A stretch of 64,000 nt of DNA from assembly GCA_019635715.1 (NCBI GenBank), contig JAHBYY010000005.1:1-64000 (forward strand). The letters are read 5' to 3'. Shown here one piece after another: positions 1 through 64,000 of the stretch (position 1 is its first letter; every line of letters begins with the position of its first letter). The DNA comes from Rhizobiaceae bacterium (lineage in GTDB: Bacteria; Pseudomonadota; Alphaproteobacteria; Rhizobiales; Rhizobiaceae). The translations under genes were made by a program, and so were the position numbers. The notes beneath the pieces are model-generated. The model did no database searches. It was not told the DNA's origin and was given only the letters and a program-made list of their open reading frames with translations.

Positions 1-303
1 TTCGGCGAGCGCCAGGATGCCGAGGTTCTCTTCCATCCTGTCGGCGATGCGGTTGAGCAGCAGCGCGCGCTCGGCCGGGCTGGTGCGGCCCCACTTCTCC
101 CAGGCGGCGTGGGCGGCGTCGAGTGCCGCCTCGACATCGGCAGCGTCGGAGCGCGCGATCTCGCACAGCACGCGGCCGTTGACCGGCGAGGTGTTCTCGA
201 ACGTCCTGCCGGACTTGGCGGGCACATGCTTGCCGCCGATGAAATTGCCGTAGGTCTTGGCGAACGGCACCTTGGCGGTGCGATGGAATTCGACCTTGTT
301 CAT
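1..303 (-). CDS. NAD-dependent aldehyde dehydrogenase, N-terminal part (cut by window edge)
   Basis: Only the first 101 codons are present; the gene continues off the left edge. The visible part reads like the N-terminus of the AcoD/ExaC-type acetaldehyde dehydrogenase group: a 'YGNFIGGKHV' strand, then 'FENTSPVNGRVL', then the helix 'ALDAAHAAWEKWG' and 'RALLLNRIADRMEEN', which belong to the NAD-binding lobe. The catalytic Cys and Glu lie outside the window. Family members oxidise short-chain aldehydes to acids with NAD. The gene lies 182 bp downstream of a GAF/Fis-type regulator on the same strand, which is probably its activator. The ATG at 301-303 starts the conserved N-terminus. The family call is firm; substrate and exact subfamily are inference. 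Confidence 0.85.
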   Translation of the reverse strand, partial: MNKVEFHRTAKVPFAKTYGNFIGGKHVPAKSGRTFENTSPVNGRVLCEIARSDAADVEAALDAAHAAWEKWGRTSPAERALLLNRIADRMEENLGILALAE

Positions 304-485
304 GTCTTCCTCCCAGAATGCACGCCGCGATATGCGGCGCGAGTGGCCGGAAGGATTGCGTCCCGCCGCGCTGATGTCAGCCGGGGCAGGCGAGAGGGCG
401 ACGCCGGAGTGTCGCAGATGTGAGACAGGTTGCGGACGGGCGATCGTTGAACCGGGGATCCGTCGGCGCGGCGACCGGTCGCCGG

Positions 486-1448
486 TCAGTTCGCCCGCGA
501 GATCGCCAGCCGGTTCAGCTTGCGATGCAAGGTTGCGCGGCTGATTCCGAGCATGCGGGCGGCGGCGGCGACATTTCCGTCGACGCGCGCCAGTGCGCGC
601 TGCAAGGCGGCGCGCTCCGCCTCGTGAAGCTCGGTCTCGCTGCTGGCGGCACAGCCGAGCAGGTCGCCGGCCGGGATCCGCCTGGCGAGGCGTTCGGCGG
701 TCAGGCCGAGCGCCGCGCGCGCCTGCCGCGTGGCGCCGACGACCAGATCGTCGGCATCGACGGCGATCAGCGCCGACGGCGAATTGTCCGGCGTCGGCGC
801 CAGCAGGACACGGGTGTTGGGGAAGGCCAGCCGGAACGTCTCGGCCTCTATGCGGCGGGCGGCATCGCCGACGGCCACCGCGATGAGACTGCTGAAGCCC
901 TCGGTCAGGTCGGCCCGGCAGGAGGACACGTCGAGCGCCGCGGCGATACGGCCTTCATGGTCGTAGATGGGTGCGGTCGTGCACGACAGAAGCGTGTTGC
1001 GGCTGAAATAGTGCTGGTCGCGATGGATGGTGAGCGCACGCTGCTCGACGAGGCACGTTCCGATGCCGTTCGTGCCCTCGTGGTCCTCGCTCCAGAGCGT
1101 TCCCGTCCACAGGCCCCATTCGTTGAAGGTCGCGTCGTCTGCCGATGCGCCGCGGCGCTCGACGGGGATGCCGTCGCGGTCGGCCAGCAGGACGCAGCAG
1201 CCGACGCCGCCGACTGCCAGATACAGCCTGTCGAGGCTGGCCTGCGCGGCGCGAATGAGCGGTTCGATGCGCTGGCGCGCCTGCCTGAGTTCGCTGTCGC
1301 TGATGCGACCCGGGCCACGGCGGTTCTCGGGGTCGAGGTGATGCAGGGCGGCCGAGCGCCGCCACGACGCGACGAGGGCCGAGCGCGCCGCGGCGTCGGA
1401 GTGCAGCGCGGACTGGATGCGCTCGCCATGGCTGGCCGATGAAACCAT
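486..1448 (-). CDS. AcoR-like regulator: GAF sensor plus Fis-type HTH, no AAA+ domain
   Basis: A 320-residue predicted DNA-binding regulator. The N-terminal half carries the AcoR-type sensor signature (a SW-RRS helix near residue 30, then 'SEDHEGTNGIGTCL' and 'HYFSRN' in a GAF fold, about residues 75-210). The C-terminus is a Fis-type helix-turn-helix ('NVAAAARMLGISRATLHRKL'). The sigma-54-activating AAA+ ATPase that AcoR has between these parts is absent: there is no GESGTGKE or GAFTGA motif and no room for one. It therefore probably regulates without sigma-54 remodelling. The start at 1448 is chosen because a strong GGGAGGAG Shine-Dalgarno lies 4 nt upstream; the longer open frame upstream has no such site. 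It precedes the aldehyde dehydrogenase gene on the same strand, its likely target. Confidence 0.82.
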   Translation of the reverse strand: MVSSASHGERIQSALHSDAAARSALVASWRRSAALHHLDPENRRGPGRISDSELRQARQRIEPLIRAAQASLDRLYLAVGGVGCCVLLADRDGIPVERRGASADDATFNEWGLWTGTLWSEDHEGTNGIGTCLVEQRALTIHRDQHYFSRNTLLSCTTAPIYDHEGRIAAALDVSSCRADLTEGFSSLIAVAVGDAARRIEAETFRLAFPNTRVLLAPTPDNSPSALIAVDADDLVVGATRQARAALGLTAERLARRIPAGDLLGCAASSETELHEAERAALQRALARVDGNVAAAARMLGISRATLHRKLNRLAISRAN

Positions 1449-1643
1449 TTGCTCCTCCCGAGCGTCCGGTCCGTATCCGACATCCGGTCGGACGGCGGGC
1501 AGGCCTTCCTTTCGGACAGGGGCGGCGATCCTGTCAATTCGCCTTCTGGCTAAGGCGAAGCGTCGGAACTCGCGGGTCCGGCGCATGGATCGCTATGTGT
1601 AAACGAATATGACGCTCACAGGTGCGTCGCGTCAAGGCGCGGT

Positions 1644-1985
1644 TCAGCCGGCCTCGATCTCCGACTGCAGAGCTTCCATGTGCTGGGCCGCGGCGCTCGT
1701 GGCGGCCCGCTCGATGGCGCGGAAGCGGGTCACGACCGCGAGCCCGACCTGGGTGAGCTGGGCGCCGCCGCCGCGCTTGCCGCCGGTCTGGGCTGCCACG
1801 AGCGGCTTGCCGAACAGCTTGTTCATCTCCTCGACCAGGTCCCACGCATGCTTGTAGGACATTTCCATCTGGCGGGCGCCTTCGGAGATGGAGCCGTAGG
1901 CAGCGATCTTCTCGAGGAGCTCGATCTTGCCCGGCCCGATCCGACCGTCCGGATCGAGATTGATCCTGAGGCTCAGCGACGGCAT
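1644..1985 (-). CDS. ModE-like HTH regulator, short form
   Basis: A 113-residue protein made only of the winged helix-turn-helix domain found at the N-terminus of the molybdate regulator ModE. Visible hallmarks are 'GRIGPGKIELLEKIAAYGSI', the recognition region 'YKHAWDLVEEMNKLFGKPLV' and the glycine-rich wing 'GGKRGGGAQLT'. Classical ModE (about 260 residues) carries two C-terminal molybdate-binding MOP domains; these are missing, and the frame stops after a short helix. It lies about 100 bp downstream of modC on the same strand, so it may be the last gene of the modABC transcript. Control of molybdate uptake is likely from context, but how it would sense molybdate alone is unclear. Confidence 0.8.
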   Translation of the reverse strand: MPSLSLRINLDPDGRIGPGKIELLEKIAAYGSISEGARQMEMSYKHAWDLVEEMNKLFGKPLVAAQTGGKRGGGAQLTQVGLAVVTRFRAIERAATSAAAQHMEALQSEIEAG

Positions 1986-2088
1986 CCACTACTCCGCTCA
2001 ATGACTTCGCCGATCGTCCGGCGAAGCTGACGTCGGGGGTATAGCATGCCGGCCAGCCGGCGCGAACCGCGCCGCCGTCCTTGATGAA

Positions 2089-3189
2089 TCACGATCGGGG
2101 CGCGGCGCTCGGAACGCCGCCGCGGTCGAAGGAGATCGCCTTGACGATGGCGTAGACCCGCACCCCGGGCTTCAGGCCGAGCCCGTCTATCGACTGCCGC
2201 GTCACGCGGGCCACGATGCGGTCGGCGCCGCTCTCGGTTTCGACAAGCGCCTGGGCGCCCTCGGCCGCGCCGATGCCGGTGATGGTCACCGCAAGCACGT
2301 TCAGGGCGCTGAGGCCGCGCGGCGCCTCCGTCGCAAGCGTGACGTCCCGCGCCCGGACGAGAGCGCGAAACCTGGCGCCGGGTTCGGCATCGATGCGCGG
2401 CACCCGCCATTCACCCGACGCCGACCGCAGCAGGCTGAGATCGTAGGTCGGGTCGTGACCCAGAACCTCGAACGCGATCAGGGCTCCGACGTCGGTCGGG
2501 TCGATCGCCGCGCCGGTGATCGACCCGATGACCTGGCCTGCCGGGCCGGCGGCGACCACGCGTCCGGCCGACAATGCAACGACATCGGTGGCCAGACGCG
2601 CCACTTCGGCGGCGGAATGGCTGACATAGACGATGGGAATTCGCGTCTCGTCGCGCAGGCGCTCGATGTAGGGCAGGATCTCGGACTTGCGCGCCTCGTC
2701 GAGTGCGGCCAGCGGTTCGTCCATCAGCATGATCTTCGGGCTGGCGATCAGGGCGCGGCCGATGGCGACACGCTGCTTCTCGCCACCCGACAGGGTCGAC
2801 GGCCGGCGATCGAGCAGGTGCCCGATGCCCAGCATGTCGACGACGCCGTCGAAATCCGCGTAGCGCTCCCGACGCGGCGTGAAGAAGCGCCCATAGCCGA
2901 GGTTCTGCCGGACGGTGAGATGCGGAAACAGCCGCGCGTCCTGGAACACGTAACCGATCCTGCGCCGGTGCGCGGGCAGCCAGAGACGCGCCTGCGTGTC
3001 GACGAAGGTCGTGCCGTCGGCGGCGATGCGGCCGCGCTCGGGGCGAATGAGGCCGCCGATCATGTTGACGAGCGATGTTTTGCCGGAACCTGAAGGACCG
3101 AACAGCGCGGTCAGGCGGCCGCTGCTCTCGAACGCGGCGTCGATCGAAAACGATCCGAGCCGGTGGCTGACTGCGACCGACAGGCTCAT
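2089..3189 (-). CDS. modC: Molybdate ABC transporter ATP-binding protein
   Basis: A 366-residue ATPase energising molybdate import. Walker [10 protein letters not shown] is at residues 31-39, the ABC signature LSGGEKQR at 133-140, Walker B IMLMDEP at 153-159 and the switch histidine at 191. The C-terminal 80 or so residues ('ARDVTLATEAPRGLSALNVL') form the MOP/TOBE-type domain characteristic of ModC, which separates it from other ABC ATPases. Its ATG overlaps the TGA of modB (ATGA), indicating translational coupling. Length and domain order match the family. Tungstate may also be transported; the sequence does not decide this. Confidence 0.95.
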   Translation of the reverse strand: MSLSVAVSHRLGSFSIDAAFESSGRLTALFGPSGSGKTSLVNMIGGLIRPERGRIAADGTTFVDTQARLWLPAHRRRIGYVFQDARLFPHLTVRQNLGYGRFFTPRRERYADFDGVVDMLGIGHLLDRRPSTLSGGEKQRVAIGRALIASPKIMLMDEPLAALDEARKSEILPYIERLRDETRIPIVYVSHSAAEVARLATDVVALSAGRVVAAGPAGQVIGSITGAAIDPTDVGALIAFEVLGHDPTYDLSLLRSASGEWRVPRIDAEPGARFRALVRARDVTLATEAPRGLSALNVLAVTITGIGAAEGAQALVETESGADRIVARVTRQSIDGLGLKPGVRVYAIVKAISFDRGGVPSAAPRS

Positions 3190-3887
3190 GCGATGTCGAG
3201 CCGCCGGCTTACCCGCCGTGCCAGCATCTCCGAGGCGACGAGGGCCGCCATGGCGATGGCGATCGACACCAGTGTCAGGCGCAGCGCGCCGAGATCGCCT
3301 CCCGGCACCTGCGTGAAGGTGTAGATGGCCGACGGCAAGGTCTGGGTCTCGCCGGGTATGTTGGAGACGAAGGTGATGGTCGCGCCGAACTCGCCCATCG
3401 CCTTGGCGAAGGCGAGGATCATTCCGGCGATCACACCCGGCAGGATCAGCGGAACGGTGACGGTCGCGAATACCCAGGCCGGGCTGGCGCCGAGCGTGCC
3501 GGCAGCCGCCTCCAGCCTGCGGTCGACCGCTTCGATGGACAGCCGTATGGCGCGCACCATCAGCGGAAAGGCCATGATGCCGCAGGCAAGTGCGGCGCCC
3601 GTCCAGCGGAACGAGAAGACGATGCCGAAATACTCGCCGAGCAGCGAGCCGACCGGCCCCCTGCGCCCGAAGGTGATGAGCAGCAGGTAGCCGGTCACCA
3701 CCGGCGGCAGGATCAGGGGCAGGTGGACGATGCCGTTGACGATCGACTTGCCCCAGAACCGTTTGCGGGCCAGCAGGAAGGCGATCGCCACGCCGAAGGG
3801 CAGGGCGACGATCGTCGCCCAGATCGAAACCTTGATGGAGAGCCGGACCGCGGTCCACTCGTCCGGACTCAGGGCCAGCCACTCCAT
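3186..3887 (-). CDS. modB: Molybdate ABC transporter permease
   Basis: A 233-residue inner-membrane permease with five or six hydrophobic segments. The cytoplasmic EAA loop that contacts ModC is visible as 'EAAAGTLGASPAWVFATVTV' followed by PLILPG. It pairs with ModC to move molybdate released by the periplasmic protein ModA. The start at 3887 (MEWLALSPDEW) is chosen because it gives the usual short N-terminus; the frame is open further upstream, but that overlaps modA in a different frame. The stop overlaps the modC start by 4 nt. Only 13 bp separate it from the end of modA. Confidence 0.93.
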   Translation of the reverse strand: MEWLALSPDEWTAVRLSIKVSIWATIVALPFGVAIAFLLARKRFWGKSIVNGIVHLPLILPPVVTGYLLLITFGRRGPVGSLLGEYFGIVFSFRWTGAALACGIMAFPLMVRAIRLSIEAVDRRLEAAAGTLGASPAWVFATVTVPLILPGVIAGMILAFAKAMGEFGATITFVSNIPGETQTLPSAIYTFTQVPGGDLGALRLTLVSIAIAMAALVASEMLARRVSRRLDIA

Positions 3888-3900
3888 CAGAACCGCCGCA

Positions 3901-4698
3901 TCAGTTCGACACCGGCGGCACCAGTACCGTGAAACCCTGCTCCTCGAACAGGGCCTTCGCCCTGTTGCTTTGCAGGCACTTGAGGAAGGCGGGCGTGTCG
4001 CCGTCCACAGACTCGGCCGTCTGTGCGACGGGATAGATGATCGGCTTGTGCGATTCCTCGGGGAAGGTCCCGATGATCTTGACCTTCTTGTCGGCCGCCG
4101 CGTCGGTCTTGTAGACGATGCCGAGCGGCGCCTCGCCGGTCGAGACCAGAGCCAGCGCGGCACGCACGTTCTCGGCCTGCGCCACCTTTGCCTCGACCGA
4201 CGCCCAGACTCCGAGCGATTCCAGCGAGGCCTTGCCGTATTTCCCGGCCGGCACCGAGTCGACATTGCCCATCGCCAGCTTGCCGTCGCCGAGCAGGCCG
4301 GCGAGATCGAAGCCGTTCTCGATGTCGACGGAGGCTGTCGATTCGACGGGCGCCACGAGCACGATGCTGTTGCCTAGCAGGCGTGTCTCGGTGTCGGCCC
4401 TGATCAGGTTCCTGTCGGAGAGGTATTTCATCCAGTCCAGATCGGCCGACATGAAAACGTCGGCCGGCGCGCCCTGCTCGATCTGCTTGGCGAGCGCGGA
4501 ACTCGCCGCATAGGAGATGGTGGCGGCTTCGCCGACCTGCGGCTCGCAGGCCGCGTTGACCGCATCGAGGGCGTTCTTGAGGCTGGCGGCCGCAAAGACG
4601 GTCACCGTGTCGGCGGCGCGCGCCTGCGGTGGTGCGGCGAGGCCGATCACCGCGGCGAGGCCTGCGACAGCCATCCCAAATCCCTTCAGTTCGCGCAT
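3901..4698 (-). CDS. modA: Molybdate ABC transporter substrate-binding protein
   Basis: A 265-residue periplasmic protein that captures molybdate for ModBC. It begins with a Sec signal peptide ending around 'PPQARA-AD' (residue 28-30). The mature protein opens with the family hallmark 'TVTVFAAASLKNALD', whose serines contact the oxyanion, and also shows 'APADVFMSADLDWM' and 'GEAPLGIVYKTDA', typical of ModA. It is the first gene of the minus-strand modABC operon and is divergent from the sulfate operon. Sulfate and molybdate proteins are related, but the FAAASL motif and linkage to modBC favour molybdate. Confidence 0.95.
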   Translation of the reverse strand: MRELKGFGMAVAGLAAVIGLAAPPQARAADTVTVFAAASLKNALDAVNAACEPQVGEAATISYAASSALAKQIEQGAPADVFMSADLDWMKYLSDRNLIRADTETRLLGNSIVLVAPVESTASVDIENGFDLAGLLGDGKLAMGNVDSVPAGKYGKASLESLGVWASVEAKVAQAENVRAALALVSTGEAPLGIVYKTDAAADKKVKIIGTFPEESHKPIIYPVAQTAESVDGDTPAFLKCLQSNRAKALFEEQGFTVLVPPVSN

Positions 4699-5113
4699 TG
4701 CCGTCTCTCCCTGCCGACGCCCGCAGCCAGTCGCCGCGGCGCATCGATATGTTCAGTTGGATATAACAATAGGAAGCCTGGATAGGTCAAGCACCGGCGC
4801 TTCGCCCTGTCGTCGCCCGCCGTTCCGAGGCGTGTCCGGCACGGAAATGTCGCAGACGCACCGCCGATTCGGCGCTCGCACCGGCCGAAGGGGCGGCCGC
4901 CGCGCTCCATGCTGCCGGCAGTGTGCTGTTCCACGCGAGAGCCCTCGCAGCGGCTCCCATCCGCCCCAATCGGCAGTGTCGTGGAAAAATTTTCCACAGT
5001 TCGTCAAAATCTGTTGCGAAAAATGCACGGGTAACGGAACTTTTGGGTGTTCCGGCGCGTCTCTAATTCCACCGATTATGTAGACTATGCTTCGTATTCA
5101 AAAGGAGGCTGGC
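4699..5113 (+). other. Divergent intergenic region between modA and the sulfate operon
   Basis: 415 bp without a convincing gene. Short frames here have no recognisable protein and poor starts. The modA-proximal end holds an AT-rich imperfect palindrome that could bind a ModE-type regulator. The sulfate-proximal 130 bp (about 4985-5113) are AT-richer than the surroundings and end in a strong AAAGGAGG ribosome site before sbp. No clear sigma-70 hexamer pair could be assigned with confidence. Confidence 0.5.
4743..4770. promoter_or_regulatory. Candidate ModE-type operator upstream of modA
   Basis: An AT-rich element 45-70 bp upstream of the modA start contains CGATAT, a 10-nt spacer and ATATAACAAT. 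This resembles the known ModE box layout (CGnTATA, spacer, TATAACG), but only the ATAT cores are symmetrical, so the match is partial. Its position between modA and the divergent sbp, with a ModE-like HTH gene in the same cluster, supports the guess. It could equally be an AT-rich promoter. Confidence 0.35.
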
Positions 5114-6148
5114 ATGACACTCAATCGCAGATCGATTTTCTACGCTGTCGCCGTGGCGGCCACCCTGCAATTCGGCGCGTCAGGCTTCGCCTATGCCGAT
5201 ACGACGCTGCTCAACGTGTCCTACGATCCGACCCGCGAACTCTACAAGGAATACAACGCCGCCTTCGCAAAGCACTGGCAAGCCGAGTCCGGCGAGGCCG
5301 TAACGATCCAGCAATCGCATGGCGGCTCCGGCAAGCAGGCGCGCGCCGTCATCGACGGTCTCGAGGCGGATGTCGTCACCCTGGCGCTCGAAAGCGACAT
5401 CAATGCCATCGTCGAGAAGAGCGGCAAGATCAACAAGGACTGGCGCACCAGATACGAGCACAATTCGTCGCCCTACACGTCGACCATCGTCTTCCTGGTC
5501 CGCAAGGGCAATCCCAAGGGCATCAAGGATTGGGGCGACCTGGTGAAGGACGGCGTCGAGGTGATCACGCCGAATCCGAAGACCTCGGGCGGCGCCCGCT
5601 GGAACTATCTCGCGGCATGGGCCTGGGCGAACAGTGAATATGGCGGCGACGAAGCCAAGGTGAAGGGCTACATCGGCGAACTGTTCCGCCATGTTCCGGT
5701 GCTCGATACCGGGGCGCGCGGCTCCACCACGACCTTCGCGCAGCGCCAGCTCGGCGACGTGCTGCTCGCCTGGGAGAATGAGGCCTTCCTGGTCGGCAAG
5801 GAGTTCGGCGCGGATCAGTTCGACATCGTCATCCCGCCGCAGTCGATCCTTGCCGAGCCGCCGGTCGCGGTCGTCGACGCCAATGTCGATGCGAAGGGCA
5901 CCCGAAAGGCGGCCGAAGCCTATCTCGCCTACCTCTATTCGCCGGAGGGGCAGCAGATCGCGGCGCGCAACTTCTATCGTCCCTCGAAGCCGGAATTGGT
6001 TCCCGCCGAAGAGCTGAAGCGCTTCCCGGAGCTGAAGCTCGTCACCATCGACGATCCGATCTTCGGCGGATGGGCGAAGGCGCAGCCCTATCACTTCGGT
6101 GACGGCGGGGTGTTCGACCAGATCTACAAGCCCGCTTCATCGAACTGA
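5114..6148 (+). CDS. sbp: Sulfate ABC transporter substrate-binding protein
   Basis: A 344-residue periplasmic sulfate/thiosulfate-binding protein feeding CysTWA. A Sec signal peptide ends around 'GFAYA-DTT' (residues 26-30). The mature part carries family hallmarks '[13 protein letters not shown]', '[13 protein letters not shown]' and '[20 protein letters not shown]', whose residues bind the oxyanion without metal. The ATG at 5114 is chosen over one at 5087 because AAAGGAGG lies 6 nt upstream of it and it starts directly with a basic signal-peptide n-region. It is the first gene of a four-gene operon divergent from modABC. Sbp or CysP would both fit; the sequence does not settle sulfate against thiosulfate preference. 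Confidence 0.95.
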
Positions 6149-6156
6149 GGTTCCGC

Positions 6157-7020
6157 ATGGCCGCCACCTCGCTGTCGAGGTCGGGCTGGCAATTCAGGAG
6201 GCCGAGCATCATCCCGGGTTTCGGGCTGACGCTCGGCTTTACGATTGCCTACCTGACGCTGATCATTCTCATCCCGCTCGCCGGCATCGTCTGGCGCACC
6301 AGCGGCCTGGGCTTCCAGGGGTTCTGGGCCATAGCGTCCGACCAGCGCGTCCAACGTGCCCTGGAGATATCGTTCGGGACGTCCTTCATTGCCGCGCTGA
6401 TCAACGTCGTGTTCGGAACGCTGGTGGCCTGGGTTCTGGTTCGCTACCACTTTCCCGGCCGGCGCATCGTCGACGCCGCCGTCGATCTGCCCTTCGCCCT
6501 GCCCACCGCCGTGGCAGGCATAGCGCTGGCGGCGATCTACGCGCCGAACGGCTGGGTCGGACAGTTGCTTGCCCCGCTCGGCATCAAGGTCGCCTTCACG
6601 CCGGTCGGCATCGTCGTCGCACTGGTCTTCATCGGGCTGCCCTTCGTGGTGCGGACCGTGCAGCCGGTCATGGAGGAGATCGACCGGGAGGTCGAAGAGG
6701 CCGCCGCGACACTTGGCGCCAACCGTTTCCAGACGATCAGCCGCGTCATCCTTCCCGGTCTGGCGCCGGCAATCCTCACCGGCTTCGCGTTGGCCTTCGC
6801 GCGCGCCGTCGGCGAGTACGGATCGGTGATCTTCATCGCCGGAAACATTCCGTTCGTCTCGGAGATCGCTCCGCTGCTGATCGTCATCCGCCTTGAGGAA
6901 TTCGACTACCAGGGCGCCACGGCGATCGCCGCCATCATGCTCGTGCTTTCCTTCGCCATGCTGTTCGTGATCAATCTCATTCAGGCCTGGAGCCGCAGGA
7001 GGTACGGATATGGCGTATGA
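6157..7020 (+). CDS. cysT: Sulfate ABC transporter permease CysT (CysU)
   Basis: A 287-residue inner-membrane permease with about six hydrophobic helices. The EAA loop that docks on the ATPase reads 'EEAAATLGANRFQTISRVIL' followed by PG. The stretches 'LPTAVAGIALAAIY' and 'RAVGEYGSVIFIAGNIP' are characteristic of CysT. It forms a heterodimer with CysW to import sulfate. It starts 8 bp after sbp and overlaps cysW by 11 bp, consistent with one transcript and coupled translation. Confidence 0.95.
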   Translation: MAATSLSRSGWQFRRPSIIPGFGLTLGFTIAYLTLIILIPLAGIVWRTSGLGFQGFWAIASDQRVQRALEISFGTSFIAALINVVFGTLVAWVLVRYHFPGRRIVDAAVDLPFALPTAVAGIALAAIYAPNGWVGQLLAPLGIKVAFTPVGIVVALVFIGLPFVVRTVQPVMEEIDREVEEAAATLGANRFQTISRVILPGLAPAILTGFALAFARAVGEYGSVIFIAGNIPFVSEIAPLLIVIRLEEFDYQGATAIAAIMLVLSFAMLFVINLIQAWSRRRYGYGV

Positions 7021-7921
7021 TGCCGTAGCCGGTTCGGCGGCCGACCTGCCGGCGAGAGGAGAGAGAATGGCTGGAGCGCGGTTTCGGGGAGCAACAAGCG
7101 AGGGGCCGATCGCCAGGACGATCCTCATCCTGTCGGCACTCGTCTTCCTTGCGCTGGTCCTCGTCCTGCCCCTGGCAGCGGTGTTCATCGAGGCTTTCCG
7201 CAAGGGGCCGGCCGAATTCCTGCTGGCGCTGGGAGATCCCGACACGCTGGCCGCGGTACGCCTGACGCTGACCGTCGCGGCGATCGCCGTGCCGCTCAAC
7301 CTCGTCTTCGGCGTGGCCGCGGCCTGGGCGATCGCCAAGTTCGAATTCAAGGGAAAGGCTTTCCTGACCACGCTGATCGACCTGCCGTTCTCGGTGTCGC
7401 CGGTGATTTCGGGCCTGGTCTATGTGCTGCTTTTCGGGGCAGGGAGCGTTTTGGGTCCGTGGCTGAAGTCGCACGGCATCGAAGTGCTCTTTGCCGTCCC
7501 CGGCATCGTGCTCGCCACCATCTTCGTGACCTTCCCCTTCGTCGCCCGTGAGCTCATTCCGCTCATGCAGGACCAGGGCTCGGGCGACGAGGAGGCGGCG
7601 CTGTCGCTCGGCGCGTCGGGTTGGCAGGCCTTCTGGTACGTGACGCTGCCCAACATCAAATGGGGACTGCTTTACGGCGTGCTGCTCTGCAATGCGCGTG
7701 CCATGGGCGAGTTCGGCGCCGTGTCGGTGGTTTCGGGCCATATCCGTGGCCTGACCAATACGATGCCGCTGCATGTCGAGATCCTCTACAACGAGTACAA
7801 TTTCGTCGCCGCCTTCGCCGTCGCCACCCTGCTGGCGGGTCTGGCGCTGGTGACGCTCGTGCTCAAATCCTTTCTCGAATACCGCTTTGGCGACGAGATC
7901 GCCGCCGCGGCCAAGCATTAG
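7010..7921 (+). CDS. cysW: Sulfate ABC transporter permease CysW
   Basis: A 303-residue permease partner of CysT. After a roughly 35-residue hydrophilic N-terminus come six hydrophobic helices. Diagnostic pieces are 'DLPFSVSPVISGLVYVLLFG', the EAA loop 'EEAALSLGASGWQAFWYVTL' and 'RAMGEFGAVSVVSGHIRG'. The first ATG (7010) overlaps the cysT end by 11 bp. A second in-frame ATG at 7067, preceded by GAGAGGAGAGA, is an alternative start that would remove 19 residues. Both encode the full permease fold. Confidence 0.94.
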   Translation: MAYDAVAGSAADLPARGERMAGARFRGATSEGPIARTILILSALVFLALVLVLPLAAVFIEAFRKGPAEFLLALGDPDTLAAVRLTLTVAAIAVPLNLVFGVAAAWAIAKFEFKGKAFLTTLIDLPFSVSPVISGLVYVLLFGAGSVLGPWLKSHGIEVLFAVPGIVLATIFVTFPFVARELIPLMQDQGSGDEEAALSLGASGWQAFWYVTLPNIKWGLLYGVLLCNARAMGEFGAVSVVSGHIRGLTNTMPLHVEILYNEYNFVAAFAVATLLAGLALVTLVLKSFLEYRFGDEIAAAAKH

Positions 7922-7930
7922 GGCTGACCG

Positions 7931-8992
7931 ATGGACGTCTCGATCCGCAATGTGCGCAAGGAATTCGACCGCTATCCGGCGCTGCACAACGTCTCGCTCG
8001 ACATCCGCTCGGGCGAGCTGATCGCGCTTCTCGGTCCTTCCGGGTCCGGCAAGACGACGCTGCTGCGGCTGATCGCCGGCCTCGAACGGCCGACCATGGG
8101 CGCCGTCCATTTCGGCAGCGAGGACGCGTCGCATCACTCGGTCCAGGAGCGCAACGTCGGCTTCGTCTTTCAGCACTACGCGCTGTTCCGCCACATGACG
8201 GTCGCCGAGAATGTCGGCTTCGGGCTGAAGGTCAGGCCAGCCGCGACGCGGCCGGCGACTTCCGAAATCCGGCGGCGCGCCGACGAGCTGCTCGACCTGG
8301 TGCAACTGTCCGGGCTGGGCAAGCGCTATCCCAACCAGCTTTCCGGGGGCCAGCGCCAGCGCGTCGCGCTCGCCCGCGCATTGGCGATCGAGCCGCGCGT
8401 GCTGCTGCTCGACGAGCCGTTCGGGGCGCTGGACGCACAGGTGCGGCGTGAACTGCGCCGCTGGCTGCGCGAGATCCACGACACGACCGGCCACACGACG
8501 GTTTTTGTCACCCACGACCAGGAGGAGGCGCTCGAGCTCGCGGACCGGGTCGTCGTGATGAGCCAGGGCAGGATCGAGCAGGTCGGCAGCGCCGACGATG
8601 TCTACGACAGGCCCAACTCGCCCTTCGTCTATGGCTTCATCGGCGATTCCAGCGCGCTGCCCGTGCATGTCGAGCGAGGCCAGGTCTGGCTGAAGGACCG
8701 CGCGCTCGGCCTGTCCGCGCCGGAGGCTTCGGACGGCGAGGCGATGCTCTATTTCCGTCCCCATGACGTCGAGCTGCTCGACGGCTGCGGCGGATGCATC
8801 GCGGGAACGGTCGCGGCCAGCCGCCGGGTCGCCGGAACGCGGCGCGTCGAACTGGAGATCGGCGGCGAGCAGCATCGCGTCGAGATCGAGCTGCCGGTCG
8901 ACCACCCGGCCGCGTCCAAGTCGCGGATCGCTTTCCGGCCGAAACGCTGGAAGGTTTTTTCGCAGCCGGTGGAGGCCGCGAAGGCGGCCTGA
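7931..8992 (+). CDS. cysA: Sulfate ABC transporter ATP-binding protein CysA
   Basis: A 353-residue ATPase completing the sulfate importer. Walker [10 protein letters not shown] is at residues 35-43, signature LSGGQRQR at 137-144, Walker B VLLLDEP at 157-163 and the switch histidine at 195 in 'VFVTHDQEE'. A C-terminal TOBE-like regulatory region (from about residue 235, with '[11 protein letters not shown]') follows. It is the last gene of sbp-cysT-cysW-cysA, 9 bp after cysW. About 30 bp downstream, a GCCGCCG/CGGCGGC hairpin (9023-9041) could weakly terminate transcription but has no T-run. Confidence 0.95.
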
Positions 8993-9238
8993 CCGGCAGG
9001 CCGCCGCCGCTCGACCTGGCAGGCCGCCGCGAATCGGCGGCGCTGCTGAGCAGCGGAAGACGGCGAGCCACCTGCCGGGACCTCTCGTGGCGGCCGCGAC
9101 GGACGCGGTGTGGCGGCCGCACGGCCGGGCGCGAGCCCGAGATGTCCAGGCCGCTCGCGACCCCGACCGCCTCGGCGATCAGCCAAGGTTCAGTTTCATG
9201 TTTTTGATGAAGACCGCGTAGCAACGCGTTGAAAGAAA

Positions 9239-9315
9239 TGGCGCGAGTGACGGGGCTCGAACCCGCGACCTCCGGCGTGACAGGCCGGCACTCTAACCGA
9301 CTGAGCTACACCCGC
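9239..9315 (-). tRNA. tRNA-Asp (GTC)
   Basis: 77 nt fold as a complete cloverleaf on the minus strand. The acceptor stem is GCGGGTG/CACTCGC with one G-T pair, there is a D-loop TAGCTCAG, and the anticodon stem is CCGGC/GCCGG around loop CTGTCAC, giving anticodon GTC (Asp). The T-arm is GCGGG-TTCGAGC-CCCGT. The terminal CCA is encoded in the DNA. It is divergent from tRNA-Val, 232 bp away. Confidence 0.97.
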
Positions 9316-9547
9316 GCAGGACAGCGTCAGGTGTGACGCCGTCAGTGGCCGCTCGATTAAGCGGTTCGCCAAAGTGTGTCAAGCGCTTGAACACACATCG
9401 CCGTGGAAATGATGACGGGTTGCAAGGCATTGCAAAACGCAGTCCGGGGAAGGTGCTTTTTCGCACCGCAACGCCGTCCGCCTGCCGCTTGCGGCGGCCG
9501 CCGAGCCATCTTGCGCAGACAGTCCGAAACGCCTAAACGGCGGTCGG

Positions 9548-9623
<76 letters not shown>

Positions 9624-10065
9624 TTTTCCTCATCTCACGGCAGTTCTACCCCGCCGGCCTGGGAGACCGAAAACCGTCCGCATGAGGTCGATTCCCGTTC
9701 AGCCCTCGACTTCATGCAGACGATTTTCGGGTTCTCGGGCAGACGGAGTAAAACTGTCCCCGGCACCTACGTCCTCTCCACCGCGAACTTCATGAGCCGA
9801 CCTCGGGTTGTCCGGCAGACGGGGTATCGCGTCGCGAACGCCTGCGATGTGCCGGCGACAGCCTGGGCCGCGGCCACGTTCGGGTTCGAAGATTCTCGCC
9901 CTCCCTCCACCAATTCTCTGCCCCGGATGGACGCGGCTCAGGAGTTCAGCGAAGCGCGCCTGTCACAGCCCCTGGGCGGTCGCAGCGGGCGGCTCGGGTA
10001 GTCGGCGGGAGGCGCCGCGCCTGCCTCGCTCGAGGTCGGCGCAGCGCCGGTGCGGGGTATTGCGC
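9624..10065. other. Non-coding stretch downstream of tRNA-Val
   Basis: 442 bp between tRNA-Val and the end of the binding-protein gene, with no supported CDS; apparent frames are continuations of unrelated neighbouring frames. At 9885-9916 a 'GGTTCGAAGATTC...CTCCACCA' stretch superficially resembles the 3' part of a tRNA, but the T-stem does not pair. Such a stretch could be the scar of an integrated element; no integrase or matching att copy is seen here. Confidence 0.5.
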
Positions 10066-11712
10066 TCAGGCCTGTTCGAGCCAGACTTTCTGCAGATCCA
10101 TCTGGAAGGTCTGGTGAACGCCGTAGTTCTTCACCTTCGTGCCCGAATGGCTGTAGAGCTTCTGCCAGAATGGCTGGATGATGACGCCGGAATCCTGAAG
10201 GATCGTCTCGAGGTCCTTCATCACCTCGCGGCGCTTTTCGACGTCGCTGAGCGACAGCGCTTCCTTCAGCTTGGCGTCGAAGGTCGCGTCGGAATAGGCG
10301 CTTTCGTTCCAGGCCTCGCCGGTGCGGTAGCCGAGCGCCAGGATCTGCACGCCGAGCGGGCGCATGTACCAGATCGTCATCGAGTAGGGATATTTCGTCC
10401 AATCGTTCCAGAAGGTGGAGCCGGGCAGCACGGTGCGCTTCACCTTGATGCCGGCGTCGCGCAACTGCGCGGCGATGGCGTCGCCCGTCGCCTTCTGCCA
10501 GTCGTCCTCGATGGTGATCAGCTCGTGTTCGAAGTCGGCCTGCCCGGCCTCCTCCATCAGCTTCTTGGCGCCTGCCGCGTCGCGCGTCTTCTTCGGCAGC
10601 GCATAGTATTCGGGATGGATCGGGCTGACGTGATGGTTCTCGCCGACGTCGCCGCGTCCGTTGTAGCCGAGATCGAGCACGACCTTGTTGTCGACCGCCA
10701 TCTGCAGGGCGTTGCGCACGCGTTTGTCGTCATAGGGCTTCTGCGTGACGTTGGTGCGGGCGACGAGCGTCGTCGCCGTAGCGACCTCCGACTTGGTCAG
10801 GCCGATATTGTCGAGGATGTCGATGTAGTCGGACGGCGTCTCGAAATTGATGTCGATCTCGCCCGATTCGAAGGCGTTCACCGTCGCCGAGAAGTCGGTG
10901 CCGTAGTCGATGAACTCGACGGAATCGAGCAGTGCCTCGCCGCCCCACCATTTGCCGTTCTCGCGCCGTTTCACCACCGCCTTGGTTCCGGTCTCGTAGG
11001 AGACCAGTTCGAACGCACCGGTGCCGATCGGCTTGCTGATCGGATCGTCGCCGGAATAGCTGCGGTGAACGACGAGGGCGGGATAGTCGGTGAGGTTCGG
11101 GATCAGCGAGATGTCCGGTGCGCCGAGCTTGAGCTGAACGGTGTGATCGTCGACCTTGACGATGGCGCCGTCCCTGGCCTTGCCGGTCGCCTCGTCGATC
11201 AGGCCGCCGACGCGGGCTGCCATCGAGTTGCCGGACACGTTCTTCTCGCACCACCGGTTGAGGTTGTAGATCACGTCCTCGGCGGTGAAGGCGTCGCCAT
11301 TCGTCCAGGTGATGCCCTGGCGGACGTGCAGGACATATTCGGTGGCGTCGTCATTGACCTCCCAGCTTTCGAGCAGGACGGGTTCGAAGGTGAACTCCCG
11401 TGTATAGCGCACCAGCGGTTCGAGCCAGGTGCGCGAGATGTTGGCGAGCTCCACCCAATCGTAGTTGCGGGGATCCTTCTGGCCTTTCACCGCCATGGCG
11501 ACCCGCAGCGTACCGCCCTTCGTCCCCTCCTGCGCCATTGCCGGGGTCGGCGCGGCCAACCCTGCCATGCTGTAGGCGAGGGCCGTCGAAGCGCCCATGG
11601 CGCTGGCCATTGCGAGAAATTCGCGCCGGTCGATGCGCCCGCTGCGCGCCTCCATTGCCATCCGAGAGATGGTCTCCGGGACGCAGTCCCCATTGCTTCT
11701 GAAATATCGCAT
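10066..11712 (-). CDS. ABC transporter substrate-binding protein, family 5 (peptide/opine type), Tat-exported
   Basis: A 548-residue periplasmic binding protein of the SBP_bac_5 (DppA/OppA) family. A long N-terminus carries a twin-arginine signal '[20 protein letters not shown]' near residues 27-46 and a cleavage-like 'TPAMA-QEG' near residue 60. The mature region starts '[20 protein letters not shown]' and includes '[21 protein letters not shown]', the usual family signature. No permease or ATPase gene follows, so it is an orphan in this window. It is the last of three minus-strand genes with the DgcA-like and MttB-like enzymes, suggesting it delivers their substrate (for example a betaine), which is inference. 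A GGGAGG site 5 nt before the ATG supports the start. Confidence 0.88.
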
Positions 11713-11771
11713 GCGTTCCTCCCCTTGGTTCCCTTGTCGTTCGGACTGCTTTCGCCGAAGAACTTCGCTTC

Positions 11772-13826
11772 CTAGATCCTCAGCGCGAAGCGGATGCCGT
11801 CGTAGATCGCGGCGTGGATGTTGCGCGACGCGACCGCGTCGCCGATGCGCAACAGCGTGAAGGCTCCCGCTGCGTTGGTATCGGGAAAGATGTCGCCGCC
11901 GGTCACCAGCCTGTCGTAGTCGACGGCTCCGAGATTGCGGGAGTGCGGCTTCAGCGCCAGATACAGCTCGTCGAGCGGAGCGGTGCCATGCTCGGCGACG
12001 ACCTGGTCGACAGGGCGTTCCTCGCGATAGCTCTTCGAGAAATCGGAGCCGAGGGTGGCGACCAGGCGATTGCCGTCACGGCGGAGCGATTTCAGACGCG
12101 TGTTGATGGTGATCCGCACGCCCTTGTCCTGAAACGTGCGCATGTAGGGAACATGGTTCATCCCACCCATTTCGGGGGCGAAGAAGCGTTCCGGCGACAC
12201 AAGTTCCAGTCGCGACCCGGCATTGGCGATGAATTCGGCGGCGCCCATACCCTGATGTCCGCCATTGTCGTCGTAGAGCAGGACGTTCTCGGCGGGTTTT
12301 ACCGCGCCCGACAGGATGTCCCAGGACGACACCAGGAGATCTTCACCCGCCTCGAGCGGCGGAGTCTGCGGCAGGCCGCCCGTCGCGATGACCGCCACGT
12401 CGGGCGACAGCGAGGCCACGTCCGCCTCCTCGGCCCAAATATCGTAGCGCATCTCGACGCCGAGGCGCTCAAGCTCGGCGAGGCGCCAGTCGACGATGCC
12501 GATCAGCTCGCGGCGGCGCGGGTTCTGCGTGGCGAGGCGGATCTGCCCGCCGGCCTGGCTGGCGGCCTCCAGCACGGTCACCGAATGGCCGCGCTCGGCA
12601 GCGACCCGGGCGGCCTCCAGTCCGGCCGGGCCGGCACCGACGATCACGACGCGCTTCAACGGACCATCGGAGCGCGTGATGATGTGCGGGATCGAGGCTT
12701 CGCGGCCGGTTGCGGCATTGTGGATGCACAGCGCCTCGCCGCCCTCGTAGATGCGGTCGAGGCAGTAGGTGGCGCCGACGCAGGGACGGATGCGATGCTC
12801 CTGTCCAGCCAGCACCTTGCCGACGATATGCGGCTCGGCGATGTGCGGCCGCGTCATGCCGACCATGTCGAGCTTGCCCTCGGCGACGGCGTGGCGCGCG
12901 GTGGCCACGTCCGATATGCGCGCGGCGTGGAAGGTTGGGAACTTGGTCGCCGCGCGGATTTCGCCGGCGAAGTCGAGCGTCGGCGCGGAGCGCATGCCGG
13001 TGATCGGGATGACGTTCGTCAGCGATGCATCGGTCTCGATCGTGCCGCGGATGATGTTGAGGAAATCGAACTTTCCCGACGAGGCCAGCCGGCGCGCGAT
13101 CTCGATGCCTTCGGCCCTGGTGATGCCCTTGTCGGCATCCTCGTCGGCGACCATGCGGATGCCGACAATGAAATCCGGACCGACGGCGGCGCGCACCGCG
13201 TCGATGACGCGCCAGGTGAAGCGCAGGCGGTTGTCGAGCGAGCCGTTGTAGTCGTCGTCGCGATGGTTGGTCAGCGGCGACCAGAATCCGTCCATCAGAT
13301 GGCCGTAGGATTCGAACTCGATGCCGTCGAGGCCGGCGGCCTGCATGCGCTGCGCCGCGCTGGCATAGTCGGCGATGATGCGCTCGATGTCCCACTCTTC
13401 CATCGTCTTGGGGAAAGCGCGGTGGGCGGGCTCGCGGACGGGCGAGGGGGCCAGCACCGGCAGCCAGTCCGCCTTGTTCCAGCCGGTGCGGCGGCCCAGA
13501 TGCGTGATCTGGATCATCACCTTGCAGTCGTACTCGTGGCACTGGTCGGCGAGCTCGCGCAGCCACGGCACGATCTCGTCCCGGTAGGCGTGGAGGTTGC
13601 CGAACGCCGCCGGACTGTCGCGGCTGACGATCGCCGAACCGGCGGTCATCGTCAGGGCGATGCCGCCCTTGGCCTTTTCGGCGTGGTAGAGGCGGTAGCG
13701 TTCTTTCGGCATGCCGTCTTCGGAATAGGCCGGCTCGTGGCTCGTCGACATGACGCGGTTCTTGAGCGTCAGATGTCTGAGCCGGTAGGGCTGGAGCAGC
13801 GGGTCTTTGGCGAGATGGACGTTCAT
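11772..13826 (-). CDS. DgcA-like NADH:flavin oxidoreductase (probable N-demethylase subunit)
   Basis: A 684-residue two-part flavoprotein. Residues 1-345 form an Old Yellow Enzyme TIM barrel; residues 393-684 form a FAD/NAD-binding domain with the dinucleotide motif GAGPAG at 397-402. Between them lies the iron-sulfur region of the TMADH family, but the usual C-x2-C-x3-C-x11-C reads C349, A352, C355, C367: the second cysteine is Ala. From memory the same 'CVGA-YC-DR' pattern and the ending '[17 protein letters not shown]' occur in DgcA, a subunit of dimethylglycine demethylase. No DgcB-like partner is present in the window. It is adjacent to an MttB-like methyltransferase gene. Start 13826 is chosen for the GGGAGG 7 nt upstream and the conserved N-terminus; the frame is open to 13919. 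Substrate is inferred. Confidence 0.85.
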
Positions 13827-13890
13827 GGGAGCGCCTCCCGCTGGGGGTGCAAAGGTCCGTCGAAAGAGCTGATCAGGGCAACGCTGTTGC

Positions 13891-13992
13891 TTCGACCCCC
13901 ACCCCTTACCCCTCCCCACAAGGGGGAGGGGATTTCTGAGACGTATATGCCCCCCTCCCCCTTGCGGGGAGGGGTAAGGGGTGGGGGTCGAA
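13891..13992. repeat. 37-bp inverted repeat (intergenic palindrome)
   Basis: Two 37-nt arms (13891-13927 and 13956-13992) are reverse complements with one mismatch. The 28-nt centre begins with GGGG and ends with CCCCCC and so extends the hairpin partly. Arms are built from C-rich runs such as ACCCCTTACCCCTCCCC. It lies between the MttB-like and DgcA-like genes and would be transcribed as a very stable hairpin in their mRNA. It has no transposase and resembles dispersed palindromic elements of rhizobial genomes. Confidence 0.9.
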
Positions 13993-14062
13993 GCCGGTCA
14001 TGCACTTGGATCGATGCCTTGCCTGGTGCGATCGTCATCGTCACTGGGGCGTCCGTTTCGAA

Positions 14063-15616
14063 TCAGCTTACGGTATCGGGTAGGGCGTTCTCGCGCCTCG
14101 CGATGAAGTCGCGCAAACCTTCCGCGACACCCTCGTCGAGCCTGGGCTCCTCGTAGTCCTTCAGCATGTTGCGGGCCTTCTCGCGGCCGCGCGTGTCGTG
14201 ATCTTTGGCGCCTTCGGCATTCCACTGCTCGAAGGAATTGAAATCCATCAGCGTCGGCATGAAGAAGGCGGTCTCGAAATGGTCGAGCGTGTGCTGCGTG
14301 CCGAGGAAGTGACCCTGCGGCCCGACCTCGCGTACCGCCGCCATCGCGTCCTTGAAATCGTCGAAGGACAGTCCGCCGGCATATTTGTACCAGCCGACGA
14401 GCTGCTCGCAGTCGGTCGCGAACTTGGAATAGCCGCAGGTCAGGCCCGCCTCCAGCCAGCCGGCCGAATGCCAGATGTAGTTGGCGCCGGACAGGATCGC
14501 GGCGTGCATCAGCATGTTGGACTCGTAGCCGGCCTGCGCATCGTTGAGCTTCGAGCCGACGTGGAAGCCGGAGGTGCGCCACGGCAGTCTGTATTTCCGC
14601 GCCAGCGCGCCCATCAGATACATCATCTGGGCGGCTTCGGGGGTGCCGCCCATCGGCGCGCCGGTCTTCATGTCCACGGTCACCATGAACTGTCCGTAGA
14701 GCTGCGGCGAGCCGGGGCGGATGAGCTGGGTGAAGGCCAGGCCGGCCAGCGCTTCGGCATTGACCTGCGCCACCGATCCGACCGCAGAGGCTGACGTCGA
14801 CGCGCCGCACAGCGCGAAGGGCGCCAGGATCAGCGGCTGGTTGTGACGCGCGTACACCTTCATGGCGTCGAGCATGGTGGCGTCCCACACCAGCGGCGAA
14901 TTGCAGTTGGTGATGGAGACGAGGACCGGGTTCTCTTTCACATAGTCGTCGCCGAAGACGATGCCGGCCATCGCCATCGTGTCCTCGGCGCGATCCTTGG
15001 AGGTGACGATGCCCATGAACGGCTTGTCGGAATGCTTCAGCGCCGAATGGATGATGTGGAGATGCCGCTTCGGCACCGCGATCTCCATCGGCTCGCAGAT
15101 GATCGAGCTGGAGGAATGCAGCGCCGGCGACATGTAGGCCAGCTTGTGAAAGTTGTTCAGGTCTTCGAGCGTGCCGTAGCGGCGGTTGCCGTCGAGATCC
15201 CGGATATAGGGCGCGCCGTACATGGGGATGAAGATCGAATTCTTGCCGCCGACCTTCACCGTGCGTCCCGGATTGCGGGCGTTCAGCGTGAATTCCGAAG
15301 GGATCTTGGCGACGAGTTCCATCAGCAGGGCGCGGTCGATGCGGACCCGCGTGTCGCTGACGTCGGCGCCGGCCTGCTTCCACATGGCGATCGCTTCGTC
15401 GTCGCGGAACTCGCAGCCGACGTCCTCCAGGATGGCCAGCGACTCGTTGTGGATCAGTTCGATCGCCTCGTCCGGCACGATGTCGTAGACCGGAATCTTG
15501 CGGACGAGCGTCGGGAAAGAGGCGACCGGCGCGCTGCGCACCGCCTTGCGCCCAAGCCGTCCGCCGCCGCGGCGGTGGGTTGGCGTCTGGTCCGTCGCCG
15601 CGATCGTATCCGACAT
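14063..15616 (-). CDS. Trimethylamine methyltransferase (MttB) family protein, non-pyrrolysine
   Basis: A 517-residue member of the MttB superfamily. The family includes pyrrolysine-containing trimethylamine:corrinoid methyltransferases and non-pyrrolysine betaine methyltransferases such as MtgB. Visible pieces are 'EAIELIHNESLAILEDVGCEF', 'KIPSEFTLNARNPGRTV', 'GGTPEAAQMMYLMGALARKY' and 'NMLMHAAILSGANYIWHSAGW'. The frame runs uninterrupted with no internal TAG, so it cannot contain pyrrolysine and is more likely to act on a quaternary amine. No cognate corrinoid protein (MttC type) is in the window. Together with the DgcA-like gene just downstream it suggests betaine to dimethylglycine to sarcosine chemistry; that pathway is inference. 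A GGGAG site lies about 12 nt before the ATG. Confidence 0.88.
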   Translation of the reverse strand: MSDTIAATDQTPTHRRGGGRLGRKAVRSAPVASFPTLVRKIPVYDIVPDEAIELIHNESLAILEDVGCEFRDDEAIAMWKQAGADVSDTRVRIDRALLMELVAKIPSEFTLNARNPGRTVKVGGKNSIFIPMYGAPYIRDLDGNRRYGTLEDLNNFHKLAYMSPALHSSSSIICEPMEIAVPKRHLHIIHSALKHSDKPFMGIVTSKDRAEDTMAMAGIVFGDDYVKENPVLVSITNCNSPLVWDATMLDAMKVYARHNQPLILAPFALCGASTSASAVGSVAQVNAEALAGLAFTQLIRPGSPQLYGQFMVTVDMKTGAPMGGTPEAAQMMYLMGALARKYRLPWRTSGFHVGSKLNDAQAGYESNMLMHAAILSGANYIWHSAGWLEAGLTCGYSKFATDCEQLVGWYKYAGGLSFDDFKDAMAAVREVGPQGHFLGTQHTLDHFETAFFMPTLMDFNSFEQWNAEGAKDHDTRGREKARNMLKDYEEPRLDEGVAEGLRDFIARRENALPDTVS

Positions 15617-15667
15617 GCTCTCGCTCCGCTCCCTGGGCGGATCGACGCTGCGGATGTCGATCCGTCC

Positions 15668-16636
15668 TCAGGCTTTAGGAGAGCGCCTGCGGGCCGGCTG
15701 TTCAAGCGAAATAGGTAGCCGGCTCGCTTGAGTTGAACTCAATGATCCAAGAGCGACCAGCCAGTCCTTGACCAGTTCCGCCTGCGGGCTGAGCGGCCGC
15801 CGCGCGCTCCAGGTGACGAAATTGGACTGCGGCGCGACGATCTCGGCGTCGCTCACACGCACCAGCGTGCCGGCCTCGATCAGCGGTTCCACCAGCACGC
15901 TCCAGCCGAGCGCCACGCCCTGGCCGCTGCGCGCCGCCTGCATGGCGATCACGTAGCTGTTGAAGCGGCGCACATTGAGGCGCGGGTCGGGAAAGCCGAC
16001 GTCGCGCAGGAACTCAGCCCAGGTCGTCCACGCCCAGTCGGGTCCCTCGACCGACAGCAATTGCAGATGCGTGAGTTCAGCGACAGAGTTTACCGGATAG
16101 GCCTTGGCGAAGGCGGGACTGGCGACGGGGAAAATCCGGTCCTCGTAAAGCTTGGCCGAAAACTCGTCGGGCCACTCGCCGTCGCCGTAGCGGACACGCA
16201 GGTCGACGTCGGGCCGGTCGAGGCCGCGCGGATGATCGGAGATGACGTGGTCGACGACGATGTCGGGATGCAGGTTCCAGAACGAACCCATCCTCGGCAT
16301 CAGCCAGAGATTGGCCATGGCCATGGTGCTGCCGACCGTCACCACCGCCTGCCCGCCGAAGGATCTGATCTGGCGGAAGGTCGAGGAGATGCGTTCGAAC
16401 CCGTCGCGCAAGGCCATCGCCATCGCCTGGCCCTCACGGGTCAGTTCGACGGCGCGGTGACGGCGCAGGAACAGCGGGCTGCCGAGTTCTTCCTCCAGCA
16501 TGCGGACCTGGCGCGAGATGGCGCCCGGCGTGACGTTCAATTCCTCCGCGGCCTTGGTGAGGCTCAGATGGCGCGCCGCCGCCTCGAATGCCGCGAGGGC
16601 GATGAGCGAGGGGAGGCCATAATATCTGCGGACCAT
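15668..16636 (-). CDS. LysR-family transcriptional regulator, GcvA-like
   Basis: A 322-residue LysR-type regulator. The N-terminal winged HTH ('HLSLTKAAEELNVTPGAISR' and 'RMLEEELGSPLFLRRHRAVE', residues 23-62) is followed by a periplasmic-binding-protein-like effector domain ending in 'WSARRPLSPQAELVKDWL', as in GcvA-like regulators. It lies upstream of the minus-strand MttB-DgcA-SBP genes and is divergent (210 bp between starts) from the second TMADH-type flavoprotein gene, the typical placement of a regulator acting on a divergent promoter. The effector is unknown; a methylated amine or glycine derivative is a guess from context. Confidence 0.88.
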   Translation of the reverse strand: MVRRYYGLPSLIALAAFEAAARHLSLTKAAEELNVTPGAISRQVRMLEEELGSPLFLRRHRAVELTREGQAMAMALRDGFERISSTFRQIRSFGGQAVVTVGSTMAMANLWLMPRMGSFWNLHPDIVVDHVISDHPRGLDRPDVDLRVRYGDGEWPDEFSAKLYEDRIFPVASPAFAKAYPVNSVAELTHLQLLSVEGPDWAWTTWAEFLRDVGFPDPRLNVRRFNSYVIAMQAARSGQGVALGWSVLVEPLIEAGTLVRVSDAEIVAPQSNFVTWSARRPLSPQAELVKDWLVALGSLSSTQASRLPISLEQPARRRSPKA

Positions 16637-16846
16637 GCGACTGCTTTCGGCGTGCGCGCAGGCGAAGCGGGCCCTGGCCGGAACCCTTCGCTTGCCCCCA
16701 GCTCAACCGGCGGGGAATTTCATTCAGGTTGACTATTAGCCGCGCTTGCCCGCCGATGCGCAACGGCCGTCTTCATCGGTGAGGACGACATAGTCGCAAG
16801 TACCATTCGCATCGGCCATCTGCCGGTGCTCTCAGGGAGGGCGCTC

Positions 16847-18829
16847 TTGGCTGATCGGACGTTCAAGCGGCTGTTCACGCCGGTCACCCTGCGCGGCAAG
16901 ACGCTGCGCAACAGGATCGTTTTCGGAGCGCACACGGCCAATATGGCGGTGGAAGGCCTGCCGACGGAGCGGCAAGTCGCATACTACGCCGAGCGCGCCA
17001 TCGGCGGCGCCGCGATGATCGTCGTCGAGCCGGTGCCGGTGCATGCCGCGGCGGTGCTGACGCGCGGCAACTTCCGCCATGACGACGACGGCATCATTCC
17101 GCATTTCCGCAAGGTGACGGAGGCGATCCGCGGCAACGGCGCGGTGGCGATCCAGCAGCTCTACCATGTCGGGCAGCACGGCGATTCGGACAACTCGTTC
17201 CATGCCGGCTGGTCGCCCTCCGGCCTGCCGAGCTACCACGATTCCGACGGCTCCCACCGGATGACCGAGGCCGAGATCGAGGAGACGATCGACGGCTTCG
17301 TCCAGGCGGCGCGGCGCTGCAAGGAGGCGGGATTCGACGGTGTCGAGGTGTGGGCCGCCTATCACGGCATGCTCGACCAGTTCTGGACCCCTTGGTCGAA
17401 CCGGCGCGACGACCGCTGGGGCGGCAGCCTCGAAAACCGCACCCGCATGAGTCGCGAGGTGATGACGCGCATTCGGAAACTCTGCGGCGAGGATTTCATC
17501 GTCGGACTGGCGGTCAACGACGACGAGGACGTCAAGGTCGCACTCAAGCGCGAGGCGCTGGCCGAGATCGTCGATCTGCACGACCGCGACCATCTGATGG
17601 ACTATGTAACCTGCGGATCGGGCAGCTATTTCGATTTCTACAAGATCATTCCGCCCTTCGTGTATCCCGAGAAGCTGGGGGCCGATCTGTCGGCCATCCT
17701 CAAATCGACGGTCCGTCACGCGCTGGTGACGGCCGAGAGCCATATCCGCACGCCGGAGAATGCCGAGGCGGTGCTGAGCGAGGGCAGGGCGGATCTGGTG
17801 TCGATCGTGCGCGGCCAGATCGCCGATCCGCACCTCGCCAACAAGGCCGCCGCCGGTCGCCCGGAGGACATCCGCGGCTGCCTGTCGTGCAACCAGATGT
17901 GCTGGGGCCGGCGCTCGCGCGACTACTGGATAAGCTGCGTCATCAATCCGTCGGCCGGCCGCGAGTGGGAATGGGGCGGCGACCGGTTCACGGCGGCCGA
18001 GAGGCCGAAACGCGTCCTTGTCGTCGGCGGCGGGCCGGCCGGCCTGGAGGCGGCGCGGGTCGCTGCGGAGCGCGGCCATCGCGTCGTGCTTGCGGAAGCG
18101 TCGGACCGGCTGGGCGGGCAGTTCAGGCTCGCCGGAATGCAGCCTCGCCGCGCGCAGATCCTCGATCTCATCGACTGGTACGAGCGGCAGCTCGGGCAGT
18201 TGCAGGTCGAGATCCGCTACGGGCAGTATGTCGAGGCGGAGGATGTCGCGCGCGAGGGCGCGGACCATGTGGTGATCGCCACGGGCTCGCTGCCGCCCGA
18301 CGGGGCGTTCCAGCGGGCATTGCCGCAGTTCGACGAATTGCCCGGCGGCGGGGCGGTTATGTCCGCCGAGTCTGTCATGGCGCGCGAGGCGCGGCCGGGC
18401 AGGCGGGTCATCCTGCTCGACGACGGCGGCAACTGGAAGGGCTGCGGTACGGCCTGGCGGCTGGCCGAGGACGGGCACGAGGTGACGCTGGTGACGCCCG
18501 ATGCGCTGGTCGGCAAGGAATTGCAGCGCATGGCGGTCGACCTGCCGCTGCGCCGCGCACTGGCGAAACTCGGCGTCCGTTCGGTGACGGAAAGCGCGAT
18601 CGTCGGCTGGGACGGAAAGGTCGCGAAGGTGGTATCGCTGCTCGACGGCAGCGAGAGCGAGATCGAGGCGGATGCGCTGGTCTACGCCGCCACCGGCATG
18701 GCGCAGGACGGGCTGGCGATCGACCTCATGGCGCGCGGCATCGCGTTCACGGCGATCGGCGACTGCACCGCGTCGCGGCAGGCCGCATTCGCCATCCACG
18801 ATGGGCGCAGGATCGGCCTGTCGCTCTGA
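16847..18829 (+). CDS. TMADH-type FMN/4Fe-4S/FAD oxidoreductase
   Basis: A 660-residue enzyme of the trimethylamine dehydrogenase/dienoyl-CoA reductase family. Residues 1-330 are an Old Yellow Enzyme barrel with 'AYHGMLDQFWTPWSNRR' and 'WGGSLENRTR'. C345, C348, C352 and C364 give the full C-x2-C-x3-C-x11-C 4Fe-4S site; GGGPAG at 394-399 starts the FAD/NAD domain. Unlike the neighbouring DgcA-like enzyme, all four cluster cysteines are kept. The start is read as TTG at 16847 because AGGGAGGG lies 6 nt upstream; a GTG at 16826 is in frame but has no ribosome site. It is transcribed divergently from the LysR gene. Amine N-demethylation or dehydrogenation is likely from family and context; the substrate is unknown. 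Confidence 0.85.
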   Translation: MADRTFKRLFTPVTLRGKTLRNRIVFGAHTANMAVEGLPTERQVAYYAERAIGGAAMIVVEPVPVHAAAVLTRGNFRHDDDGIIPHFRKVTEAIRGNGAVAIQQLYHVGQHGDSDNSFHAGWSPSGLPSYHDSDGSHRMTEAEIEETIDGFVQAARRCKEAGFDGVEVWAAYHGMLDQFWTPWSNRRDDRWGGSLENRTRMSREVMTRIRKLCGEDFIVGLAVNDDEDVKVALKREALAEIVDLHDRDHLMDYVTCGSGSYFDFYKIIPPFVYPEKLGADLSAILKSTVRHALVTAESHIRTPENAEAVLSEGRADLVSIVRGQIADPHLANKAAAGRPEDIRGCLSCNQMCWGRRSRDYWISCVINPSAGREWEWGGDRFTAAERPKRVLVVGGGPAGLEAARVAAERGHRVVLAEASDRLGGQFRLAGMQPRRAQILDLIDWYERQLGQLQVEIRYGQYVEAEDVAREGADHVVIATGSLPPDGAFQRALPQFDELPGGGAVMSAESVMAREARPGRRVILLDDGGNWKGCGTAWRLAEDGHEVTLVTPDALVGKELQRMAVDLPLRRALAKLGVRSVTESAIVGWDGKVAKVVSLLDGSESEIEADALVYAATGMAQDGLAIDLMARGIAFTAIGDCTASRQAAFAIHDGRRIGLSL

Positions 18830-18854
18830 CGCGAGCCGTTGTCGATCTCGGATT

Positions 18855-20147
18855 TCAGAGCAACTGTTCGAGCTTCTTTCCGATCTTGACGTAGCGCAGC
18901 GGATCGACCGCCCTGCCGTCGCGCCGCACCTCGTAGTGGAGGTGGGGCCCGGTGGACCTTCCGCTCGAACCGACCTCGCCAACGACTTCGCCCAGGTCGA
19001 TCGACTGGCCCTCGGTGACGTCGATGCGGCTCAGATGCGCGTAGCGCGTCGACAGGCCATTGCCGTGGTCGATCTCGACCATGCGGCCGTAGCCGCCGTT
19101 CCAACCGGCCTTGGTGACGACGCCGGCGGCCGTGGCCAGAGCCGGGTAGCCGGTCGGCGCGCGGAAATCCATGCCGGAATGCATGGCGGGCATGCCGACG
19201 ATCGGATCCTTGCGGACCCCGAAAGTGCTGGAGATCGAGCGGCCGGGGGCGGGATTGGCGATGGGCAGGCTGCGGGCCTCGCGCTTGACCTTGTCGAGCA
19301 TGTCGAGGGCGCCGTCGAGTTCCTTGACCTTGGCGTCGAACACGGAGCTGTTTGCGGCCGCGAAGAATGGTCCGCCCATCGCGGACTTGCTGGAATCGGT
19401 CTCCAGCGTCAGCCCGGCATCGGCCAGCGTGTCGGCGATCTTGTCCGCCGTCTCGTAGGCATCGTCGGCAAGCGTCGTGATCTTGGTGAGCTGCTCGTTC
19501 TCGATCGACCGCAGCGACTGGTTGATCTCGACGAAGAGCTTGTCGGCGCGATCGGCCTCCGACAGGGGCGATTGGGTGCTGTCGCGGCCGGACCAGAAGC
19601 TGAAGGGCGAGGCGGCCGCCGACGCGTAGCCAAGCAGCGGCGAGGAGAAGCCGTCCGCTTGCGCGCGCTGGTCGGGCCTGGCCGCCGGGACGGGCACCTT
19701 GTCGGCGGTACCGCCGTCCGTGTCGGCGCTCGCGCCCTCGATCTTGCCGGCGCGGTCGAGGATGGGTTCGAGGCGGCCATGGCGCTGCGTCAGCTTCGAC
19801 TGCCGTTCGAGCAGTTCGGTGACCTTGGTTTCCATGAGCTGCTGGTCGAGCAACTGGCGGCTGGTGATGCGGTCGACCTGCGCCCGCAGCGCCGAGATCC
19901 GATCTTCGTAGGCGTGCTGCATGCGGGCCTGGCGCGCGATCGCCGCGCCGATGAGATCATCGCGAAACACTAGGTAGCTGGTCGCGAGCAGGTAACCCAC
20001 GGTCACCGCTGCCACGGCCGAGCCCAGGAAGGCGGCGAGCCAGGGCCGTATCGTGAAGTGGCTGATCCTGTCGCCGCGGGCGATGATGACGGTGTGAGGT
20101 TCGCGGCGCTTGCCGAACACCGAAGTCTGGCCTGAGGTTGATGTCAT
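18855..20147 (-). CDS. M23 (LytM) family metallopeptidase, membrane-anchored
   Basis: A 430-residue cell-wall hydrolase or regulator. A short cytoplasmic N-terminus is followed by one transmembrane helix ('LAAFLGSAVAAVTVGYLLAT', about residues 37-56), a coiled-coil stretch rich in R, L, Q and E (about 70-130), a Ser/Ala-rich linker and a C-terminal LytM domain. The zinc ligands are intact: 'HSGMDF' (H-x3-D) and 'HLHYE' (H-x-H). Active LytM domains cut peptide cross-links in peptidoglycan; the coiled coil may link it to division or envelope partners. It sits alone between the TMADH-type gene (opposite strand, convergent) and the small membrane peptide. Confidence 0.9.
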   Translation of the reverse strand: MTSTSGQTSVFGKRREPHTVIIARGDRISHFTIRPWLAAFLGSAVAAVTVGYLLATSYLVFRDDLIGAAIARQARMQHAYEDRISALRAQVDRITSRQLLDQQLMETKVTELLERQSKLTQRHGRLEPILDRAGKIEGASADTDGGTADKVPVPAARPDQRAQADGFSSPLLGYASAAASPFSFWSGRDSTQSPLSEADRADKLFVEINQSLRSIENEQLTKITTLADDAYETADKIADTLADAGLTLETDSSKSAMGGPFFAAANSSVFDAKVKELDGALDMLDKVKREARSLPIANPAPGRSISSTFGVRKDPIVGMPAMHSGMDFRAPTGYPALATAAGVVTKAGWNGGYGRMVEIDHGNGLSTRYAHLSRIDVTEGQSIDLGEVVGEVGSSGRSTGPHLHYEVRRDGRAVDPLRYVKIGKKLEQLL

Positions 20148-20246
20148 GCGAAGCCCTGCGTCGCCAGCCGAAAGCGATGGGCCGATTACACCCCGTTAGG
20201 GTTAACAAAGCCCTTCCCTCCTTCGATCCGCGCAGCCGGACGGCAG

Positions 20247-20270
20247 GAAGCCCGCCGGGGGGCGGGCTTC
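20247..20270 (-). terminator. Hairpin downstream of the small membrane peptide gene
   Basis: A perfect 10-bp stem GAAGCCCGCC/GGCGGGCTTC with a 4-nt loop lies 30 bp after the stop of the 25-residue peptide gene. On that strand it is not followed by a T-run, so intrinsic termination is plausible but unproved; it could also protect the mRNA 3' end. Confidence 0.5.
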
Positions 20271-20300
20271 GGCGGCATGTCGTTCGCAGGCGGTTTCGGC

Positions 20301-20378
20301 TCAGCGCAGGAACAACCAGAGCAAAATGATGATCGGAATCGGGATTCCCAGCATCCAGAGAATCAAGCCTCTCATCAT
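20301..20378 (-). CDS. Small hydrophobic membrane peptide (25 aa)
   Basis: A 26-codon frame, too short for usual gene finding, encodes a nearly pure transmembrane helix: 'MMRGLILWMLGIPIPI' followed by 'IILLWLFLR'. The positive Arg at each end and the central 'GIPIPIIILL' are the kind of pattern I recall in short hypothetical proteins of Rhizobiales, but I cannot name a family. An AAGGA motif lies immediately upstream of the first ATG (20378) and 4 nt before the second (20375), so translation may start at the second. It lies between the peroxiredoxin gene and the M23 peptidase gene on the same strand, with a hairpin after the stop. The function is unknown. Confidence 0.6.
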   Translation of the reverse strand: MMRGLILWMLGIPIPIIILLWLFLR

Positions 20379-20443
20379 GTCCTTGCGCCCCTGCCGTGTT
20401 GCACTGGGACATCAATGGACCGGCGGCCGGAAAGTTCCGTTCG

Positions 20444-20914
20444 TCAGCCGCTGGACCGAAGAAACGCAAGGACCTCCGCGGCATGGCCGGCTGCTTTCAC
20501 CTTGCGCCAGATCCGCACGATCCGGCCGCGGGCATCGATCACGAAGGTCGCCCGCTCGACCCCCATGTAGCTGCGGCCATACATGGATTTCTCCACCCAT
20601 ACGCCGTAGGCATTGGCCGCCGCCAAATCCACATCGGCGGCCAGATCGATGGAAAGCGCCTGCTTGCGGGCAAAGTTCGCATGCCGCGTCACGCTGTCCG
20701 GGGAAACGCCGACGACGACCGCGCCAAGGCTGCCGAACTCATCTTTCAAGGCGCTGAACTCCTTCGCCTCGAGCGTGCAGGCTTGCGTATTGTCCTTGGG
20801 ATAGAAATACAGCACCACGGTGCGGCCACGCATGTCGGCAAGGCGCAGCCGCGCTCCGCTGCCTGTTGCGAGTTCGAAGTCCGGCGCCGTATCGCCAGCC
20901 GCGGGAGCGGTCAT
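20444..20914 (-). CDS. bcp: Peroxiredoxin, Bcp/PrxQ type
   Basis: A 156-residue thiol peroxidase of the AhpC/TSA superfamily. 'APDFELATGSGARLRLADMR' starts the fold, and 'VVLYFYPKDNTQACTLEAKE' carries the peroxidatic cysteine at residue 46, the only Cys in the protein. The usual PrxQ resolving cysteine five residues later is Ala, so this is a 1-Cys form that must be reduced by an external thiol. It detoxifies H2O2 and organic hydroperoxides. The start at 20914 is chosen for AAGGA 7 nt upstream and the conserved N-terminus; upstream sequence in the frame is not conserved-looking. Confidence 0.9.
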   Translation of the reverse strand: MTAPAAGDTAPDFELATGSGARLRLADMRGRTVVLYFYPKDNTQACTLEAKEFSALKDEFGSLGAVVVGVSPDSVTRHANFARKQALSIDLAADVDLAAANAYGVWVEKSMYGRSYMGVERATFVIDARGRIVRIWRKVKAAGHAAEVLAFLRSSG

Positions 20915-21024
20915 ATCAATGTCCTTCTTTGCAGGTAAGGTGGGCCGAGACGGGTTATAGTCCGTCTCGGAGATTCGTCCACGGCAGGTCCGCTCGCGGG
21001 TCTGCGGGGGACCGGAAGCGCAGT

Positions 21025-24000
21025 GTGAACGACGAAGTACACCATCACACACCCAGGCATGAGAAAGTCCGCTTCAGGCGGGCCGAGATCACCGACCTTT
21101 CGGCGATGCCGTCGGCCGCCGGCCACCATGGCCATTGGCGTGGCGAGCGGCGGCGGCGCGGCGCGGCGCGGCTGCTCCTCGTCCTGCTCCTGGGGCTGAT
21201 CCTGATCGCCTTCGCAGGCGTCGCCGCAGGTTCGTTTGTCTTCATGTCCGACTGGGGTGCCGAAACCTTGCGGCGCCAGGCGGAGCGGGCCGTGCGCGAC
21301 TTCGCGGCCGGAAAGGCGGATGCCAGCGTCGGGCCCTCCCGCCTGGCGCTGGGCGGAAACGGCGCCTTCGGGATGCGGCTGACCGACATTCGCCTGACCC
21401 GAACGCAATCCCAATCCCCGATCGCGCGTGTCGACGCGGTCGATTTCGGGGTGCGCCTGCTGCCCCTGCTGACGGGCAAGCTGCAGGTCGGCAGCATCGT
21501 GGTCTCCGGCGGCCGCATCGACCTCGCCAGCCTGCCGAAGTTCGACGGGCACGACTGGACCGTTTCGCTGCGCAACGAAAGCGGGCTGCTCGATCCGGAT
21601 CTCGCGGTTCGCGAGGCGTTCAAGGCGCTCTATGCGGCGTTTCGGGCGACCGATGGGGGGGCTGCCGACGACATCGCGCTGAGCGAGGTCGAAGTGCTGT
21701 TCCTGCAGGATGGAAAGCAGCGGCGGCTGCACGTTGAAAGCGCCAAAGTGTCCAGGACGGGGCAGGACAATGTCGCGATCGCTGCTGAACTCGACTACGA
21801 GGGCAGGGATATCAAGGTTACCGGCAGCGTCGGCCGCAATCGGCGCACCGGGCTGGTCGACGCTGTCGACTTGGACATCGAGGGCGATGCGCCGATACAG
21901 GAAGCCGACGCCGTGCGACTGCCTTCGGCGGCACGCGTCGGACGCTTCACCGCGCGCCTGAGCGGAGGCGATTCGGCCGACCCGCAGGTGGCCCGCCTGG
22001 CACTCGCCGCCAAGGTCGAGGAGTCGGTGCTGGACTTCGGTGCACGCGGCACCTTCCGCGGCGATCTGGAGCTCGCTGCGACGCTCGCCGAAGGATCGCA
22101 CAAGATCGAGCTCGATCGCCTCCTGCTGCGTTCCGAGCGCAACATCTTCGACCTGAACGGTGCGGTCGGGCCGCGCCCGGCCACCGACGCGCGGGACGCC
22201 CAGCCCGCCTACCGGTTCGAGATGCTGAGCAACAGGTCCGTCCTCGCCCCGGCGGAGTCGCCGGAGCCGGCCTTGAGTTTTGCCGCCAAGATTGCCGGGA
22301 CCTACCAGCCCGAGGCCGGGGTGGTCGAGACCAGCCAACTGGAAGTCCGCACTGCGAGCGGCGCCGTTCTGGGCGGCGCTCAGGTCACGCTTCTGCCGGG
22401 CGGCGCGCCCGGCGTGGCCTTCTCGGTGTCGTTGCGGGACATGCCCGTTGCCGAGGTGAAGCAGCTCTGGCCCTGGTTTTCGGCGGGCAAGGCGCGAAGC
22501 TGGGTGTTCGACCACCTGGTGGGCGGTCGGGTTGCCGAGGCGGATGTCGAGATGCGCGTCGCTCCGGGACGGCTCGGCGACGGCGTGCCGCTGTCGTCCG
22601 AGGAAATCACCGGGCGCTTCGTGGTCAGCGATACGCGATTCGATACGTTCGGATCCCTGCCGGCGATCCGCGACGCAAACGGAACCGTGGAGGTGCGGGG
22701 ACGGGACGTCGACGTGACGCTGTCGTCCGGCACCGCCTACCTGCCGAGCGGACGCTCGGTGGCCGCGAGCAACGGCGTGCTGCGCTTCCGGAACACGGCG
22801 GTGCCGCCGGTCGTTGGCCGCCTCGACATCGACATCGCAGGCGACGCCGCCGCCATCGCGGAACTCGCTTCCCTGCCGCCGATCAACGGGCCGCAGCGTG
22901 CAGGGCTTGCAGCGGACGATCTGACCGGCACCGCGACGGGACACATCAGTTCGGACGTGCCGCTGCGAAAGGGCGTGGATCCCACGAGCATCGACTGGAA
23001 GGCCGATCTCCGGTTCAGCGCCCTTTCGATCACCAGGCCGTTCGGCGACCAGAAGCTCTCCGGGGCGGAGGGCACCCTGGCTCTGCTTCCGGACCGCGCG
23101 ACCATCGCCGCCAAGGGATTGTTGAACGGGATCAAGGCCTCGATCGCAATGGTCGAGCCGCTGCGGCCGGATGGCCCCAAGCGGGAGCGAACGGTGCAAT
23201 TGCTGTTCGATGACGCGGCGCGCAAGGTTTTGGCCCCGGCCTTGAACCAGCTCATGAGCGGAACCGCCAAGATCGAGGTCGACGAGGCGGACGGCGCGCG
23301 GCGGGTCTCGGCCGATCTGAGCGAAACGAAGATCGACTTGCCCTGGATCGGCTGGAGCAAGGGCGCCGGCGTCGCCGCCTCCGCGCAGTTCACGCTGGTC
23401 TCCGCAGAGGGCACGACGCGGCTGAAGGACTTCGAACTGCTCGGCAACAGCTTCGCGCTGGCGGGCGAGATGACGCTGGCCGGCGGGGCATTGTCGGAGG
23501 CGAAGTTCAGCCGGATACAGCTCAACCGCGGCGATTCGGCGCGGGCGACGATCACCCGGTCGGGGAACCGCTACCGCGTCGCGGTCGACGGCGATGCGCT
23601 GGACGCCCGGGCGATCATCAAACGCTACATGTCGGCCGGAAAAGCGTCCGGCGGGGACGGCGGCGGAAAGTCCTCGGTCTCGGTACGAGCCAAGCTCGCA
23701 TCGGCCACCGGCTTCAATGGCGAGAGCCTCGCCAACGTCAATCTCGACTATGACAGTGGCGGGTTGTCTTTCTCCGGCATCACGCAATCGGGGCAGGCCG
23801 TGTCGGCCGAGACCGGAGCCAACCGGCGTTTGACGGTGCAGTCCGGCGATGCGGGCGATCTGCTGCGCTTCCTCGATCTCTACAAGAACGTGCAGGGCGG
23901 TTCGATCAAGATCGCCATGGCCGGCACGGGCGAGGGCGCCACCCGGGGGCAGATCGACGCACGCAACTTCATGGTGGTCAACGAGCCGCGCCTGGCGTCG

Positions 24001-24420
24001 GTCGTCTCGACGAAACCTGCCGGCAGCGACCGCAGCCTCAGCCAGGCCTCGTCCAAGGAGATCGACGCGTCGCGCGTCAAGTTCGAGCGCGGCTACGCGC
24101 AGATCGAACGCGGCGCGGACTATCTCAAGCTTGCGAACGGCGTGCTGCGCGGTCCGGAGATCGGCGCGACGTTCCAGGGCACGATGTACGATGCCAGAGG
24201 GCGCATCGACATGACCGGGACGTTCATGCCCGCCTACGGCGTGAACCGGATTTTTGGCGAAATCCCGCTGTTCGGCGCGTTGCTCGGCAACGGGCGGGAC
24301 CGCGGCCTGATCGGAGTGACCTTCAAGCTCGAGGGCGACGCCAAGTCGCCGCGCCTGCAGGTCAATCCGCTGTCCGTCATGGCGCCGGGCATATTCCGGC
24401 AGATCTTCGAGTTCGATTGA
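21025..24420 (+). CDS. Large AsmA/YhdP-like (DUF3971) envelope protein
   Basis: A 1131-residue protein with one N-terminal transmembrane helix ('ARLLLVLLLGLILIAFAGVA', about residues 47-66) and a long periplasmic part made of repeated beta segments, ending in 'VNRIFGEIPLFGALLGNGRD' and 'LIGVTFKLEGDAKSPRLQVN', typical of AsmA/YhdP C-termini. This superfamily is thought to form bridge-like grooves carrying phospholipids to the outer membrane. The start is taken as GTG 21025 because the following residues (VNDEVHHH...RHEKVRFRRAEI) look conserved; an ATG at 21106 is possible but has no ribosome site. It is divergent from the peroxiredoxin gene. Exact cargo is unknown. Confidence 0.85.
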   Translation: MNDEVHHHTPRHEKVRFRRAEITDLSAMPSAAGHHGHWRGERRRRGAARLLLVLLLGLILIAFAGVAAGSFVFMSDWGAETLRRQAERAVRDFAAGKADASVGPSRLALGGNGAFGMRLTDIRLTRTQSQSPIARVDAVDFGVRLLPLLTGKLQVGSIVVSGGRIDLASLPKFDGHDWTVSLRNESGLLDPDLAVREAFKALYAAFRATDGGAADDIALSEVEVLFLQDGKQRRLHVESAKVSRTGQDNVAIAAELDYEGRDIKVTGSVGRNRRTGLVDAVDLDIEGDAPIQEADAVRLPSAARVGRFTARLSGGDSADPQVARLALAAKVEESVLDFGARGTFRGDLELAATLAEGSHKIELDRLLLRSERNIFDLNGAVGPRPATDARDAQPAYRFEMLSNRSVLAPAESPEPALSFAAKIAGTYQPEAGVVETSQLEVRTASGAVLGGAQVTLLPGGAPGVAFSVSLRDMPVAEVKQLWPWFSAGKARSWVFDHLVGGRVAEADVEMRVAPGRLGDGVPLSSEEITGRFVVSDTRFDTFGSLPAIRDANGTVEVRGRDVDVTLSSGTAYLPSGRSVAASNGVLRFRNTAVPPVVGRLDIDIAGDAAAIAELASLPPINGPQRAGLAADDLTGTATGHISSDVPLRKGVDPTSIDWKADLRFSALSITRPFGDQKLSGAEGTLALLPDRATIAAKGLLNGIKASIAMVEPLRPDGPKRERTVQLLFDDAARKVLAPALNQLMSGTAKIEVDEADGARRVSADLSETKIDLPWIGWSKGAGVAASAQFTLVSAEGTTRLKDFELLGNSFALAGEMTLAGGALSEAKFSRIQLNRGDSARATITRSGNRYRVAVDGDALDARAIIKRYMSAGKASGGDGGGKSSVSVRAKLASATGFNGESLANVNLDYDSGGLSFSGITQSGQAVSAETGANRRLTVQSGDAGDLLRFLDLYKNVQGGSIKIAMAGTGEGATRGQIDARNFMVVNEPRLASVVSTKPAGSDRSLSQASSKEIDASRVKFERGYAQIERGADYLKLANGVLRGPEIGATFQGTMYDARGRIDMTGTFMPAYGVNRIFGEIPLFGALLGNGRDRGLIGVTFKLEGDAKSPRLQVNPLSVMAPGIFRQIFEFD

Positions 24421-24451
24421 CGCAGGTTGGCGCGGCGGGATCGTTGCCGCC

Positions 24452-24620
24452 GCGCTCTGCACCCCCCTCTGGCCTGCCGGCCATCTCCCCCTCAAGGGGG
24501 GAGATTGGCAGCTTCCGCTAGGCCGTATGTCCTTGGAAGATTGGCGAAAGGAAGGTAGCAGTTGCGATCTCCCCCCTTGAGGGGGAGATGGCCGGCAGGC
24601 CAGAGGGGGGTGCAGAGCGC
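24452..24620. repeat. 54-bp perfect inverted repeat
   Basis: Arms 24452-24505 and 24567-24620 are exact reverse complements over 54 nt, separated by 61 nt. Each arm contains CTCTGGCCTGCCGGCCATC and a second, smaller palindrome (ATCTCCCCCTCAAGGGGGGAGAT). It fills the gap between the convergent AsmA-like and tyrS genes. The perfect arm identity indicates recent origin or active maintenance. It may act as a bidirectional terminator, and it has the look of a miniature mobile palindrome without coding capacity. Confidence 0.95.
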
Positions 24621-24656
24621 GACATTGTTGCGGCAGCTATAGACGTCCGGTGGTGC

Positions 24657-25925
24657 TTAGGAATTCAGTTTGACCAGAACCACCTTCTTCTTGCCGAGCT
24701 GAACCTTGAACGCGCCAGTGTCCTTGTAGGTGTTTTCCCAAGGTCGAATGTTGTTCGGATCGACGATGCGTTGATCGTTGATGGTCAGCGAGCCGTCGGC
24801 GAACTTTCTCCGGGCGTCCGACATGGTAGATGCCAGCCCGGAGGCAACGGCGATTGCGGCATTCGATCGGCCATCTGCCCATTCGTTGTTAGGTCCGCGA
24901 TCTATGCTGACCGTGGGCAGCGATTCGACTACTTGCCCACGCTCGAACAAGGCGGCGGCCGTCTCGCTCGCGGCTTGCGCGGCGGCGCGGCCGTGCAGCA
25001 TGGCGGTGATCTCGGTGGCGAGCACCTTCTTCGCCTCGTTGATCTCGGAGCCGCCGAGGCGGGCGAGCCGCGCCACCTCGTCGAGCGGCAAGGTCGTGTA
25101 AAGCTTGAGGAAGCGGCCGACATCGGCGTCCTCGGTGTTGCGCCAGTACTGCCAGAAATCGTAGGGCGACATCATTTCGGGATCGAGCCAGACGGCGCCG
25201 GCCGCCGTCTTGCCCATCTTGGCGCCCGACGAGGTGGTCAGCAGCGGCGTGGTCAGGGCAAAGAGCTGCGGCGTGCCCATGCGGTGGCCGAGGTCGATGC
25301 CGTTGACGATGTTGCCCCATTGGTCCGAGCCGCCCATCTGCAGCCGGCAGCCGTGGCGATTGCTCAGTTCGACGAAGTCGTAGGCCTGCAGGATCATGTA
25401 GTTGAATTCGAGGAAGGACAGGCTCTGCTCGCGGTCCAGCCTGAGCTTTACGCTGTCGAAGGACAGCATGCGATTGACGGAAAAATGCCGGCCGACATCG
25501 CGCAGGAAGTTGACGTAGTTGATCGACATCAGCCAATCGGCATTGTTGACCATCAGCGCGTCCTGCGGCCCGTCGCCGAAGGCGAGGTAGGGCGCGAAGT
25601 TGCGGCGGATGCCGACGAGATTGTCGTCGATGTCCTGCGGCGTGATCAGCTTGCGCGCCTCGTCCTTGAACGAGGGGTCGCCGATCATCGAGGTGCCGCC
25701 GCCCATCAGCGCGACCGGCCGGTGGCCGGTCTTCTGCATCCAGTGCAGCATCATGATCTGGATCAGCGAGCCGGCGTGCAGGCTCTTCGCCGTCGCGTCG
25801 AAGCCGATATAGGCCGTGACGACCTCCTTGGCGAACAGCTCGTCCAGCCCGCTCTCGTCGGAGATCTGGTGGATGAAGCCGCGCTCGGAGAGGGTGCGCA
25901 GGAAATCGGACTTGAAGGCGGGCAT
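24657..25925 (-). CDS. tyrS: Tyrosine-tRNA ligase
   Basis: A 422-residue class I aminoacyl-tRNA synthetase charging tRNA-Tyr. '[20 protein letters not shown]' gives the HIGH-type motif and tyrosine pocket, '[18 protein letters not shown]' is the TyrRS signature, and '[11 protein letters not shown]' is the KMSKS loop. The C-terminal S4 RNA-binding domain ('[20 protein letters not shown]') is complete. Length is normal. The start at 25925 leads directly to '[14 protein letters not shown]'. It is divergent from anmK, with 102 bp between starts. Confidence 0.96.
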
Positions 25926-26027
25926 GGATGGGCTTCCAGCAAATTCAGAAATGCGGCGCGAAGATTGGCGTCGATAGCTGCGCGCCTTTAGCATCGCGCA
26001 ACACGGAATCACAAGGACGGCGGACGA

Positions 26028-27146
26028 ATGACGGCAAGCTGCGCGGTCGGCATGATGAGCGGCACGTCGATGGATGGCATCGACCTCGCCATGCTGCGGA
26101 CCGACGGCGAGAACGTCGTCGAGCGCGGCCCGGCCTTCTTCGTGCCCTACGAGGCGGCATTCCGCCGGCGCATCGAGCGGGCGCTGGAGGATGCGAAATC
26201 GATCGACAGGCGCGAGGAGCGGCCTGGCGACCTCGCGGCCCTGGAGCGCGACATCACCGGACGCCACGCCGACGCGCTGCATGCCTTCCTGAAAAGCGGT
26301 GCCGGGCAATGGGGCAGGCCTGACCTCGTCGGGTTTCATGGACAGACCGTCCTGCACAGGCCGCATCTCGGCCTGACCGTGCAACTCGGAGACGGCGCAC
26401 TGCTGGCCTCGCGGACCGGCCTGCCCGTCGTCTACGACATGCGTGCCGAGGATATGCGCCATGGTGGGCAGGGCGCGCCGCTGGTTCCGGCCTATCACGC
26501 GGCGCTGGCGCGGTCGGCCGGACTCGGCATCGCCGGGCGGCTGCCGGCGGTGTTCGTCAACATCGGCGGCATCTCCAACATCACCTACGTGCCGCAATCT
26601 GGAGAGCCGCTTGCCTTCGATACGGGGCCCGGCAATGCGCTGATCGATCAATGGGTGCAGCGCGAGGGTGGCGTGCCGTTTGATGCCGGAGGGGCGATCG
26701 CATCGGAAGGCGGTGTGGTGCGCGGCGTCGTCGCGGCGTATCTGGACAAGCCGTTCTTTGCGAAGGGTGGTCCCAAGTCGCTCGATCGGAATGACTTCAC
26801 CCTCGCCGAGGCTGACGGGATGGAACTCGCCGACGGCGCGCGCACGCTGGCAGCCGTATCGGCCGAGGCCATCCTGAAATCGGTCGAGCATCTGCCCGAC
26901 AGGCCGCGCCTGTGGATCGTCTGCGGCGGGGGGCGCAAGAACCCTCACATCGTCTCCGATATGCGGGCGCTGGCGGCGGAGGCCGAAGTGCTGATCGCCG
27001 AGGATGTCGGACTGGACGGGGACGCGACCGAGGCGGAGGCCTGGGCCTATCTCGCCGTGCGTTCGGCAAGGGGGCTGCCGCTGACGTTTCCGGGGACGAC
27101 CGGCTGCCGCGCGGCGGTCAGCGGCGGTGTTCTGGCGCGGCCATAG
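26028..27146 (+). CDS. anmK: Anhydro-N-acetylmuramic acid kinase
   Basis: A 372-residue cytosolic kinase of cell-wall recycling: it hydrolyses the anhydro ring of anhMurNAc and phosphorylates it to MurNAc-6-phosphate. Family motifs are in order: '[12 protein letters not shown]' (phosphate loop, residues 8-19), '[11 protein letters not shown]', '[14 protein letters not shown]', '[13 protein letters not shown]' and '[11 protein letters not shown]'. Length matches. No murQ etherase gene is adjacent, so the downstream step must be encoded elsewhere. It is divergent from tyrS. Confidence 0.95.
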
Positions 27147-27161
27147 GCGATCGTCCCGTGC

Positions 27162-27276
27162 CGTCATTCTCGGGCTTGTCTCGAGAATCTGCCGCCGTTG
27201 GGGTGGCCTTCTCGATGCGTGGAAGCGACTGTGCAGGAGACCGCGGCAGATCCTCGGGACAAGCCCGAGGATGACG
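27162..27276. repeat. 33-bp imperfect inverted repeat
   Basis: Arms 27162-27194 and 27244-27276 are reverse complements with three mismatches over 33 nt and a 49-nt centre. The core is CTCGGGCTTGTC with flanking CGTCAT and CTGCCG. It lies downstream of anmK and convergent to the PaiB-like gene. Its sequence differs from the two other palindromes in the window, so it belongs to a separate family. It may terminate transcription from both sides. Confidence 0.88.
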
Positions 27277-27365
27277 AAGTTGAGGATTCGGCGCCACTCG
27301 CCTCGGCCGAAAGCAGAATGGCATTTTCGCCAGGGCGCGATCAGTCGGGTTCTGTGTCAGCCGCG

Positions 27366-28007
27366 CTAGACGCCGCCAAATCGCCGGACCAGTTGCGCCA
27401 TGTCGGCATTGGCGCCGATGTCGGCCTCCAGCCCTTTCGCCACGCCGGCGCGGTCGGTGTCGCTGCGGTTCTGGCTGACCTTCCACTTGCCTGCGATCTC
27501 CGTCACCTCGATCTCGATGCCGACGATGCCGCGCATCTGCACCTCGATGTAGCGGGCTGGAGCGTCTTCGACCTGCCAGGGCTCGGCGCGCGGCGCTTCG
27601 TGCGCCGCGGTGAGATCGCGAATCTGCCGGCCGAGCCACGCGGCGTCCTCGATGACGCGGGCGCGGCCGCGCACCTGCACGATGGCGTAATTCCAGGTCG
27701 GAACGACCTTGCCGGTCTCCCGCTTGGTCTCGTACCAGGAGGGGGTGATGTAGGTGTCGACGCCCTGGAAGACCACCAGGACCGGCATTTCAGGCGCCTC
27801 GGCAATTCTGCGCCAATGCGGGTTGGCGCGCGCCACATGCGCGCGCAGGCGCGCCGCTCCGTGTTCCGGGACATCGAGAAGGAACGGCACGAGGTCGGCG
27901 ACCGGCCCCTCCGGACCATTCGAGACCAGCAGCCCGAGCGGATGGGTGCGGATCAATCCGTGCAGGATGTCCGGCCGTGTTTCGATGAAATGCTCGGGCT
28001 GGTACAT
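27366..28007 (-). CDS. FMN-binding negative transcriptional regulator, PaiB-like
   Basis: A 213-residue protein of the PaiB/Protease synthase and sporulation family, a split-barrel FMN-binding fold. It opens with the characteristic 'MYQPEHFIETRPDILHGLIR' and continues with 'HPLGLLVSNGPEGPVADLVP' (barrel strands), 'YITPSWYETKRETGKVVPTW' and 'VPTWNYAIVQVRG'. In Bacillus, PaiB lowers expression of certain genes; in proteobacteria the role is unsettled. It follows an alpha/beta hydrolase gene on the same strand (14 bp apart). The longer upstream open frame runs through the hydrolase and is not used. Confidence 0.88.
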   Translation of the reverse strand: MYQPEHFIETRPDILHGLIRTHPLGLLVSNGPEGPVADLVPFLLDVPEHGAARLRAHVARANPHWRRIAEAPEMPVLVVFQGVDTYITPSWYETKRETGKVVPTWNYAIVQVRGRARVIEDAAWLGRQIRDLTAAHEAPRAEPWQVEDAPARYIEVQMRGIVGIEIEVTEIAGKWKVSQNRSDTDRAGVAKGLEADIGANADMAQLVRRFGGV

Positions 28008-28021
28008 CCGGTGCCGTGCCT

Positions 28022-28696
28022 TTACCTCAGCCGCTTCGGACGCGGATCCGCAAGCTCGCCGGCGAGCCGCCGGTCGAGATAGTCCGAGCACTCGTCGATC
28101 AGTATCTGCGGATCGTTCTGGAAGAAATGGTTGGCGCCCGACAGCGTCCTCTGGGTGATGGTGATGCCCTTCTGGGCGTGCAGCTTGTCGACCAGCCCCT
28201 GAACGTCCTTGCTCGGCGCGACCTTGTCGGAATCGCCGTGGATGATCAGGCCGGACGAGGGGCAGGGCGCCAGGAACGAGAAGTCGTAGGTGTTGGGCTG
28301 CGGAGCCACCGAGATGAAGCCTTCGATCTCGGGACGGCGCATCAGAAGCTGCATGCCGATCCATGCGCCGAAGGAATAGCCGGCCACCCAGCAGCTCTTG
28401 GAATCCGGATGAAGCGACTGGATCCAGTCGAGCGCCGCGGCCGCGTCCGAAAGCTCGCCCATACCATGGTCGAACTCGCCCTGGCTGCGGCCGATGCCGC
28501 GGAAATTGAAGCGCAGCGTGGTGAAATTGCGCTTCTGGAACATGTAGAACAGATCGTAGATGATCTTGTTGTTCATCGTTCCGCCGAACTGCGGATGCGG
28601 ATGAAGCACGATCGCGATCGGCGCGCTCTTCTCGGTGGAAGGCTGATAGCGTCCCTCGAGCCTGCCCGCCGGACCGGCAAAAATCACTTCTGGCAT
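28022..28696 (-). CDS. Alpha/beta hydrolase, small serine hydrolase
   Basis: A 224-residue cytosolic alpha/beta hydrolase. 'IVLHPHPQFGGTMNNKIIYD' is the oxyanion-side signature of the CPBP/KynB-like dienelactone group, 'LRFNFRGIGRSQGEFDHGMG' follows, and the nucleophile elbow is 'GYSFG' (Ser in 'WVAGYSFGAW'). 'IIHGDSDKVAP' carries the Asp and 'GANHFF' the His, so the triad is complete. From memory this family is universal in Rhizobiales, with unknown substrate. It is probably co-transcribed with the PaiB-like gene and divergent from the suf operon. Confidence 0.87.
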   Translation of the reverse strand: MPEVIFAGPAGRLEGRYQPSTEKSAPIAIVLHPHPQFGGTMNNKIIYDLFYMFQKRNFTTLRFNFRGIGRSQGEFDHGMGELSDAAAALDWIQSLHPDSKSCWVAGYSFGAWIGMQLLMRRPEIEGFISVAPQPNTYDFSFLAPCPSSGLIIHGDSDKVAPSKDVQGLVDKLHAQKGITITQRTLSGANHFFQNDPQILIDECSDYLDRRLAGELADPRPKRLR

Positions 28697-28787
28697 TCCA
28701 AACTCCGCATCGTTCGCATATGCCGCGATGACCGATCACAATACCGCAACGGCCTTGACGTCACCGGCGCGCCTACCTAAAAGCCAG

Positions 28788-28804
28788 TTTAGAACCGTTC
28801 AAAA
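28788..28804. promoter_or_regulatory. Irr box (iron control element) upstream of suf
   Basis: The 17-bp element TTTAGAACCGTTCAAAA matches the rhizobial Irr/ICE consensus TTTAGAA-n3-TTCTAAA at 13 of 14 fixed positions (one A for T in the right arm). It is 113 bp upstream of the first suf gene. Irr is a haem-responsive Fur-family regulator that represses iron-demanding genes under iron limitation, and suf operons are established Irr targets in Rhizobiales. An overlapping longer symmetry (GCCA...TGGC) surrounds it. Confidence 0.78.
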
Positions 28805-28916
28805 CTAATGGCGTGCCCTAGCGCGGCAAAGCGGGTAGATAGGATGTCTTGCTGCCCGAGTTCAAGAAAATTGCGTCGGGCTGGGCAATGATCGAGCGAG
28901 GAGCCGGCAGGACGCG

Positions 28917-30089
28917 ATGAGCGGACCGCGCATCTATCTCGACTACAATGCGACCGCACCGCTGCTGCCGGCGGCGCGCGAGGCCATGCTGTCCGTTCTG
29001 TCGGCGACCGGAAACCCGTCGTCCGTGCATCGGGAGGGCCGCGCCGCCCGCCGCCTCGTGGAAAGCGCGCGGCAGGAGATTGCCGCACTTGTCGGTGCGA
29101 AGAGCGAGAACGTCGTCTTCACTTCCGGCGCGACGGAGGCAGCATCTACCCTGCTGGCGCCCGATTGGACGTTCGGCCGCGGCGCGGTGCGGTTTTCACG
29201 GCTTTACGTCTGCGCGGCGGATCACCCGTGCACCCTGTCAGGCGGGCGCTTCCCGGCAGATGCGATCATGCGCGTCGGCGTCGACGCGGACGGCGTGGTG
29301 GATGTCGGCGGTTTGGCCGCCGCGCTCGCGGTGCACGACGCTGCCGAAGGGTTGCCGCTGGTGGCGCTTCATCTCGCCAACAATGAGAGCGGCGTGATCC
29401 AGCCCGTCGCAAGGATATCGGCGATCGTGAAGGCGGCCGGCGGCGTGCTGGTGCTCGACGCCGTTCAGGCGGCGGGCCGCATCCCGATCGACCTCGCGGC
29501 CGGTCACGGGGATTTCGTCATCCTGTCGGCGCACAAGCTCGGCGGGCCGGCGGGCGTCGGCGCGTTCGTCGGGGCGGCATCGCTGATGATGCCCGAACCG
29601 CTCGTTCGGGGCGGCGGGCACGAGCGCGGACATCGCGCCGGGACCGAGAATGTCGCCGGCATCGCCGGATTCGGAGCCGCCGCCCGCTGCGCCCTGGAAG
29701 GCCTGGCGCGGATGGACGCGGTGCGGTCGCGCCGGGACCGGCTGGAAACTGTGCTTCGTTCCATTGTGCCGGACGCCGTGGTTTACGGCGCGCAGACCGA
29801 ACGACTGCCGAACACCGTGTTCTTCGGCATTCCGGGCATCAAGGCGGAGACGGCGCAGATCGCCTTCGATCTTGCCGGCATTGCCGTTTCGGCCGGGTCG
29901 GCCTGCTCGTCGGGAAAGGTCGGGCCGAGCCACGTGCTGAAGGCGATGGGTGTGGCGAGCGGCGAGGGCGGATTGCGGGTTTCGCTCGGCGAGGCGACCA
30001 GCGATGCCGATATCGACAGGTTTGCCGAGGCGCTTCGCGGCATTGTCGCGCGACGCCCGGCGATGGGCGGGGTAGCGACCGCGGCCTGA
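28917..30089 (+). CDS. Cysteine desulfurase, NifS/IscS type (first suf gene)
   Basis: A 390-residue PLP enzyme releasing sulfane sulfur from cysteine for Fe-S assembly. 'IYLDYNATAPLLPAAREAML' is the IscS/NifS N-terminus, 'GNPSSVHREGRAARRLVESA' follows, PLP lysine is in 'LSAHKLGGPAG' and the catalytic Cys in 'SAGSACSSGKVGPSHVL', a long mobile loop typical of group I desulfurases. This differs from the group II SufS encoded later in the same operon. In related genomes it is called sufS2 or nifS-like. It heads the Irr-boxed suf operon. It has the only start with reasonable spacing from an AGGA motif. Confidence 0.92.
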   Translation: MSGPRIYLDYNATAPLLPAAREAMLSVLSATGNPSSVHREGRAARRLVESARQEIAALVGAKSENVVFTSGATEAASTLLAPDWTFGRGAVRFSRLYVCAADHPCTLSGGRFPADAIMRVGVDADGVVDVGGLAAALAVHDAAEGLPLVALHLANNESGVIQPVARISAIVKAAGGVLVLDAVQAAGRIPIDLAAGHGDFVILSAHKLGGPAGVGAFVGAASLMMPEPLVRGGGHERGHRAGTENVAGIAGFGAAARCALEGLARMDAVRSRRDRLETVLRSIVPDAVVYGAQTERLPNTVFFGIPGIKAETAQIAFDLAGIAVSAGSACSSGKVGPSHVLKAMGVASGEGGLRVSLGEATSDADIDRFAEALRGIVARRPAMGGVATAA

Positions 30090-30116
30090 GCGCGCGGTTG
30101 GGTGCCATGCGGTTTT

Positions 30117-30150
30117 GGCGGGTGAATTTGCCCGCCGGGACATTATATAG
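30117..30150 (+). promoter_or_regulatory. Hairpin plus TATATA element before sufB
   Basis: Between the first desulfurase gene and sufB (134 bp) a GGCGGG/CCCGCC hairpin with an 8-nt loop (30117-30136) is followed by the AT-rich ATTATATAG. It could be an attenuating hairpin followed by an internal promoter -10 region, allowing sufB-A to be transcribed separately. No good -35 was found. Confidence 0.3.
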
Positions 30151-30223
30151 AGGCCACGCCGCTCGGCGGTGCCACGGTTTGAAAACGGTCGGGCCTTGAA
30201 CCCGGCATGGATGGAGAACACCG

Positions 30224-31750
30224 ATGCCTGCTGTGCAGGAGACGATCGCGCAGGTCCGCGAGATCGACGTCGATCAGTACAAGTACGGATTCGAGACGAT
30301 CATCGAGATGGACAAGGCCCCCAAGGGCCTGTCCGAAGACACGATCCGCTTCATTTCCGCCAAGAAGAACGAGCCGGAATGGATGCTGGAATGGCGTCTC
30401 GACGCGTTCCGCCGCTGGCTGACGCTCGAAGAGCCGACCTGGGCGCGCGTCGACTATCCGAAGATCGACTTCCAGGACATCCACTACTACGCCGCCCCGA
30501 AGAACCAGTCGGGACCGAAGTCGCTCGACGAGGTCGATCCGGAATTGCTGAAGGTCTACGAAAAGCTCGGCATCCCGCTGAGGGAGCAGGAGATTCTGGC
30601 GGGCGTGCAGAAGAGCGCCGGCGGCGCCGAGGATGACGGCGACATTGCCAACGACAACGTCTACAAGTCGGGCCGCGTCGCGGTCGACGCGGTGTTCGAC
30701 AGCGTCTCGGTGGTCACCACCTTCAAGGACGAGCTTGCCAAGGCGGGCGTGATCTTCTGCTCGATCTCCGAGGCGATCCGCGAGCATCCGGAACTGGTGA
30801 AGAAATATCTCGGCTCGGTCGTTCCGACGACCGACAACTACTATGCGACGCTGAATTCGGCGGTGTTCACCGACGGTTCGTTCGTCTTCGTGCCGAAGGG
30901 CGTGCGCTGCCCGATGGAACTGTCGACCTATTTCCGCATCAACGAGAAGAACACCGGCCAGTTCGAGCGCACGCTGATCATCGCCGAGGAGGGTGCCTAC
31001 GTCTCCTATCTGGAGGGCTGCACGGCGCCGCAGCGCGACGAGAACCAGTTGCACGCCGCCGTCGTGGAACTGATCGCGCTCGACGACGCCGAGATCAAAT
31101 ATTCGACGGTGCAGAACTGGTATCCCGGCGACAAGGACGGCAAGGGCGGCATCTACAATTTCGTCACCAAGCGCGGCGACTGTCGCGGCGACCGTTCCAA
31201 GATCTCCTGGACGCAGGTCGAGACCGGCTCGGCCATCACCTGGAAATATCCGTCCTGCATCCTGCGCGGCGACGATTCGCGCGGCGAGTTCTATTCGATC
31301 GCCGTGTCGAACGGCCATCAGCAGGTCGACAGCGGCACCAAGATGATCCATCTCGGCAGGAACACGACGAGCCGCATCATCTCCAAGGGCATCGCGGCGG
31401 GCTTCTCGCAGAACACCTATCGCGGCCAGGTGTCGGCGCATCGCAAGGCGACCAATGCGCGCAACTTCACCAATTGCGACTCGCTGCTGATCGGCGACCG
31501 CTGCGGTGCCCACACCGTACCCTACATCGAGGCCAAGAACGCCACTGCGCAGTTCGAGCACGAGGCGACGACCTCGAAGATCTCCGAGGACCAGAAGTTC
31601 TACGTCATGCAGCGCGGCATCCCGGAAGAGGAGGCGATCGCGCTGATCGTCAACGGCTTCGTCAAGGACGTGATCCAGGAACTGCCGATGGAGTTCGCCG
31701 TCGAGGCGCAGAAGCTGATCGGCATCAGCCTGGAGGGGAGCGTGGGCTAG
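30224..31750 (+). CDS. sufB: Fe-S cluster assembly scaffold SufB
   Basis: A 508-residue core subunit of the SufBC2D scaffold, on which iron-sulfur clusters are built using sulfur from SufS. Conserved segments in order: '[18 protein letters not shown]', '[20 protein letters not shown]', '[20 protein letters not shown]', '[20 protein letters not shown]' and the C-terminal '[20 protein letters not shown]' with the functional cysteine. Length is that of alphaproteobacterial SufB. It is followed by an unexpected small gene rather than directly by sufC. Confidence 0.97.
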
Positions 31751-31803
31751 AGCGCGGCGAGGCTTGCCTCGCTGATGGGCTATCCCTTGATTGATCAAAC
31801 GAC

Positions 31804-32028
31804 ATGGCGACAAAAGCGAAACGGGCGCTCTCGAAGAAGAGCATCGAATTTGAAATGGCAACTACCGGCGTGGCGATTGCCGCGCTGTTCATAGGTCCAA
31901 TGTGGATGGACTACCTGCACAATAACTGGCCAGGCGAGTATGTCGGCGTGCAAGCTGCAATTGGGACAATCTGCACTGCGTTTTCGCTCATCATTCTGGG
32001 CCGGCTGCTCTGGATTTATCGGGACTAG
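31804..32028 (+). CDS. Small membrane protein gene inserted between sufB and sufC
   Basis: A 74-residue unrecognised protein. A basic N-terminus ('MATKAKRALSKKSIEFEM') precedes two predicted transmembrane segments ('TTGVAIAALFIGPMWMDYL' and 'AAIGTICTAFSLIILGRLLW'), ending 'IYRD'. The topology suggests a hairpin with both ends in the cytoplasm. Codon use is less GC-rich than the neighbouring suf genes (for example AAA, TTT, ATA and CAA codons). The gene sits 53 bp after sufB and 5 bp before sufC, so it would be co-transcribed with suf. No standard SUF component looks like this. No strong ribosome site precedes the ATG. The function is unknown; it may be a passenger that landed in the operon. 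Confidence 0.65.
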   Translation: MATKAKRALSKKSIEFEMATTGVAIAALFIGPMWMDYLHNNWPGEYVGVQAAIGTICTAFSLIILGRLLWIYRD

Positions 32029-32033
32029 ACAAC

Positions 32034-32789
32034 ATGCTTGAGATCCGCAACCTCCACGCCCGCATCGCCTCGACCGGCACGGAGATCATCCGCGGCCTGA
32101 ACCTGACGGTGAAAGCCGGCGAGGTCGCCGCCATCATGGGACCGAACGGCTCGGGCAAGTCGACGCTGTCCTATGTGCTGGCAGGACGCGATGATTATGA
32201 GGTGACCGAGGGCGACATCCTCTATGACGGCCAGTCGATCCTCGAGATGGATCCGTCCGAGCGGGCCGCCGCCGGCATCTTCCTGGCGTTCCAGTATCCG
32301 ATGGAGATACCCGGCGTCGCGACGATGGAATTCCTCAAGGTGGCGCTGAACGCGCAGCGCAAGGCGCGCGGCGAGGAGCCGCTGAAGATCCCCGACTTCA
32401 TCAAGCGGGTGAAGGACGCCGCCGGCTCGCTGGAAATGGACATGGCGATGCTGAAGCGGCCGCTGAATGTCGGCTTCTCCGGCGGCGAGAAGAAGCGCGC
32501 CGAGATCCTGCAGATGAAGCTGCTGCAGCCGAAGCTCTGCGTTCTGGACGAGACGGATTCGGGTCTCGACATCGACGCGCTGCGCATCGTCGCCGATGGC
32601 GTCAACGCCCTGCGCGGCCCGGATCGCGCCATGATCGTGATCACGCACTACCAGCGGCTGCTCGACCATATCGTGCCGGACACCGTGCATGTCCTTTACC
32701 GCGGACAGGTCATCAAGTCCGGCGACAAGACGCTGGCGCACGAACTGGAAGCCAATGGCTACGCCGGCATCATCGAAGAGGCGGCGTAG
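32034..32789 (+). CDS. sufC: Fe-S cluster assembly ATPase SufC
   Basis: A 251-residue ABC-type ATPase that binds SufB and SufD and drives conformational change of the scaffold. 'MGPNGSGKSTL' is Walker A, 'NVGFSGGEKKRAEILQMKLL' the signature region with the SufC-specific KKR, 'CVLDETDSGLDIDAL' Walker B and 'VITHYQRLLDHI' the switch histidine. Length and motifs are standard. It starts 5 bp after the small membrane ORF and is 6 bp ahead of sufD. Confidence 0.97.
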   Translation: MLEIRNLHARIASTGTEIIRGLNLTVKAGEVAAIMGPNGSGKSTLSYVLAGRDDYEVTEGDILYDGQSILEMDPSERAAAGIFLAFQYPMEIPGVATMEFLKVALNAQRKARGEEPLKIPDFIKRVKDAAGSLEMDMAMLKRPLNVGFSGGEKKRAEILQMKLLQPKLCVLDETDSGLDIDALRIVADGVNALRGPDRAMIVITHYQRLLDHIVPDTVHVLYRGQVIKSGDKTLAHELEANGYAGIIEEAA

Positions 32790-32795
32790 GAGGCG

Positions 32796-34067
32796 ATGAT
32801 GAACATGCATGCCCCTCCGCAGCGGACCGTGGCCGAGACGGCTCTTGTCGATGCCTTCGGGGTCCGGCTTTCGGACCTGCCGGGCGACGGCGCGGTGACG
32901 GTCAAGCGCGACGCGGCGATCGAGCAGGTCAAGGCCGGCCTGCCGACGCGCCATGTCGAGGCGTGGCACTACACCGACCTGCGCCGTCTGCTGACGCTCG
33001 TCCCACCGCACGACACCTCGTCCGTGACCAAGCCGATAAAGGCGCTGCTCGCGGAGACGGTGGTGCTGCCGGTGCTCAACGGCGTCGCCCACGGAAAGGC
33101 GCCGGTCGTGGAAGGGGTGACGCTCCAGCGGGTCTCCGAGACGCTTGCGGAAGGAAGTTGCGCGCGCGCACTCGGTGCCCGCGACGCCGACGACACGATC
33201 GGTGCGATCAACTCGGCCTTCGTCACGGACGGCTGGTTCGTCGATGTGGCGCCCGGCACCGCCGTCGCGGCGGCGTTCGAACTCCAGAACGTGCTCGGCG
33301 CCGGCCAGGCGCATGTCCGCTTCCCGGTCCGCGTCGGCGATGGCGCCTCGGTGACCATTGTCGAGCGCCAGAGCGGGGCGGCGGCGGCGTTCTCGACGTC
33401 GGTCGCCAATCTGCTGATCGGCAGGGATGCGACGGTGCGCTGGCTGATCGTCCAGGACCTGCCCGACACGACGGCGCTGCTCAGCCAGTTCAATGCCGAG
33501 ATCGGCGAGGGCTCGTCGCTGTCGCTGTTCCTGATGAACGAGGGCGGGAAGCTGGTGCGTCAGGAGGTGCGGGTCGATGCGTCCGGGCAGCGATCGGATT
33601 TCCAGTTGCGCGGGGTCAATCTCCTGTCGGGTGACACCCACACCGACGTGACCATGGTGCTCGATCATTCGGCGCCGAACGCCGGGTCGCGCGAACTGAT
33701 CCGCAACGTCGTCACCGGCAAGGCGCGCGGTGTCTTCCAGGGCCGCATCAACGTGCATCAGATCGCCCAGAAGACGGATGCGAAGATGGCGTGCAACACG
33801 TTGCTGCTGTCGGACGACGCGGAGTTTTCGGCGAAGCCGGAGCTGGAGATCTTCGCCGACGACGTGCAGTGCGGCCACGGCGCGACGGTGACCGAGATCA
33901 ATGCCAACCACCTGTTCTACCTCAAGGCGCGCGGCGTAGACGACAAGTCGGCTCGCGGACTTCTGGTCAAGGCGTTCGTCGCGGAAGCCATCGAGCAGCT
34001 CGACGACGAGGCGATCGTCGAGGCGCTGGAGGCGCGGCTCGAGGATTGGTTCGCGACGCATGGCTAG
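32796..34067 (+). CDS. sufD: Fe-S cluster assembly protein SufD
   Basis: A 423-residue partner of SufB in the SufBC2D scaffold. It has the weakly conserved SufD N-terminus with 'GLPTRHVEAWHYTDLRRLL', then the beta-helix core, and the conserved end 'FQGRINVHQIAQKTDAKMAC', 'CGHGATVTEINANHLFYLKA' and 'GLLVKAFVAEAIEQL' with the functional histidine and cysteine region. Two ATGs (32796, 32799) are adjacent. The intergenic space after it contains a heptamer-repeat hairpin. Confidence 0.95.
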   Translation: MMNMHAPPQRTVAETALVDAFGVRLSDLPGDGAVTVKRDAAIEQVKAGLPTRHVEAWHYTDLRRLLTLVPPHDTSSVTKPIKALLAETVVLPVLNGVAHGKAPVVEGVTLQRVSETLAEGSCARALGARDADDTIGAINSAFVTDGWFVDVAPGTAVAAAFELQNVLGAGQAHVRFPVRVGDGASVTIVERQSGAAAAFSTSVANLLIGRDATVRWLIVQDLPDTTALLSQFNAEIGEGSSLSLFLMNEGGKLVRQEVRVDASGQRSDFQLRGVNLLSGDTHTDVTMVLDHSAPNAGSRELIRNVVTGKARGVFQGRINVHQIAQKTDAKMACNTLLLSDDAEFSAKPELEIFADDVQCGHGATVTEINANHLFYLKARGVDDKSARGLLVKAFVAEAIEQLDDEAIVEALEARLEDWFATHG

Positions 34068-34071
34068 GGAA

Positions 34072-34138
34072 CGGCAGTCGGCAGTCGGCAATCGGCAATC
34101 GGACCACCCGACGGCCGACTGCCGACTGCCGACTGCCG
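34072..34138. repeat. Heptamer tandem arrays forming an inverted repeat between sufD and sufS
   Basis: Right after the sufD stop come four tandem 7-mers, CGGCAGT twice then CGGCAAT twice (34072-34099). After about 15 nt come three copies of the complement CCGACTG (34115-34135). The two arrays pair to give a 20+ bp hairpin inside the operon mRNA, which could slow or end transcription before sufS or protect the upstream part. Slippage of short repeats probably produced it. Confidence 0.88.
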
Positions 34139-34148
34139 GTTGATACAG

Positions 34149-35393
34149 ATGGACCGGACCTCGATGACTGCCACCCCCTACGACGTAGAGGCGATCCGCC
34201 GCGATTTTCCGATCCTGTCGCGCCAGGTCTACGGCAAGCCGCTGGTCTATCTCGACAACGGCGCCTCAGCCCAGAAGCCGCGGGCTGTTCTCGACGCCAT
34301 CGACCATGCCTATCGCAGCGACTACGCCAATGTGCATCGCGGTCTGCATTTTCTCTCCAACGCCGCCACCGACGCCTATGAGAAGGCGCGCGAGACGGTT
34401 CGCCGGTTTCTCAACGCGGCGAGCGTCGAGGAGATCGTTTTCACCTCCAACTCGACGGCGGCGATCAACACCGTCGCCTATGGCTGGGGCATGCCGAACA
34501 TCGGCGCGGACGACGAGATCGTGCTCTCCATCATGGAGCACCATTCCAACATTGTGCCGTGGCATTTCATCCGCGAGCGGCAGGGTGCCAAGCTCGTCTG
34601 GGTGCCGGTCGACGATCTCGGCGAGCTGCATGTCGAGGAGTTCGAGAAGCGGCTGACCGACCGCACCAGGCTCGTCGCCATCACCCATATGTCGAATGCG
34701 CTCGGCACGATCACTCCGCTCAAGGAGATGATCCGCATCGCCCATGCGCGCGGGATTCCCGTCCTCGTCGACGGCAGTCAGTCGGCCGTCCACATGAATG
34801 TCGACGTGCGCGACCTCGACTGCGACTTCTTCGTCTTCACCGGCCACAAGGTCTACGGGCCGTCGGGCATCGGCGTGCTCTATGGCAAAAAGGAGCGGCT
34901 GGAGGCGATGCGGCCCTTCCAGGGCGGCGGCGAGATGATCTTCGACGTCACCGAGGACAACGTCACCTACAATGATCCGCCGCACCGCTTCGAGGCCGGC
35001 ACGCCGCCGATCGTCCAGGCGATCGGGCTGGGCGCGGCACTCGACTACATGGACCACATCGGCCGCGACCGCATTGCCGCGCACGAGGCCGATCTCAAGG
35101 CCTATGCGCATGAGCGCCTGCGCTCGATCAACTCGCTGCGCATCTTCGGCGACGCGCCGAACAAGGGCGCCATCGTCTCCTTCGAGCTGCGGGGCATCCA
35201 TGCCCACGACGTGTCGATGGTCATCGATCGGGCGGGCGTGGCGGTGCGTGCCGGCACCCATTGCGCGCAGCCGCTGTTGAAGCGCTTCGGCGTCACCTCC
35301 ACATGCAGGGCGTCGTTCGGCATGTACAATACGCGCGCCGAGGTCGATACTCTGGTCGAGGCGCTGGAAAAGGCGCGAAAATTCTTCGGATGA
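34149..35393 (+). CDS. sufS: Cysteine desulfurase SufS (group II)
   Basis: A 414-residue PLP-dependent cysteine desulfurase that feeds sulfur to SufBCD. 'IRRDFPILSRQVYGKPLVYL' and 'DNGASAQKPRAVLDAI' form the SufS N-terminus, 'MEHHSNIVPWHFI' contacts the cofactor, 'FTGHKVYGPSGIGVLYGKKE' contains the PLP lysine, and 'VRAGTHCAQPLLKRFG' contains the catalytic cysteine. The short active loop separates it from the IscS-type desulfurase at the operon head. No strong ribosome site is seen; the start may be 34149 or the ATG at 34164 (MTATPYD), which better matches relatives. The stop overlaps the next gene start (ATGA). No sufE gene is adjacent. Confidence 0.95.
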   Translation: MDRTSMTATPYDVEAIRRDFPILSRQVYGKPLVYLDNGASAQKPRAVLDAIDHAYRSDYANVHRGLHFLSNAATDAYEKARETVRRFLNAASVEEIVFTSNSTAAINTVAYGWGMPNIGADDEIVLSIMEHHSNIVPWHFIRERQGAKLVWVPVDDLGELHVEEFEKRLTDRTRLVAITHMSNALGTITPLKEMIRIAHARGIPVLVDGSQSAVHMNVDVRDLDCDFFVFTGHKVYGPSGIGVLYGKKERLEAMRPFQGGGEMIFDVTEDNVTYNDPPHRFEAGTPPIVQAIGLGAALDYMDHIGRDRIAAHEADLKAYAHERLRSINSLRIFGDAPNKGAIVSFELRGIHAHDVSMVIDRAGVAVRAGTHCAQPLLKRFGVTSTCRASFGMYNTRAEVDTLVEALEKARKFFG

Positions 35394-35803
35394 CGACGAT
35401 GGAAGACAGTTCAGCCAATTCCGCCGCATCGGCCGAGCCGGTCTCCGAACCGGAGGCGCGGCCGGCCGAGCCAGTCTCCGCCATCCCGGCCGAGGAACTG
35501 GCACGCATCACCGACGACATCGTCTCGGCGCTGAAGACGGTCTACGATCCGGAAATACCCGCCGACATCTACGAGCTCGGTCTGGTGTACAAGATCGACA
35601 TCGAGGACGACCGTTCGGTGAAGATCGACATGACGCTGACCGCGCCCGGCTGCCCGGTGGCCGGCGAGATGCCGGGCTGGGTGCAGGATGCGGTGAGCAC
35701 CGTCGAGGGTGTATCGACCGTCGACGTCAACATGGTGTTCGATCCGCCGTGGACGCCGGACCGCATGTCGGAAGAGGCTCAGGTCGCGGTCGGATGGTAT
35801 TGA
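35390..35803 (+). CDS. sufT: SUF-associated Fe-S maturation protein (MIP18/DUF59, SufT)
   Basis: A 137-residue protein with a low-complexity Ser/Ala/Pro/Glu N-terminus (about 35 residues) and a MIP18 domain: 'DDIVSALKTVYDPEIPADIY', 'ELGLVYKIDIEDD' and 'MTLTAPGCPVAGEMPGWV' with the conserved Cys. SufT-type proteins help mature Fe-S enzymes under high demand and are commonly encoded in suf operons. Its ATG overlaps the sufS TGA by 4 nt (coupled translation); a second ATG is 9 nt later. Confidence 0.92.
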   Translation: MTTMEDSSANSAASAEPVSEPEARPAEPVSAIPAEELARITDDIVSALKTVYDPEIPADIYELGLVYKIDIEDDRSVKIDMTLTAPGCPVAGEMPGWVQDAVSTVEGVSTVDVNMVFDPPWTPDRMSEEAQVAVGWY

Positions 35804-35913
35804 GGCGGAGGGTGCGAGGCACCCGACCGGCTTGAATTTGACGACCTTTTCACCCACCTTGGGTCTGGATGATTTCCGCGGGCCTTGAACCTGCGCGAGA
35901 TTGGAGAAGAAGC

Positions 35914-36300
35914 ATGGGACGTTTTTCGGTCATCAGGCTGACGGACAAGGCTGCCGATCGCGTCCGCGAGATCGTCGCGGCGCGCGACGATGCGCTCGGC
36001 ATCCGCCTCGGCATCAAGAAGGGTGGCTGCGCCGGCATGGAATATACGGTCGACCTGGTCACCGAGGCCAACTCCAAGGATGACCATGTCGAGCGCGACG
36101 GCGCCCATGTCTGGGTGGCGCCCGAGGCGGCGCTGTTCCTGCTCGGCACCGAGATGGATTTCGAGACGACGACGCTGCGCACCGGCTTCACCTTCCGCAA
36201 TCCGAACCAGAGTTCGGCCTGCGGCTGCGGCGAATCCGTCGAATTGAAGCCGGCCGATCTGAAGGCGCTGGCGGAGGCACGAGCGCAGAACGCCGCCTGA
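35914..36300 (+). CDS. sufA: A-type Fe-S carrier, SufA/IscA/ErpA family
   Basis: A 128-residue carrier that receives clusters from SufBCD and passes them to apo-enzymes. The three conserved cysteines are present: 'IKKGGCAGMEYT' and 'SSACGCGESVEL' (C-G-C). 'IRLTDKAADRVREIVAARDD' is the family start. The start at 35914 is used because GGAGAAG lies just upstream; the frame is open from 35869. It closes the suf operon, 110 bp after sufT. Confidence 0.94.
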   Translation: MGRFSVIRLTDKAADRVREIVAARDDALGIRLGIKKGGCAGMEYTVDLVTEANSKDDHVERDGAHVWVAPEAALFLLGTEMDFETTTLRTGFTFRNPNQSSACGCGESVELKPADLKALAEARAQNAA

Positions 36301-37174
36301 AATCCCGCGTATTTTGCTGTTGCTTCGAGCTCTTCCTGATATCATCGGTCGCAGATGATATGTGGGGAGGCTGTAATGGACTCCAATGAAATCGAATTGA
36401 CCCGGCGTCGCCTCGAAGATGAGGTTCGTACTAAGGTCGAGGGTTCTCTGTTCCGCTATTATCGTACCCTCGGAAGCGCAATCATCGCTGCTTTGGCCGC
36501 AGTCGGTTACTTTATCGGCTGGCCGGCTTTGATGTCGCAGATCGATCGTGAGGTAAAGGCGCAGATCTCGATACAAGTCACCGAGCCCGTGCGGAAAGCC
36601 AATGCGGCTGCAGAACAAGCCCGTGCGTCCGCCGCGGAAGCGGACAAGGTCGCCAATGTGATCCTTGTGAGGCTTGAGGAACGCCAGGCTGGCCTGCGTG
36701 ACGCGATCGGGCAGGTCAACGCACGATACGACGAAGCGGCCGTCAATCTGGGCACCGCGAAGTCACGTTTGGCGGCGATCAACGATCAGGTCGTGGACCT
36801 CGAGGAAGCGATCCGCTATTTTCGAGACCTCGCCAAGCGCGATCCGGTCGGGCGACTTGAAATCGAGAGCCTCAAGGAATCGATTGCGAAAGTGGCGGCC
36901 AGCGCCGGCGAACTGGCCAAGGTCATCGGCTCCGGCGGCCCGGCTACCGACAATGCTGGCCTGATCAACACCACGCAGGAACAACTCAATCAAGTCGTTG
37001 AGGACCAGACGCAGTCGCTGGATGCAGTCGACAAGGCCACGACCAACGACCCCAGGGGGGCGTCAACCGTGTTCGTGCAGTTTGCCGGCGGCTCCCGCGA
37101 GGACATCAAGGCTGACCTGAGACCCTGAACTTCCTCCAGATTTGGGTAGAGTCCGTCGATCATGGAGACGGACG

Positions 37175-37441
37175 ATGCGACCATCACGGTTCACGGAAGA
37201 ACAGATCATCGGGATGCTGAAGGAACAGGAGGCCGGTGCGAAGACGGCGGATGTCTGCCGCAAGCACGGCATCTCGGCGGCGACCTTCTACAAGTTCAAG
37301 GCGAAGTTCGGCGGCATGGACGTGTCCGACGCCCGCCGCCTGAAGGCTCTTGAGGACGAGAACGCTCGGCTGAAGAAGCTCTTGGCCGAACAGATGCTGG
37401 ACAACGCGATCCTGAAGGATGTCGCCGCAAAAAAATGGTGA
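37175..37441 (+). CDS. IS3-family transposase OrfA
   Basis: An 88-residue DNA-binding component. '[20 protein letters not shown]' and '[20 protein letters not shown]' form the helix-turn-helix that recognises the IS ends, and '[20 protein letters not shown]' is the leucine-zipper coiled coil for dimerisation. It ends 7 nt into orfB. An A7 run at 37429-37435 just before the stop is a classic site for -1 ribosomal slippage, which yields the OrfAB fusion transposase. Start at 37175 is the conserved MRPSRF; an upstream ATG at 37142 lies in the inverted repeat. Confidence 0.93.
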
Positions 37442-38274
37442 CGCCCGACGCGAAGCGGAAGGCGGTGGCTCGTGCCTGCGAGGTGCATGGGGTGAGCCAG
37501 CGTCGGGCGTGCCAGGCTCTGAGGATCGACCGTTCGACGGTGCGCTACACCAGCACCCGTCCGGACGATGCTCCGTTACGCGAGGCGATGAAGGCCGTGG
37601 CGGCGGAGCGCCGGCGGTTCGGCTATCGCAGGATCCACGTCATGCTGGACCGTCAGGGCATCGTGGTGAACCAGAAGAAGCTGCGGCGCCTCTACCGGGA
37701 AGAGAAGCTGCAGGTGCGCCGGCGCAGTGGCCGCAAGCGGGCCCTGGGCACGCGCAGGCCCATGCTCGTTCCTGATCGCGCCAACGCCCGCTGGAGCCTG
37801 GACTTCGTCTCCGACACCATCACCGACGGCCGTCGCTTCCGGGTTCTGGCCGTCGTCGACGACTATACGCGGGAATGCCTGGCGCTGATCGCCGACACAT
37901 CGCTTTCGGGCCTGCGCGTCGTGCGCGAGCTGGACGCCATCATCCGATGGCGCGGTCGGCCGGACACCATCGTCTCCGACAACGGCACAGAGCTGACCTC
38001 GATGGCGGTCCTGCGATGGTGCCAGCAGACCGGAGTCGAATGGCACTACATCGCGCCGGGCAAGCCTACCCAGAACGCCTTCGTCGAGAGCTTCAACGGT
38101 CGCTTCAGGGACGAGTGCCTCAACGACACGCTGTTCTCGACGCTGACCGAGGCCCGCAGCGCCATCACCGCATGGAAGGAGGATTACAACAACAACAGAC
38201 CACACTCGGCCCTCGGCAACGTGCCGCCGGTCGAGTTCGCAATGAAATCCACACTGGAAAAACAGGCCGCATGA
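37435..38274 (+). CDS. IS3-family transposase OrfB (DDE catalytic domain)
   Basis: A 279-residue integrase-core protein. An HTH_21-type region ('[20 protein letters not shown]') precedes the DDE domain, with D123 in 'WSLDFVSD', D182 in 'VSDNGTE' and E218 in 'AFVESFNG'; the 35-residue D-E spacing is the retroviral-integrase hallmark. It is normally made as an OrfAB fusion by -1 frameshifting at the upstream A7 run, though its own ATG overlaps that run. No frameshift or stop interrupts it. Confidence 0.94.
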
Positions 38275-38635
38275 GGCCAGCAATGAAACCCAGGACTCTC
38301 CCTCAAGCCGGAGGAGATTGGGGTCTCAGGTCAAGGCCGTTACGGCTCAGTTGAGGCAGCAGGGCTGGCGTGTTCCAGGCGAGGAGCGGATCGCTTCGGC
38401 GGCGGGCAAACGGGAAATCCGGTATTTCCACGAAGGTGACCGGCTGGCCGCGAACCTGTTGCGTGACAACTTGAACAGCACGCTCCAATCCGTCGGATTC
38501 AGTTCGCTGGAAATCCGGGAAGTCGGTGAGCCGACGTCCGTGGCGAAGAAACCGGCCAAGGGCATCCTTGAGATCTGGGTCCAGATTCCTGGCCGCTGAT
38601 GAGCGGCGCCAGTCTGCGCCCGCATTGCGCGAACC

Positions 38636-39133
38636 TCAATCCACCCACATGCCCGTGCGCCTGTGCCAGTCGGCGATCGATTCCTCCGGATAGAGGTCGA
38701 ACGCCTTGTCGCCGTCGCGGATGTCGGGATCAACCCATGACGCCTTGTATTTCAGCATGATGTGGGTCTGTTCGGGTGCCGGCGGCAGTTCGCTGTCGAT
38801 GGCGCTGGCGAAGGGATGCACCAACTCAGGCCAGGTCGGGTCGTAGAGCCAGAGCGCCGAGCCGCAGGTCCTGCAGAAATTTCGCTCGCCCGACGAGACT
38901 TCGCAGCGCGGCCGCTCGCTGTCCTCGATCACCGCCCGGTAGACGCCGAGGCTGGCCTTGCCGGTGATCCTCAGCGTGTCGTTGACGGCGCCGAGATTGA
39001 TGGCGAAGCCGCCGCCGCCCTGCTGCTTGCGGCAGATCGTGCAGTAGCACAACTGGTAGGGGACGGGGGTGTGGCTCGCCACCTCGAACTGAACCTCGCC
39101 ACAGCGGCAGGAGCCTTTCAGCAACAGCGGCAC
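38636..39133 (-). CDS. GFA-family zinc-binding protein
   Basis: A 165-residue protein of the glutathione-dependent formaldehyde-activating enzyme (GFA) family. The zinc-site cysteines are all visible: 'GSCRCGEVQFE', 'CYCTICRKQQGGGGFAINLG' and 'NFCRTCGSALW'. Gfa proteins were proposed to join formaldehyde to glutathione, but many members of this broad family have unknown function. It carries a longer C-terminal tail ('DKAFDLYPEESIADWHRRTG') shared by a rhizobial subgroup. It is divergent from the TfoX-like gene. Confidence 0.88.
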   Translation of the reverse strand: MPLLLKGSCRCGEVQFEVASHTPVPYQLCYCTICRKQQGGGGFAINLGAVNDTLRITGKASLGVYRAVIEDSERPRCEVSSGERNFCRTCGSALWLYDPTWPELVHPFASAIDSELPPAPEQTHIMLKYKASWVDPDIRDGDKAFDLYPEESIADWHRRTGMWVD

Positions 39134-39197
39134 ATCGCACTCCTCTCGATGATCAGGCGGTCATGACACGCGCGCATGGCAATGGCATAACCGGCAC

Positions 39198-39524
39198 ATG
39201 GACAACGATGCAATCGTCGAAATGTTCGCCGGGCTCGGCCCCATCTCCATCCGCCGCATGTTCGGCGGCAAGGGCATCTACCACAACGGACTGATCATCG
39301 CCGTCGAACTGCGCGACGAGCTGATGCTCAAGGCTGACGCTGTCTGCAACCCGGAATTCGCGGAAGCCGGAGCGCGGCAATGGGTCTATGAGGGCAAGCG
39401 CGGCAGACCGGTCGCCATGCCCTATTGGACGGTCCCCGACCGTGCCGTCGACGACCCCGACGAGTTCGCGGTCTGGGCGCGCAAGTCCTACGAAGCCGCC
39501 ATCAGGACGCAGAAGGAGCCTTGA
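39198..39524 (+). CDS. TfoX/Sxy N-terminal domain protein
   Basis: A 108-residue single-domain protein beginning 'MDNDAIVEMFAGLGPISIRR' then 'MFGGKGIYHNGLIIAVELRD', the TfoX_N signature. In gammaproteobacteria TfoX/Sxy activates competence genes with CRP; the stand-alone N-terminal domain is widespread in alphaproteobacteria with no proven role. It lies convergent to psuG, 6 bp from its end. Full length for the domain. Confidence 0.88.
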   Translation: MDNDAIVEMFAGLGPISIRRMFGGKGIYHNGLIIAVELRDELMLKADAVCNPEFAEAGARQWVYEGKRGRPVAMPYWTVPDRAVDDPDEFAVWARKSYEAAIRTQKEP

Positions 39525-39530
39525 CCGGCT

Positions 39531-40457
39531 CTACCGTCCGGCCAACGCCCGAGCGATGCGCGCGGCGAGGCGCGCATTGTTCTCGACCAGCGCGATATTG
39601 GTCTTCAGGCTTTCGCCGTCGGTCAGTTCGAGAATGGTCTTCAGCAGGAACGGCGTGACGGCCTTGCCGGACACGCCCGCCTTCGTCGCGGCGGCCTGCG
39701 CGGCGGCGATGGTGCCGGCCATCCGTTCCGCCGGGATTTCGTCGGCCTCGGGTACGGGGTTGGCGATCAGCATGCCGCTGTCGAGGCCGAGCGCCCGGCG
39801 CGTCCTGAAGAAGCCGGCGATCGCCGCCGCTTCGTCCAGCCGAAGCGGCGCCGGGTAGGGGGACCGCCGCGACCAGAAGGCCGGCATGACGTCCGAACCA
39901 TAGGCGACCACCGGCACGCCGCGCGTCTCCAGCACCTCCAGCGTCTTCTCGATGTCGAGGATCGCCTTGGCGCCGGCCGAGACGACGATCACCGGGGTGC
40001 GCGCCAATTCGTCGAGGTCGGCCGATATGTCGAAGCTCAGCTCGGCGCCCTTGTGGACGCCGCCGATGCCGCCCGTGGCGAACACCTGAATTCCGGCCAT
40101 GCGGGCCGCGATCATGGTGGCGGCGACGGTCGTGCCGCCGGTGCGCCGTTCGGCGACCGCAAAGCCGAGGTCGGCGCGCGACAGCTTCATGGCACCCTGC
40201 GACTTGGCCAGTGCCTCGCGCTCGGCCGGCGACAGGCCGATCTTGATGCGGCCGTCGACGACGGCGATCGTCGCCGGCGCGGCGCCTTCCTCGGCGATGA
40301 TGCGCTCGACGTTCTCGGCCATGCGGCTGTTGTCGGGCCACGGCATGCCGTGGGTGATGATGGTGCTTTCCAGCGCCACGACGGGCGCTCCGGCGGCGAG
40401 CGCCTGGGCGACGGGTTCGAAGATGTCGATGAAGGCCATCGCGCTGTCAGGCGACAT
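39531..40457 (-). CDS. psuG: Pseudouridine-5'-phosphate glycosidase
   Basis: A 308-residue enzyme cleaving the C-C bond of pseudouridine 5'-phosphate to uracil and ribose 5-phosphate. Signature pieces are 'APVVALESTIITHGMPWPDN' with the catalytic region, 'FATGGIGGVHKGAELSFDIS', 'VVAYGSDVMPAFWSRRSPYP' and 'TPFLLKTILELTDGESLKTN'. The start 40457 has AAGGAG 8 nt upstream. It overlaps the kinase gene psuK by 11 bp on the same strand. Together they degrade pseudouridine from RNA turnover. Confidence 0.95.
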   Translation of the reverse strand: MSPDSAMAFIDIFEPVAQALAAGAPVVALESTIITHGMPWPDNSRMAENVERIIAEEGAAPATIAVVDGRIKIGLSPAEREALAKSQGAMKLSRADLGFAVAERRTGGTTVAATMIAARMAGIQVFATGGIGGVHKGAELSFDISADLDELARTPVIVVSAGAKAILDIEKTLEVLETRGVPVVAYGSDVMPAFWSRRSPYPAPLRLDEAAAIAGFFRTRRALGLDSGMLIANPVPEADEIPAERMAGTIAAAQAAATKAGVSGKAVTPFLLKTILELTDGESLKTNIALVENNARLAARIARALAGR

Positions 40458-41430
40458 AAGGGGACTCCTTTTCCGGCGTTCCTTGCACCGGGCTGGGTTC
40501 GGGCACAAGCGCAAGCGCCGCCTCGAACTCCGCGGTCGAAAATTGCGGCGCCGGATCGGCGCTTTCGATGGCCAGCAGAGCGGCCGCCATGCCCTGGCGC
40601 ACGGCCTGCGAAAGGGGGGTGCCGGAAAGCAGTGCCGCGGCCGTCGCGCCGGCCAGCGCGTCGCCGGCCCCGGTGACGTCCAGGATGCGGCGCGGCTTCG
40701 GCGGCGTGACGACGAAGGCGCCCGCTTCGTCGAAGGCAGCGACTCGACGCTCACCCTTCGAGATCACGCCGCTGCGCAGGCCGCGCTCACGCAGCGGGGC
40801 GACGAAGTCGATCGGATCGGCCGCGGCATCGAGCCCGGTCAGCGCGGCGGCCTCGCGCGTGTTGAGGAACAGGCAGGCGAGGCGGCCGAGCACCTGCGCC
40901 AGCCGAACCGCCTTGGCGGGAGAGATGGCGATCGCGAACACGGGGTTGCCGCCGGCCAGTCCCGGCACCCGGCCCAGCGCCTCCGCCGACAGGTTTGCGT
41001 CGACGAACAGCGCATCGGCCTGGCCTGCCGCTTGCCGGACCGAAGCGCGGCGCAGTTGCTTGCCGAAGGCCAGATCGTAGAGGCTCATATCGGCGAGCGC
41101 CGCGATGATGTCGCCGTGCCGGTCCAGCAGGGCGGTATAGCTCGGCGTGCGGCGGTCGAGGAAGGTGACGGAGAGGTCGCGGATGCCGGCCTGGGCGATC
41201 GCCCGCGCCACCGTGTCGCCGGTCGCGTCGCCGCCGCGCACCGACATCAGCCACGCGTCCGCGCCACGCCGCGTTGCCGTGCGCAGCGCGTTGAAGGTGC
41301 CGCCGCCGACATCCTCGCCCATCGTCCCCGGATTGGACGCGCCCGGCACGAAGTCGACGCTGACCTGGCCGCGCCGGTCGATATGGGCGCCGCCGATGCC
41401 GAGGATGATCTTTCTGGCCTGGCTTGTCAT
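40447..41430 (-). CDS. psuK: PfkB-family pseudouridine kinase
   Basis: A 327-residue ribokinase-family kinase. 'ILGIGGAHIDRRGQV' is the nucleoside-binding start, 'NPGTMGEDVGGGTFNALRTA' the first PfkB signature, and 'DVTGAGDALAGATAAALLSG' the second with the catalytic Asp in GAGD. Position directly before psuG assigns it to pseudouridine phosphorylation. Start 41430 (MTSQARK) is preferred over an ATG 42 nt upstream. The C-terminal 30 residues overlap-region are less conserved. Confidence 0.9.
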   Translation of the reverse strand: MTSQARKIILGIGGAHIDRRGQVSVDFVPGASNPGTMGEDVGGGTFNALRTATRRGADAWLMSVRGGDATGDTVARAIAQAGIRDLSVTFLDRRTPSYTALLDRHGDIIAALADMSLYDLAFGKQLRRASVRQAAGQADALFVDANLSAEALGRVPGLAGGNPVFAIAISPAKAVRLAQVLGRLACLFLNTREAAALTGLDAAADPIDFVAPLRERGLRSGVISKGERRVAAFDEAGAFVVTPPKPRRILDVTGAGDALAGATAAALLSGTPLSQAVRQGMAAALLAIESADPAPQFSTAEFEAALALVPEPSPVQGTPEKESPYVA

Positions 41431-41817
41431 GGTTGACGGTTCGCGGGATTTCCGATGGGTCGGGCGAGCCAATAGCGCGATCCGGCGGCGGCGTTCAACC
41501 GTGTGGAGCCGCGAGACCTCGCCATCATGTGGGCCACCGCAGGCCGGCCGAGTGCTTGAAAGTCTTCTACTTTCGCAACATCATGCCGGTGGAATGTACA
41601 TTTGAGGTGTTTACTCGACGAGTGGTCGTATACCGACATTTGCGTCCCGTTGATGCAGGGAGATCGGGCAGATGTCGGAATCGAAGGACCACTGGCAAGT
41701 GTATGATTCCAGTGGAACTTCGAAACTGACATTCGCCGCTTCCGCCTGACGTCGAACCGGGATGCGAATTTCAAGCTCGTCCACTGGTCTCGCGGAACCG
41801 GATCCGGCCTGGAGGAG
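41431..41817. other. Region upstream of the MBL-fold gene
   Basis: 387 bp with no clear complete gene. It is AT-richer from about 41550. Two short palindromes, GAAAGT-n5-ACTTTC (41558-41574, next to a CTTGAA) and ACTCGACGAGT (41613-41623), could be operators or promoter parts. From 41707 to 41817 the frame of the MBL gene is open and protein-like ('FETDIRRFRLTSNRDANFKL') but has no ATG, GTG or TTG start. A 25-codon frame starting at 41672 (MSESKDHWQVYD...) overlaps it in another frame, so a frameshift at the 5' end of the MBL gene is possible. Confidence 0.5.
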
Positions 41818-43365
41818 ATGATGCGCTTTTACGTCGGCAAGACGACCGCGATCATGAGGAGAGTGTCGGACGCGGTGAAGAAGCAGGTTCTCTGGGGAGA
41901 CTGGCTCGAAGTCGAGCATGAAGATCGTGATCCGCGGCTATACTTCGTCAAGTGGCGAAAATGGGATGCGAGAACGTCGCGGCCGGTCGAGGAGGAATAC
42001 ACCATTGCCAAGAGCGACTGCATGAGCGCTCCGCTGCTGGAAATGGTGTTCATCGATGTCGGGCAGGGCGATGGCTGCGTGCTTTCGGTTCCGGACGGAC
42101 AAGCCTCGAAGATCATCGTCGTCGACGCCGGCGAGGCGCACAACATGCACGGCTACCTCAAATGGCGCCGCTACAATGTCGACAAGGTTCCGCGGCTGCA
42201 CGCGGCGATCATCACCCACCCGGACGCCGACCACTATCGCGGCTTCCAGAACATTTTCGACGACAGCCGGTTCGAGTTCGATCACGTCTATCACAACGGT
42301 CTGGTCGAGAGGGCCGGACCCGATGCCAAGGACAACATCGGACGGCGCGAGCAGGGTTTTTGCGTCGAGGTCTGCGAGACCCAGCAGCAGGCCCATGACC
42401 TGCTGTCGGATGCGGCGGCCCGCGGAAGCATGCTCTACCCGAACCTGCTTTGGACGGCGCTGTCGCAGCCGGCGCGCTTCGGAGAGGTGCGGATGATGGG
42501 CGTCGACCATGACGCCGCGGCCTCGGCGGTGTTGCCGGGGTTCGACGGCGCTGCGCCGGGCTCGGCGCGGATCGAAGTGCTGGGGCCGGTCGTCGAACGA
42601 GACGGAGGCGTGGCGCGGCTGCGGCAGTTCGGCGAGCGACCGGGCGACGGCGGCTTCAACAAGGGCAAGACCAAGAACGGCCACTCGATCCTGTTGAGGC
42701 TGACCTACGGCAACCTGAAGGTGATCTTCGGCGGTGACCTCAACCGTCCTTCGGAAGATTTCCTGCTGCGCCACTACGGCGGCATCGACGATGTCTCGCC
42801 CTTGCCGGAGGCCATCGCAGAGGCCCGCAAGCGCTTCGGCGCCGACATCCTGAAATGCTGCCATCATGGATCGGCGGACGTCACCGACGAGTTCCTCGAG
42901 GCGGTGTCGCCGTTCGGCTTCGTCGTCTCGTCCGGCGACGAGGAGAGCCACGTCCATCCGCGCCCCGAGATCCTCGGCCTGCTGGGCAAGAAGGGTCGGT
43001 CCGATCGCCCGATGATCCTCTGCACCGAAATCCTCCGATCGACGCCGGAAAGCCGCCGTTACTCTCCCGACGAACGCAAGAAGCTGGCGGCGCTCGAGGC
43101 GGCGGTCGCCGCTGCCGAGGCAAAGGATCGCAAGGCGGCCCAGAAAGCGGTGCGCGACTTCCACGACCGGCGCTACCGGAGGCTGGTGAACGTCTATGGC
43201 GCGATCAACATCCGCACCGACGGGCAAAGGCTGGTCGTGGCCTTTCTGAAGGAGATCGGCACGCCGACCAGCCGCTGGCAGACCTACGAATACCATTTCG
43301 ACGGCAACGACTGGGTCGGAGGCACCGAGAAGGGGGCCGGCAAGCGGAAGGAGCAGACTCACTGA
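41818..43365 (+). CDS. ComEC-like metallo-beta-lactamase-fold hydrolase
   Basis: A 515-residue soluble protein. After about 65 residues comes a ComEC/Rec2-type MBL domain: 'MVFIDVGQGDGCVL', metal motif 'THPDADHYRGF' (H-x-D-x-D-H), 'NGHSILLRLTYGNLKVIFGG' then D, and 'CCHHGSADVTDEFL'. Near residues 410-455 a charged helix ('KKLAALEAAVAAAEAKDRKA') is inserted, followed by a small C-terminal beta region. Such stand-alone domains are found in DNA uptake and in defence-type islands, but no partner gene is here: neighbours are psuK and pccB. Predicted nuclease or phosphodiesterase activity is inference from fold. The open frame extends upstream without a start, so the true N-terminus may be longer. 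GGAGGAG abuts the double ATG. Confidence 0.8.
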   Translation: MMRFYVGKTTAIMRRVSDAVKKQVLWGDWLEVEHEDRDPRLYFVKWRKWDARTSRPVEEEYTIAKSDCMSAPLLEMVFIDVGQGDGCVLSVPDGQASKIIVVDAGEAHNMHGYLKWRRYNVDKVPRLHAAIITHPDADHYRGFQNIFDDSRFEFDHVYHNGLVERAGPDAKDNIGRREQGFCVEVCETQQQAHDLLSDAAARGSMLYPNLLWTALSQPARFGEVRMMGVDHDAAASAVLPGFDGAAPGSARIEVLGPVVERDGGVARLRQFGERPGDGGFNKGKTKNGHSILLRLTYGNLKVIFGGDLNRPSEDFLLRHYGGIDDVSPLPEAIAEARKRFGADILKCCHHGSADVTDEFLEAVSPFGFVVSSGDEESHVHPRPEILGLLGKKGRSDRPMILCTEILRSTPESRRYSPDERKKLAALEAAVAAAEAKDRKAAQKAVRDFHDRRYRRLVNVYGAINIRTDGQRLVVAFLKEIGTPTSRWQTYEYHFDGNDWVGGTEKGAGKRKEQTH

Positions 43366-43395
43366 GGCTGCGACGCGCGGCCCGGCCGGCGGGCA

Positions 43396-44928
<1,533 letters not shown>

Positions 44929-44973
44929 GGGTCCCCCGTGGCCAGGATGGCAGAGCCGGCGAGACGGGTCGCC

Positions 44974-45414
44974 TTACCAGACGCCGGTGTTGGGCATCGA
45001 CAGCCAGGGTTCCTGGGGCGGCAGCGGCGCGCCTTCCTGCAGCAGCTCGATCGAAATGTTGTCGGGCGAGCGGACGAAGGCCATGTTGCCGTCGCGCGGC
45101 GGGCGATTGATCGTCACGCCCGCATCCATCAGGCGCTGGCAGGTCTCGTAGATATTGTCGACCTTGTAGGCGAGGTGACCGAAATTGCGCCCGCCGGTAT
45201 AGGCTTCTGGATCCCAGTTGAAGGTCAGCTCCAGCTCCGGTGCCCTCGACGCGGCCGACGTGGTCTTGTCCCTGGGGGCCGCCAGGAAGATCAGCGTGAA
45301 CCGGCCCTTCTCGCTTTCCGTGCGTCGCACCTCCTCGAGGCCGAGCTTGTTGCAGTAGAAGTCGAGCGAGGCGTCGACGTCGGTGACGCGGACCATGGTG
45401 TGCAGATAGCGCAT
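44974..45414 (-). CDS. gloA: Glyoxalase I (lactoylglutathione lyase)
   Basis: A 146-residue vicinal-oxygen-chelate enzyme. It converts the hemithioacetal of methylglyoxal and glutathione to S-lactoylglutathione. Metal ligands are in place: His in '[10 protein letters not shown]', Glu in '[10 protein letters not shown]', His in '[10 protein letters not shown]' and Glu in 'SIELLQ'. '[20 protein letters not shown]' is the bacterial GloA (Ni-type) signature. It probably heads a two-gene transcript with pccB. Confidence 0.93.
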
Positions 45415-45631
45415 GAGGCTGAACTCCCGAACTGGAGCGCTATCTAGGCCGGTTCGCGGTCGCGCGGCAACCCGCCGTGCTCATCGAGTGTTGCCGTCCT
45501 GCGATGGTCACGCCGCAACCCTGTTCAGAAGCCGAAAAATGCCGCTTCGGGCCTTGCACAGTGCCGAATCCGCGATGTTAATCTTCTTTTCAAGAATCAG
45601 TGTGCGTCAGGTCAGGAAGGGGTGGGTGCGA

Positions 45632-46219
45632 ATGGGGGATCATGCCTCATCGGCCGGGCGGGGCCTGAGGTCCGACGGCCTGCCGAGCACCGAGAACGAG
45701 GTCGGCGATCTGGCCGAGGTGTCGGGCCAGATCAAATGGTTCGACGTTGCCAAGGGCTACGGCTTCATTCTGCCTGACGGCGGCGGATCGGATATCCTGC
45801 TGCACGTCACCTGCTTGCGCCGGGATGGGTTCCAGACGGCCCAGGAAGGGTCGCGCGTCGTTTGCCTGGTCAAGAATGGCGAACGCGGGCTGCAGGCCTT
45901 CCGCGTGCTCTCCATGGACACGTCGACAGCGGTGCACCCGGCGGAGCTGCCGGACCAGAGAACGCACGTCAACGTGGTGGCGGAGAGCGGCCTGGAACGT
46001 GCGCTGGTCAAGTGGTTCAACCGCACCAAGGGGTTCGGCTTCCTGACGCGCGGCGAGGGCACCGAGGACATCTTCATCCACATGGAGACGCTGCGGCGTT
46101 ACGGTCTCACCGAACTGCGGCCGGGGCAGGTGGTGCTGGTGCGGTTCGGCCGCGGCGACAAAGGCCTTATGGCCGCCGAAATTCATCCCGACATAGGAAC
46201 CCTTCCGGCCTCGCACTGA
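45632..46219 (+). CDS. Double cold-shock-domain protein
   Basis: A 195-residue RNA/DNA-binding protein with two cold-shock domains. Domain 1 (about residues 30-90) has 'GQIKWFDVAKGYGFILPDGG' and 'DILLHV'; domain 2 (about 118-185) has 'ALVKWFNRTKGFGFLTRGEG' and 'DIFIHM'. RNP1 in domain 1 carries Tyr where Phe is usual. A disordered N-terminal 28 residues precede. Double-CSD proteins of this size are a standard alphaproteobacterial form, acting as RNA chaperones. Start at 45632 has AGGAAGGGG upstream; the frame is open from 45413 but without conserved sequence. It leads a run with DUF192, hydrolase and cysE genes. Confidence 0.92.
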   Translation: MGDHASSAGRGLRSDGLPSTENEVGDLAEVSGQIKWFDVAKGYGFILPDGGGSDILLHVTCLRRDGFQTAQEGSRVVCLVKNGERGLQAFRVLSMDTSTAVHPAELPDQRTHVNVVAESGLERALVKWFNRTKGFGFLTRGEGTEDIFIHMETLRRYGLTELRPGQVVLVRFGRGDKGLMAAEIHPDIGTLPASH

Positions 46220-46242
46220 TTGCGAGGCCTAGAGGAGACCTG

Positions 46243-46758
46243 ATGTCGAAGCACATTTTCAAGGCTGCGTTTCTTGCCGCATTGCTGGCCGTGGGTGGTG
46301 TGACGGCGCTCATGCCGGTTGCGGCGGACGCGACCGGCAAGGCGATGATCCTGCCGGTCGATCCGACGCCGCTGATCGCCGAGACGGACCAGGGCGAAAG
46401 GCAGTTCACCATCGAGGTTGCCGACGATGTCGGGGAACGTTCGGCCGGGCTGATGTTCCGCGAGAGCATGCCGGACGATCGAGGCATGCTGTTCGTGTTC
46501 GATCAGCCCCAGCAGGTGGCCTTCTGGATGAAGAATACGCCGCTGCCGCTCGACATGATCTTCATCGGCCAGGATGGAGTCGTGCGGGCGATCAAGCAGG
46601 GCGAGCCGCTGTCGGAGGCGGTGGTGACGCCCGGCGAGCCGGTGCGTTTCGTGCTCGAGTTCAAGGCGGGTACGGCGGGCCGGGCCGGAATCAGGCCGGG
46701 GACAAGCCTGCGGCATCCGATCATCGATCAGGCGCCCGGAGCGGCGAATGACGGATGA
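46243..46758 (+). CDS. DUF192 family secreted protein
   Basis: A 171-residue protein with a signal peptide (residues 1-30, hydrophobic 'AAFLAALLAVGGVTALM') and a DUF192 domain: 'FTIEVADDVGERSAGLMFRE', 'MPDDRGMLFVFDQPQQVAFW' and 'MKNTPLPLDMIFIGQDGVVR'. The domain is widespread and periplasmic, with function undetermined. AGAGGAG before the ATG at 46243 supports this start. Its end overlaps the next gene by 11 bp, so the two are likely co-translated. Confidence 0.9.
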   Translation: MSKHIFKAAFLAALLAVGGVTALMPVAADATGKAMILPVDPTPLIAETDQGERQFTIEVADDVGERSAGLMFRESMPDDRGMLFVFDQPQQVAFWMKNTPLPLDMIFIGQDGVVRAIKQGEPLSEAVVTPGEPVRFVLEFKAGTAGRAGIRPGTSLRHPIIDQAPGAANDG

Positions 46759-47548
46759 CGTGCCGGGAGGGGAGTGCTTGGACAGGTTCCACCACGAGGG
46801 ATTCGATCTCGCCTATCTCGATCGCCAACCCGCCGCGGCCGGTCGCGGCGAGCCTGTGCTGCTGATCCACGGATTTGCGTCTTCCCTGCACGTCAATTGG
46901 GTTGCGCCAGGCTGGGTGAAGACCCTGACGGATGTCGGTTACCGGGTGATCGCGCTCGACAATCGCGGCCATGGCCGCAGTTCCGTGAGCTACGACCCGG
47001 CGGCCTACACGCCGGAGAGGATGGCCGGCGACGCCGCGGCGCTGCTCAGGCATCTCGGCATCGATCAGGCCCATGTGATGGGCTATTCGATGGGCGCGCG
47101 CATCTCCGCCTTCCTGGCGCTGGCGGAACCTCGCATGGTCGCCACGCTGGTCTTCGGCGGGCTGGGCATCGGCATGATCGACGGCGTCGGCGATTGGGAC
47201 CCGATCGCCGCGGCATTGCTGGCGGACGATCCGGCCAGCATTTCGTCGCGACGCGCACGTTCCTTCCGCACCTTTGCCGATCAGACGCGCAGCGACCGGC
47301 GGGCGCTGGCGGCCTGCATCTCGACCTCGCGCACGCTTCTGTCCGCCGCCGACGTGGCCAGGATCGACCAGCCGACACTCATTGCAGTCGGCAGCAAGGA
47401 TGACATCGGCGGGCGGCCCGAGCCGTTGGCCGAGCTGATGCCGCACGCCGAGGCCTTCACCATCGAGGGGCGCGACCACATGCTGGCCGTGGGCGACCGC
47501 AGCTTCAAGGCGCGCGCGCTGCGGTTCCTCGCCGCCCATCCGCTTTGA
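46748..47548 (+). CDS. Alpha/beta hydrolase
   Basis: A 266-residue serine hydrolase. 'VLLIHGFASSLHVNWV' forms the oxyanion loop, 'VIALDNRGHGRS' follows, the nucleophile elbow is 'GYSMGARIS', and Asp ('SKDDIGG') and His ('EGRDHMLAVGDRSF') complete the triad. 'DNRGHGRSSVSYDPAAYTPE' resembles a rhizobial group of uncharacterised esterases. It overlaps the DUF192 gene start-to-stop. The substrate is unknown. Confidence 0.88.
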   Translation: MTDDVPGGECLDRFHHEGFDLAYLDRQPAAAGRGEPVLLIHGFASSLHVNWVAPGWVKTLTDVGYRVIALDNRGHGRSSVSYDPAAYTPERMAGDAAALLRHLGIDQAHVMGYSMGARISAFLALAEPRMVATLVFGGLGIGMIDGVGDWDPIAAALLADDPASISSRRARSFRTFADQTRSDRRALAACISTSRTLLSAADVARIDQPTLIAVGSKDDIGGRPEPLAELMPHAEAFTIEGRDHMLAVGDRSFKARALRFLAAHPL

Positions 47549-47686
47549 AGGGGAAGGCGAGGGAAATTTCCGCCGCGGCTTGAACGCTCCGCGCTTCGAT
47601 CCATTTGATAACCGAGTGAGGAAAATTCAATTCAACCCGGCTGCGTTCGGGGGTATAGAGGCGCTCGACATTCAGGAGAACCGCAG

Positions 47687-48535
47687 ATGGTTGCCAAGAG
47701 CGTTGCCAGGACAGCCGGGCTGCAGCCGGTGGATCCGATATGGCGTTCGGTTCGTGACGAGGCGATGAACGCGGTTACCCGCGATCCGCTGCTGTCGGCC
47801 TTCCTCTACTCGACGATCCTCAATCAGGATTCTCTGGAAGACGCTGTCGTCCACCGCCTTGCCGAACGGCTGGGGCACCAGGACGTCGGCGCCGATCTGA
47901 TCCGCCAGACGTTCCGCTCGATGCTCCACGAGAATCCGGAGTGGAGCGTCGCGGTGCGCGCCGACATCCAGGCCTATTTCGATCGCGATCCGGCCTGCGA
48001 CCGCTTCCTGATGCCGCTGCTCTATTTCAAGGGGTTCCACGCCATCCAGACGCACCGGCTTGCGCATTGGCTCTGGGCGCAGGGCCGGCGCGATTTCGCG
48101 CTCTATCTGCAGAGCCGCTCGTCCTCCGTGTTCCAGACCGACATTCATCCGGCGTCGCGCATCGGGCAGGGCATTTTCATCGACCATGCAACCGGCCTCG
48201 TCGTCGGCGAGACGGCGGTCATCGAGGACGATGTCTCGATCCTGCACGGCGTCACGCTTGGCGGCACGGGCAAGGCCGGCGGCGACCGCCATCCCAAGAT
48301 CCGCTATGGCGTGCTGATCGGCGCAGGCGCAAAGATCCTCGGCAACATCGAGATCGGCCATTGCTCGAAGATCGCGGCCGGTTCCGTCGTCCTGTCGCCC
48401 GTTCCGAACAACAAGACGGTGGCCGGCGTACCCGCGCGCATCGTTGGCGAATCGGGCTGCGAGAGGCCTTCCAGCCAGATGGACCAGTTCCTGCCATCGC
48501 AGACCATGGATCATGTCGTGAGCTTCGACATCTGA
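47687..48535 (+). CDS. cysE: Serine O-acetyltransferase
   Basis: A 282-residue enzyme acetylating L-serine, the committed step of cysteine synthesis. The helical N-terminal domain ('DPIWRSVRDEAMNAVTRDPL', 'FLYSTILNQDSLEDAVVHRL') is followed by a left-handed beta-helix of hexapeptides with 'QTDIHPASRIGQGIFIDHAT', 'SILHGVTLGGTGKAGGDRHP' and 'GAKILGNIEIGHCSKIAAGS'. The C-terminal tail that inserts into cysteine synthase is present (ending HVVSFDI). AGGAGAAC precedes the ATG. It links functionally to the sulfate operon elsewhere in the window. Confidence 0.96.
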   Translation: MVAKSVARTAGLQPVDPIWRSVRDEAMNAVTRDPLLSAFLYSTILNQDSLEDAVVHRLAERLGHQDVGADLIRQTFRSMLHENPEWSVAVRADIQAYFDRDPACDRFLMPLLYFKGFHAIQTHRLAHWLWAQGRRDFALYLQSRSSSVFQTDIHPASRIGQGIFIDHATGLVVGETAVIEDDVSILHGVTLGGTGKAGGDRHPKIRYGVLIGAGAKILGNIEIGHCSKIAAGSVVLSPVPNNKTVAGVPARIVGESGCERPSSQMDQFLPSQTMDHVVSFDI

Positions 48536-48653
48536 CGATCGCCCGTCACACATTCGGTGCGAAGACGGCGCCCGGGCGGCCTCGGGGCTTTGCTTATGCT
48601 GCCCGGCGTGTCAGAAGCGCCCTCCACCGACCGATCGATCAGCGGAGAATCCC

Positions 48654-48857
48654 GTGAAGCCCGACGAAATCAAGAAGCTCGAAGCGTTCTTCAAGCGGAC
48701 GTTCAAGAACCCCGAGATGCAGGTCAAGGCACGGCCGCGCAAGGACGATTCGGCGGAAGTGTATGTCGGCGAGGATTTCCTCGGCCTGGTCTACAAGGAC
48801 GAGGAAGAGGGCGACTACAATTTCTCGATGGCGATCCTCGACATCGATCTGAATTAG
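48654..48857 (+). CDS. DUF3126 family small protein
   Basis: A 67-residue charged protein beginning 'MKPDEIKKLEAFFKRTFKNP' and containing 'EVYVGEDFLGLVYKDEEEGD' and 'YNFSMAILDIDL', the complete DUF3126 family seen in Alphaproteobacteria. The function is unknown. The start codon is GTG with GGAG 8 nt upstream. It follows cysE by 118 bp, an arrangement I recall in other Rhizobiales. Confidence 0.9.
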   Translation: MKPDEIKKLEAFFKRTFKNPEMQVKARPRKDDSAEVYVGEDFLGLVYKDEEEGDYNFSMAILDIDLN

Positions 48858-48972
48858 AAAGATCCCGCGAGATCGCGCAAATGCCTTGAGTGCGCGACAG
48901 CGGACCGGCGGCCGCACCGGCGCTTCGGCGATCCGATGAAGGCGGAAGTGATCCGCAACGATCGCGGCCGGT

Positions 48973-49704
48973 TCAGTGGCCGGTCTTCAGGAGTTCGGAA
49001 GCCTTGGCCACGACCGCCGCATCCAGCCGGCGCCATTCCGGCAGGAGATGGCTGGCAAAGCGGTAGGTCAGGCTGAGGTTGTCACCGATCTGGATGTCGC
49101 GCTCGCACGGAGCGAGAGACACCTCGGCGCTCTGTCCCGTCAGGCAGCGCGCGACGAAGGGATCCTTGCCGGGGCGCCGGGCCACGGCAAGCATCTCGCC
49201 GAGATAGCCGGACTTGGCGATGAAGTCGTAGAGGGTCAAGCCGGACGGTCCAGGCGTGCCGGGCTTGCTGATCAGCGCCTCGTAGATCGGCGCGAAGCGG
49301 CCGCTCATGTCGCGCGACATCATTCTTTGCTCGAAGCCGACGAAGATGATGCTGCGCGTGCCCTCGAGATTGTTGAATTCGGGGCTGGCGGCTTGCGAGT
49401 ATCCATCCATCTGCGGCCAGCGCAGGTAGAGATCGAGCCTCTGGGCGATCCCGTCGCGTCGCGCGCGTTCGAAGCGGATCATGTTGGACGGCGCGACGAT
49501 GACATTGTTGCCGATGACCACTTCGCGGGGCGTCGGATCGTCCGTATAGCCGGCGAGCGCGATCTCCGAGCCGAACCATTGGCCGGCGGCGAACAGAGCG
49601 AAGGACAGCAGCGCCAGCACCGACAGGCCGACGAAGACGCGGGTCATCAGCGCCGACCTGACCGGACCTTCGTTCGCCTCGGCTTGCCCCATCGTCATCG
49701 CCAT
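48973..49704 (-). CDS. Conserved hypothetical membrane-anchored protein
   Basis: A 243-residue protein with one N-terminal transmembrane helix ('VFVGLSVLALLSFALFAAGQ', about residues 21-40) and a periplasmic domain. Notable stretches are 'PREVVIGNNVIVAPSNMIRF', 'RLDLYLRWPQMDGYSQ' and 'FVARCLTGQSAEVSLAPCER', the last with two cysteines that may pair. I recall similar hypothetical proteins in rhizobia but no named family. The start (49704, MAMTMGQ) is the first of closely spaced ATGs, with GGAAG upstream; 49698 and the frame's 49791 are alternatives. It is divergent from the next gene, 117 bp between starts. Confidence 0.7.
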   Translation of the reverse strand: MAMTMGQAEANEGPVRSALMTRVFVGLSVLALLSFALFAAGQWFGSEIALAGYTDDPTPREVVIGNNVIVAPSNMIRFERARRDGIAQRLDLYLRWPQMDGYSQAASPEFNNLEGTRSIIFVGFEQRMMSRDMSGRFAPIYEALISKPGTPGPSGLTLYDFIAKSGYLGEMLAVARRPGKDPFVARCLTGQSAEVSLAPCERDIQIGDNLSLTYRFASHLLPEWRRLDAAVVAKASELLKTGH

Positions 49705-49821
49705 CTTTGGCTTCCGTCCCTCGTCCTGTCGCCTGTCCAGTTCCGGCACAGCCGCGGCGGCATGGCTCTTGCTGCAGGAGTTTGGGCACAATCTGGGCCG
49801 ACATGGTAAACGGAGGGTAAA

Positions 49822-50139
49822 TTGGAGCCGGTTGAACTCGCCTTCGCGCTGATGTGCGGCATCACCCTGTCAGGTCTGGCAGGCACCTTGCTGGAACTGG
49901 TGACAGGCCGGCCGCTGTCCTTTTCGGAGCCTTATCTTTCGCCGCGCCGGCTGGTGCGGTCGTTTCTCGCAGCGGCGTGCGCCGGGCCGATGATGCTCGC
50001 CAACGACGCGCTGGCGGCGCGCCGCGCCGGCGACATTTCGATCGGCTACTTCGCCTTCTGTGCCGCAACGTCGCTCATCTGGGCGGTGGCGCTGGGCATC
50101 ACGGTGATCGGGATTGCAGCGCGGCTGCTCGTCGCCTAA
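49822..50139 (+). CDS. Small integral membrane protein (possibly DUF6949 type)
   Basis: A 105-residue protein with about three hydrophobic segments: 'VELAFALMCGITLSGLAGTL', 'LVRSFLAAACAGPMMLAND' and 'AATSLIWAVALGITVIGIAA'. 'ELVTGRPLSFSEPY' between the first two resembles a rhizobial hypothetical family I recall as DUF6949, a weak memory. It starts at TTG with GGAGGG 5 nt upstream. The function is unknown. It precedes the gamma-carbonic anhydrase gene by 74 bp on the same strand. Confidence 0.72.
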   Translation: MEPVELAFALMCGITLSGLAGTLLELVTGRPLSFSEPYLSPRRLVRSFLAAACAGPMMLANDALAARRAGDISIGYFAFCAATSLIWAVALGITVIGIAARLLVA

Positions 50140-50213
50140 TCCTGTGCGCCCCCGGCCCCCGGCGCGATGCGTCGCATGGGGCCATTCCAGGCAACACCCT
50201 TCCGGAGCCCGCC

Positions 50214-50744
50214 ATGCCGGTCTACGCCCTCGACGACATCGCTCCCGAATTCGATGACCGTGCCAGCACCTTCATAGCGCCGGATGCGACGGTGATCGGC
50301 AATGTTTCAGTCGGCCGCGAGGTCGGCATCTGGTTCGGCGTGGTCATCCGGGGCGACAATGAGAGGATGCGGATCGGCGCGCGCACCAACATCCAGGAGC
50401 ATGTCGTCATGCATTCCGACGAGGGGTTTCCGCTGACCATCGGCGAGGGCTGCACCATCGGACACAAGGCGATGCTGCACGGCTGCACGATCGGCGACGG
50501 CAGCCTCGTCGGCATGGGCGCGATCGTGCTCAACGGCGCCAGGATCGGCAGAAACTGTCTGGTCGGCGCCGGCGCCCTTGTCACCGAAGGAAAGGTCTTC
50601 GAGGACGGCTCGCTGATCGTCGGTGCGCCGGCCAAGGCGGTGCGCAGTCTCGACGAAGCCACGGTCGGCAAGCTGGCCTGGTCCGCCGACCACTATGTCG
50701 GCAATGCGCGGCGCTTCGCCGCGGGCCTGAAAGAGGTCGGCTGA
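50214..50744 (+). CDS. Gamma-carbonic anhydrase family protein
   Basis: A 176-residue left-handed beta-helix protein. 'VIGNVSVGREVGIWFGVVIR' and 'GDNERMRIGARTNIQEHVVM' are gamma-CA hallmarks, with metal histidines in 'QEHVVMHSD' and 'IGHKAMLHGC'. Family members (YrdA/PaaY/CaiE-like) bind Zn or Fe; not all show carbonic anhydrase activity. The ATG at 50214 opens 'MPVYALDD' and a GGAG motif lies upstream. A hairpin terminator pair follows. Confidence 0.9.
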   Translation: MPVYALDDIAPEFDDRASTFIAPDATVIGNVSVGREVGIWFGVVIRGDNERMRIGARTNIQEHVVMHSDEGFPLTIGEGCTIGHKAMLHGCTIGDGSLVGMGAIVLNGARIGRNCLVGAGALVTEGKVFEDGSLIVGAPAKAVRSLDEATVGKLAWSADHYVGNARRFAAGLKEVG

Positions 50745-50778
50745 CCCAATTCGCAGCGACTAGTTCCCCAAAATGAGC

Positions 50779-50856
50779 GGAGCCGGCCCCGGGGACGGGG
50801 GGCCGGCTCCTAGACCCGGTCGTGGGGACGGGGAGGGTGGGGGTCGACCGGGTTTT
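50779..50856 (+). terminator. Tandem hairpins after the gamma-carbonic anhydrase gene
   Basis: The first hairpin is a perfect 12-bp stem GGAGCCGGCCCC/GGGGCCGGCTCC (50779-50790, 50799-50810) with an 8-nt loop. A second, ACCCGGTCG/CGACCGGGT (50814-50822, 50845-50853), is followed by TTTT. The second fits an intrinsic terminator for the plus-strand transcript; the first may pause or protect it. Confidence 0.65.
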
Positions 50857-50967
50857 CCCTCCGGACCGCCACGCGCCTTCAGCCGCGCATGGCGATCCCT
50901 TTGATATTGCGCCTCGGGCCGGCCATCAGGCCGTTCGGTGCCGGGCCGCGGCGCTCGCGCCGCGCAG

Positions 50968-51573
50968 TTATTCCACGCTGGCGACCGCGTCGGCGCGGCC
51001 GTCGTTGATCTTGACCCAGACGCCGGAGTTCAGCTCCGACTGGCGCTTGATGTAGGTGTAGTCGGTGTCGGACCAGGCGAGGATGCGACCCTCGAGATTG
51101 TCGAGGATGAAATCGCCCAGGCTTGTGCGCACGGTGAGCACGGCATGGCCGTCGCCGTTGCGCTGGCGCACCACCGTGATCAGCAGATCGCCGGCCGGAA
51201 CACCCTTCGCCATCAGCAGCCGACGCTTCTCCAGCGCATAATCCTCGCAGTCTCCCTCGCCTTTCGGAAAGCTCCACTTTTCTTCGACGCCCCACATCTC
51301 CATGTCGGTGCGCGGCGCGACCGTGCTGTTGACGTGGTTGTTGACGCTGATCAGCGTCGCCCACAGCTTGCGGGTCAGTTCCGTCGGTGCACGCTTCGGC
51401 GTCTTCTGGCGGCATTCCTGTGTATATTGCTGGCAGAGTTCGTAGTGGCCGATCGGCTGCGTCGTCCGCGCGCCGGTCTTCATGGCATTCTGTCCTGCCC
51501 CTGCCGGCGCGGCCATCCCGATCGCACCCACGACCATGGCCAGAACCAGTGGCGTCCCCATCACTTTGTTCAT
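50968..51573 (-). CDS. Transglutaminase-like cysteine proteinase (BTLCP family)
   Basis: A 201-residue secreted protein with a signal peptide (1-27, ending 'PAGAG'). The BTLCP triad is visible: C109 in 'GEGDCEDYALEKRRLL', H143 in 'DGHAVLTV' and D158 in 'FILDNLEG'. 'RTDMEMWGVEEKWSFPKGEG' is a typical lead-in. The LapG protease of Pseudomonas, which cleaves adhesins, belongs to the same family, and a PilZ gene lies nearby, but no LapD partner is seen. Many rhizobial genomes have several such paralogues of unknown substrate. Confidence 0.9.
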   Translation of the reverse strand: MNKVMGTPLVLAMVVGAIGMAAPAGAGQNAMKTGARTTQPIGHYELCQQYTQECRQKTPKRAPTELTRKLWATLISVNNHVNSTVAPRTDMEMWGVEEKWSFPKGEGDCEDYALEKRRLLMAKGVPAGDLLITVVRQRNGDGHAVLTVRTSLGDFILDNLEGRILAWSDTDYTYIKRQSELNSGVWVKINDGRADAVASVE

Positions 51574-52003
51574 TGTCTCGTCTCCCGTTCCAAGGAGACA
51601 ATGACAGCTACGGATTTATTTGACGCGAAGCATGGAAGTATATATTGATATGACTTAAGGTCTAATTTGGATATATCAAGACTAAAAGTTGCGTCTTATT
51701 TGATTGTGATTTGTCTAAAATGGGTATGAGAACCAACAGTCGATCTTAACCATGACCAGGCCGTCCCCGGGCAACCCGCCCTCACGCAATTTCCAACAGT
51801 CCCGCAGGAGATGGAGCGGAGTTGCCGCGGCTTGACCCGGATCGTCGCGACGGGCGCGGATCCGCAGCAGCCCGCGACGGGCACGGGGCTGTAAACTCAC
51901 GGCCAAGCCGGGAGAAACGGAAGAAGCGATCCTCGAACGCAAAAACCCGCGGCGCGGGCTGCGGGCTGTCTCGAAATGGATCGATGAGCTTACGGGCGAC
52001 CCG
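51574..52003. other. Intergenic region with AT-rich segment
   Basis: 430 bp without a supported gene between the BTLCP and PilZ genes. About 51610-51730 is markedly AT-rich against the rest of the window and contains an inverted pair TTGATAT (51645-51651) and ATATCAA (51673-51679), a possible operator for the minus-strand BTLCP gene. The rest shows nothing recognisable. Confidence 0.5.
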
Positions 52004-52648
52004 TCAGGCGACGCGTCCGCCGAACTCGCTGTCCAACGTTTCCGGACGCTGCACGACCGCGAACTCGATGGCGACGCCGTCCTCGAAATGGCGCACGACC
52101 TGCCCGCGCATCGTGCCGAGCACGACCTGCACGCCCAGCGCCGGCTTGACGTCGATCTCGATCGCGGCGCCGGACAGCGACAGGTCGATGATGCGGCACG
52201 GATACTGCCGGCCGTCCATCAATTGCAGCTTGCTCGTCGGGTTGCGCGGCGCGATGCGGTCGTGTCGGCGATCCTCCGGGAGGTCGAGCTCGTGCTTGTT
52301 GGCAAGCCAGGTCAACTGGGCCGCGAGCTTGTCCTTCTTGCGCTCCGAGGCGACCACCGTCATCGCGAAGCCGTCCTGGAGGGTTCGGGTGACGATGCCC
52401 TCGACGCGGCCGATGTGGTCGATATAGGCGATAACCTTCTCGCCCAGCCTGCCGATTTCGTCGGTACGCAGGGCAACGTTGCCCGGCGACATGTCGATCA
52501 CCTGACACGGATGCTCGGTCCGGTCCTCGAGCATGAACCGGCCATAGATCTTGACCCGAACGCGCTGGAAGTTGCGTCGCTCCGCCCTCTGCGGCGAATG
52601 GTCCGCTGCCGTCGCCCTGATCACTGTCCCAAGCTCCGCTTCAATCAC
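52004..52648 (-). CDS. Tandem PilZ-domain protein
   Basis: A 214-residue cytoplasmic protein with two PilZ domains. Domain 1 has the c-di-GMP arginine motif 'RRNFQR' but the second motif is degenerate ('DMSPGN', no final Gly). Domain 2 has 'RRHDR' and a proper D-x-S-x-x-G ('DLSLSG'). Domain 2 is thus the likelier c-di-GMP binder. Such proteins are effectors of motility, polysaccharide or cell cycle. The start codon is GTG (52648) without a strong ribosome site; an in-frame GTG eight codons later is an alternative. Confidence 0.85.
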   Translation of the reverse strand: MIEAELGTVIRATAADHSPQRAERRNFQRVRVKIYGRFMLEDRTEHPCQVIDMSPGNVALRTDEIGRLGEKVIAYIDHIGRVEGIVTRTLQDGFAMTVVASERKKDKLAAQLTWLANKHELDLPEDRRHDRIAPRNPTSKLQLMDGRQYPCRIIDLSLSGAAIEIDVKPALGVQVVLGTMRGQVVRHFEDGVAIEFAVVQRPETLDSEFGGRVA

Positions 52649-52795
52649 CCCAGCTGAAATGCTGGACCTGGACGTGCGGAAAATAACGCCTCAGAGGTTA
52701 ACAACAGGTAAGAGCGGGGCCTTTGTGATCACAGCCGGGCCCGGAATCCGGCGATTCTCGCACCGCGGTCAAGGGCGCCGGTCGGGCGAGAGGCG

Positions 52796-53434
52796 CTACT
52801 CCGATCGCCCTCCGGGCAGCACCACGAGATGCCTTATGCGCCGTGCTCCCTCGATTTCGCCATTCGAGGGGGTGATCGCGATGACTGTCGGCGACAGCGA
52901 CGGCACGGTGACCGCCGGACGGTTCTTCAGAAAGAGCGGCTCCCGGTCCGGATCCACGACACGTACCGATTCGAGCGAGGCATCGGCCAGCGGATCGGCA
53001 CCGAGCCAGTAGGGCTTGGTGCCAGGCGAGGCGATGCCCAGCGCGCGGCGGTTCTCGTCGCCTCCTTCCAGCGGCAGCAGCAACAGTTCCATCGATACGC
53101 GCCGCTCGCCGCGGCTGATTCCCTCAAACGAGGCGACGAGCACGGAGTTGTCGGCAAAGACGTTGCGTACCAGGCGCGCCATCATCCGGCGGTCCTTTTC
53201 ACGCCACAGCGAGGAAAAGCCGAAGCCCTTGAGCTCCCGGCCGTAGGTGGCGCACAGGCGGGTACCGGCCAGCCGGAACACCGCTTCGCCGCGCAGATCG
53301 TTCTCGAGGATGAACGTATCTCCGAGCAGGGCCTTGATGTCGGCCGGCTCGACCTCGGTGCGACGCGGCGCCGGCCGCCCGTCCCGAAGTCGGTTCCAAT
53401 ATTGGAACAGCTTGATCGATCCATCCTGTTTCAT
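52796..53434 (-). CDS. PAS_5-domain protein
   Basis: A 212-residue single-domain sensor-like protein of the alphaproteobacterial PAS_5 family (DUF1488-unrelated). It begins 'IKLFQYWNRLRDGRPAPRRT' and continues 'LLGDTFILENDLRGEAVFRL', 'AGTRLCATYGRELKGFGFSS' and 'RRALGIASPGTKPYWLG', the family's usual set. There is no output domain, so it likely works with a partner. It is 147 bp upstream of the PilZ gene on the same strand. Confidence 0.85.
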   Translation of the reverse strand: MKQDGSIKLFQYWNRLRDGRPAPRRTEVEPADIKALLGDTFILENDLRGEAVFRLAGTRLCATYGRELKGFGFSSLWREKDRRMMARLVRNVFADNSVLVASFEGISRGERRVSMELLLLPLEGGDENRRALGIASPGTKPYWLGADPLADASLESVRVVDPDREPLFLKNRPAVTVPSLSPTVIAITPSNGEIEGARRIRHLVVLPGGRSE

Positions 53435-53771
53435 GCGCTTCCGATCCGTTGGAGCGCTGCCTCCTGTGTCACGGATGGACAGGAAAGAGCGCTTCGCGTG
53501 TCTTCATGCGTCGGGGAGCAGGATGCGTGCCAGCGCTCCGGAAGGTTGTTCACCGGCCGGGGACGTTAAGGTTAATTTTGGGTATACGTTGCCGTGAAAA
53601 TCGTCTCGTGACACTCTCCGGTCACTCCACGGCACGGTCGTTCGCAGCGTCCCGTGCCCCTTCAGTCAAATTCGCTTTGGGGAGAGCAGGGGGCTCGACC
53701 AGCCGTCCGGATTTCGCATCCGGACGGCTTTTTTCTTTTGTATTCGCAGCCATTTGCGATATCTGGCCGCG
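53435..53771 (+). other. Leader or small-RNA region before the rhomboid gene
   Basis: 337 bp without a CDS. The plus strand carries an AT-rich promoter-like patch (GTTAAGGTTAATTTTGGGTATACG, about 53565-53590 in two parts: GTTAAGGTTAATTTT and GGGTATACG), then about 110 nt, then a strong terminator. No plus-strand gene lies upstream to need a terminator, so a short independent RNA or an attenuated leader of the rhomboid gene is likely. Confidence 0.5.
53701..53739 (+). terminator. Strong intrinsic terminator (sRNA end or attenuator)
   Basis: A perfect 12-bp stem AGCCGTCCGGAT/ATCCGGACGGCT with a 5-nt loop is followed directly by TTTTTCTTTT. It is the most canonical rho-independent terminator in the window and ends just 33 bp before the rhomboid ATG. 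Confidence 0.9.
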
Positions 53772-54509
53772 ATGGTCGATCAATCAGGCGAAACGAGCGG
53801 CGGGCAGCATGCCGGGGCAGGGAGGCGGCGCGAGCCGGCCTTCAACATACCGGCGGTGGTCGTGCTGCTGATCGGGGTCTGCGCCGCGATCCATCTCGTC
53901 TCGGTCTACGTGCTCGACATTTACCAATACAGCGAGCTGATGCTGCGCGCGGCCTTCATTCCGGTGCGCTATTCCGGACGCTACGACCTCGACGTCTATG
54001 CATTCACCACACCGTTCACCTACGCCTTCCTGCATGGTGGATTCGCGCATCTTGCCATCAACATGGTGTGGCTCGCGGCCTTCGGATCGCCGCTGGCGAA
54101 TCGCCTCGGCGTGCCGCGGTTCCTGGCATTCTGGGCGGTCACCGGTCTCGCGGCGGCCGGGCTCCACTGGGCGCTCCATCCGCTCGACCAAGCACCCCTG
54201 ATCGGTGCTTCGGGCGCGATTTCCGGCATGATGGGCGCGGCGGCGCGCTTCGGTTTCCGGATCGATCGCCGCGGCGGCCGTGCGACTTTTGCCGGAGCGG
54301 TGCTGCCGATCCCGGTGATCGCACGCATGCGGGGCGTGCTGATCTTCCTGGCCGTCTGGTTCGTCGTCAACCTCGCCACCGGCCTGGTCGGCTACGTGCC
54401 CGGCCAGGCGTCCAACATCGCCTGGGAAGCCCATATCGGCGGGTTCGTCGCGGGCTTCTTCGGCATCCGGCTGTTCCTCCCCGGCCTGCCGGCGGCGACA
54501 CGCCGATAG
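53772..54509 (+). CDS. Rhomboid family intramembrane serine protease
   Basis: A 245-residue membrane protease with about six helices. The catalytic Ser is S148 in 'GASGAISGMMGAAARFGF' and the His H221 in 'WEAHIGGFVAGFF'; 'FLHGGFAHLAINMVWL' (helix 2) supplies the oxyanion His/Asn. Rhomboids cut transmembrane segments of substrates. The ATG at 53772 is taken; a TTG at 53754 is possible but closer to the terminator. Expression may be controlled by the leader terminator. Confidence 0.93.
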   Translation: MVDQSGETSGGQHAGAGRRREPAFNIPAVVVLLIGVCAAIHLVSVYVLDIYQYSELMLRAAFIPVRYSGRYDLDVYAFTTPFTYAFLHGGFAHLAINMVWLAAFGSPLANRLGVPRFLAFWAVTGLAAAGLHWALHPLDQAPLIGASGAISGMMGAAARFGFRIDRRGGRATFAGAVLPIPVIARMRGVLIFLAVWFVVNLATGLVGYVPGQASNIAWEAHIGGFVAGFFGIRLFLPGLPAATRR

Positions 54510-54612
54510 GCGCGTGGCCGAACGGACTTGAAATGCCGGCCTCTCGGCGTACCATTGTCGCAGCGGCACGCAGGATACCGCGTCGTCGCCCAAAGGCGGA
54601 TGGGAGGTCGCG

Positions 54613-55044
54613 ATGACGGTCAAGACAATTCTGCAACGCAAGGGTCACGACGTCCTGTCGATCAGGCCGAACGACAAGATCGTCGATGCCGTCGCCATGC
54701 TCGCCGAGCACCGGATCGGTGCGCTCGTGGTCACCAACGGCGACCGCAAGATCGTCGGCATCCTGTCCGAGCGCGACATCGTCCGGATCATCGCGCGGGC
54801 CGGCGCCGGGGCGCTGGACTATGTGGTCAGGGACGTGATGACCCCCAAGGTCAGCATCTGCAACGAGAACCATACGATCAACGAGGTCATGGAGATCATG
54901 ACCAAGGGACGGTTCCGGCATCTGCCGGTGGAGAAGGACGGCCATCTCGACGGCATCATCTCGATCGGCGACGTCGTGAAGCGGCGCATCGAGGATGTGG
55001 AGCGCGAGGCCGACCAGATCCGCGCATATATCGCGACGGCCTGA
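54613..55044 (+). CDS. CBS-pair domain protein
   Basis: A 143-residue protein consisting of one Bateman (tandem CBS) module: '[20 protein letters not shown]', '[20 protein letters not shown]', then '[20 protein letters not shown]' and '[20 protein letters not shown]'. Stand-alone CBS pairs usually sense adenosine nucleotides and regulate partner proteins; the partner is unknown. GGGAGG precedes the ATG by 6 nt. It is 103 bp after the rhomboid gene. Confidence 0.92.
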
Positions 55045-55177
55045 ACTGCCGGGCAGCGATCGGATTCCCGAAGGCGGTCGCGATCGGCGGATGCATCGGG
55101 CAAGGCCAGCCTTGCCTGCCGGAGCGGCTTGCTTTAGCGAAACGTCTCAGTTTCCCGGCACGGCACAGACGGTTTCC

Positions 55178-56677
55178 ATGAGCATCATCGATACGCGCAC
55201 TCCCGATCCCAAGCGCCTGATACCTGGCGCGACAGGCGACTGGGAGGTCATCATCGGGCTGGAGGTGCATGCCCAGGTGACGTCGGAAGCCAAGCTGTTC
55301 TCGGGCGCGTCGACCTCGTTCGGCGCGGCGCCCAACGCCAATGTCAGCCTCGTCGACGCGGCGATGCCGGGCATGCTGCCGGTGATCAACGAGGAGTGCG
55401 TGCGCCAGGCGATCCGCACCGGGCTCGGCCTCAAGGCGCAGATCAACCACAAGTCCGTCTTCGACCGGAAGAACTACTTCTATCCCGACCTGCCGCAGGG
55501 CTACCAGATCTCGCAGTACAAGCAGCCGATCGTCGGCGAGGGCATCGTCAGCGTGTCCGTCGGACCGGATTCGAAGGGCGGCTTCGAGGAGATCGAGGTC
55601 GGCATCGAGCGGCTGCATCTCGAGCAGGACGCCGGCAAGTCGATCCACGACCAGCACCCGACCATGTCCTATGTCGACCTGAACCGTTCGGGCGTTGCCC
55701 TGATGGAGATCGTGTCGAAGCCGGACCTGCGCTCTTCCGACGAGGCCAAGGCCTACCTGACCAAGCTCAGAACCATCATGCGCTATCTGGGCACCTGCGA
55801 CGGCAACATGGACGAAGGGTCGCTGCGCGCCGATGTCAACGTCTCGGTGCGCAAGCCCGGCGGCAGCTTCGGCACGCGCTGCGAGATCAAGAACGTCAAC
55901 TCGATCCGCTTCATGGGGCAGGCGATCGAATATGAGGCGCGCCGCCAGATCGCCATTCTCGAAGATGGGGGGACGATCGACCAGGAGACCCGGCTGTTCG
56001 ACCCGAACAAGGGCGAGACGCGCTCGATGCGCTCGAAGGAAGAGGCGCACGACTACCGCTACTTCCCCGATCCGGACCTGCTGCCGCTTGAATTCGACCA
56101 GGCCTATGTCGATGCGCTTGCCTCGGGCCTTCCCGAACTGCCGGACGACAAGCGGCAGCGGCTGGTCGCGTCGCTCGGCCTGTCGGCCTACGACGCGTCG
56201 ATCCTGATCGCCGAAAAGGCCATCGCCGACTATTTCGAGCAGGTCGCCAGAGGGCGCGACGGCAAGCTGGCGGCCAACTGGGTCATCAACGACCTGCTCG
56301 GCGCGCTGAACAAGACCGGGTCGGACATCGCGGACTCGCCGGTCACTCCGGACCAGCTCGGTGCCATCATCGATCTGATCAAGGAAGGTACGATCTCGGG
56401 CAAGATCGCCAAGGACCTGTTCGAGATCGTGTGGAGCGAGGGCGGCGACCCGCGCGCGCTGGTCGAGGCGCGCGGCATGAAGCAGGTCACCGACACCGGC
56501 GCGATCGAGAAGACCGTCGACGAGATCATCGCGGCCAATCCCGACAAGGCCGAGCAGGCCAAGGCCAAGCCGACGCTCGCCGGCTGGTTCGTCGGCCAGG
56601 TGATGAAGGCGACGGGCGGCAAGGCCAACCCGCAGGCCGTCAACGACCTGGTCAAGGCCAAGCTCGGGATCGAGTAG
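55178..56677 (+). CDS. gatB: Aspartyl/glutamyl-tRNA amidotransferase subunit B
   Basis: A 499-residue subunit of GatCAB, which amidates mischarged Glu-tRNA-Gln and/or Asp-tRNA-Asn. '[20 protein letters not shown]', '[20 protein letters not shown]', '[20 protein letters not shown]' and '[15 protein letters not shown]' are signature stretches; the C-terminal helical YqeY-like tail ('[20 protein letters not shown]') binds tRNA. It sits apart from gatCA, as is common in Rhizobiales. Start 55178 (MSIIDTRT) is chosen; the upstream open frame is unconserved. Confidence 0.96.
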
Positions 56678-56683
56678 CGGAAA

Positions 56684-57175
56684 ATGTTCGTGCGGACGGC
56701 AGGCGAGCGTGATCTGGCGGGCATAAAAGCCCTGCTCGCCGAGACGTGGCACGCCACTTACGACGCACTCTACGGTGCGGAAGAAGTCGAGAAGATCACT
56801 GCGGCCTGGCATTCGCCCGATGCCCTCAAGAGGCAGCTCACCGCGCCGAACTCGGAGTTCCTGGTCGCCGACGACGGCTCGGCGATCTGCGGTGTCGCCT
56901 ATGGCGTGGTCGATGGAGACATCGTCACGCTGCGGCAGCTCTATGTGAAGCCTGCCTTGCAAGGCAGGGGCATCGGCGGCATGCTGCTCGACGAGATCGA
57001 GAGTGCCTTTCCGGAGGGCAGGCGCCTGCGTCTCGAAGTGGACGAGGCGAACGACAAGGCTATCGCCTTCTATCTCGCGCAGGGTTTTGCGAAGGTCGGC
57101 ACGACACAGAATTGCGGCCAGGCGCAGTCGGGCATTCCCGCCGCGATCTACGAACGCGCCATTCGCTGGGCCTGA
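56684..57175 (+). CDS. GNAT family N-acetyltransferase
   Basis: A 163-residue acetyltransferase. The acetyl-CoA pyrophosphate loop is 'LQGRGIGGMLLDEIE' and the core strands read 'VTLRQLYVKPALQGRGIGGM' and 'LRLEVDEANDKAIAFYLAQG'. It resembles the ribosomal-protein/small-molecule GNAT set and may act on an amine, but no specific substrate can be named. It follows gatB by 6 bp and is probably co-transcribed. It is convergent to panC. Confidence 0.9.
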   Translation: MFVRTAGERDLAGIKALLAETWHATYDALYGAEEVEKITAAWHSPDALKRQLTAPNSEFLVADDGSAICGVAYGVVDGDIVTLRQLYVKPALQGRGIGGMLLDEIESAFPEGRRLRLEVDEANDKAIAFYLAQGFAKVGTTQNCGQAQSGIPAAIYERAIRWA

Positions 57176-57176
57176 T

Positions 57177-58025
57177 TCAGGCTGGCGGGACCGGGATGTT
57201 GTCGATCAGGCGGGTTTGCCCAAGCCACGCCGCGGCGAGCAGCCGACCCTCGCGCTTCGAGCTCCAGGGGGCCAGCACGTCGGCATCGCGTACCGCCACA
57301 TAGTCCACGCTGCGGAAGCCGGCCGCGAGCAGGTCGGCGCGGGCGATGTCCAGAGCCTCGTCCGTATCGGCGCCCTGCGCCAGCCGGGTCGCGGTTTCGC
57401 GCAGGATCGCGTTGAGCTGCCGCGCCACGTCGATCTGATCGACGCTGAGATAGGCGTTGCGCGACGACAGCGCGAGGCCGAACGCGTCGCGCACGGTCGG
57501 GGCGCCGGTGATCTCGACCGGGATGTCGAGGTCGCCCGCGAGCCGGCGGATCACGCAGAGCTGCTGATAGTCCTTCTCGCCGAACACCGCGCAGTCCGGC
57601 AAAGCCTGCAGGAGCAGCTTGGTAACCACGGTGGCGACCCCCTCGAAGAAGGCCGGACGAAAGTCGGTCTCCAGACCGAGCGCCGGGCCTGCGACCTTGA
57701 CCCTGGTGGCAAAGTCGTCCGGATACATCTCGCCGACGCTTGGCGCGAAGGCCAGATGGGCGCCGGATGCCCCCGCGAGGTCGAGGTCGCGTGCGAGCTG
57801 GCGCGGATATTTGTCGAGGTCCTCGGTCGGCGCGAACTGGGTCGGGTTGACGAAGATCGTGACGATGCAGCGATCCGCCTTTCGCAGCGCGTGTCGGATC
57901 AGCGAGAGGTGGCCTTCATGGAGGGCTCCCATCGTCGGGACGAGGCCGACGCGAAGCCCCTCGCGGCGCCACGAAGCGATGGTGGCTCGCAGCGCGGTGA
58001 CCGTCGTTGCGACCGGGAGGGTCAT
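57177..58025 (-). CDS. panC: Pantothenate synthetase
   Basis: A 282-residue ligase joining pantoate and beta-alanine with ATP. 'VGLVPTMGALHEGHLSLIRH' has the HIGH-type motif, 'VTIFVNPTQFAPTEDLDKYP' follows, then 'GVATVVTKLLLQALPDCAVF' and 'GEKDYQQLCVIRRL', and 'SSRNAYLS' near the end. Length is usual. Its start overlaps the end of panB by 4 nt on the same strand, so panB-panC is one unit of coenzyme A synthesis. Confidence 0.96.
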   Translation of the reverse strand: MTLPVATTVTALRATIASWRREGLRVGLVPTMGALHEGHLSLIRHALRKADRCIVTIFVNPTQFAPTEDLDKYPRQLARDLDLAGASGAHLAFAPSVGEMYPDDFATRVKVAGPALGLETDFRPAFFEGVATVVTKLLLQALPDCAVFGEKDYQQLCVIRRLAGDLDIPVEITGAPTVRDAFGLALSSRNAYLSVDQIDVARQLNAILRETATRLAQGADTDEALDIARADLLAAGFRSVDYVAVRDADVLAPWSSKREGRLLAAAWLGQTRLIDNIPVPPA

Positions 58026-58861
58026 CCACCGCCTCCGCGCTGCGGCGGAAATACATGCTCGGGACCCGGAAAGCGCCGATCGCGGACGTCGGAAGCGTAT
58101 GAGGCGACCGCCGCGGTCACCTGCTCGCGCAGGCCGCCATATTCGCGGACGAATTTCGGCACGTGGCCCACGGTCAGGCCGAGCATGTCGTCGATGACGA
58201 GGATCTGTCCATCGCAGGCGGCGGACGCGCCGATGCCGATGGTCGGAATGGCGAGAGCCTTGGTCAGCGATGCGGCCACCGGTTCCACCGTGCCCTCGAT
58301 GACCACCGCGAAGGCTCCGGCTGCCTCGACCGCCTCGGCATCGCGCCGAAGCGCGTCGATCGCAGCCTGCGAGCGGCCCTTGATCTTGTAGCCGCCTTCC
58401 TTCTCCACCGATTGTGGCTGGAGGCCGATATGGGCCATGACCGGGATGCCGTCGGCGACGATCGCGGCGATCTGCGCGGCGACCGAAAGTCCGCCTTCGA
58501 GCTTCACCGCCTGGCAGCCTGTCGCGTCGCGGATGCGTCGGGCGGCCGCGCGCGCCGCCTCGATCGACCCCTCGTAGCTGCCCGCCGGCAGGTCGACCAC
58601 CACGCAGGCACGCTCGGTGCCGCGCATCACGGCCTGGCCATGCAGGATCATCATGTCCAGCGTCGCACCCAAGGTGTTGGCATGCCCGTGCACCACCATC
58701 GCGACGCTGTCGCCGACGAGAATCAGGTCGACATGCGGGTCGATCAGCCGGGCGATGGGGTAGCTGTACGCGGTCAGCGACACGATCGGAACGCCGCCCT
58801 TGCGGGCGCGGATCGCGTCGGGCCGGATGCGGACGGGTGCAGCCGCCTTTGTGTTGCTCAG
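58022..58861 (-). CDS. panB: 3-methyl-2-oxobutanoate hydroxymethyltransferase, probable CTG start
   Basis: A 279-residue enzyme making ketopantoate from 2-oxoisovalerate with methylene-THF. 'GGVPIVSLTAYSYPIARLID', 'DLILVGDSVAMVVHGHANTL' (metal Asp), 'GQAVMRGTERACVVVDLPAG', 'GGYKIKGRSQAAIDALRRDA' and 'ECD-like' end region show the full family. No ATG, GTG or TTG exists near the conserved start; the only well-placed codon is CTG at 58861, six nt after GGGAGGGG, giving (M)SNTKAAAPVRIRPD. The frame is open to 59203, but this lacks conserved sequence. A sequencing error or use of a distant start cannot be excluded. Confidence 0.88.
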   Translation of the reverse strand: MSNTKAAAPVRIRPDAIRARKGGVPIVSLTAYSYPIARLIDPHVDLILVGDSVAMVVHGHANTLGATLDMMILHGQAVMRGTERACVVVDLPAGSYEGSIEAARAAARRIRDATGCQAVKLEGGLSVAAQIAAIVADGIPVMAHIGLQPQSVEKEGGYKIKGRSQAAIDALRRDAEAVEAAGAFAVVIEGTVEPVAASLTKALAIPTIGIGASAACDGQILVIDDMLGLTVGHVPKFVREYGGLREQVTAAVASYASDVRDRRFPGPEHVFPPQRGGGG

Positions 58862-59090
58862 TTTCCCCTCCCTCGGAAGCCCGGGCAGGGTTGGCTTAGG
58901 AAGGACGGGCGGCTTTTGCAAGTGCGAAGATGCACGGGTTGCACCTGCGAAGGGCCGCGGGGTTCGGCCTTTCCGTCGAACCGGCCCGTCCGGCGTCCCG
59001 TTACGACGGCGAACGGGGCAAAAGCCTTGCCATACGCCCTTGGCAGCGTCATAAGCAGGCGATGCAACGGGCCGCCTGCTGGGACCTGGA

Positions 59091-59489
59091 ATGAAGACCT
59101 TTCTCATACAGTTTTTCACCTGGTGGAACGGCCAGACGCTCGGAACCCGCCTGCATACCTGGCGCTTCGGCAAACCGGTCGGCGAGGACGAGTTCGGCAA
59201 CAAATATTATGAGGGCGGCACCGATTCGGAAGGCCGCACGCGGCGCTGGGTGATCTACAACGGGGTCGCGGAAGCGTCCGCCATACCTCCGGGCTGGCAC
59301 GGCTGGATGCACCACCGCGTCGACGTGCCGCCGTCGCGCGAGAGCTACACGCCGCGCGACTGGCAGAAGCCGCACGAGCCGAACCTGACCGGCTCGGCGG
59401 CCGCCTACCGGCCGAAGGGATCGCTGCTTTCCGGCACCCACCGCCCGCAGGTCACCGGCGACTACGACGCCTGGACGCCCGGCGGTTGA
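59091..59489 (+). CDS. NADH:ubiquinone oxidoreductase subunit NDUFA12 (B17.2 family)
   Basis: A 132-residue accessory subunit of respiratory complex I found in alphaproteobacteria and mitochondria. 'FFTWWNGQTLGTRLHTWRFG', 'EDEFGNKYYEGGTDSEGRTR', 'RWVIYNGVAEASAIPPGWHG' and 'WMHHRVDVPP' are the family core; the C-terminus is Pro/Gly-rich. It is followed by a DUF2155 gene, an arrangement I recall widely in this order. Confidence 0.95.
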   Translation: MKTFLIQFFTWWNGQTLGTRLHTWRFGKPVGEDEFGNKYYEGGTDSEGRTRRWVIYNGVAEASAIPPGWHGWMHHRVDVPPSRESYTPRDWQKPHEPNLTGSAAAYRPKGSLLSGTHRPQVTGDYDAWTPGG

Positions 59490-59597
59490 GGCTCGGACTA
59501 TCCTCGGCTCGCCACATTCGCGGTTTAACCGCTTGTTGACGACGCGGGCCGATAGACTGAGCGGACCCGTGGTCCAACTCTCGCGGAACGATCCGAC

Positions 59598-60020
59598 ATG
59601 AGACCCACCATAGCGATTGCCATGCCGATGCTGGCACTGGCTGCCGGCTGCATCCTGGCAGGTCCCGCCGCCGCCGAGCGGCTGAGCAATCCGGTCGCCG
59701 AGTTCACCGGGGTGGACAAGATCACCGGCCGAATCATCACCTTCGACGTCTACGTCAACGAGACGGTGCAATTCGGTGCGCTGCAGGTGACGCCGCGCGT
59801 CTGCTATTCGCGCCCGAAGGAGGAGGAGCCGCAGACGGACTCCTTCGTGGAGGTCGACGAGATCACGCTGGATCGCAAGATCCGCCGGATCTTCACCGGC
59901 TGGATGTTCGCCGAAAGCCCCGGCCTGAATGCCGTGGAGCACGCCGTCTACGACGTCTGGCTGAAAAGCTGCAAGCAGACCTCCGACGTGCCGGCTCCCG
60001 AGGCGCCGAAGACCAACTGA
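59598..60020 (+). CDS. DUF2155 domain secreted protein
   Basis: A 140-residue protein with an N-terminal signal (to about residue 27, 'GPAAAERL') and the DUF2155 domain: 'FTGVDKITGRIITFDVYVNE', 'ALQVTPRVCYSRPKEEEPQT' and 'RRIFTGWMFAESPGLNAVEH', then 'AVYDVWLKSCKQ' with a second Cys. The two cysteines may form a disulfide. The function is unknown. It is convergent to aat, 9 bp apart. Confidence 0.92.
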   Translation: MRPTIAIAMPMLALAAGCILAGPAAAERLSNPVAEFTGVDKITGRIITFDVYVNETVQFGALQVTPRVCYSRPKEEEPQTDSFVEVDEITLDRKIRRIFTGWMFAESPGLNAVEHAVYDVWLKSCKQTSDVPAPEAPKTN

Positions 60021-60029
60021 GGCCGGCGT

Positions 60030-60650
60030 TCAGGGATTGAACCTGGCGTTCGCCTCCAGAGCCTGCGCCAGCATCGTCTCGTAGCGGGCGCGGGGCACGT
60101 CGACGGCGCCGAACCGCTTCAGGTGTTCGGTGGTGAACTGCGTATCGAGCAGCAGGAAGCCGCGTTCGCGCAGCCGCATCACCAGGAAGGCGAGACAGAC
60201 TTTCGACGCGTCGGTGGCGCGCGAAAACATGCTTTCGCCGAAGAAGGCGCTGCCCAGCCGCACCCCGTAGAGGCCGCCGACCAGCTCTTCGCCGACCCAG
60301 GCCTCGACGGAATGAGCGTGTCCGATGCGGTTGAGCTCCAGATAGGCTTCACGGATGGCTTCGTTGATCCAGGTCGACTGGCGGCCCGGCCGCTCCTCGG
60401 CGCAGGCGTCGATCACCGCTGCGAAGTCATGGTCGACGCGGATGTCGAAAGGCGCCTGGCGGATCGTCTTGGCGAGGCTCCTCGGGATGTGGAAGCCGTC
60501 GAGAGGCAGGATGCCGCGCGTTTCGGGCCGGACCCAGAAAACCTCGGGGTCGCGGGCATTCTCGGCCATCGGAAAGACGCCCGAGGCATAGGCCTTGAGC
60601 AGCAGGTCCGTCGGGATTCGGTGTTGTCCGGGCGCGTAGGGGCGGGACAT
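60030..60650 (-). CDS. aat: Leucyl/phenylalanyl-tRNA-protein transferase
   Basis: A 206-residue enzyme that adds Leu or Phe to N-terminal Lys/Arg of proteins, marking them for ClpS/ClpAP. '[20 protein letters not shown]', '[20 protein letters not shown]', '[20 protein letters not shown]', '[20 protein letters not shown]' and '[20 protein letters not shown]' are the full motif set. The start at 60650 begins 'MSRPYAPG'. It lies 11 bp after accC on the same strand. Confidence 0.96.
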
Positions 60651-60661
60651 CGGCGCGCCCG

Positions 60662-62005
<1,344 letters not shown>

Positions 62006-62023
62006 CTGGGGCAGCGTTCCCGG

Positions 62024-62500
62024 TTACTCGATGACCAGCAGCGGCATTCCGTACTCGACCGGCTGCGCGTCCTCGATCAGGATCGCGGTGACCTTGCCGG
62101 CGCGCGGCGAGGGAATCTGGTTCATCGTCTTCATCGCTTCGATGATGAGCAGCGTCTGGCCCTCCCGGACGGTCTGGCCGAGCTCGACGAAGGGACGCGC
62201 ATCGGGCGAGGGGGAGAGGTAGGCCGTGCCGACCATGGGCGAGGGGATGGCATTCTTGGACGAGGCGTCGGGGGCCGGAGCGGGGGCTGCGGCGGAGACG
62301 GCGGGCGCCGCCGCGGCGACCGGCGGCAATGCGGGCGCCGGCGCCGGAACGGCGTAGGCCTGCACGGCGACGGCCTGGCGGGCGACCCTGACCTTCAGGT
62401 CACCGATCTCGATCTCGATCTCCGAGAGATTCGTATCGTTGAGGATATCAGCGAGGTCGCGGATGAGCTGCTGGTCGACGTCCGTCTTCTTGTTGGACAT
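62024..62500 (-). CDS. accB: Acetyl-CoA carboxylase biotin carboxyl carrier protein
   Basis: A 158-residue carrier. The N-terminal helical part ('[20 protein letters not shown]') is followed by a Pro/Ala-rich flexible linker (about residues 50-78) and the biotinyl domain with 'IEAMKTMNQ', K124 being the biotinylated lysine. Start 62500 is [10 protein letters not shown], with the conserved N-terminus; the longer open frame runs into aroQ. Order aroQ-accB-accC is typical. Confidence 0.96.
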
Positions 62501-62532
62501 TTGGGAGCGTGTTCCTTTTTCCTGCCCGATCG

Positions 62533-62967
62533 TCACAGACGCGCCGCGAGCGCGTGCAGCGCCAGCGTGTACGACATGGGACCGAAACCGCAGATCATGC
62601 CGAGCGTGACCGGCGCAATCATGGATTTGTGACGAAACGCCTCGCGGGCGTGAATGTTCGACAGATGCACCTCGACAACCGGCTTGGGCGCGATCGAGCG
62701 GATGGCATCGTGGAGGGCGACCGAGGTGTGCGTATAGGCGCCGGCATTGATCACCACAGCCGACGCCGCATCCGCCGCCTCGTGGATCCAGTCGACCAGA
62801 TCGCCTTCGTGATTGGATTGACGGAAGTCGATGTCGATGCCGAGCGCCTCTCCGGACGCACGGCATCCGGCCTCTATATCGGCCAGGGTGGTCGTGCCGT
62901 AGATGCCCGGCTCGCGCTTGCCCAGCGCGTTCAGATTGGGACCGTTCAGGACGAAGACCGTCGTCAA
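62533..62967 (-). CDS. aroQ: 3-dehydroquinate dehydratase, type II
   Basis: A 144-residue enzyme of the shikimate pathway. '[20 protein letters not shown]', with the catalytic Tyr and Arg loop, '[20 protein letters not shown]', '[18 protein letters not shown]' and '[20 protein letters not shown]' (catalytic His) are all present. It stands between the DsbA-like gene and accB on the same strand, 32 bp before accB. Confidence 0.97.
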
Positions 62968-63092
62968 TTTCCAGACCTCAGCCGCACTTACGCTGACAGC
63001 GGCGCGCGGCGCCCTCTATAACGGGCATAATGCGCCCCGGAAAGAGCGCAAGAGGCTTCTTTCGCTGTCCACAAGGCGGGTGCCGACCCGCG

Positions 63093-63896
63093 TCAGCAGG
63101 CGTCGGCGGTACAGGCGGCCTCGGCCGCGGCGATCTTCTCGGCCAACACGTCCTTGCCGAGCGCACCGAAGACGACCTCGTTGCCGACGACGTAGGACGG
63201 CGTTCCGGTGATCGCCAGCTTGTTGGCCAGATCGTAGGTCTGGTTGAAGGTCTCGACGATCCGCGGATCCTTCATGGCCTCGCGCAGCGCAGCTTCGTCC
63301 GCGCCCAGCGAAACTGCGACCTTGATCGCGCTGGCCTCGCTGGCGCGGCTGCGCGATCCGAGCAACTGATTGTGGAAGTCGGCGTATTTTTCCGGCATAA
63401 GATATTGAAACGCCTGTGAAACGACGTGGGCCTTCTGCGAATCCGGTCCGAGGATCGGGAACTCCTTGAGAACGAAGCGCAGGTTCGGATTGGCCGCCGT
63501 CAGCGCCAGCATGTCGTCCTGCGCCCGTTTGCAGAAGCCGCAATTGTAGTCGTAGAACTCGACGATCGTGATCTTGCCGTCGGGATTGCCGACGATGCCG
63601 TCGTGCGGCGACTGGAAGATCTCCGCCCGGTTCTGCTCGATCACCTGCAGGCTGGCGATCCGCTGCTCCTCTTTCTGCTTGGCGTCCAGCGCCGCCTGCA
63701 TCTCGGCCAGGATTTCCGGGTTGGCCACGAGATATTCGCGGACGATCTGCTCGACCTCGGCACGGTCCATCGATTTCTCGGCGATCTGGGGCGAATCATC
63801 GGCGACCGCGCTGGGCTTGCCGGCGATGAAACCGGTCGCCAGCATCGCAAAGGCCAGGGCGATGCTCGTCGTGCCGAGCAGGATTGCCTTCTTCAT
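63093..63896 (-). CDS. DsbA-family thiol-disulfide oxidoreductase
   Basis: A 267-residue periplasmic protein with an N-terminal signal or anchor ('SIALAFAMLATGFIAG'), an alpha-helical N-domain ('DRAEVEQIVREYLVANPEIL', as in ScsC/BdbD-like proteins) and a thioredoxin fold with the active site C119-G-F-C122 in 'VEFYDYNCGFCKRA'; cis-Pro is in 'ITGTPSYVVG'. Two further cysteines occur at the extreme C-terminus ('EAACTADAC'). The helical N-domain suggests oligomerisation and possible isomerase activity. It is upstream of aroQ on the same strand, 125 bp away. Confidence 0.92.
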   Translation of the reverse strand: MKKAILLGTTSIALAFAMLATGFIAGKPSAVADDSPQIAEKSMDRAEVEQIVREYLVANPEILAEMQAALDAKQKEEQRIASLQVIEQNRAEIFQSPHDGIVGNPDGKITIVEFYDYNCGFCKRAQDDMLALTAANPNLRFVLKEFPILGPDSQKAHVVSQAFQYLMPEKYADFHNQLLGSRSRASEASAIKVAVSLGADEAALREAMKDPRIVETFNQTYDLANKLAITGTPSYVVGNEVVFGALGKDVLAEKIAAAEAACTADAC

Positions 63897-63930
63897 GGGC
63901 GCAGATCTCCGTATGCCGCAGCGGCTGGGG

Positions 63931-64000
63931 TCAGCCGTTCTTGCTGGGTGGCCTGAAATTGATGATGTCCTGGGCGCGCACCCAGCCGGGCGAGCCGGTC
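63931..64000 (-). CDS. C-terminal end of a gene, possibly an M48 metalloprotease
   Basis: The last 22 codons of a minus-strand gene entering from the right edge ('TGSPGWVRAQDIINFRPPSK' then NG and a TGA). In related genomes an M48-family peptidase gene lies upstream of the DsbA-like gene, and the tail resembles the C-terminus I recall for it; no catalytic motif is visible here, so this is a context guess. Confidence 0.45.
   Translation of the reverse strand, partial: TGSPGWVRAQDIINFRPPSKNG

Follow-up and report, generated by a model that had tools for sequence, protein, structure and literature searches.

The window, that is, the whole stretch of 64,000 nucleotides analysed here, comes from a Mesorhizobium-like draft genome that is 85% complete. 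The genes and intergenic elements of the locus are the following:

10066..11712, minus strand: SBP5, a family-5 solute-binding protein with a twin-arginine-type signal (PF00496, E 1.1e-68)
11772..13832, minus strand: FMO1 (flavoenzyme 1), an HpbA/StcD-type N-methyl amino acid demethylase with Oxidored_FMN and pyridine-nucleotide oxidoreductase domains and an Fe-S motif
13889..13994, no strand: a palindrome of 44 pairs in the mttB/FMO1 intergenic region (fold z-score -13.6)
14063..15616, minus strand: MttB, a non-pyrrolysine MttB-superfamily corrinoid methyltransferase (PF06253, 668 bits)
15668..16636, minus strand: a LysR regulator resembling GcvA and choline-sulfate regulators (PRK11139, 242.6 bits, under the cut-off of 288)
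16746..16763, minus strand: a candidate LysR box, TTGC-N10-GCAA, in the lysR/FMO2 intergenic region (pattern search across loci)
16826..18829, plus strand: FMO2 (flavoenzyme 2), an NCR/FadH/TMADH-like protein with an intact CxxCxxxC...C Fe-S motif

All five genes of the preliminary description (a solute-binding protein, a flavoenzyme, MttB, a LysR regulator and a divergent flavoenzyme) were recovered at these coordinates, and Pfam and NCBIfam agree on their families. The genes are real, intact and kept by purifying selection (dN/dS of 0.06-0.21 for all five between the window and six relatives, a range that omits the value of 0.80 for FMO2 in L021, which is a comparison of non-orthologues), and the cluster is conserved among Mesorhizobium-like bacteria. 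The exact order (FMO2 divergent, LysR, MttB, FMO1, SBP5) is repeated in five of the 80 named loci (L015, L051, L056, L061 and L080); in the compared stretch, SBP5 is present in 79 of the 80 loci, the last one (L046) ending at a contig edge, and FMO1 is present in 64. The recurring order and the frequencies of SBP5 and FMO1 rule out a chance grouping of the five genes, and the order together with the low dN/dS values likewise excludes a decayed or partial cluster. Judged from the translations of the open reading frames of the window, MttC, DgcB and cognate permeases are all missing locally, as reported previously. The nearest permease-like frames (6157-7921) are, from their translations alone, parts of a sulfate-type transporter. 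The upstream frames at 5087-8992 were rejected as a part of the cluster because their translations suggest a sulfate transporter of a separate unit.

Among the intergenic elements, the palindrome core occurs 23 times in the genome and is a genome-repeated element. A wider form of the LysR-box pattern, searched across 147 loci, is found only in two copies in the source genome and upstream of this lysR in L015, L021, L028, L051, L056 and L061; it is absent in L026, L078 and L080. A regulatory RNA in the cluster was also considered and rejected, as only two tRNAs are detected between 9000 and 19000 at the gathering threshold.

The assignment of MttB to the non-pyrrolysine branch of its family is confirmed: PF06253 spans residues 16-512 with a score far above the curated cut-off of 25, and the frame has no internal stop and hence no pyrrolysine (amber) codon. 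The TIGR02369 model of the trimethylamine enzyme scores 279.6 bits, under its cut-off of 525, and the structure matches include 4yyc (E 4e-161) and the glycine betaine methyltransferase 9yce (E 2.6e-106). MttB is a putative methyltransferase acting on a corrinoid protein. The genome encodes five mttB paralogues, and the one adjoining mtgC on contig 78 is 48% identical to that of the window. In the MttB tree, which is rooted on one very long branch and does not settle the nearest clade, the window protein is not grouped with the MttBs linked to hydroxyproline genes.

FMO1, initially described as DgcA-like, is nearer to the N-methylproline demethylases HpbA and StcD. It is 62% identical to Paracoccus HpbA, 61% to the StcD-type enzyme of R. 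anhuiense and approximately 60% to a homolog on S. meliloti pSymB that is probably StcD (the record is without annotation), whereas the identity is 47% to the gene adjoining DgcB in L121 and 45% and 47% to two genes in L122 (60-62% for HpbA/StcD versus 45-47% for the DgcB-adjacent flavoenzymes). In the FMO1 tree, which carries a long-branch warning and leaves the order of the HpbA, StcD and window clades open, the DgcA-type rows split off at 98/99. Given this affinity, DgcB is not the expected partner of FMO1. The search for DUF3483/DgcB gave no match in the 85%-complete draft; the same search does detect the family elsewhere, exceeding the cut-off in three of 115 genomes. FMO1 belongs to the same flavoenzyme superfamily as the dimethylglycine demethylase DgcAB, but a DgcAB identity was rejected given the closer affinity to HpbA/StcD and the lack of a DgcB match in this draft, and we consider FMO1 a putative N-methylproline demethylase. 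The second Fe-S cysteine is replaced by alanine in all 69 FMO1 rows (the window counted and some loci entered twice); the four-cysteine motif is complete in all 19 FMO2 rows.

In TMADH and HADH, a cysteine carries the covalent FMN. At the position of this cysteine in histamine dehydrogenase 3k30, the alignment reference, FMO2 has threonine and FMO1 has glutamate. FMO2, described earlier as a second, divergent TMADH-type enzyme, lacks this cysteine in the alignment, and NCR and FadH outscore TMADH as its matches; a true TMADH degrading trimethylamine was therefore rejected. A 68% identical relative of FMO2 in R. anhuiense is encoded with genes for a betaine ABC transporter, a P5CR-like protein and Ldh.

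SBP5 belongs to family 5 (peptide type), not to ProX, and an RRxFL motif is present in all 81 relatives checked. Of the orphan Tat-exported protein proposed earlier, the twin-arginine-type signal and the lack of a nearby permease stand, but a solitary gene need not mean that others have been lost, because proteins of this subfamily often stand alone. The 19 matches among solved structures, mostly peptide/dipeptide binding (best E 7e-29), do not allow the ligand to be deduced.

The absence of MttC holds for the locus but not for the genome. An MttC gene on contig 78 (position 42103) adjoins another mttB and a DUF1638 gene, and its product is 95% identical to MttC of the Aminobacter cluster; MtgC models score 181-216 bits in the genome, under their cut-offs, and DUF1638 is over its cut-off. 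Contig 94 encodes MtgD, a methyl-H4F:corrinoid methyltransferase (NF005719, 392 bits, over the cut-off), with a RamA/AcsV-like activase (PF17651 over the cut-off, NCBIfam models under theirs) and, near MtgD, a fragment of a MetF-like gene. MttC was found in all 49 relatives searched, the best match being at least 91% identical.

This arrangement has published counterparts. In Ruegeria pomeroyi, aerobic cobalamin-dependent demethylation of glycine betaine by the MtgBCD(E) system also starts with an MttB-family enzyme; several MttB paralogues use one common corrinoid protein encoded apart, and the genes for MtgC, RamA, DUF1638 and MtgD, the last with a MetF paralogue, are separate from mttB (PMC12478193). 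In the present genome, with its five mttB paralogues, the corresponding genes likewise lie apart from the mttB of the window. Similarly, the substrate-specific paralogues MtpB, MtcB and MtyB of Eubacterium limosum share MtqC, a single corrinoid protein encoded elsewhere, and MtqA, and MtpB acts on proline betaine (PMC8604678). Unlike the organism studied here, E. limosum is an anaerobic acetogen, and the available part of that source describes no oxidative second step for it (PMC8604678). With MtgC-, MtgD- and RamA-like and DUF1638 genes on other contigs, a route unlike known schemes, as first suggested, is not borne out, and the cluster is not an odd, incomplete pathway because its core is encoded in trans. 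What does remain unusual is the combination of genes, with MttB in the place of the Rieske demethylase in an HpbD/HpbA-type proline-betaine pathway.

An HpbABCD pathway for proline and hydroxyproline betaine was reportedly described in Paracoccus by Kumar in 2014. The HpbABCD betaine pathway is mentioned in PMC4113996, and in database records the name hpbD is given to relatives 56% identical to the epimerase, and hpbA to relatives 62% identical to FMO1. The cluster resembles this pathway in its HpbA-family second demethylase and, among its relatives, in the HpbD-type epimerase and P5CR-like genes. In particular, close relatives encode MttB of the window type alongside MttC and a betaine epimerase of the HpbD type; both Aminobacter plasmids have the order LysR-mttB-SBP5-mttC-HpbD-like-FMO2-P5CR-like, and MttC and the HpbD-like gene are each present in seven of the 80 loci (compared stretch). 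Among 38 plasmid HpbD-like genes, an mttB lies within 120 bp in 18 and within 10 kb in 24, the directly adjoining MttBs being 50-54% identical to that of the window; 13 are without a listed mttB, including that of Shinella H4-D48, which has neither mttB nor Rieske genes nearby. Four of five neighborhoods of the 50-54% mttBs contain DHDPS, aldehyde dehydrogenase and FAD oxidase genes, fitting hydroxyproline degradation, and the fifth (L115) has no hydroxyproline genes. No HpbD ortholog was found in the 85%-complete source genome (best match 35%).

The difference from the Paracoccus pathway is that MttB replaces the Rieske pair beside hpbD, where it would catalyze the same step. In one Paracoccus pantotrophus record, the Rieske pair adjoins hpbD, in the place held by MttB in other clusters. 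The two are not strict alternatives, as the hpbA region of Rhodobacter CZR27 contains both, an mttB (46%) and a Rieske pair 1.4 kb apart; this case and L115 slightly lower the odds that MttB paralogues carry out the first demethylation of proline or hydroxyproline betaine in such bacteria. The source genome itself encodes a Rieske pair on contig 108 with 55%/51% identity to that of Paracoccus (the NCBIfam models that fit best are GbcA/GbcB, under cut-off; identity is 30-34% for the two remaining PF00848 genes), so MttB might not be the only route, or not the one for proline betaine. The stc genes of S. meliloti also include a Rieske system; the present cluster, with its StcD homolog, instead has a linked MttB. 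Stachydrine catabolism with StcD is covered in PMC12239276.

Betaine demethylation, as proposed in the preliminary description, is well supported by gene linkage. We propose, at about even odds, that the cluster is a substrate-specific arm of aerobic cobalamin-dependent betaine demethylation, the most likely substrate being proline betaine (stachydrine) or a closely related compound, for instance hydroxyproline betaine. The proposal builds on the identity, conservation and selection of the genes, their linkages, the modules in trans and the intergenic motif; the substrate, the order of reactions, the electron acceptor and what FMO2 and SBP5 do are our inferences. Points against it are the missing HpbD ortholog in the draft, the contig 108 Rieske pair, the Rhodobacter CZR27 locus, the plasmid HpbD-like genes without mttB, the FMO1 relatives near carnitine genes, the place of the window protein in the MttB tree and the family-5 type of SBP5. 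MttB would take a methyl group off the quaternary nitrogen and load it onto the MtgC cobalamin (contig 78), from which MtgD (contig 94) would pass it to tetrahydrofolate. FMO1 would then oxidize the remaining tertiary amine, N-methylproline, yielding formaldehyde and proline, and ETF would be the probable recipient of the electrons. FMO2 could be a second amine-oxidizing flavoenzyme on this route, acting perhaps on the other stereoisomer or on a hydroxylated form; SBP5 might capture the betaine, or a similar compound from plants, and deliver it to a permease whose gene lies at another site, and LysR may govern both divergent units.

Glycine betaine is an unlikely substrate, with MttB as an MtgB-type enzyme and FMO1 as a dimethylglycine demethylase. 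The aerobic MtgB does belong to the MttB superfamily (PMC12478193), MtgC is common to the paralogues, and 71-74% identical FMO1 relatives near carnitine-degradation genes in two plasmids (Sinorhizobium B11 and R. tropici) would also fit dimethylglycine. However, the separate, 48% identical mttB already stands with mtgC and DUF1638 on contig 78, which also carries a betaine-homocysteine-methyltransferase-like gene, some relatives have HpbD-like and P5CR-like genes linked to an mttB of the window type, and FMO1 is nearer to HpbA/StcD than to DgcA. As a 48% paralogue whose partners are of the HpbA type and, in related clusters, also of the HpbD type, the window MttB is probably specific for another betaine than MtgB. 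There is a similarly small chance that the same two-step logic serves another N-methyl compound, of plant origin or an osmolyte (pipecolate betaine, trigonelline, betonicine only or a non-betaine), as the varied extra enzymes of the relatives (a second enolase family in 16 and FMO2 in 14 of the 80 loci, compared stretch) and the many different catabolic contexts of SBP5 relatives might suggest; the HpbD-like, P5CR-like and HpbA-like links all indicate five-membered-ring betaines instead. Finally, it is very improbable that the contig 108 Rieske pair removes the first methyl group and FMO1 the second, with MttB a mere neighbor acting on another compound: the pair is present in the same genome, and Rhodobacter CZR27 and Paracoccus pantotrophus have Rieske genes close to hpbA or hpbD, but the pair is unlinked to the cluster, and the MttB-FMO1 linkage is kept in four gene arrangements, including Shinella, where an mttB (43%) is directly followed by the FMO1 ortholog.

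Extending the proline-betaine reading, we tentatively suggest, at somewhat less than even odds, that in aerobic alphaproteobacteria, among them Mesorhizobium, Aminobacter, Leisingera and Cereibacter, MttB paralogues replace or accompany the Rieske oxygenase and deliver the first methyl group of proline and hydroxyproline betaine to the common MtgC core. MttB paralogues with a common corrinoid core are already known; the new element would be MttB in the place of the Rieske demethylase within an HpbD/HpbA-type pathway. If correct, this would name specific compounds with which to test the mttB paralogues of aerobes, a question left open in the available text of PMC12478193. Stachydrine is exuded by Medicago seeds and activates NodD2, and its catabolism by Sinorhizobium meliloti affects root colonization and nodulation (PMC12239276). 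An oxygen-free, cobalamin-dependent first step could open this compound to rhizobia at low oxygen; it would also make their use of plant betaines dependent on vitamin B12 and couple it to methionine synthesis and one-carbon supply.

All five genes attributed to the cluster in the preliminary description are present and intact, as judged from translated frames and family profiles, and are arranged as listed here.

Genes of the methyltransferase-flavoenzyme cluster in the window
10066-11712, minus strand, SBP5, family-5 solute-binding protein
11772-13832, minus strand, FMO1, HpbA/StcD-type flavoenzyme
14063-15616, minus strand, mttB, non-pyrrolysine corrinoid methyltransferase
15668-16636, minus strand, lysR, LysR regulator
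16826-18829, divergent from lysR, FMO2, NCR/FadH/TMADH-like flavoenzyme

The minus-strand series lysR, mttB, FMO1 and SBP5 has intergenic gaps of 51, 230 and 59 bases, and the divergent lysR/FMO2 pair is separated by 189 bases. All five genes show dN/dS values of 0.06-0.21 against six relatives, a range that excludes one paralogous comparison (FMO2 in locus L021). The mttB/FMO1 gap contains a 44-pair hairpin (13889-13994, z -13.6), the core of which is found in 23 copies in the source genome (a 4.57 Mb draft of 151 contigs, 85% complete), six times paired 67 bases apart. This hairpin is an intergenic palindrome repeated across the genome, and it may keep the expression of mttB separate from that of FMO1 and SBP5. 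The lysR/FMO2 intergenic region carries a conserved TTGC-N10-GCAA motif (16746-16763). Among 147 loci, the wider pattern occurs only in the two source-genome copies and in L015, L021, L028, L051, L056 and L061, always located upstream of a window-type lysR, and is missing in L026, L078 and L080, though the same lysR is found there. This pattern would fit a model in which LysR controls both divergent units via this candidate box.

Searches with MttB matched 198 stretches, 181 of them encoding a relative, and the best 80 of these 181 were used as loci, with genes counted up to 10 kb on each side of mttB; the loci come from related species, so that the counts are not independent. The best named relatives carry Mesorhizobium or other Rhizobiaceae/Hyphomicrobiales labels, and one is labeled only 'Bacterium'. 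The exact gene order of the window is found in 5 of the 80 loci. SBP5 is present at 79, immediately following mttB in the same orientation at 72; in the one locus not counted, L046, the stretch stops within SBP5. FMO1 is found at 64 loci (window type at 61 and StcD type at three). Among the remaining 16, nine are on stretches shorter than 16 kb, including L029, in which a piece of FMO1 is visible, and seven are full-length stretches that lack it. FMO2 is present at 14/80 loci and the window-type LysR at nine, with a different LysR at 70. The arrangements vary, including mttB-FMO1-SBP5, mttB-SBP5-...-FMO1, a different orientation of FMO1 in L070, and inversion of the unit next to M23 and BCP genes in L056. 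One Shinella plasmid carries a different mttB (43% identity), which stops about 27 bases ahead of the match to an FMO1 orthologue (74%). Given these differing arrangements and the Shinella pair, mttB and FMO1 remain together through rearrangement. We also observe a second, distinct enolase-superfamily gene at 16/80 loci, for example between SBP5 and FMO1 in L018 (14350-15549); among solved proteins it is closest to a 'putative isomerase' and an 'isomerase'.

The description of FMO1 as a DgcA-like flavoenzyme without DgcB holds for the missing partner, given that DUF3483 (DgcB) has no match in the source genome, an 85% complete draft (as a control, 3 of 115 alphaproteobacterial genomes gave matches above cut-off in this search), but FMO1 itself is nearer to HpbA and StcD than to DgcA-type enzymes. 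Its identity is 62% with a Paracoccus protein recorded as HpbA, 61% with an enzyme of R. anhuiense and about 60% with an unannotated S. meliloti pSymB homologue that is probably StcD, against 47% with a DgcB-adjacent gene in L121 and 45% and 47% with two L122 genes. In the FMO1 tree, three DgcA-type rows separate at 98/99 and a nine-member window clade is recovered at 96/96; the branching order of the HpbA, StcD and window clades is not settled, and the long FMO2 and DgcA branches may join falsely. The R. anhuiense relative adjoins genes for ETF alpha/beta, ETF-QO and S-(hydroxymethyl)glutathione dehydrogenase, which suggests, by analogy, that ETF might be the acceptor of FMO1 and formaldehyde a product. 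In the Fe-S motif of FMO1, alanine replaces the second cysteine in all 69 rows (the window included and some loci entered twice) and is thus a family trait. Both FMO1 and FMO2 lack the cysteine aligned with that of histamine dehydrogenase, which we take to be the covalent-FMN residue.

The reported absence of the corrinoid protein MttC is correct locally but not genome-wide. A PF02607 profile search of the source genome identified two places, a 1283-residue frame that also matches PF00809 and is therefore MetH-like, and a stand-alone corrinoid protein (C78:42103), which is 95% identical to its counterpart in an Aminobacter cluster and closest to MtgC models, with scores below their cut-offs. 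The latter gene adjoins another mttB and a DUF1638 gene, and the same contig carries a betaine-homocysteine-methyltransferase-like gene (from a scan of part of that gene). Contig C94 encodes a PF00809 protein above the cut-off for NF005719 (methyl-H4F:corrinoid methyltransferase), a nearby RamA/AcsV-like activase (PF17651 above cut-off, NCBIfam models below) and, at the contig end, a fragment read as MetF-like. MttC was found in all 49 relatives searched (from 50 of the 80 loci), with the best match at least 91% identical. The source genome contains five PF06253 genes. Corrinoid parts encoded in trans are a published architecture: one MtgC serves both glycine betaine demethylation and methionine synthesis in Ruegeria pomeroyi, in the part of that report consulted, where it is suggested in general terms only that further pfam06253 paralogues act on other compounds (PMC12478193), and MtqC of Eubacterium limosum, from another cluster, is described as common to MtpB, MtcB and MtyB (PMC8604678, consulted in part). 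The source genome resembles both in having MttB paralogues with the corrinoid protein encoded apart.

A twin-arginine-type motif is present in 81/81 SBP5 relatives checked. No permease adjoins SBP5 in the gene tables of two Aminobacter plasmids, and L015 has a branched-chain-type transporter downstream, as read from predicted proteins. Among ten plasmid regions with SBP5 relatives of 47-74% identity (L115, L132-L140), three adjoin mttB or mttC (L115, L139, L140) and seven are in other catabolic contexts; in none does the unit include a Dpp-type permease, and L135, L136, L137 and L140 have other transporters with their own solute-binding proteins nearby. SBP5 thus seems to belong to a recurring orphan SBP subfamily, which may serve a distant permease or have another role. 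The relatives in L132-L138 (47-63%) adjoin small catabolic clusters (fumarylacetoacetate hydrolase, enolase plus Ldh, sulfatase, TauD). On Mesorhizobium onobrychidis plasmid pOM4 (L139 8001-10441), the gene table lists, of this cluster, only SBP5 (74%) and mttC, adjoining conjugation genes.

Links to the substrate come from related loci. The two Aminobacter plasmids carry a row of LysR, mttB (88%), SBP5 (86%), mttC, an enolase-superfamily gene, FMO2 (81%) and a P5CR-like gene. The best solved matches of the enolase-superfamily protein are 4e8g (E 2e-144) and 2pmq/4h2h (E 2e-125), presumably the Paracoccus and Pelagibaca HpbD proteins, and its 56% relatives are named hpbD, 4-hydroxyproline betaine 2-epimerase, in four records. 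Both mttC and an HpbD-like gene occur at 7/80 loci each. Among 38 plasmid records in which an HpbD-like gene was detected at E ≤ 1e-90 (not independent, seven being from Cereibacter sphaeroides), mttB lies within 120 bases in 18, within 3 kb in 21, within 10 kb in 24 and at 18 kb in one; 13 have no mttB among the matches listed (60 of 66 mttB records, one place per record). Adjacent pairs are likewise present in Leisingera, Mesorhizobium, Neorhizobium, Sinorhizobium and Alisedimentitalea. Of five inspected neighborhoods of mttBs 50-54% identical to the window MttB, four (L116-L119, from Rhodobacterales and Mesorhizobium) contain DHDPS-family, aldehyde dehydrogenase and FAD oxidase genes, a set for 4-hydroxyproline degradation according to the part of PMC4113996 consulted. 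An annotated HpbD-like gene adjoins mttB in L117 and L118; an HpbD-like gene also does in L115, the gene table of which, such tables being incomplete, lists none of the three degradation genes. On gene content, L116-L119 encode a candidate cobalamin-dependent hydroxyproline betaine pathway.

Several observations point to other first steps or substrates. No HpbD orthologue was found in the 85% complete source draft (best match 35%). Contig C108 encodes a GbcA/GbcB-like Rieske pair that shares 55% and 51% identity with that of Paracoccus; in this 9 kb stretch, the oxygenase and reductase (L145 3485-6170) are the only betaine genes recognized. In Rhodobacter CZR27, a Rieske pair is 1.4 kb away from mttB (46%), and hpbA is about 10 kb away, so MttB and Rieske first-step enzymes can coexist; this one region (NZ_CP023549.1 683745-697000) also includes ProXWV-type genes. 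The HpbD-like gene of Shinella H4-D48 has neither mttB nor a Rieske gene within 9 kb on each side. FMO1 relatives in Sinorhizobium B11 and R. tropici are located near carnitine genes, and the carnitine pathway ends in glycine betaine. In the poorly rooted MttB tree, the window MttB does not group with hydroxyproline-linked MttBs; it shares 54-55% identity with enzymes adjoining ProXWV-type transporters, 51-54% with those linked to hydroxyproline genes and 48% with the mtgC-adjacent C78 enzyme.

The gene families that make up the cluster are known, and the modular logic of corrinoid systems has already been published; in the literature searched, we found no description of an aerobic MttB for proline-type betaines together with an HpbA-type flavoenzyme. 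In Phaeobacter inhibens, the lag phase is shorter with stachydrine, and a cobalamin-dependent methyltransferase gene is among those highly transcribed with algae (PMC11306105, consulted in part); these results fit an MttB step on a proline-type betaine. Unlike the mttB-linked hpbD genes, that of Paracoccus pantotrophus adjoins genes for a Rieske oxygenase and reductase and is accompanied by P5CR-like and betaine transporter genes. On the simplest interpretation, MttB substitutes for the Rieske pair in the catabolism of proline-type betaines, with the mttB-HpbA core retained in the window without the epimerase.
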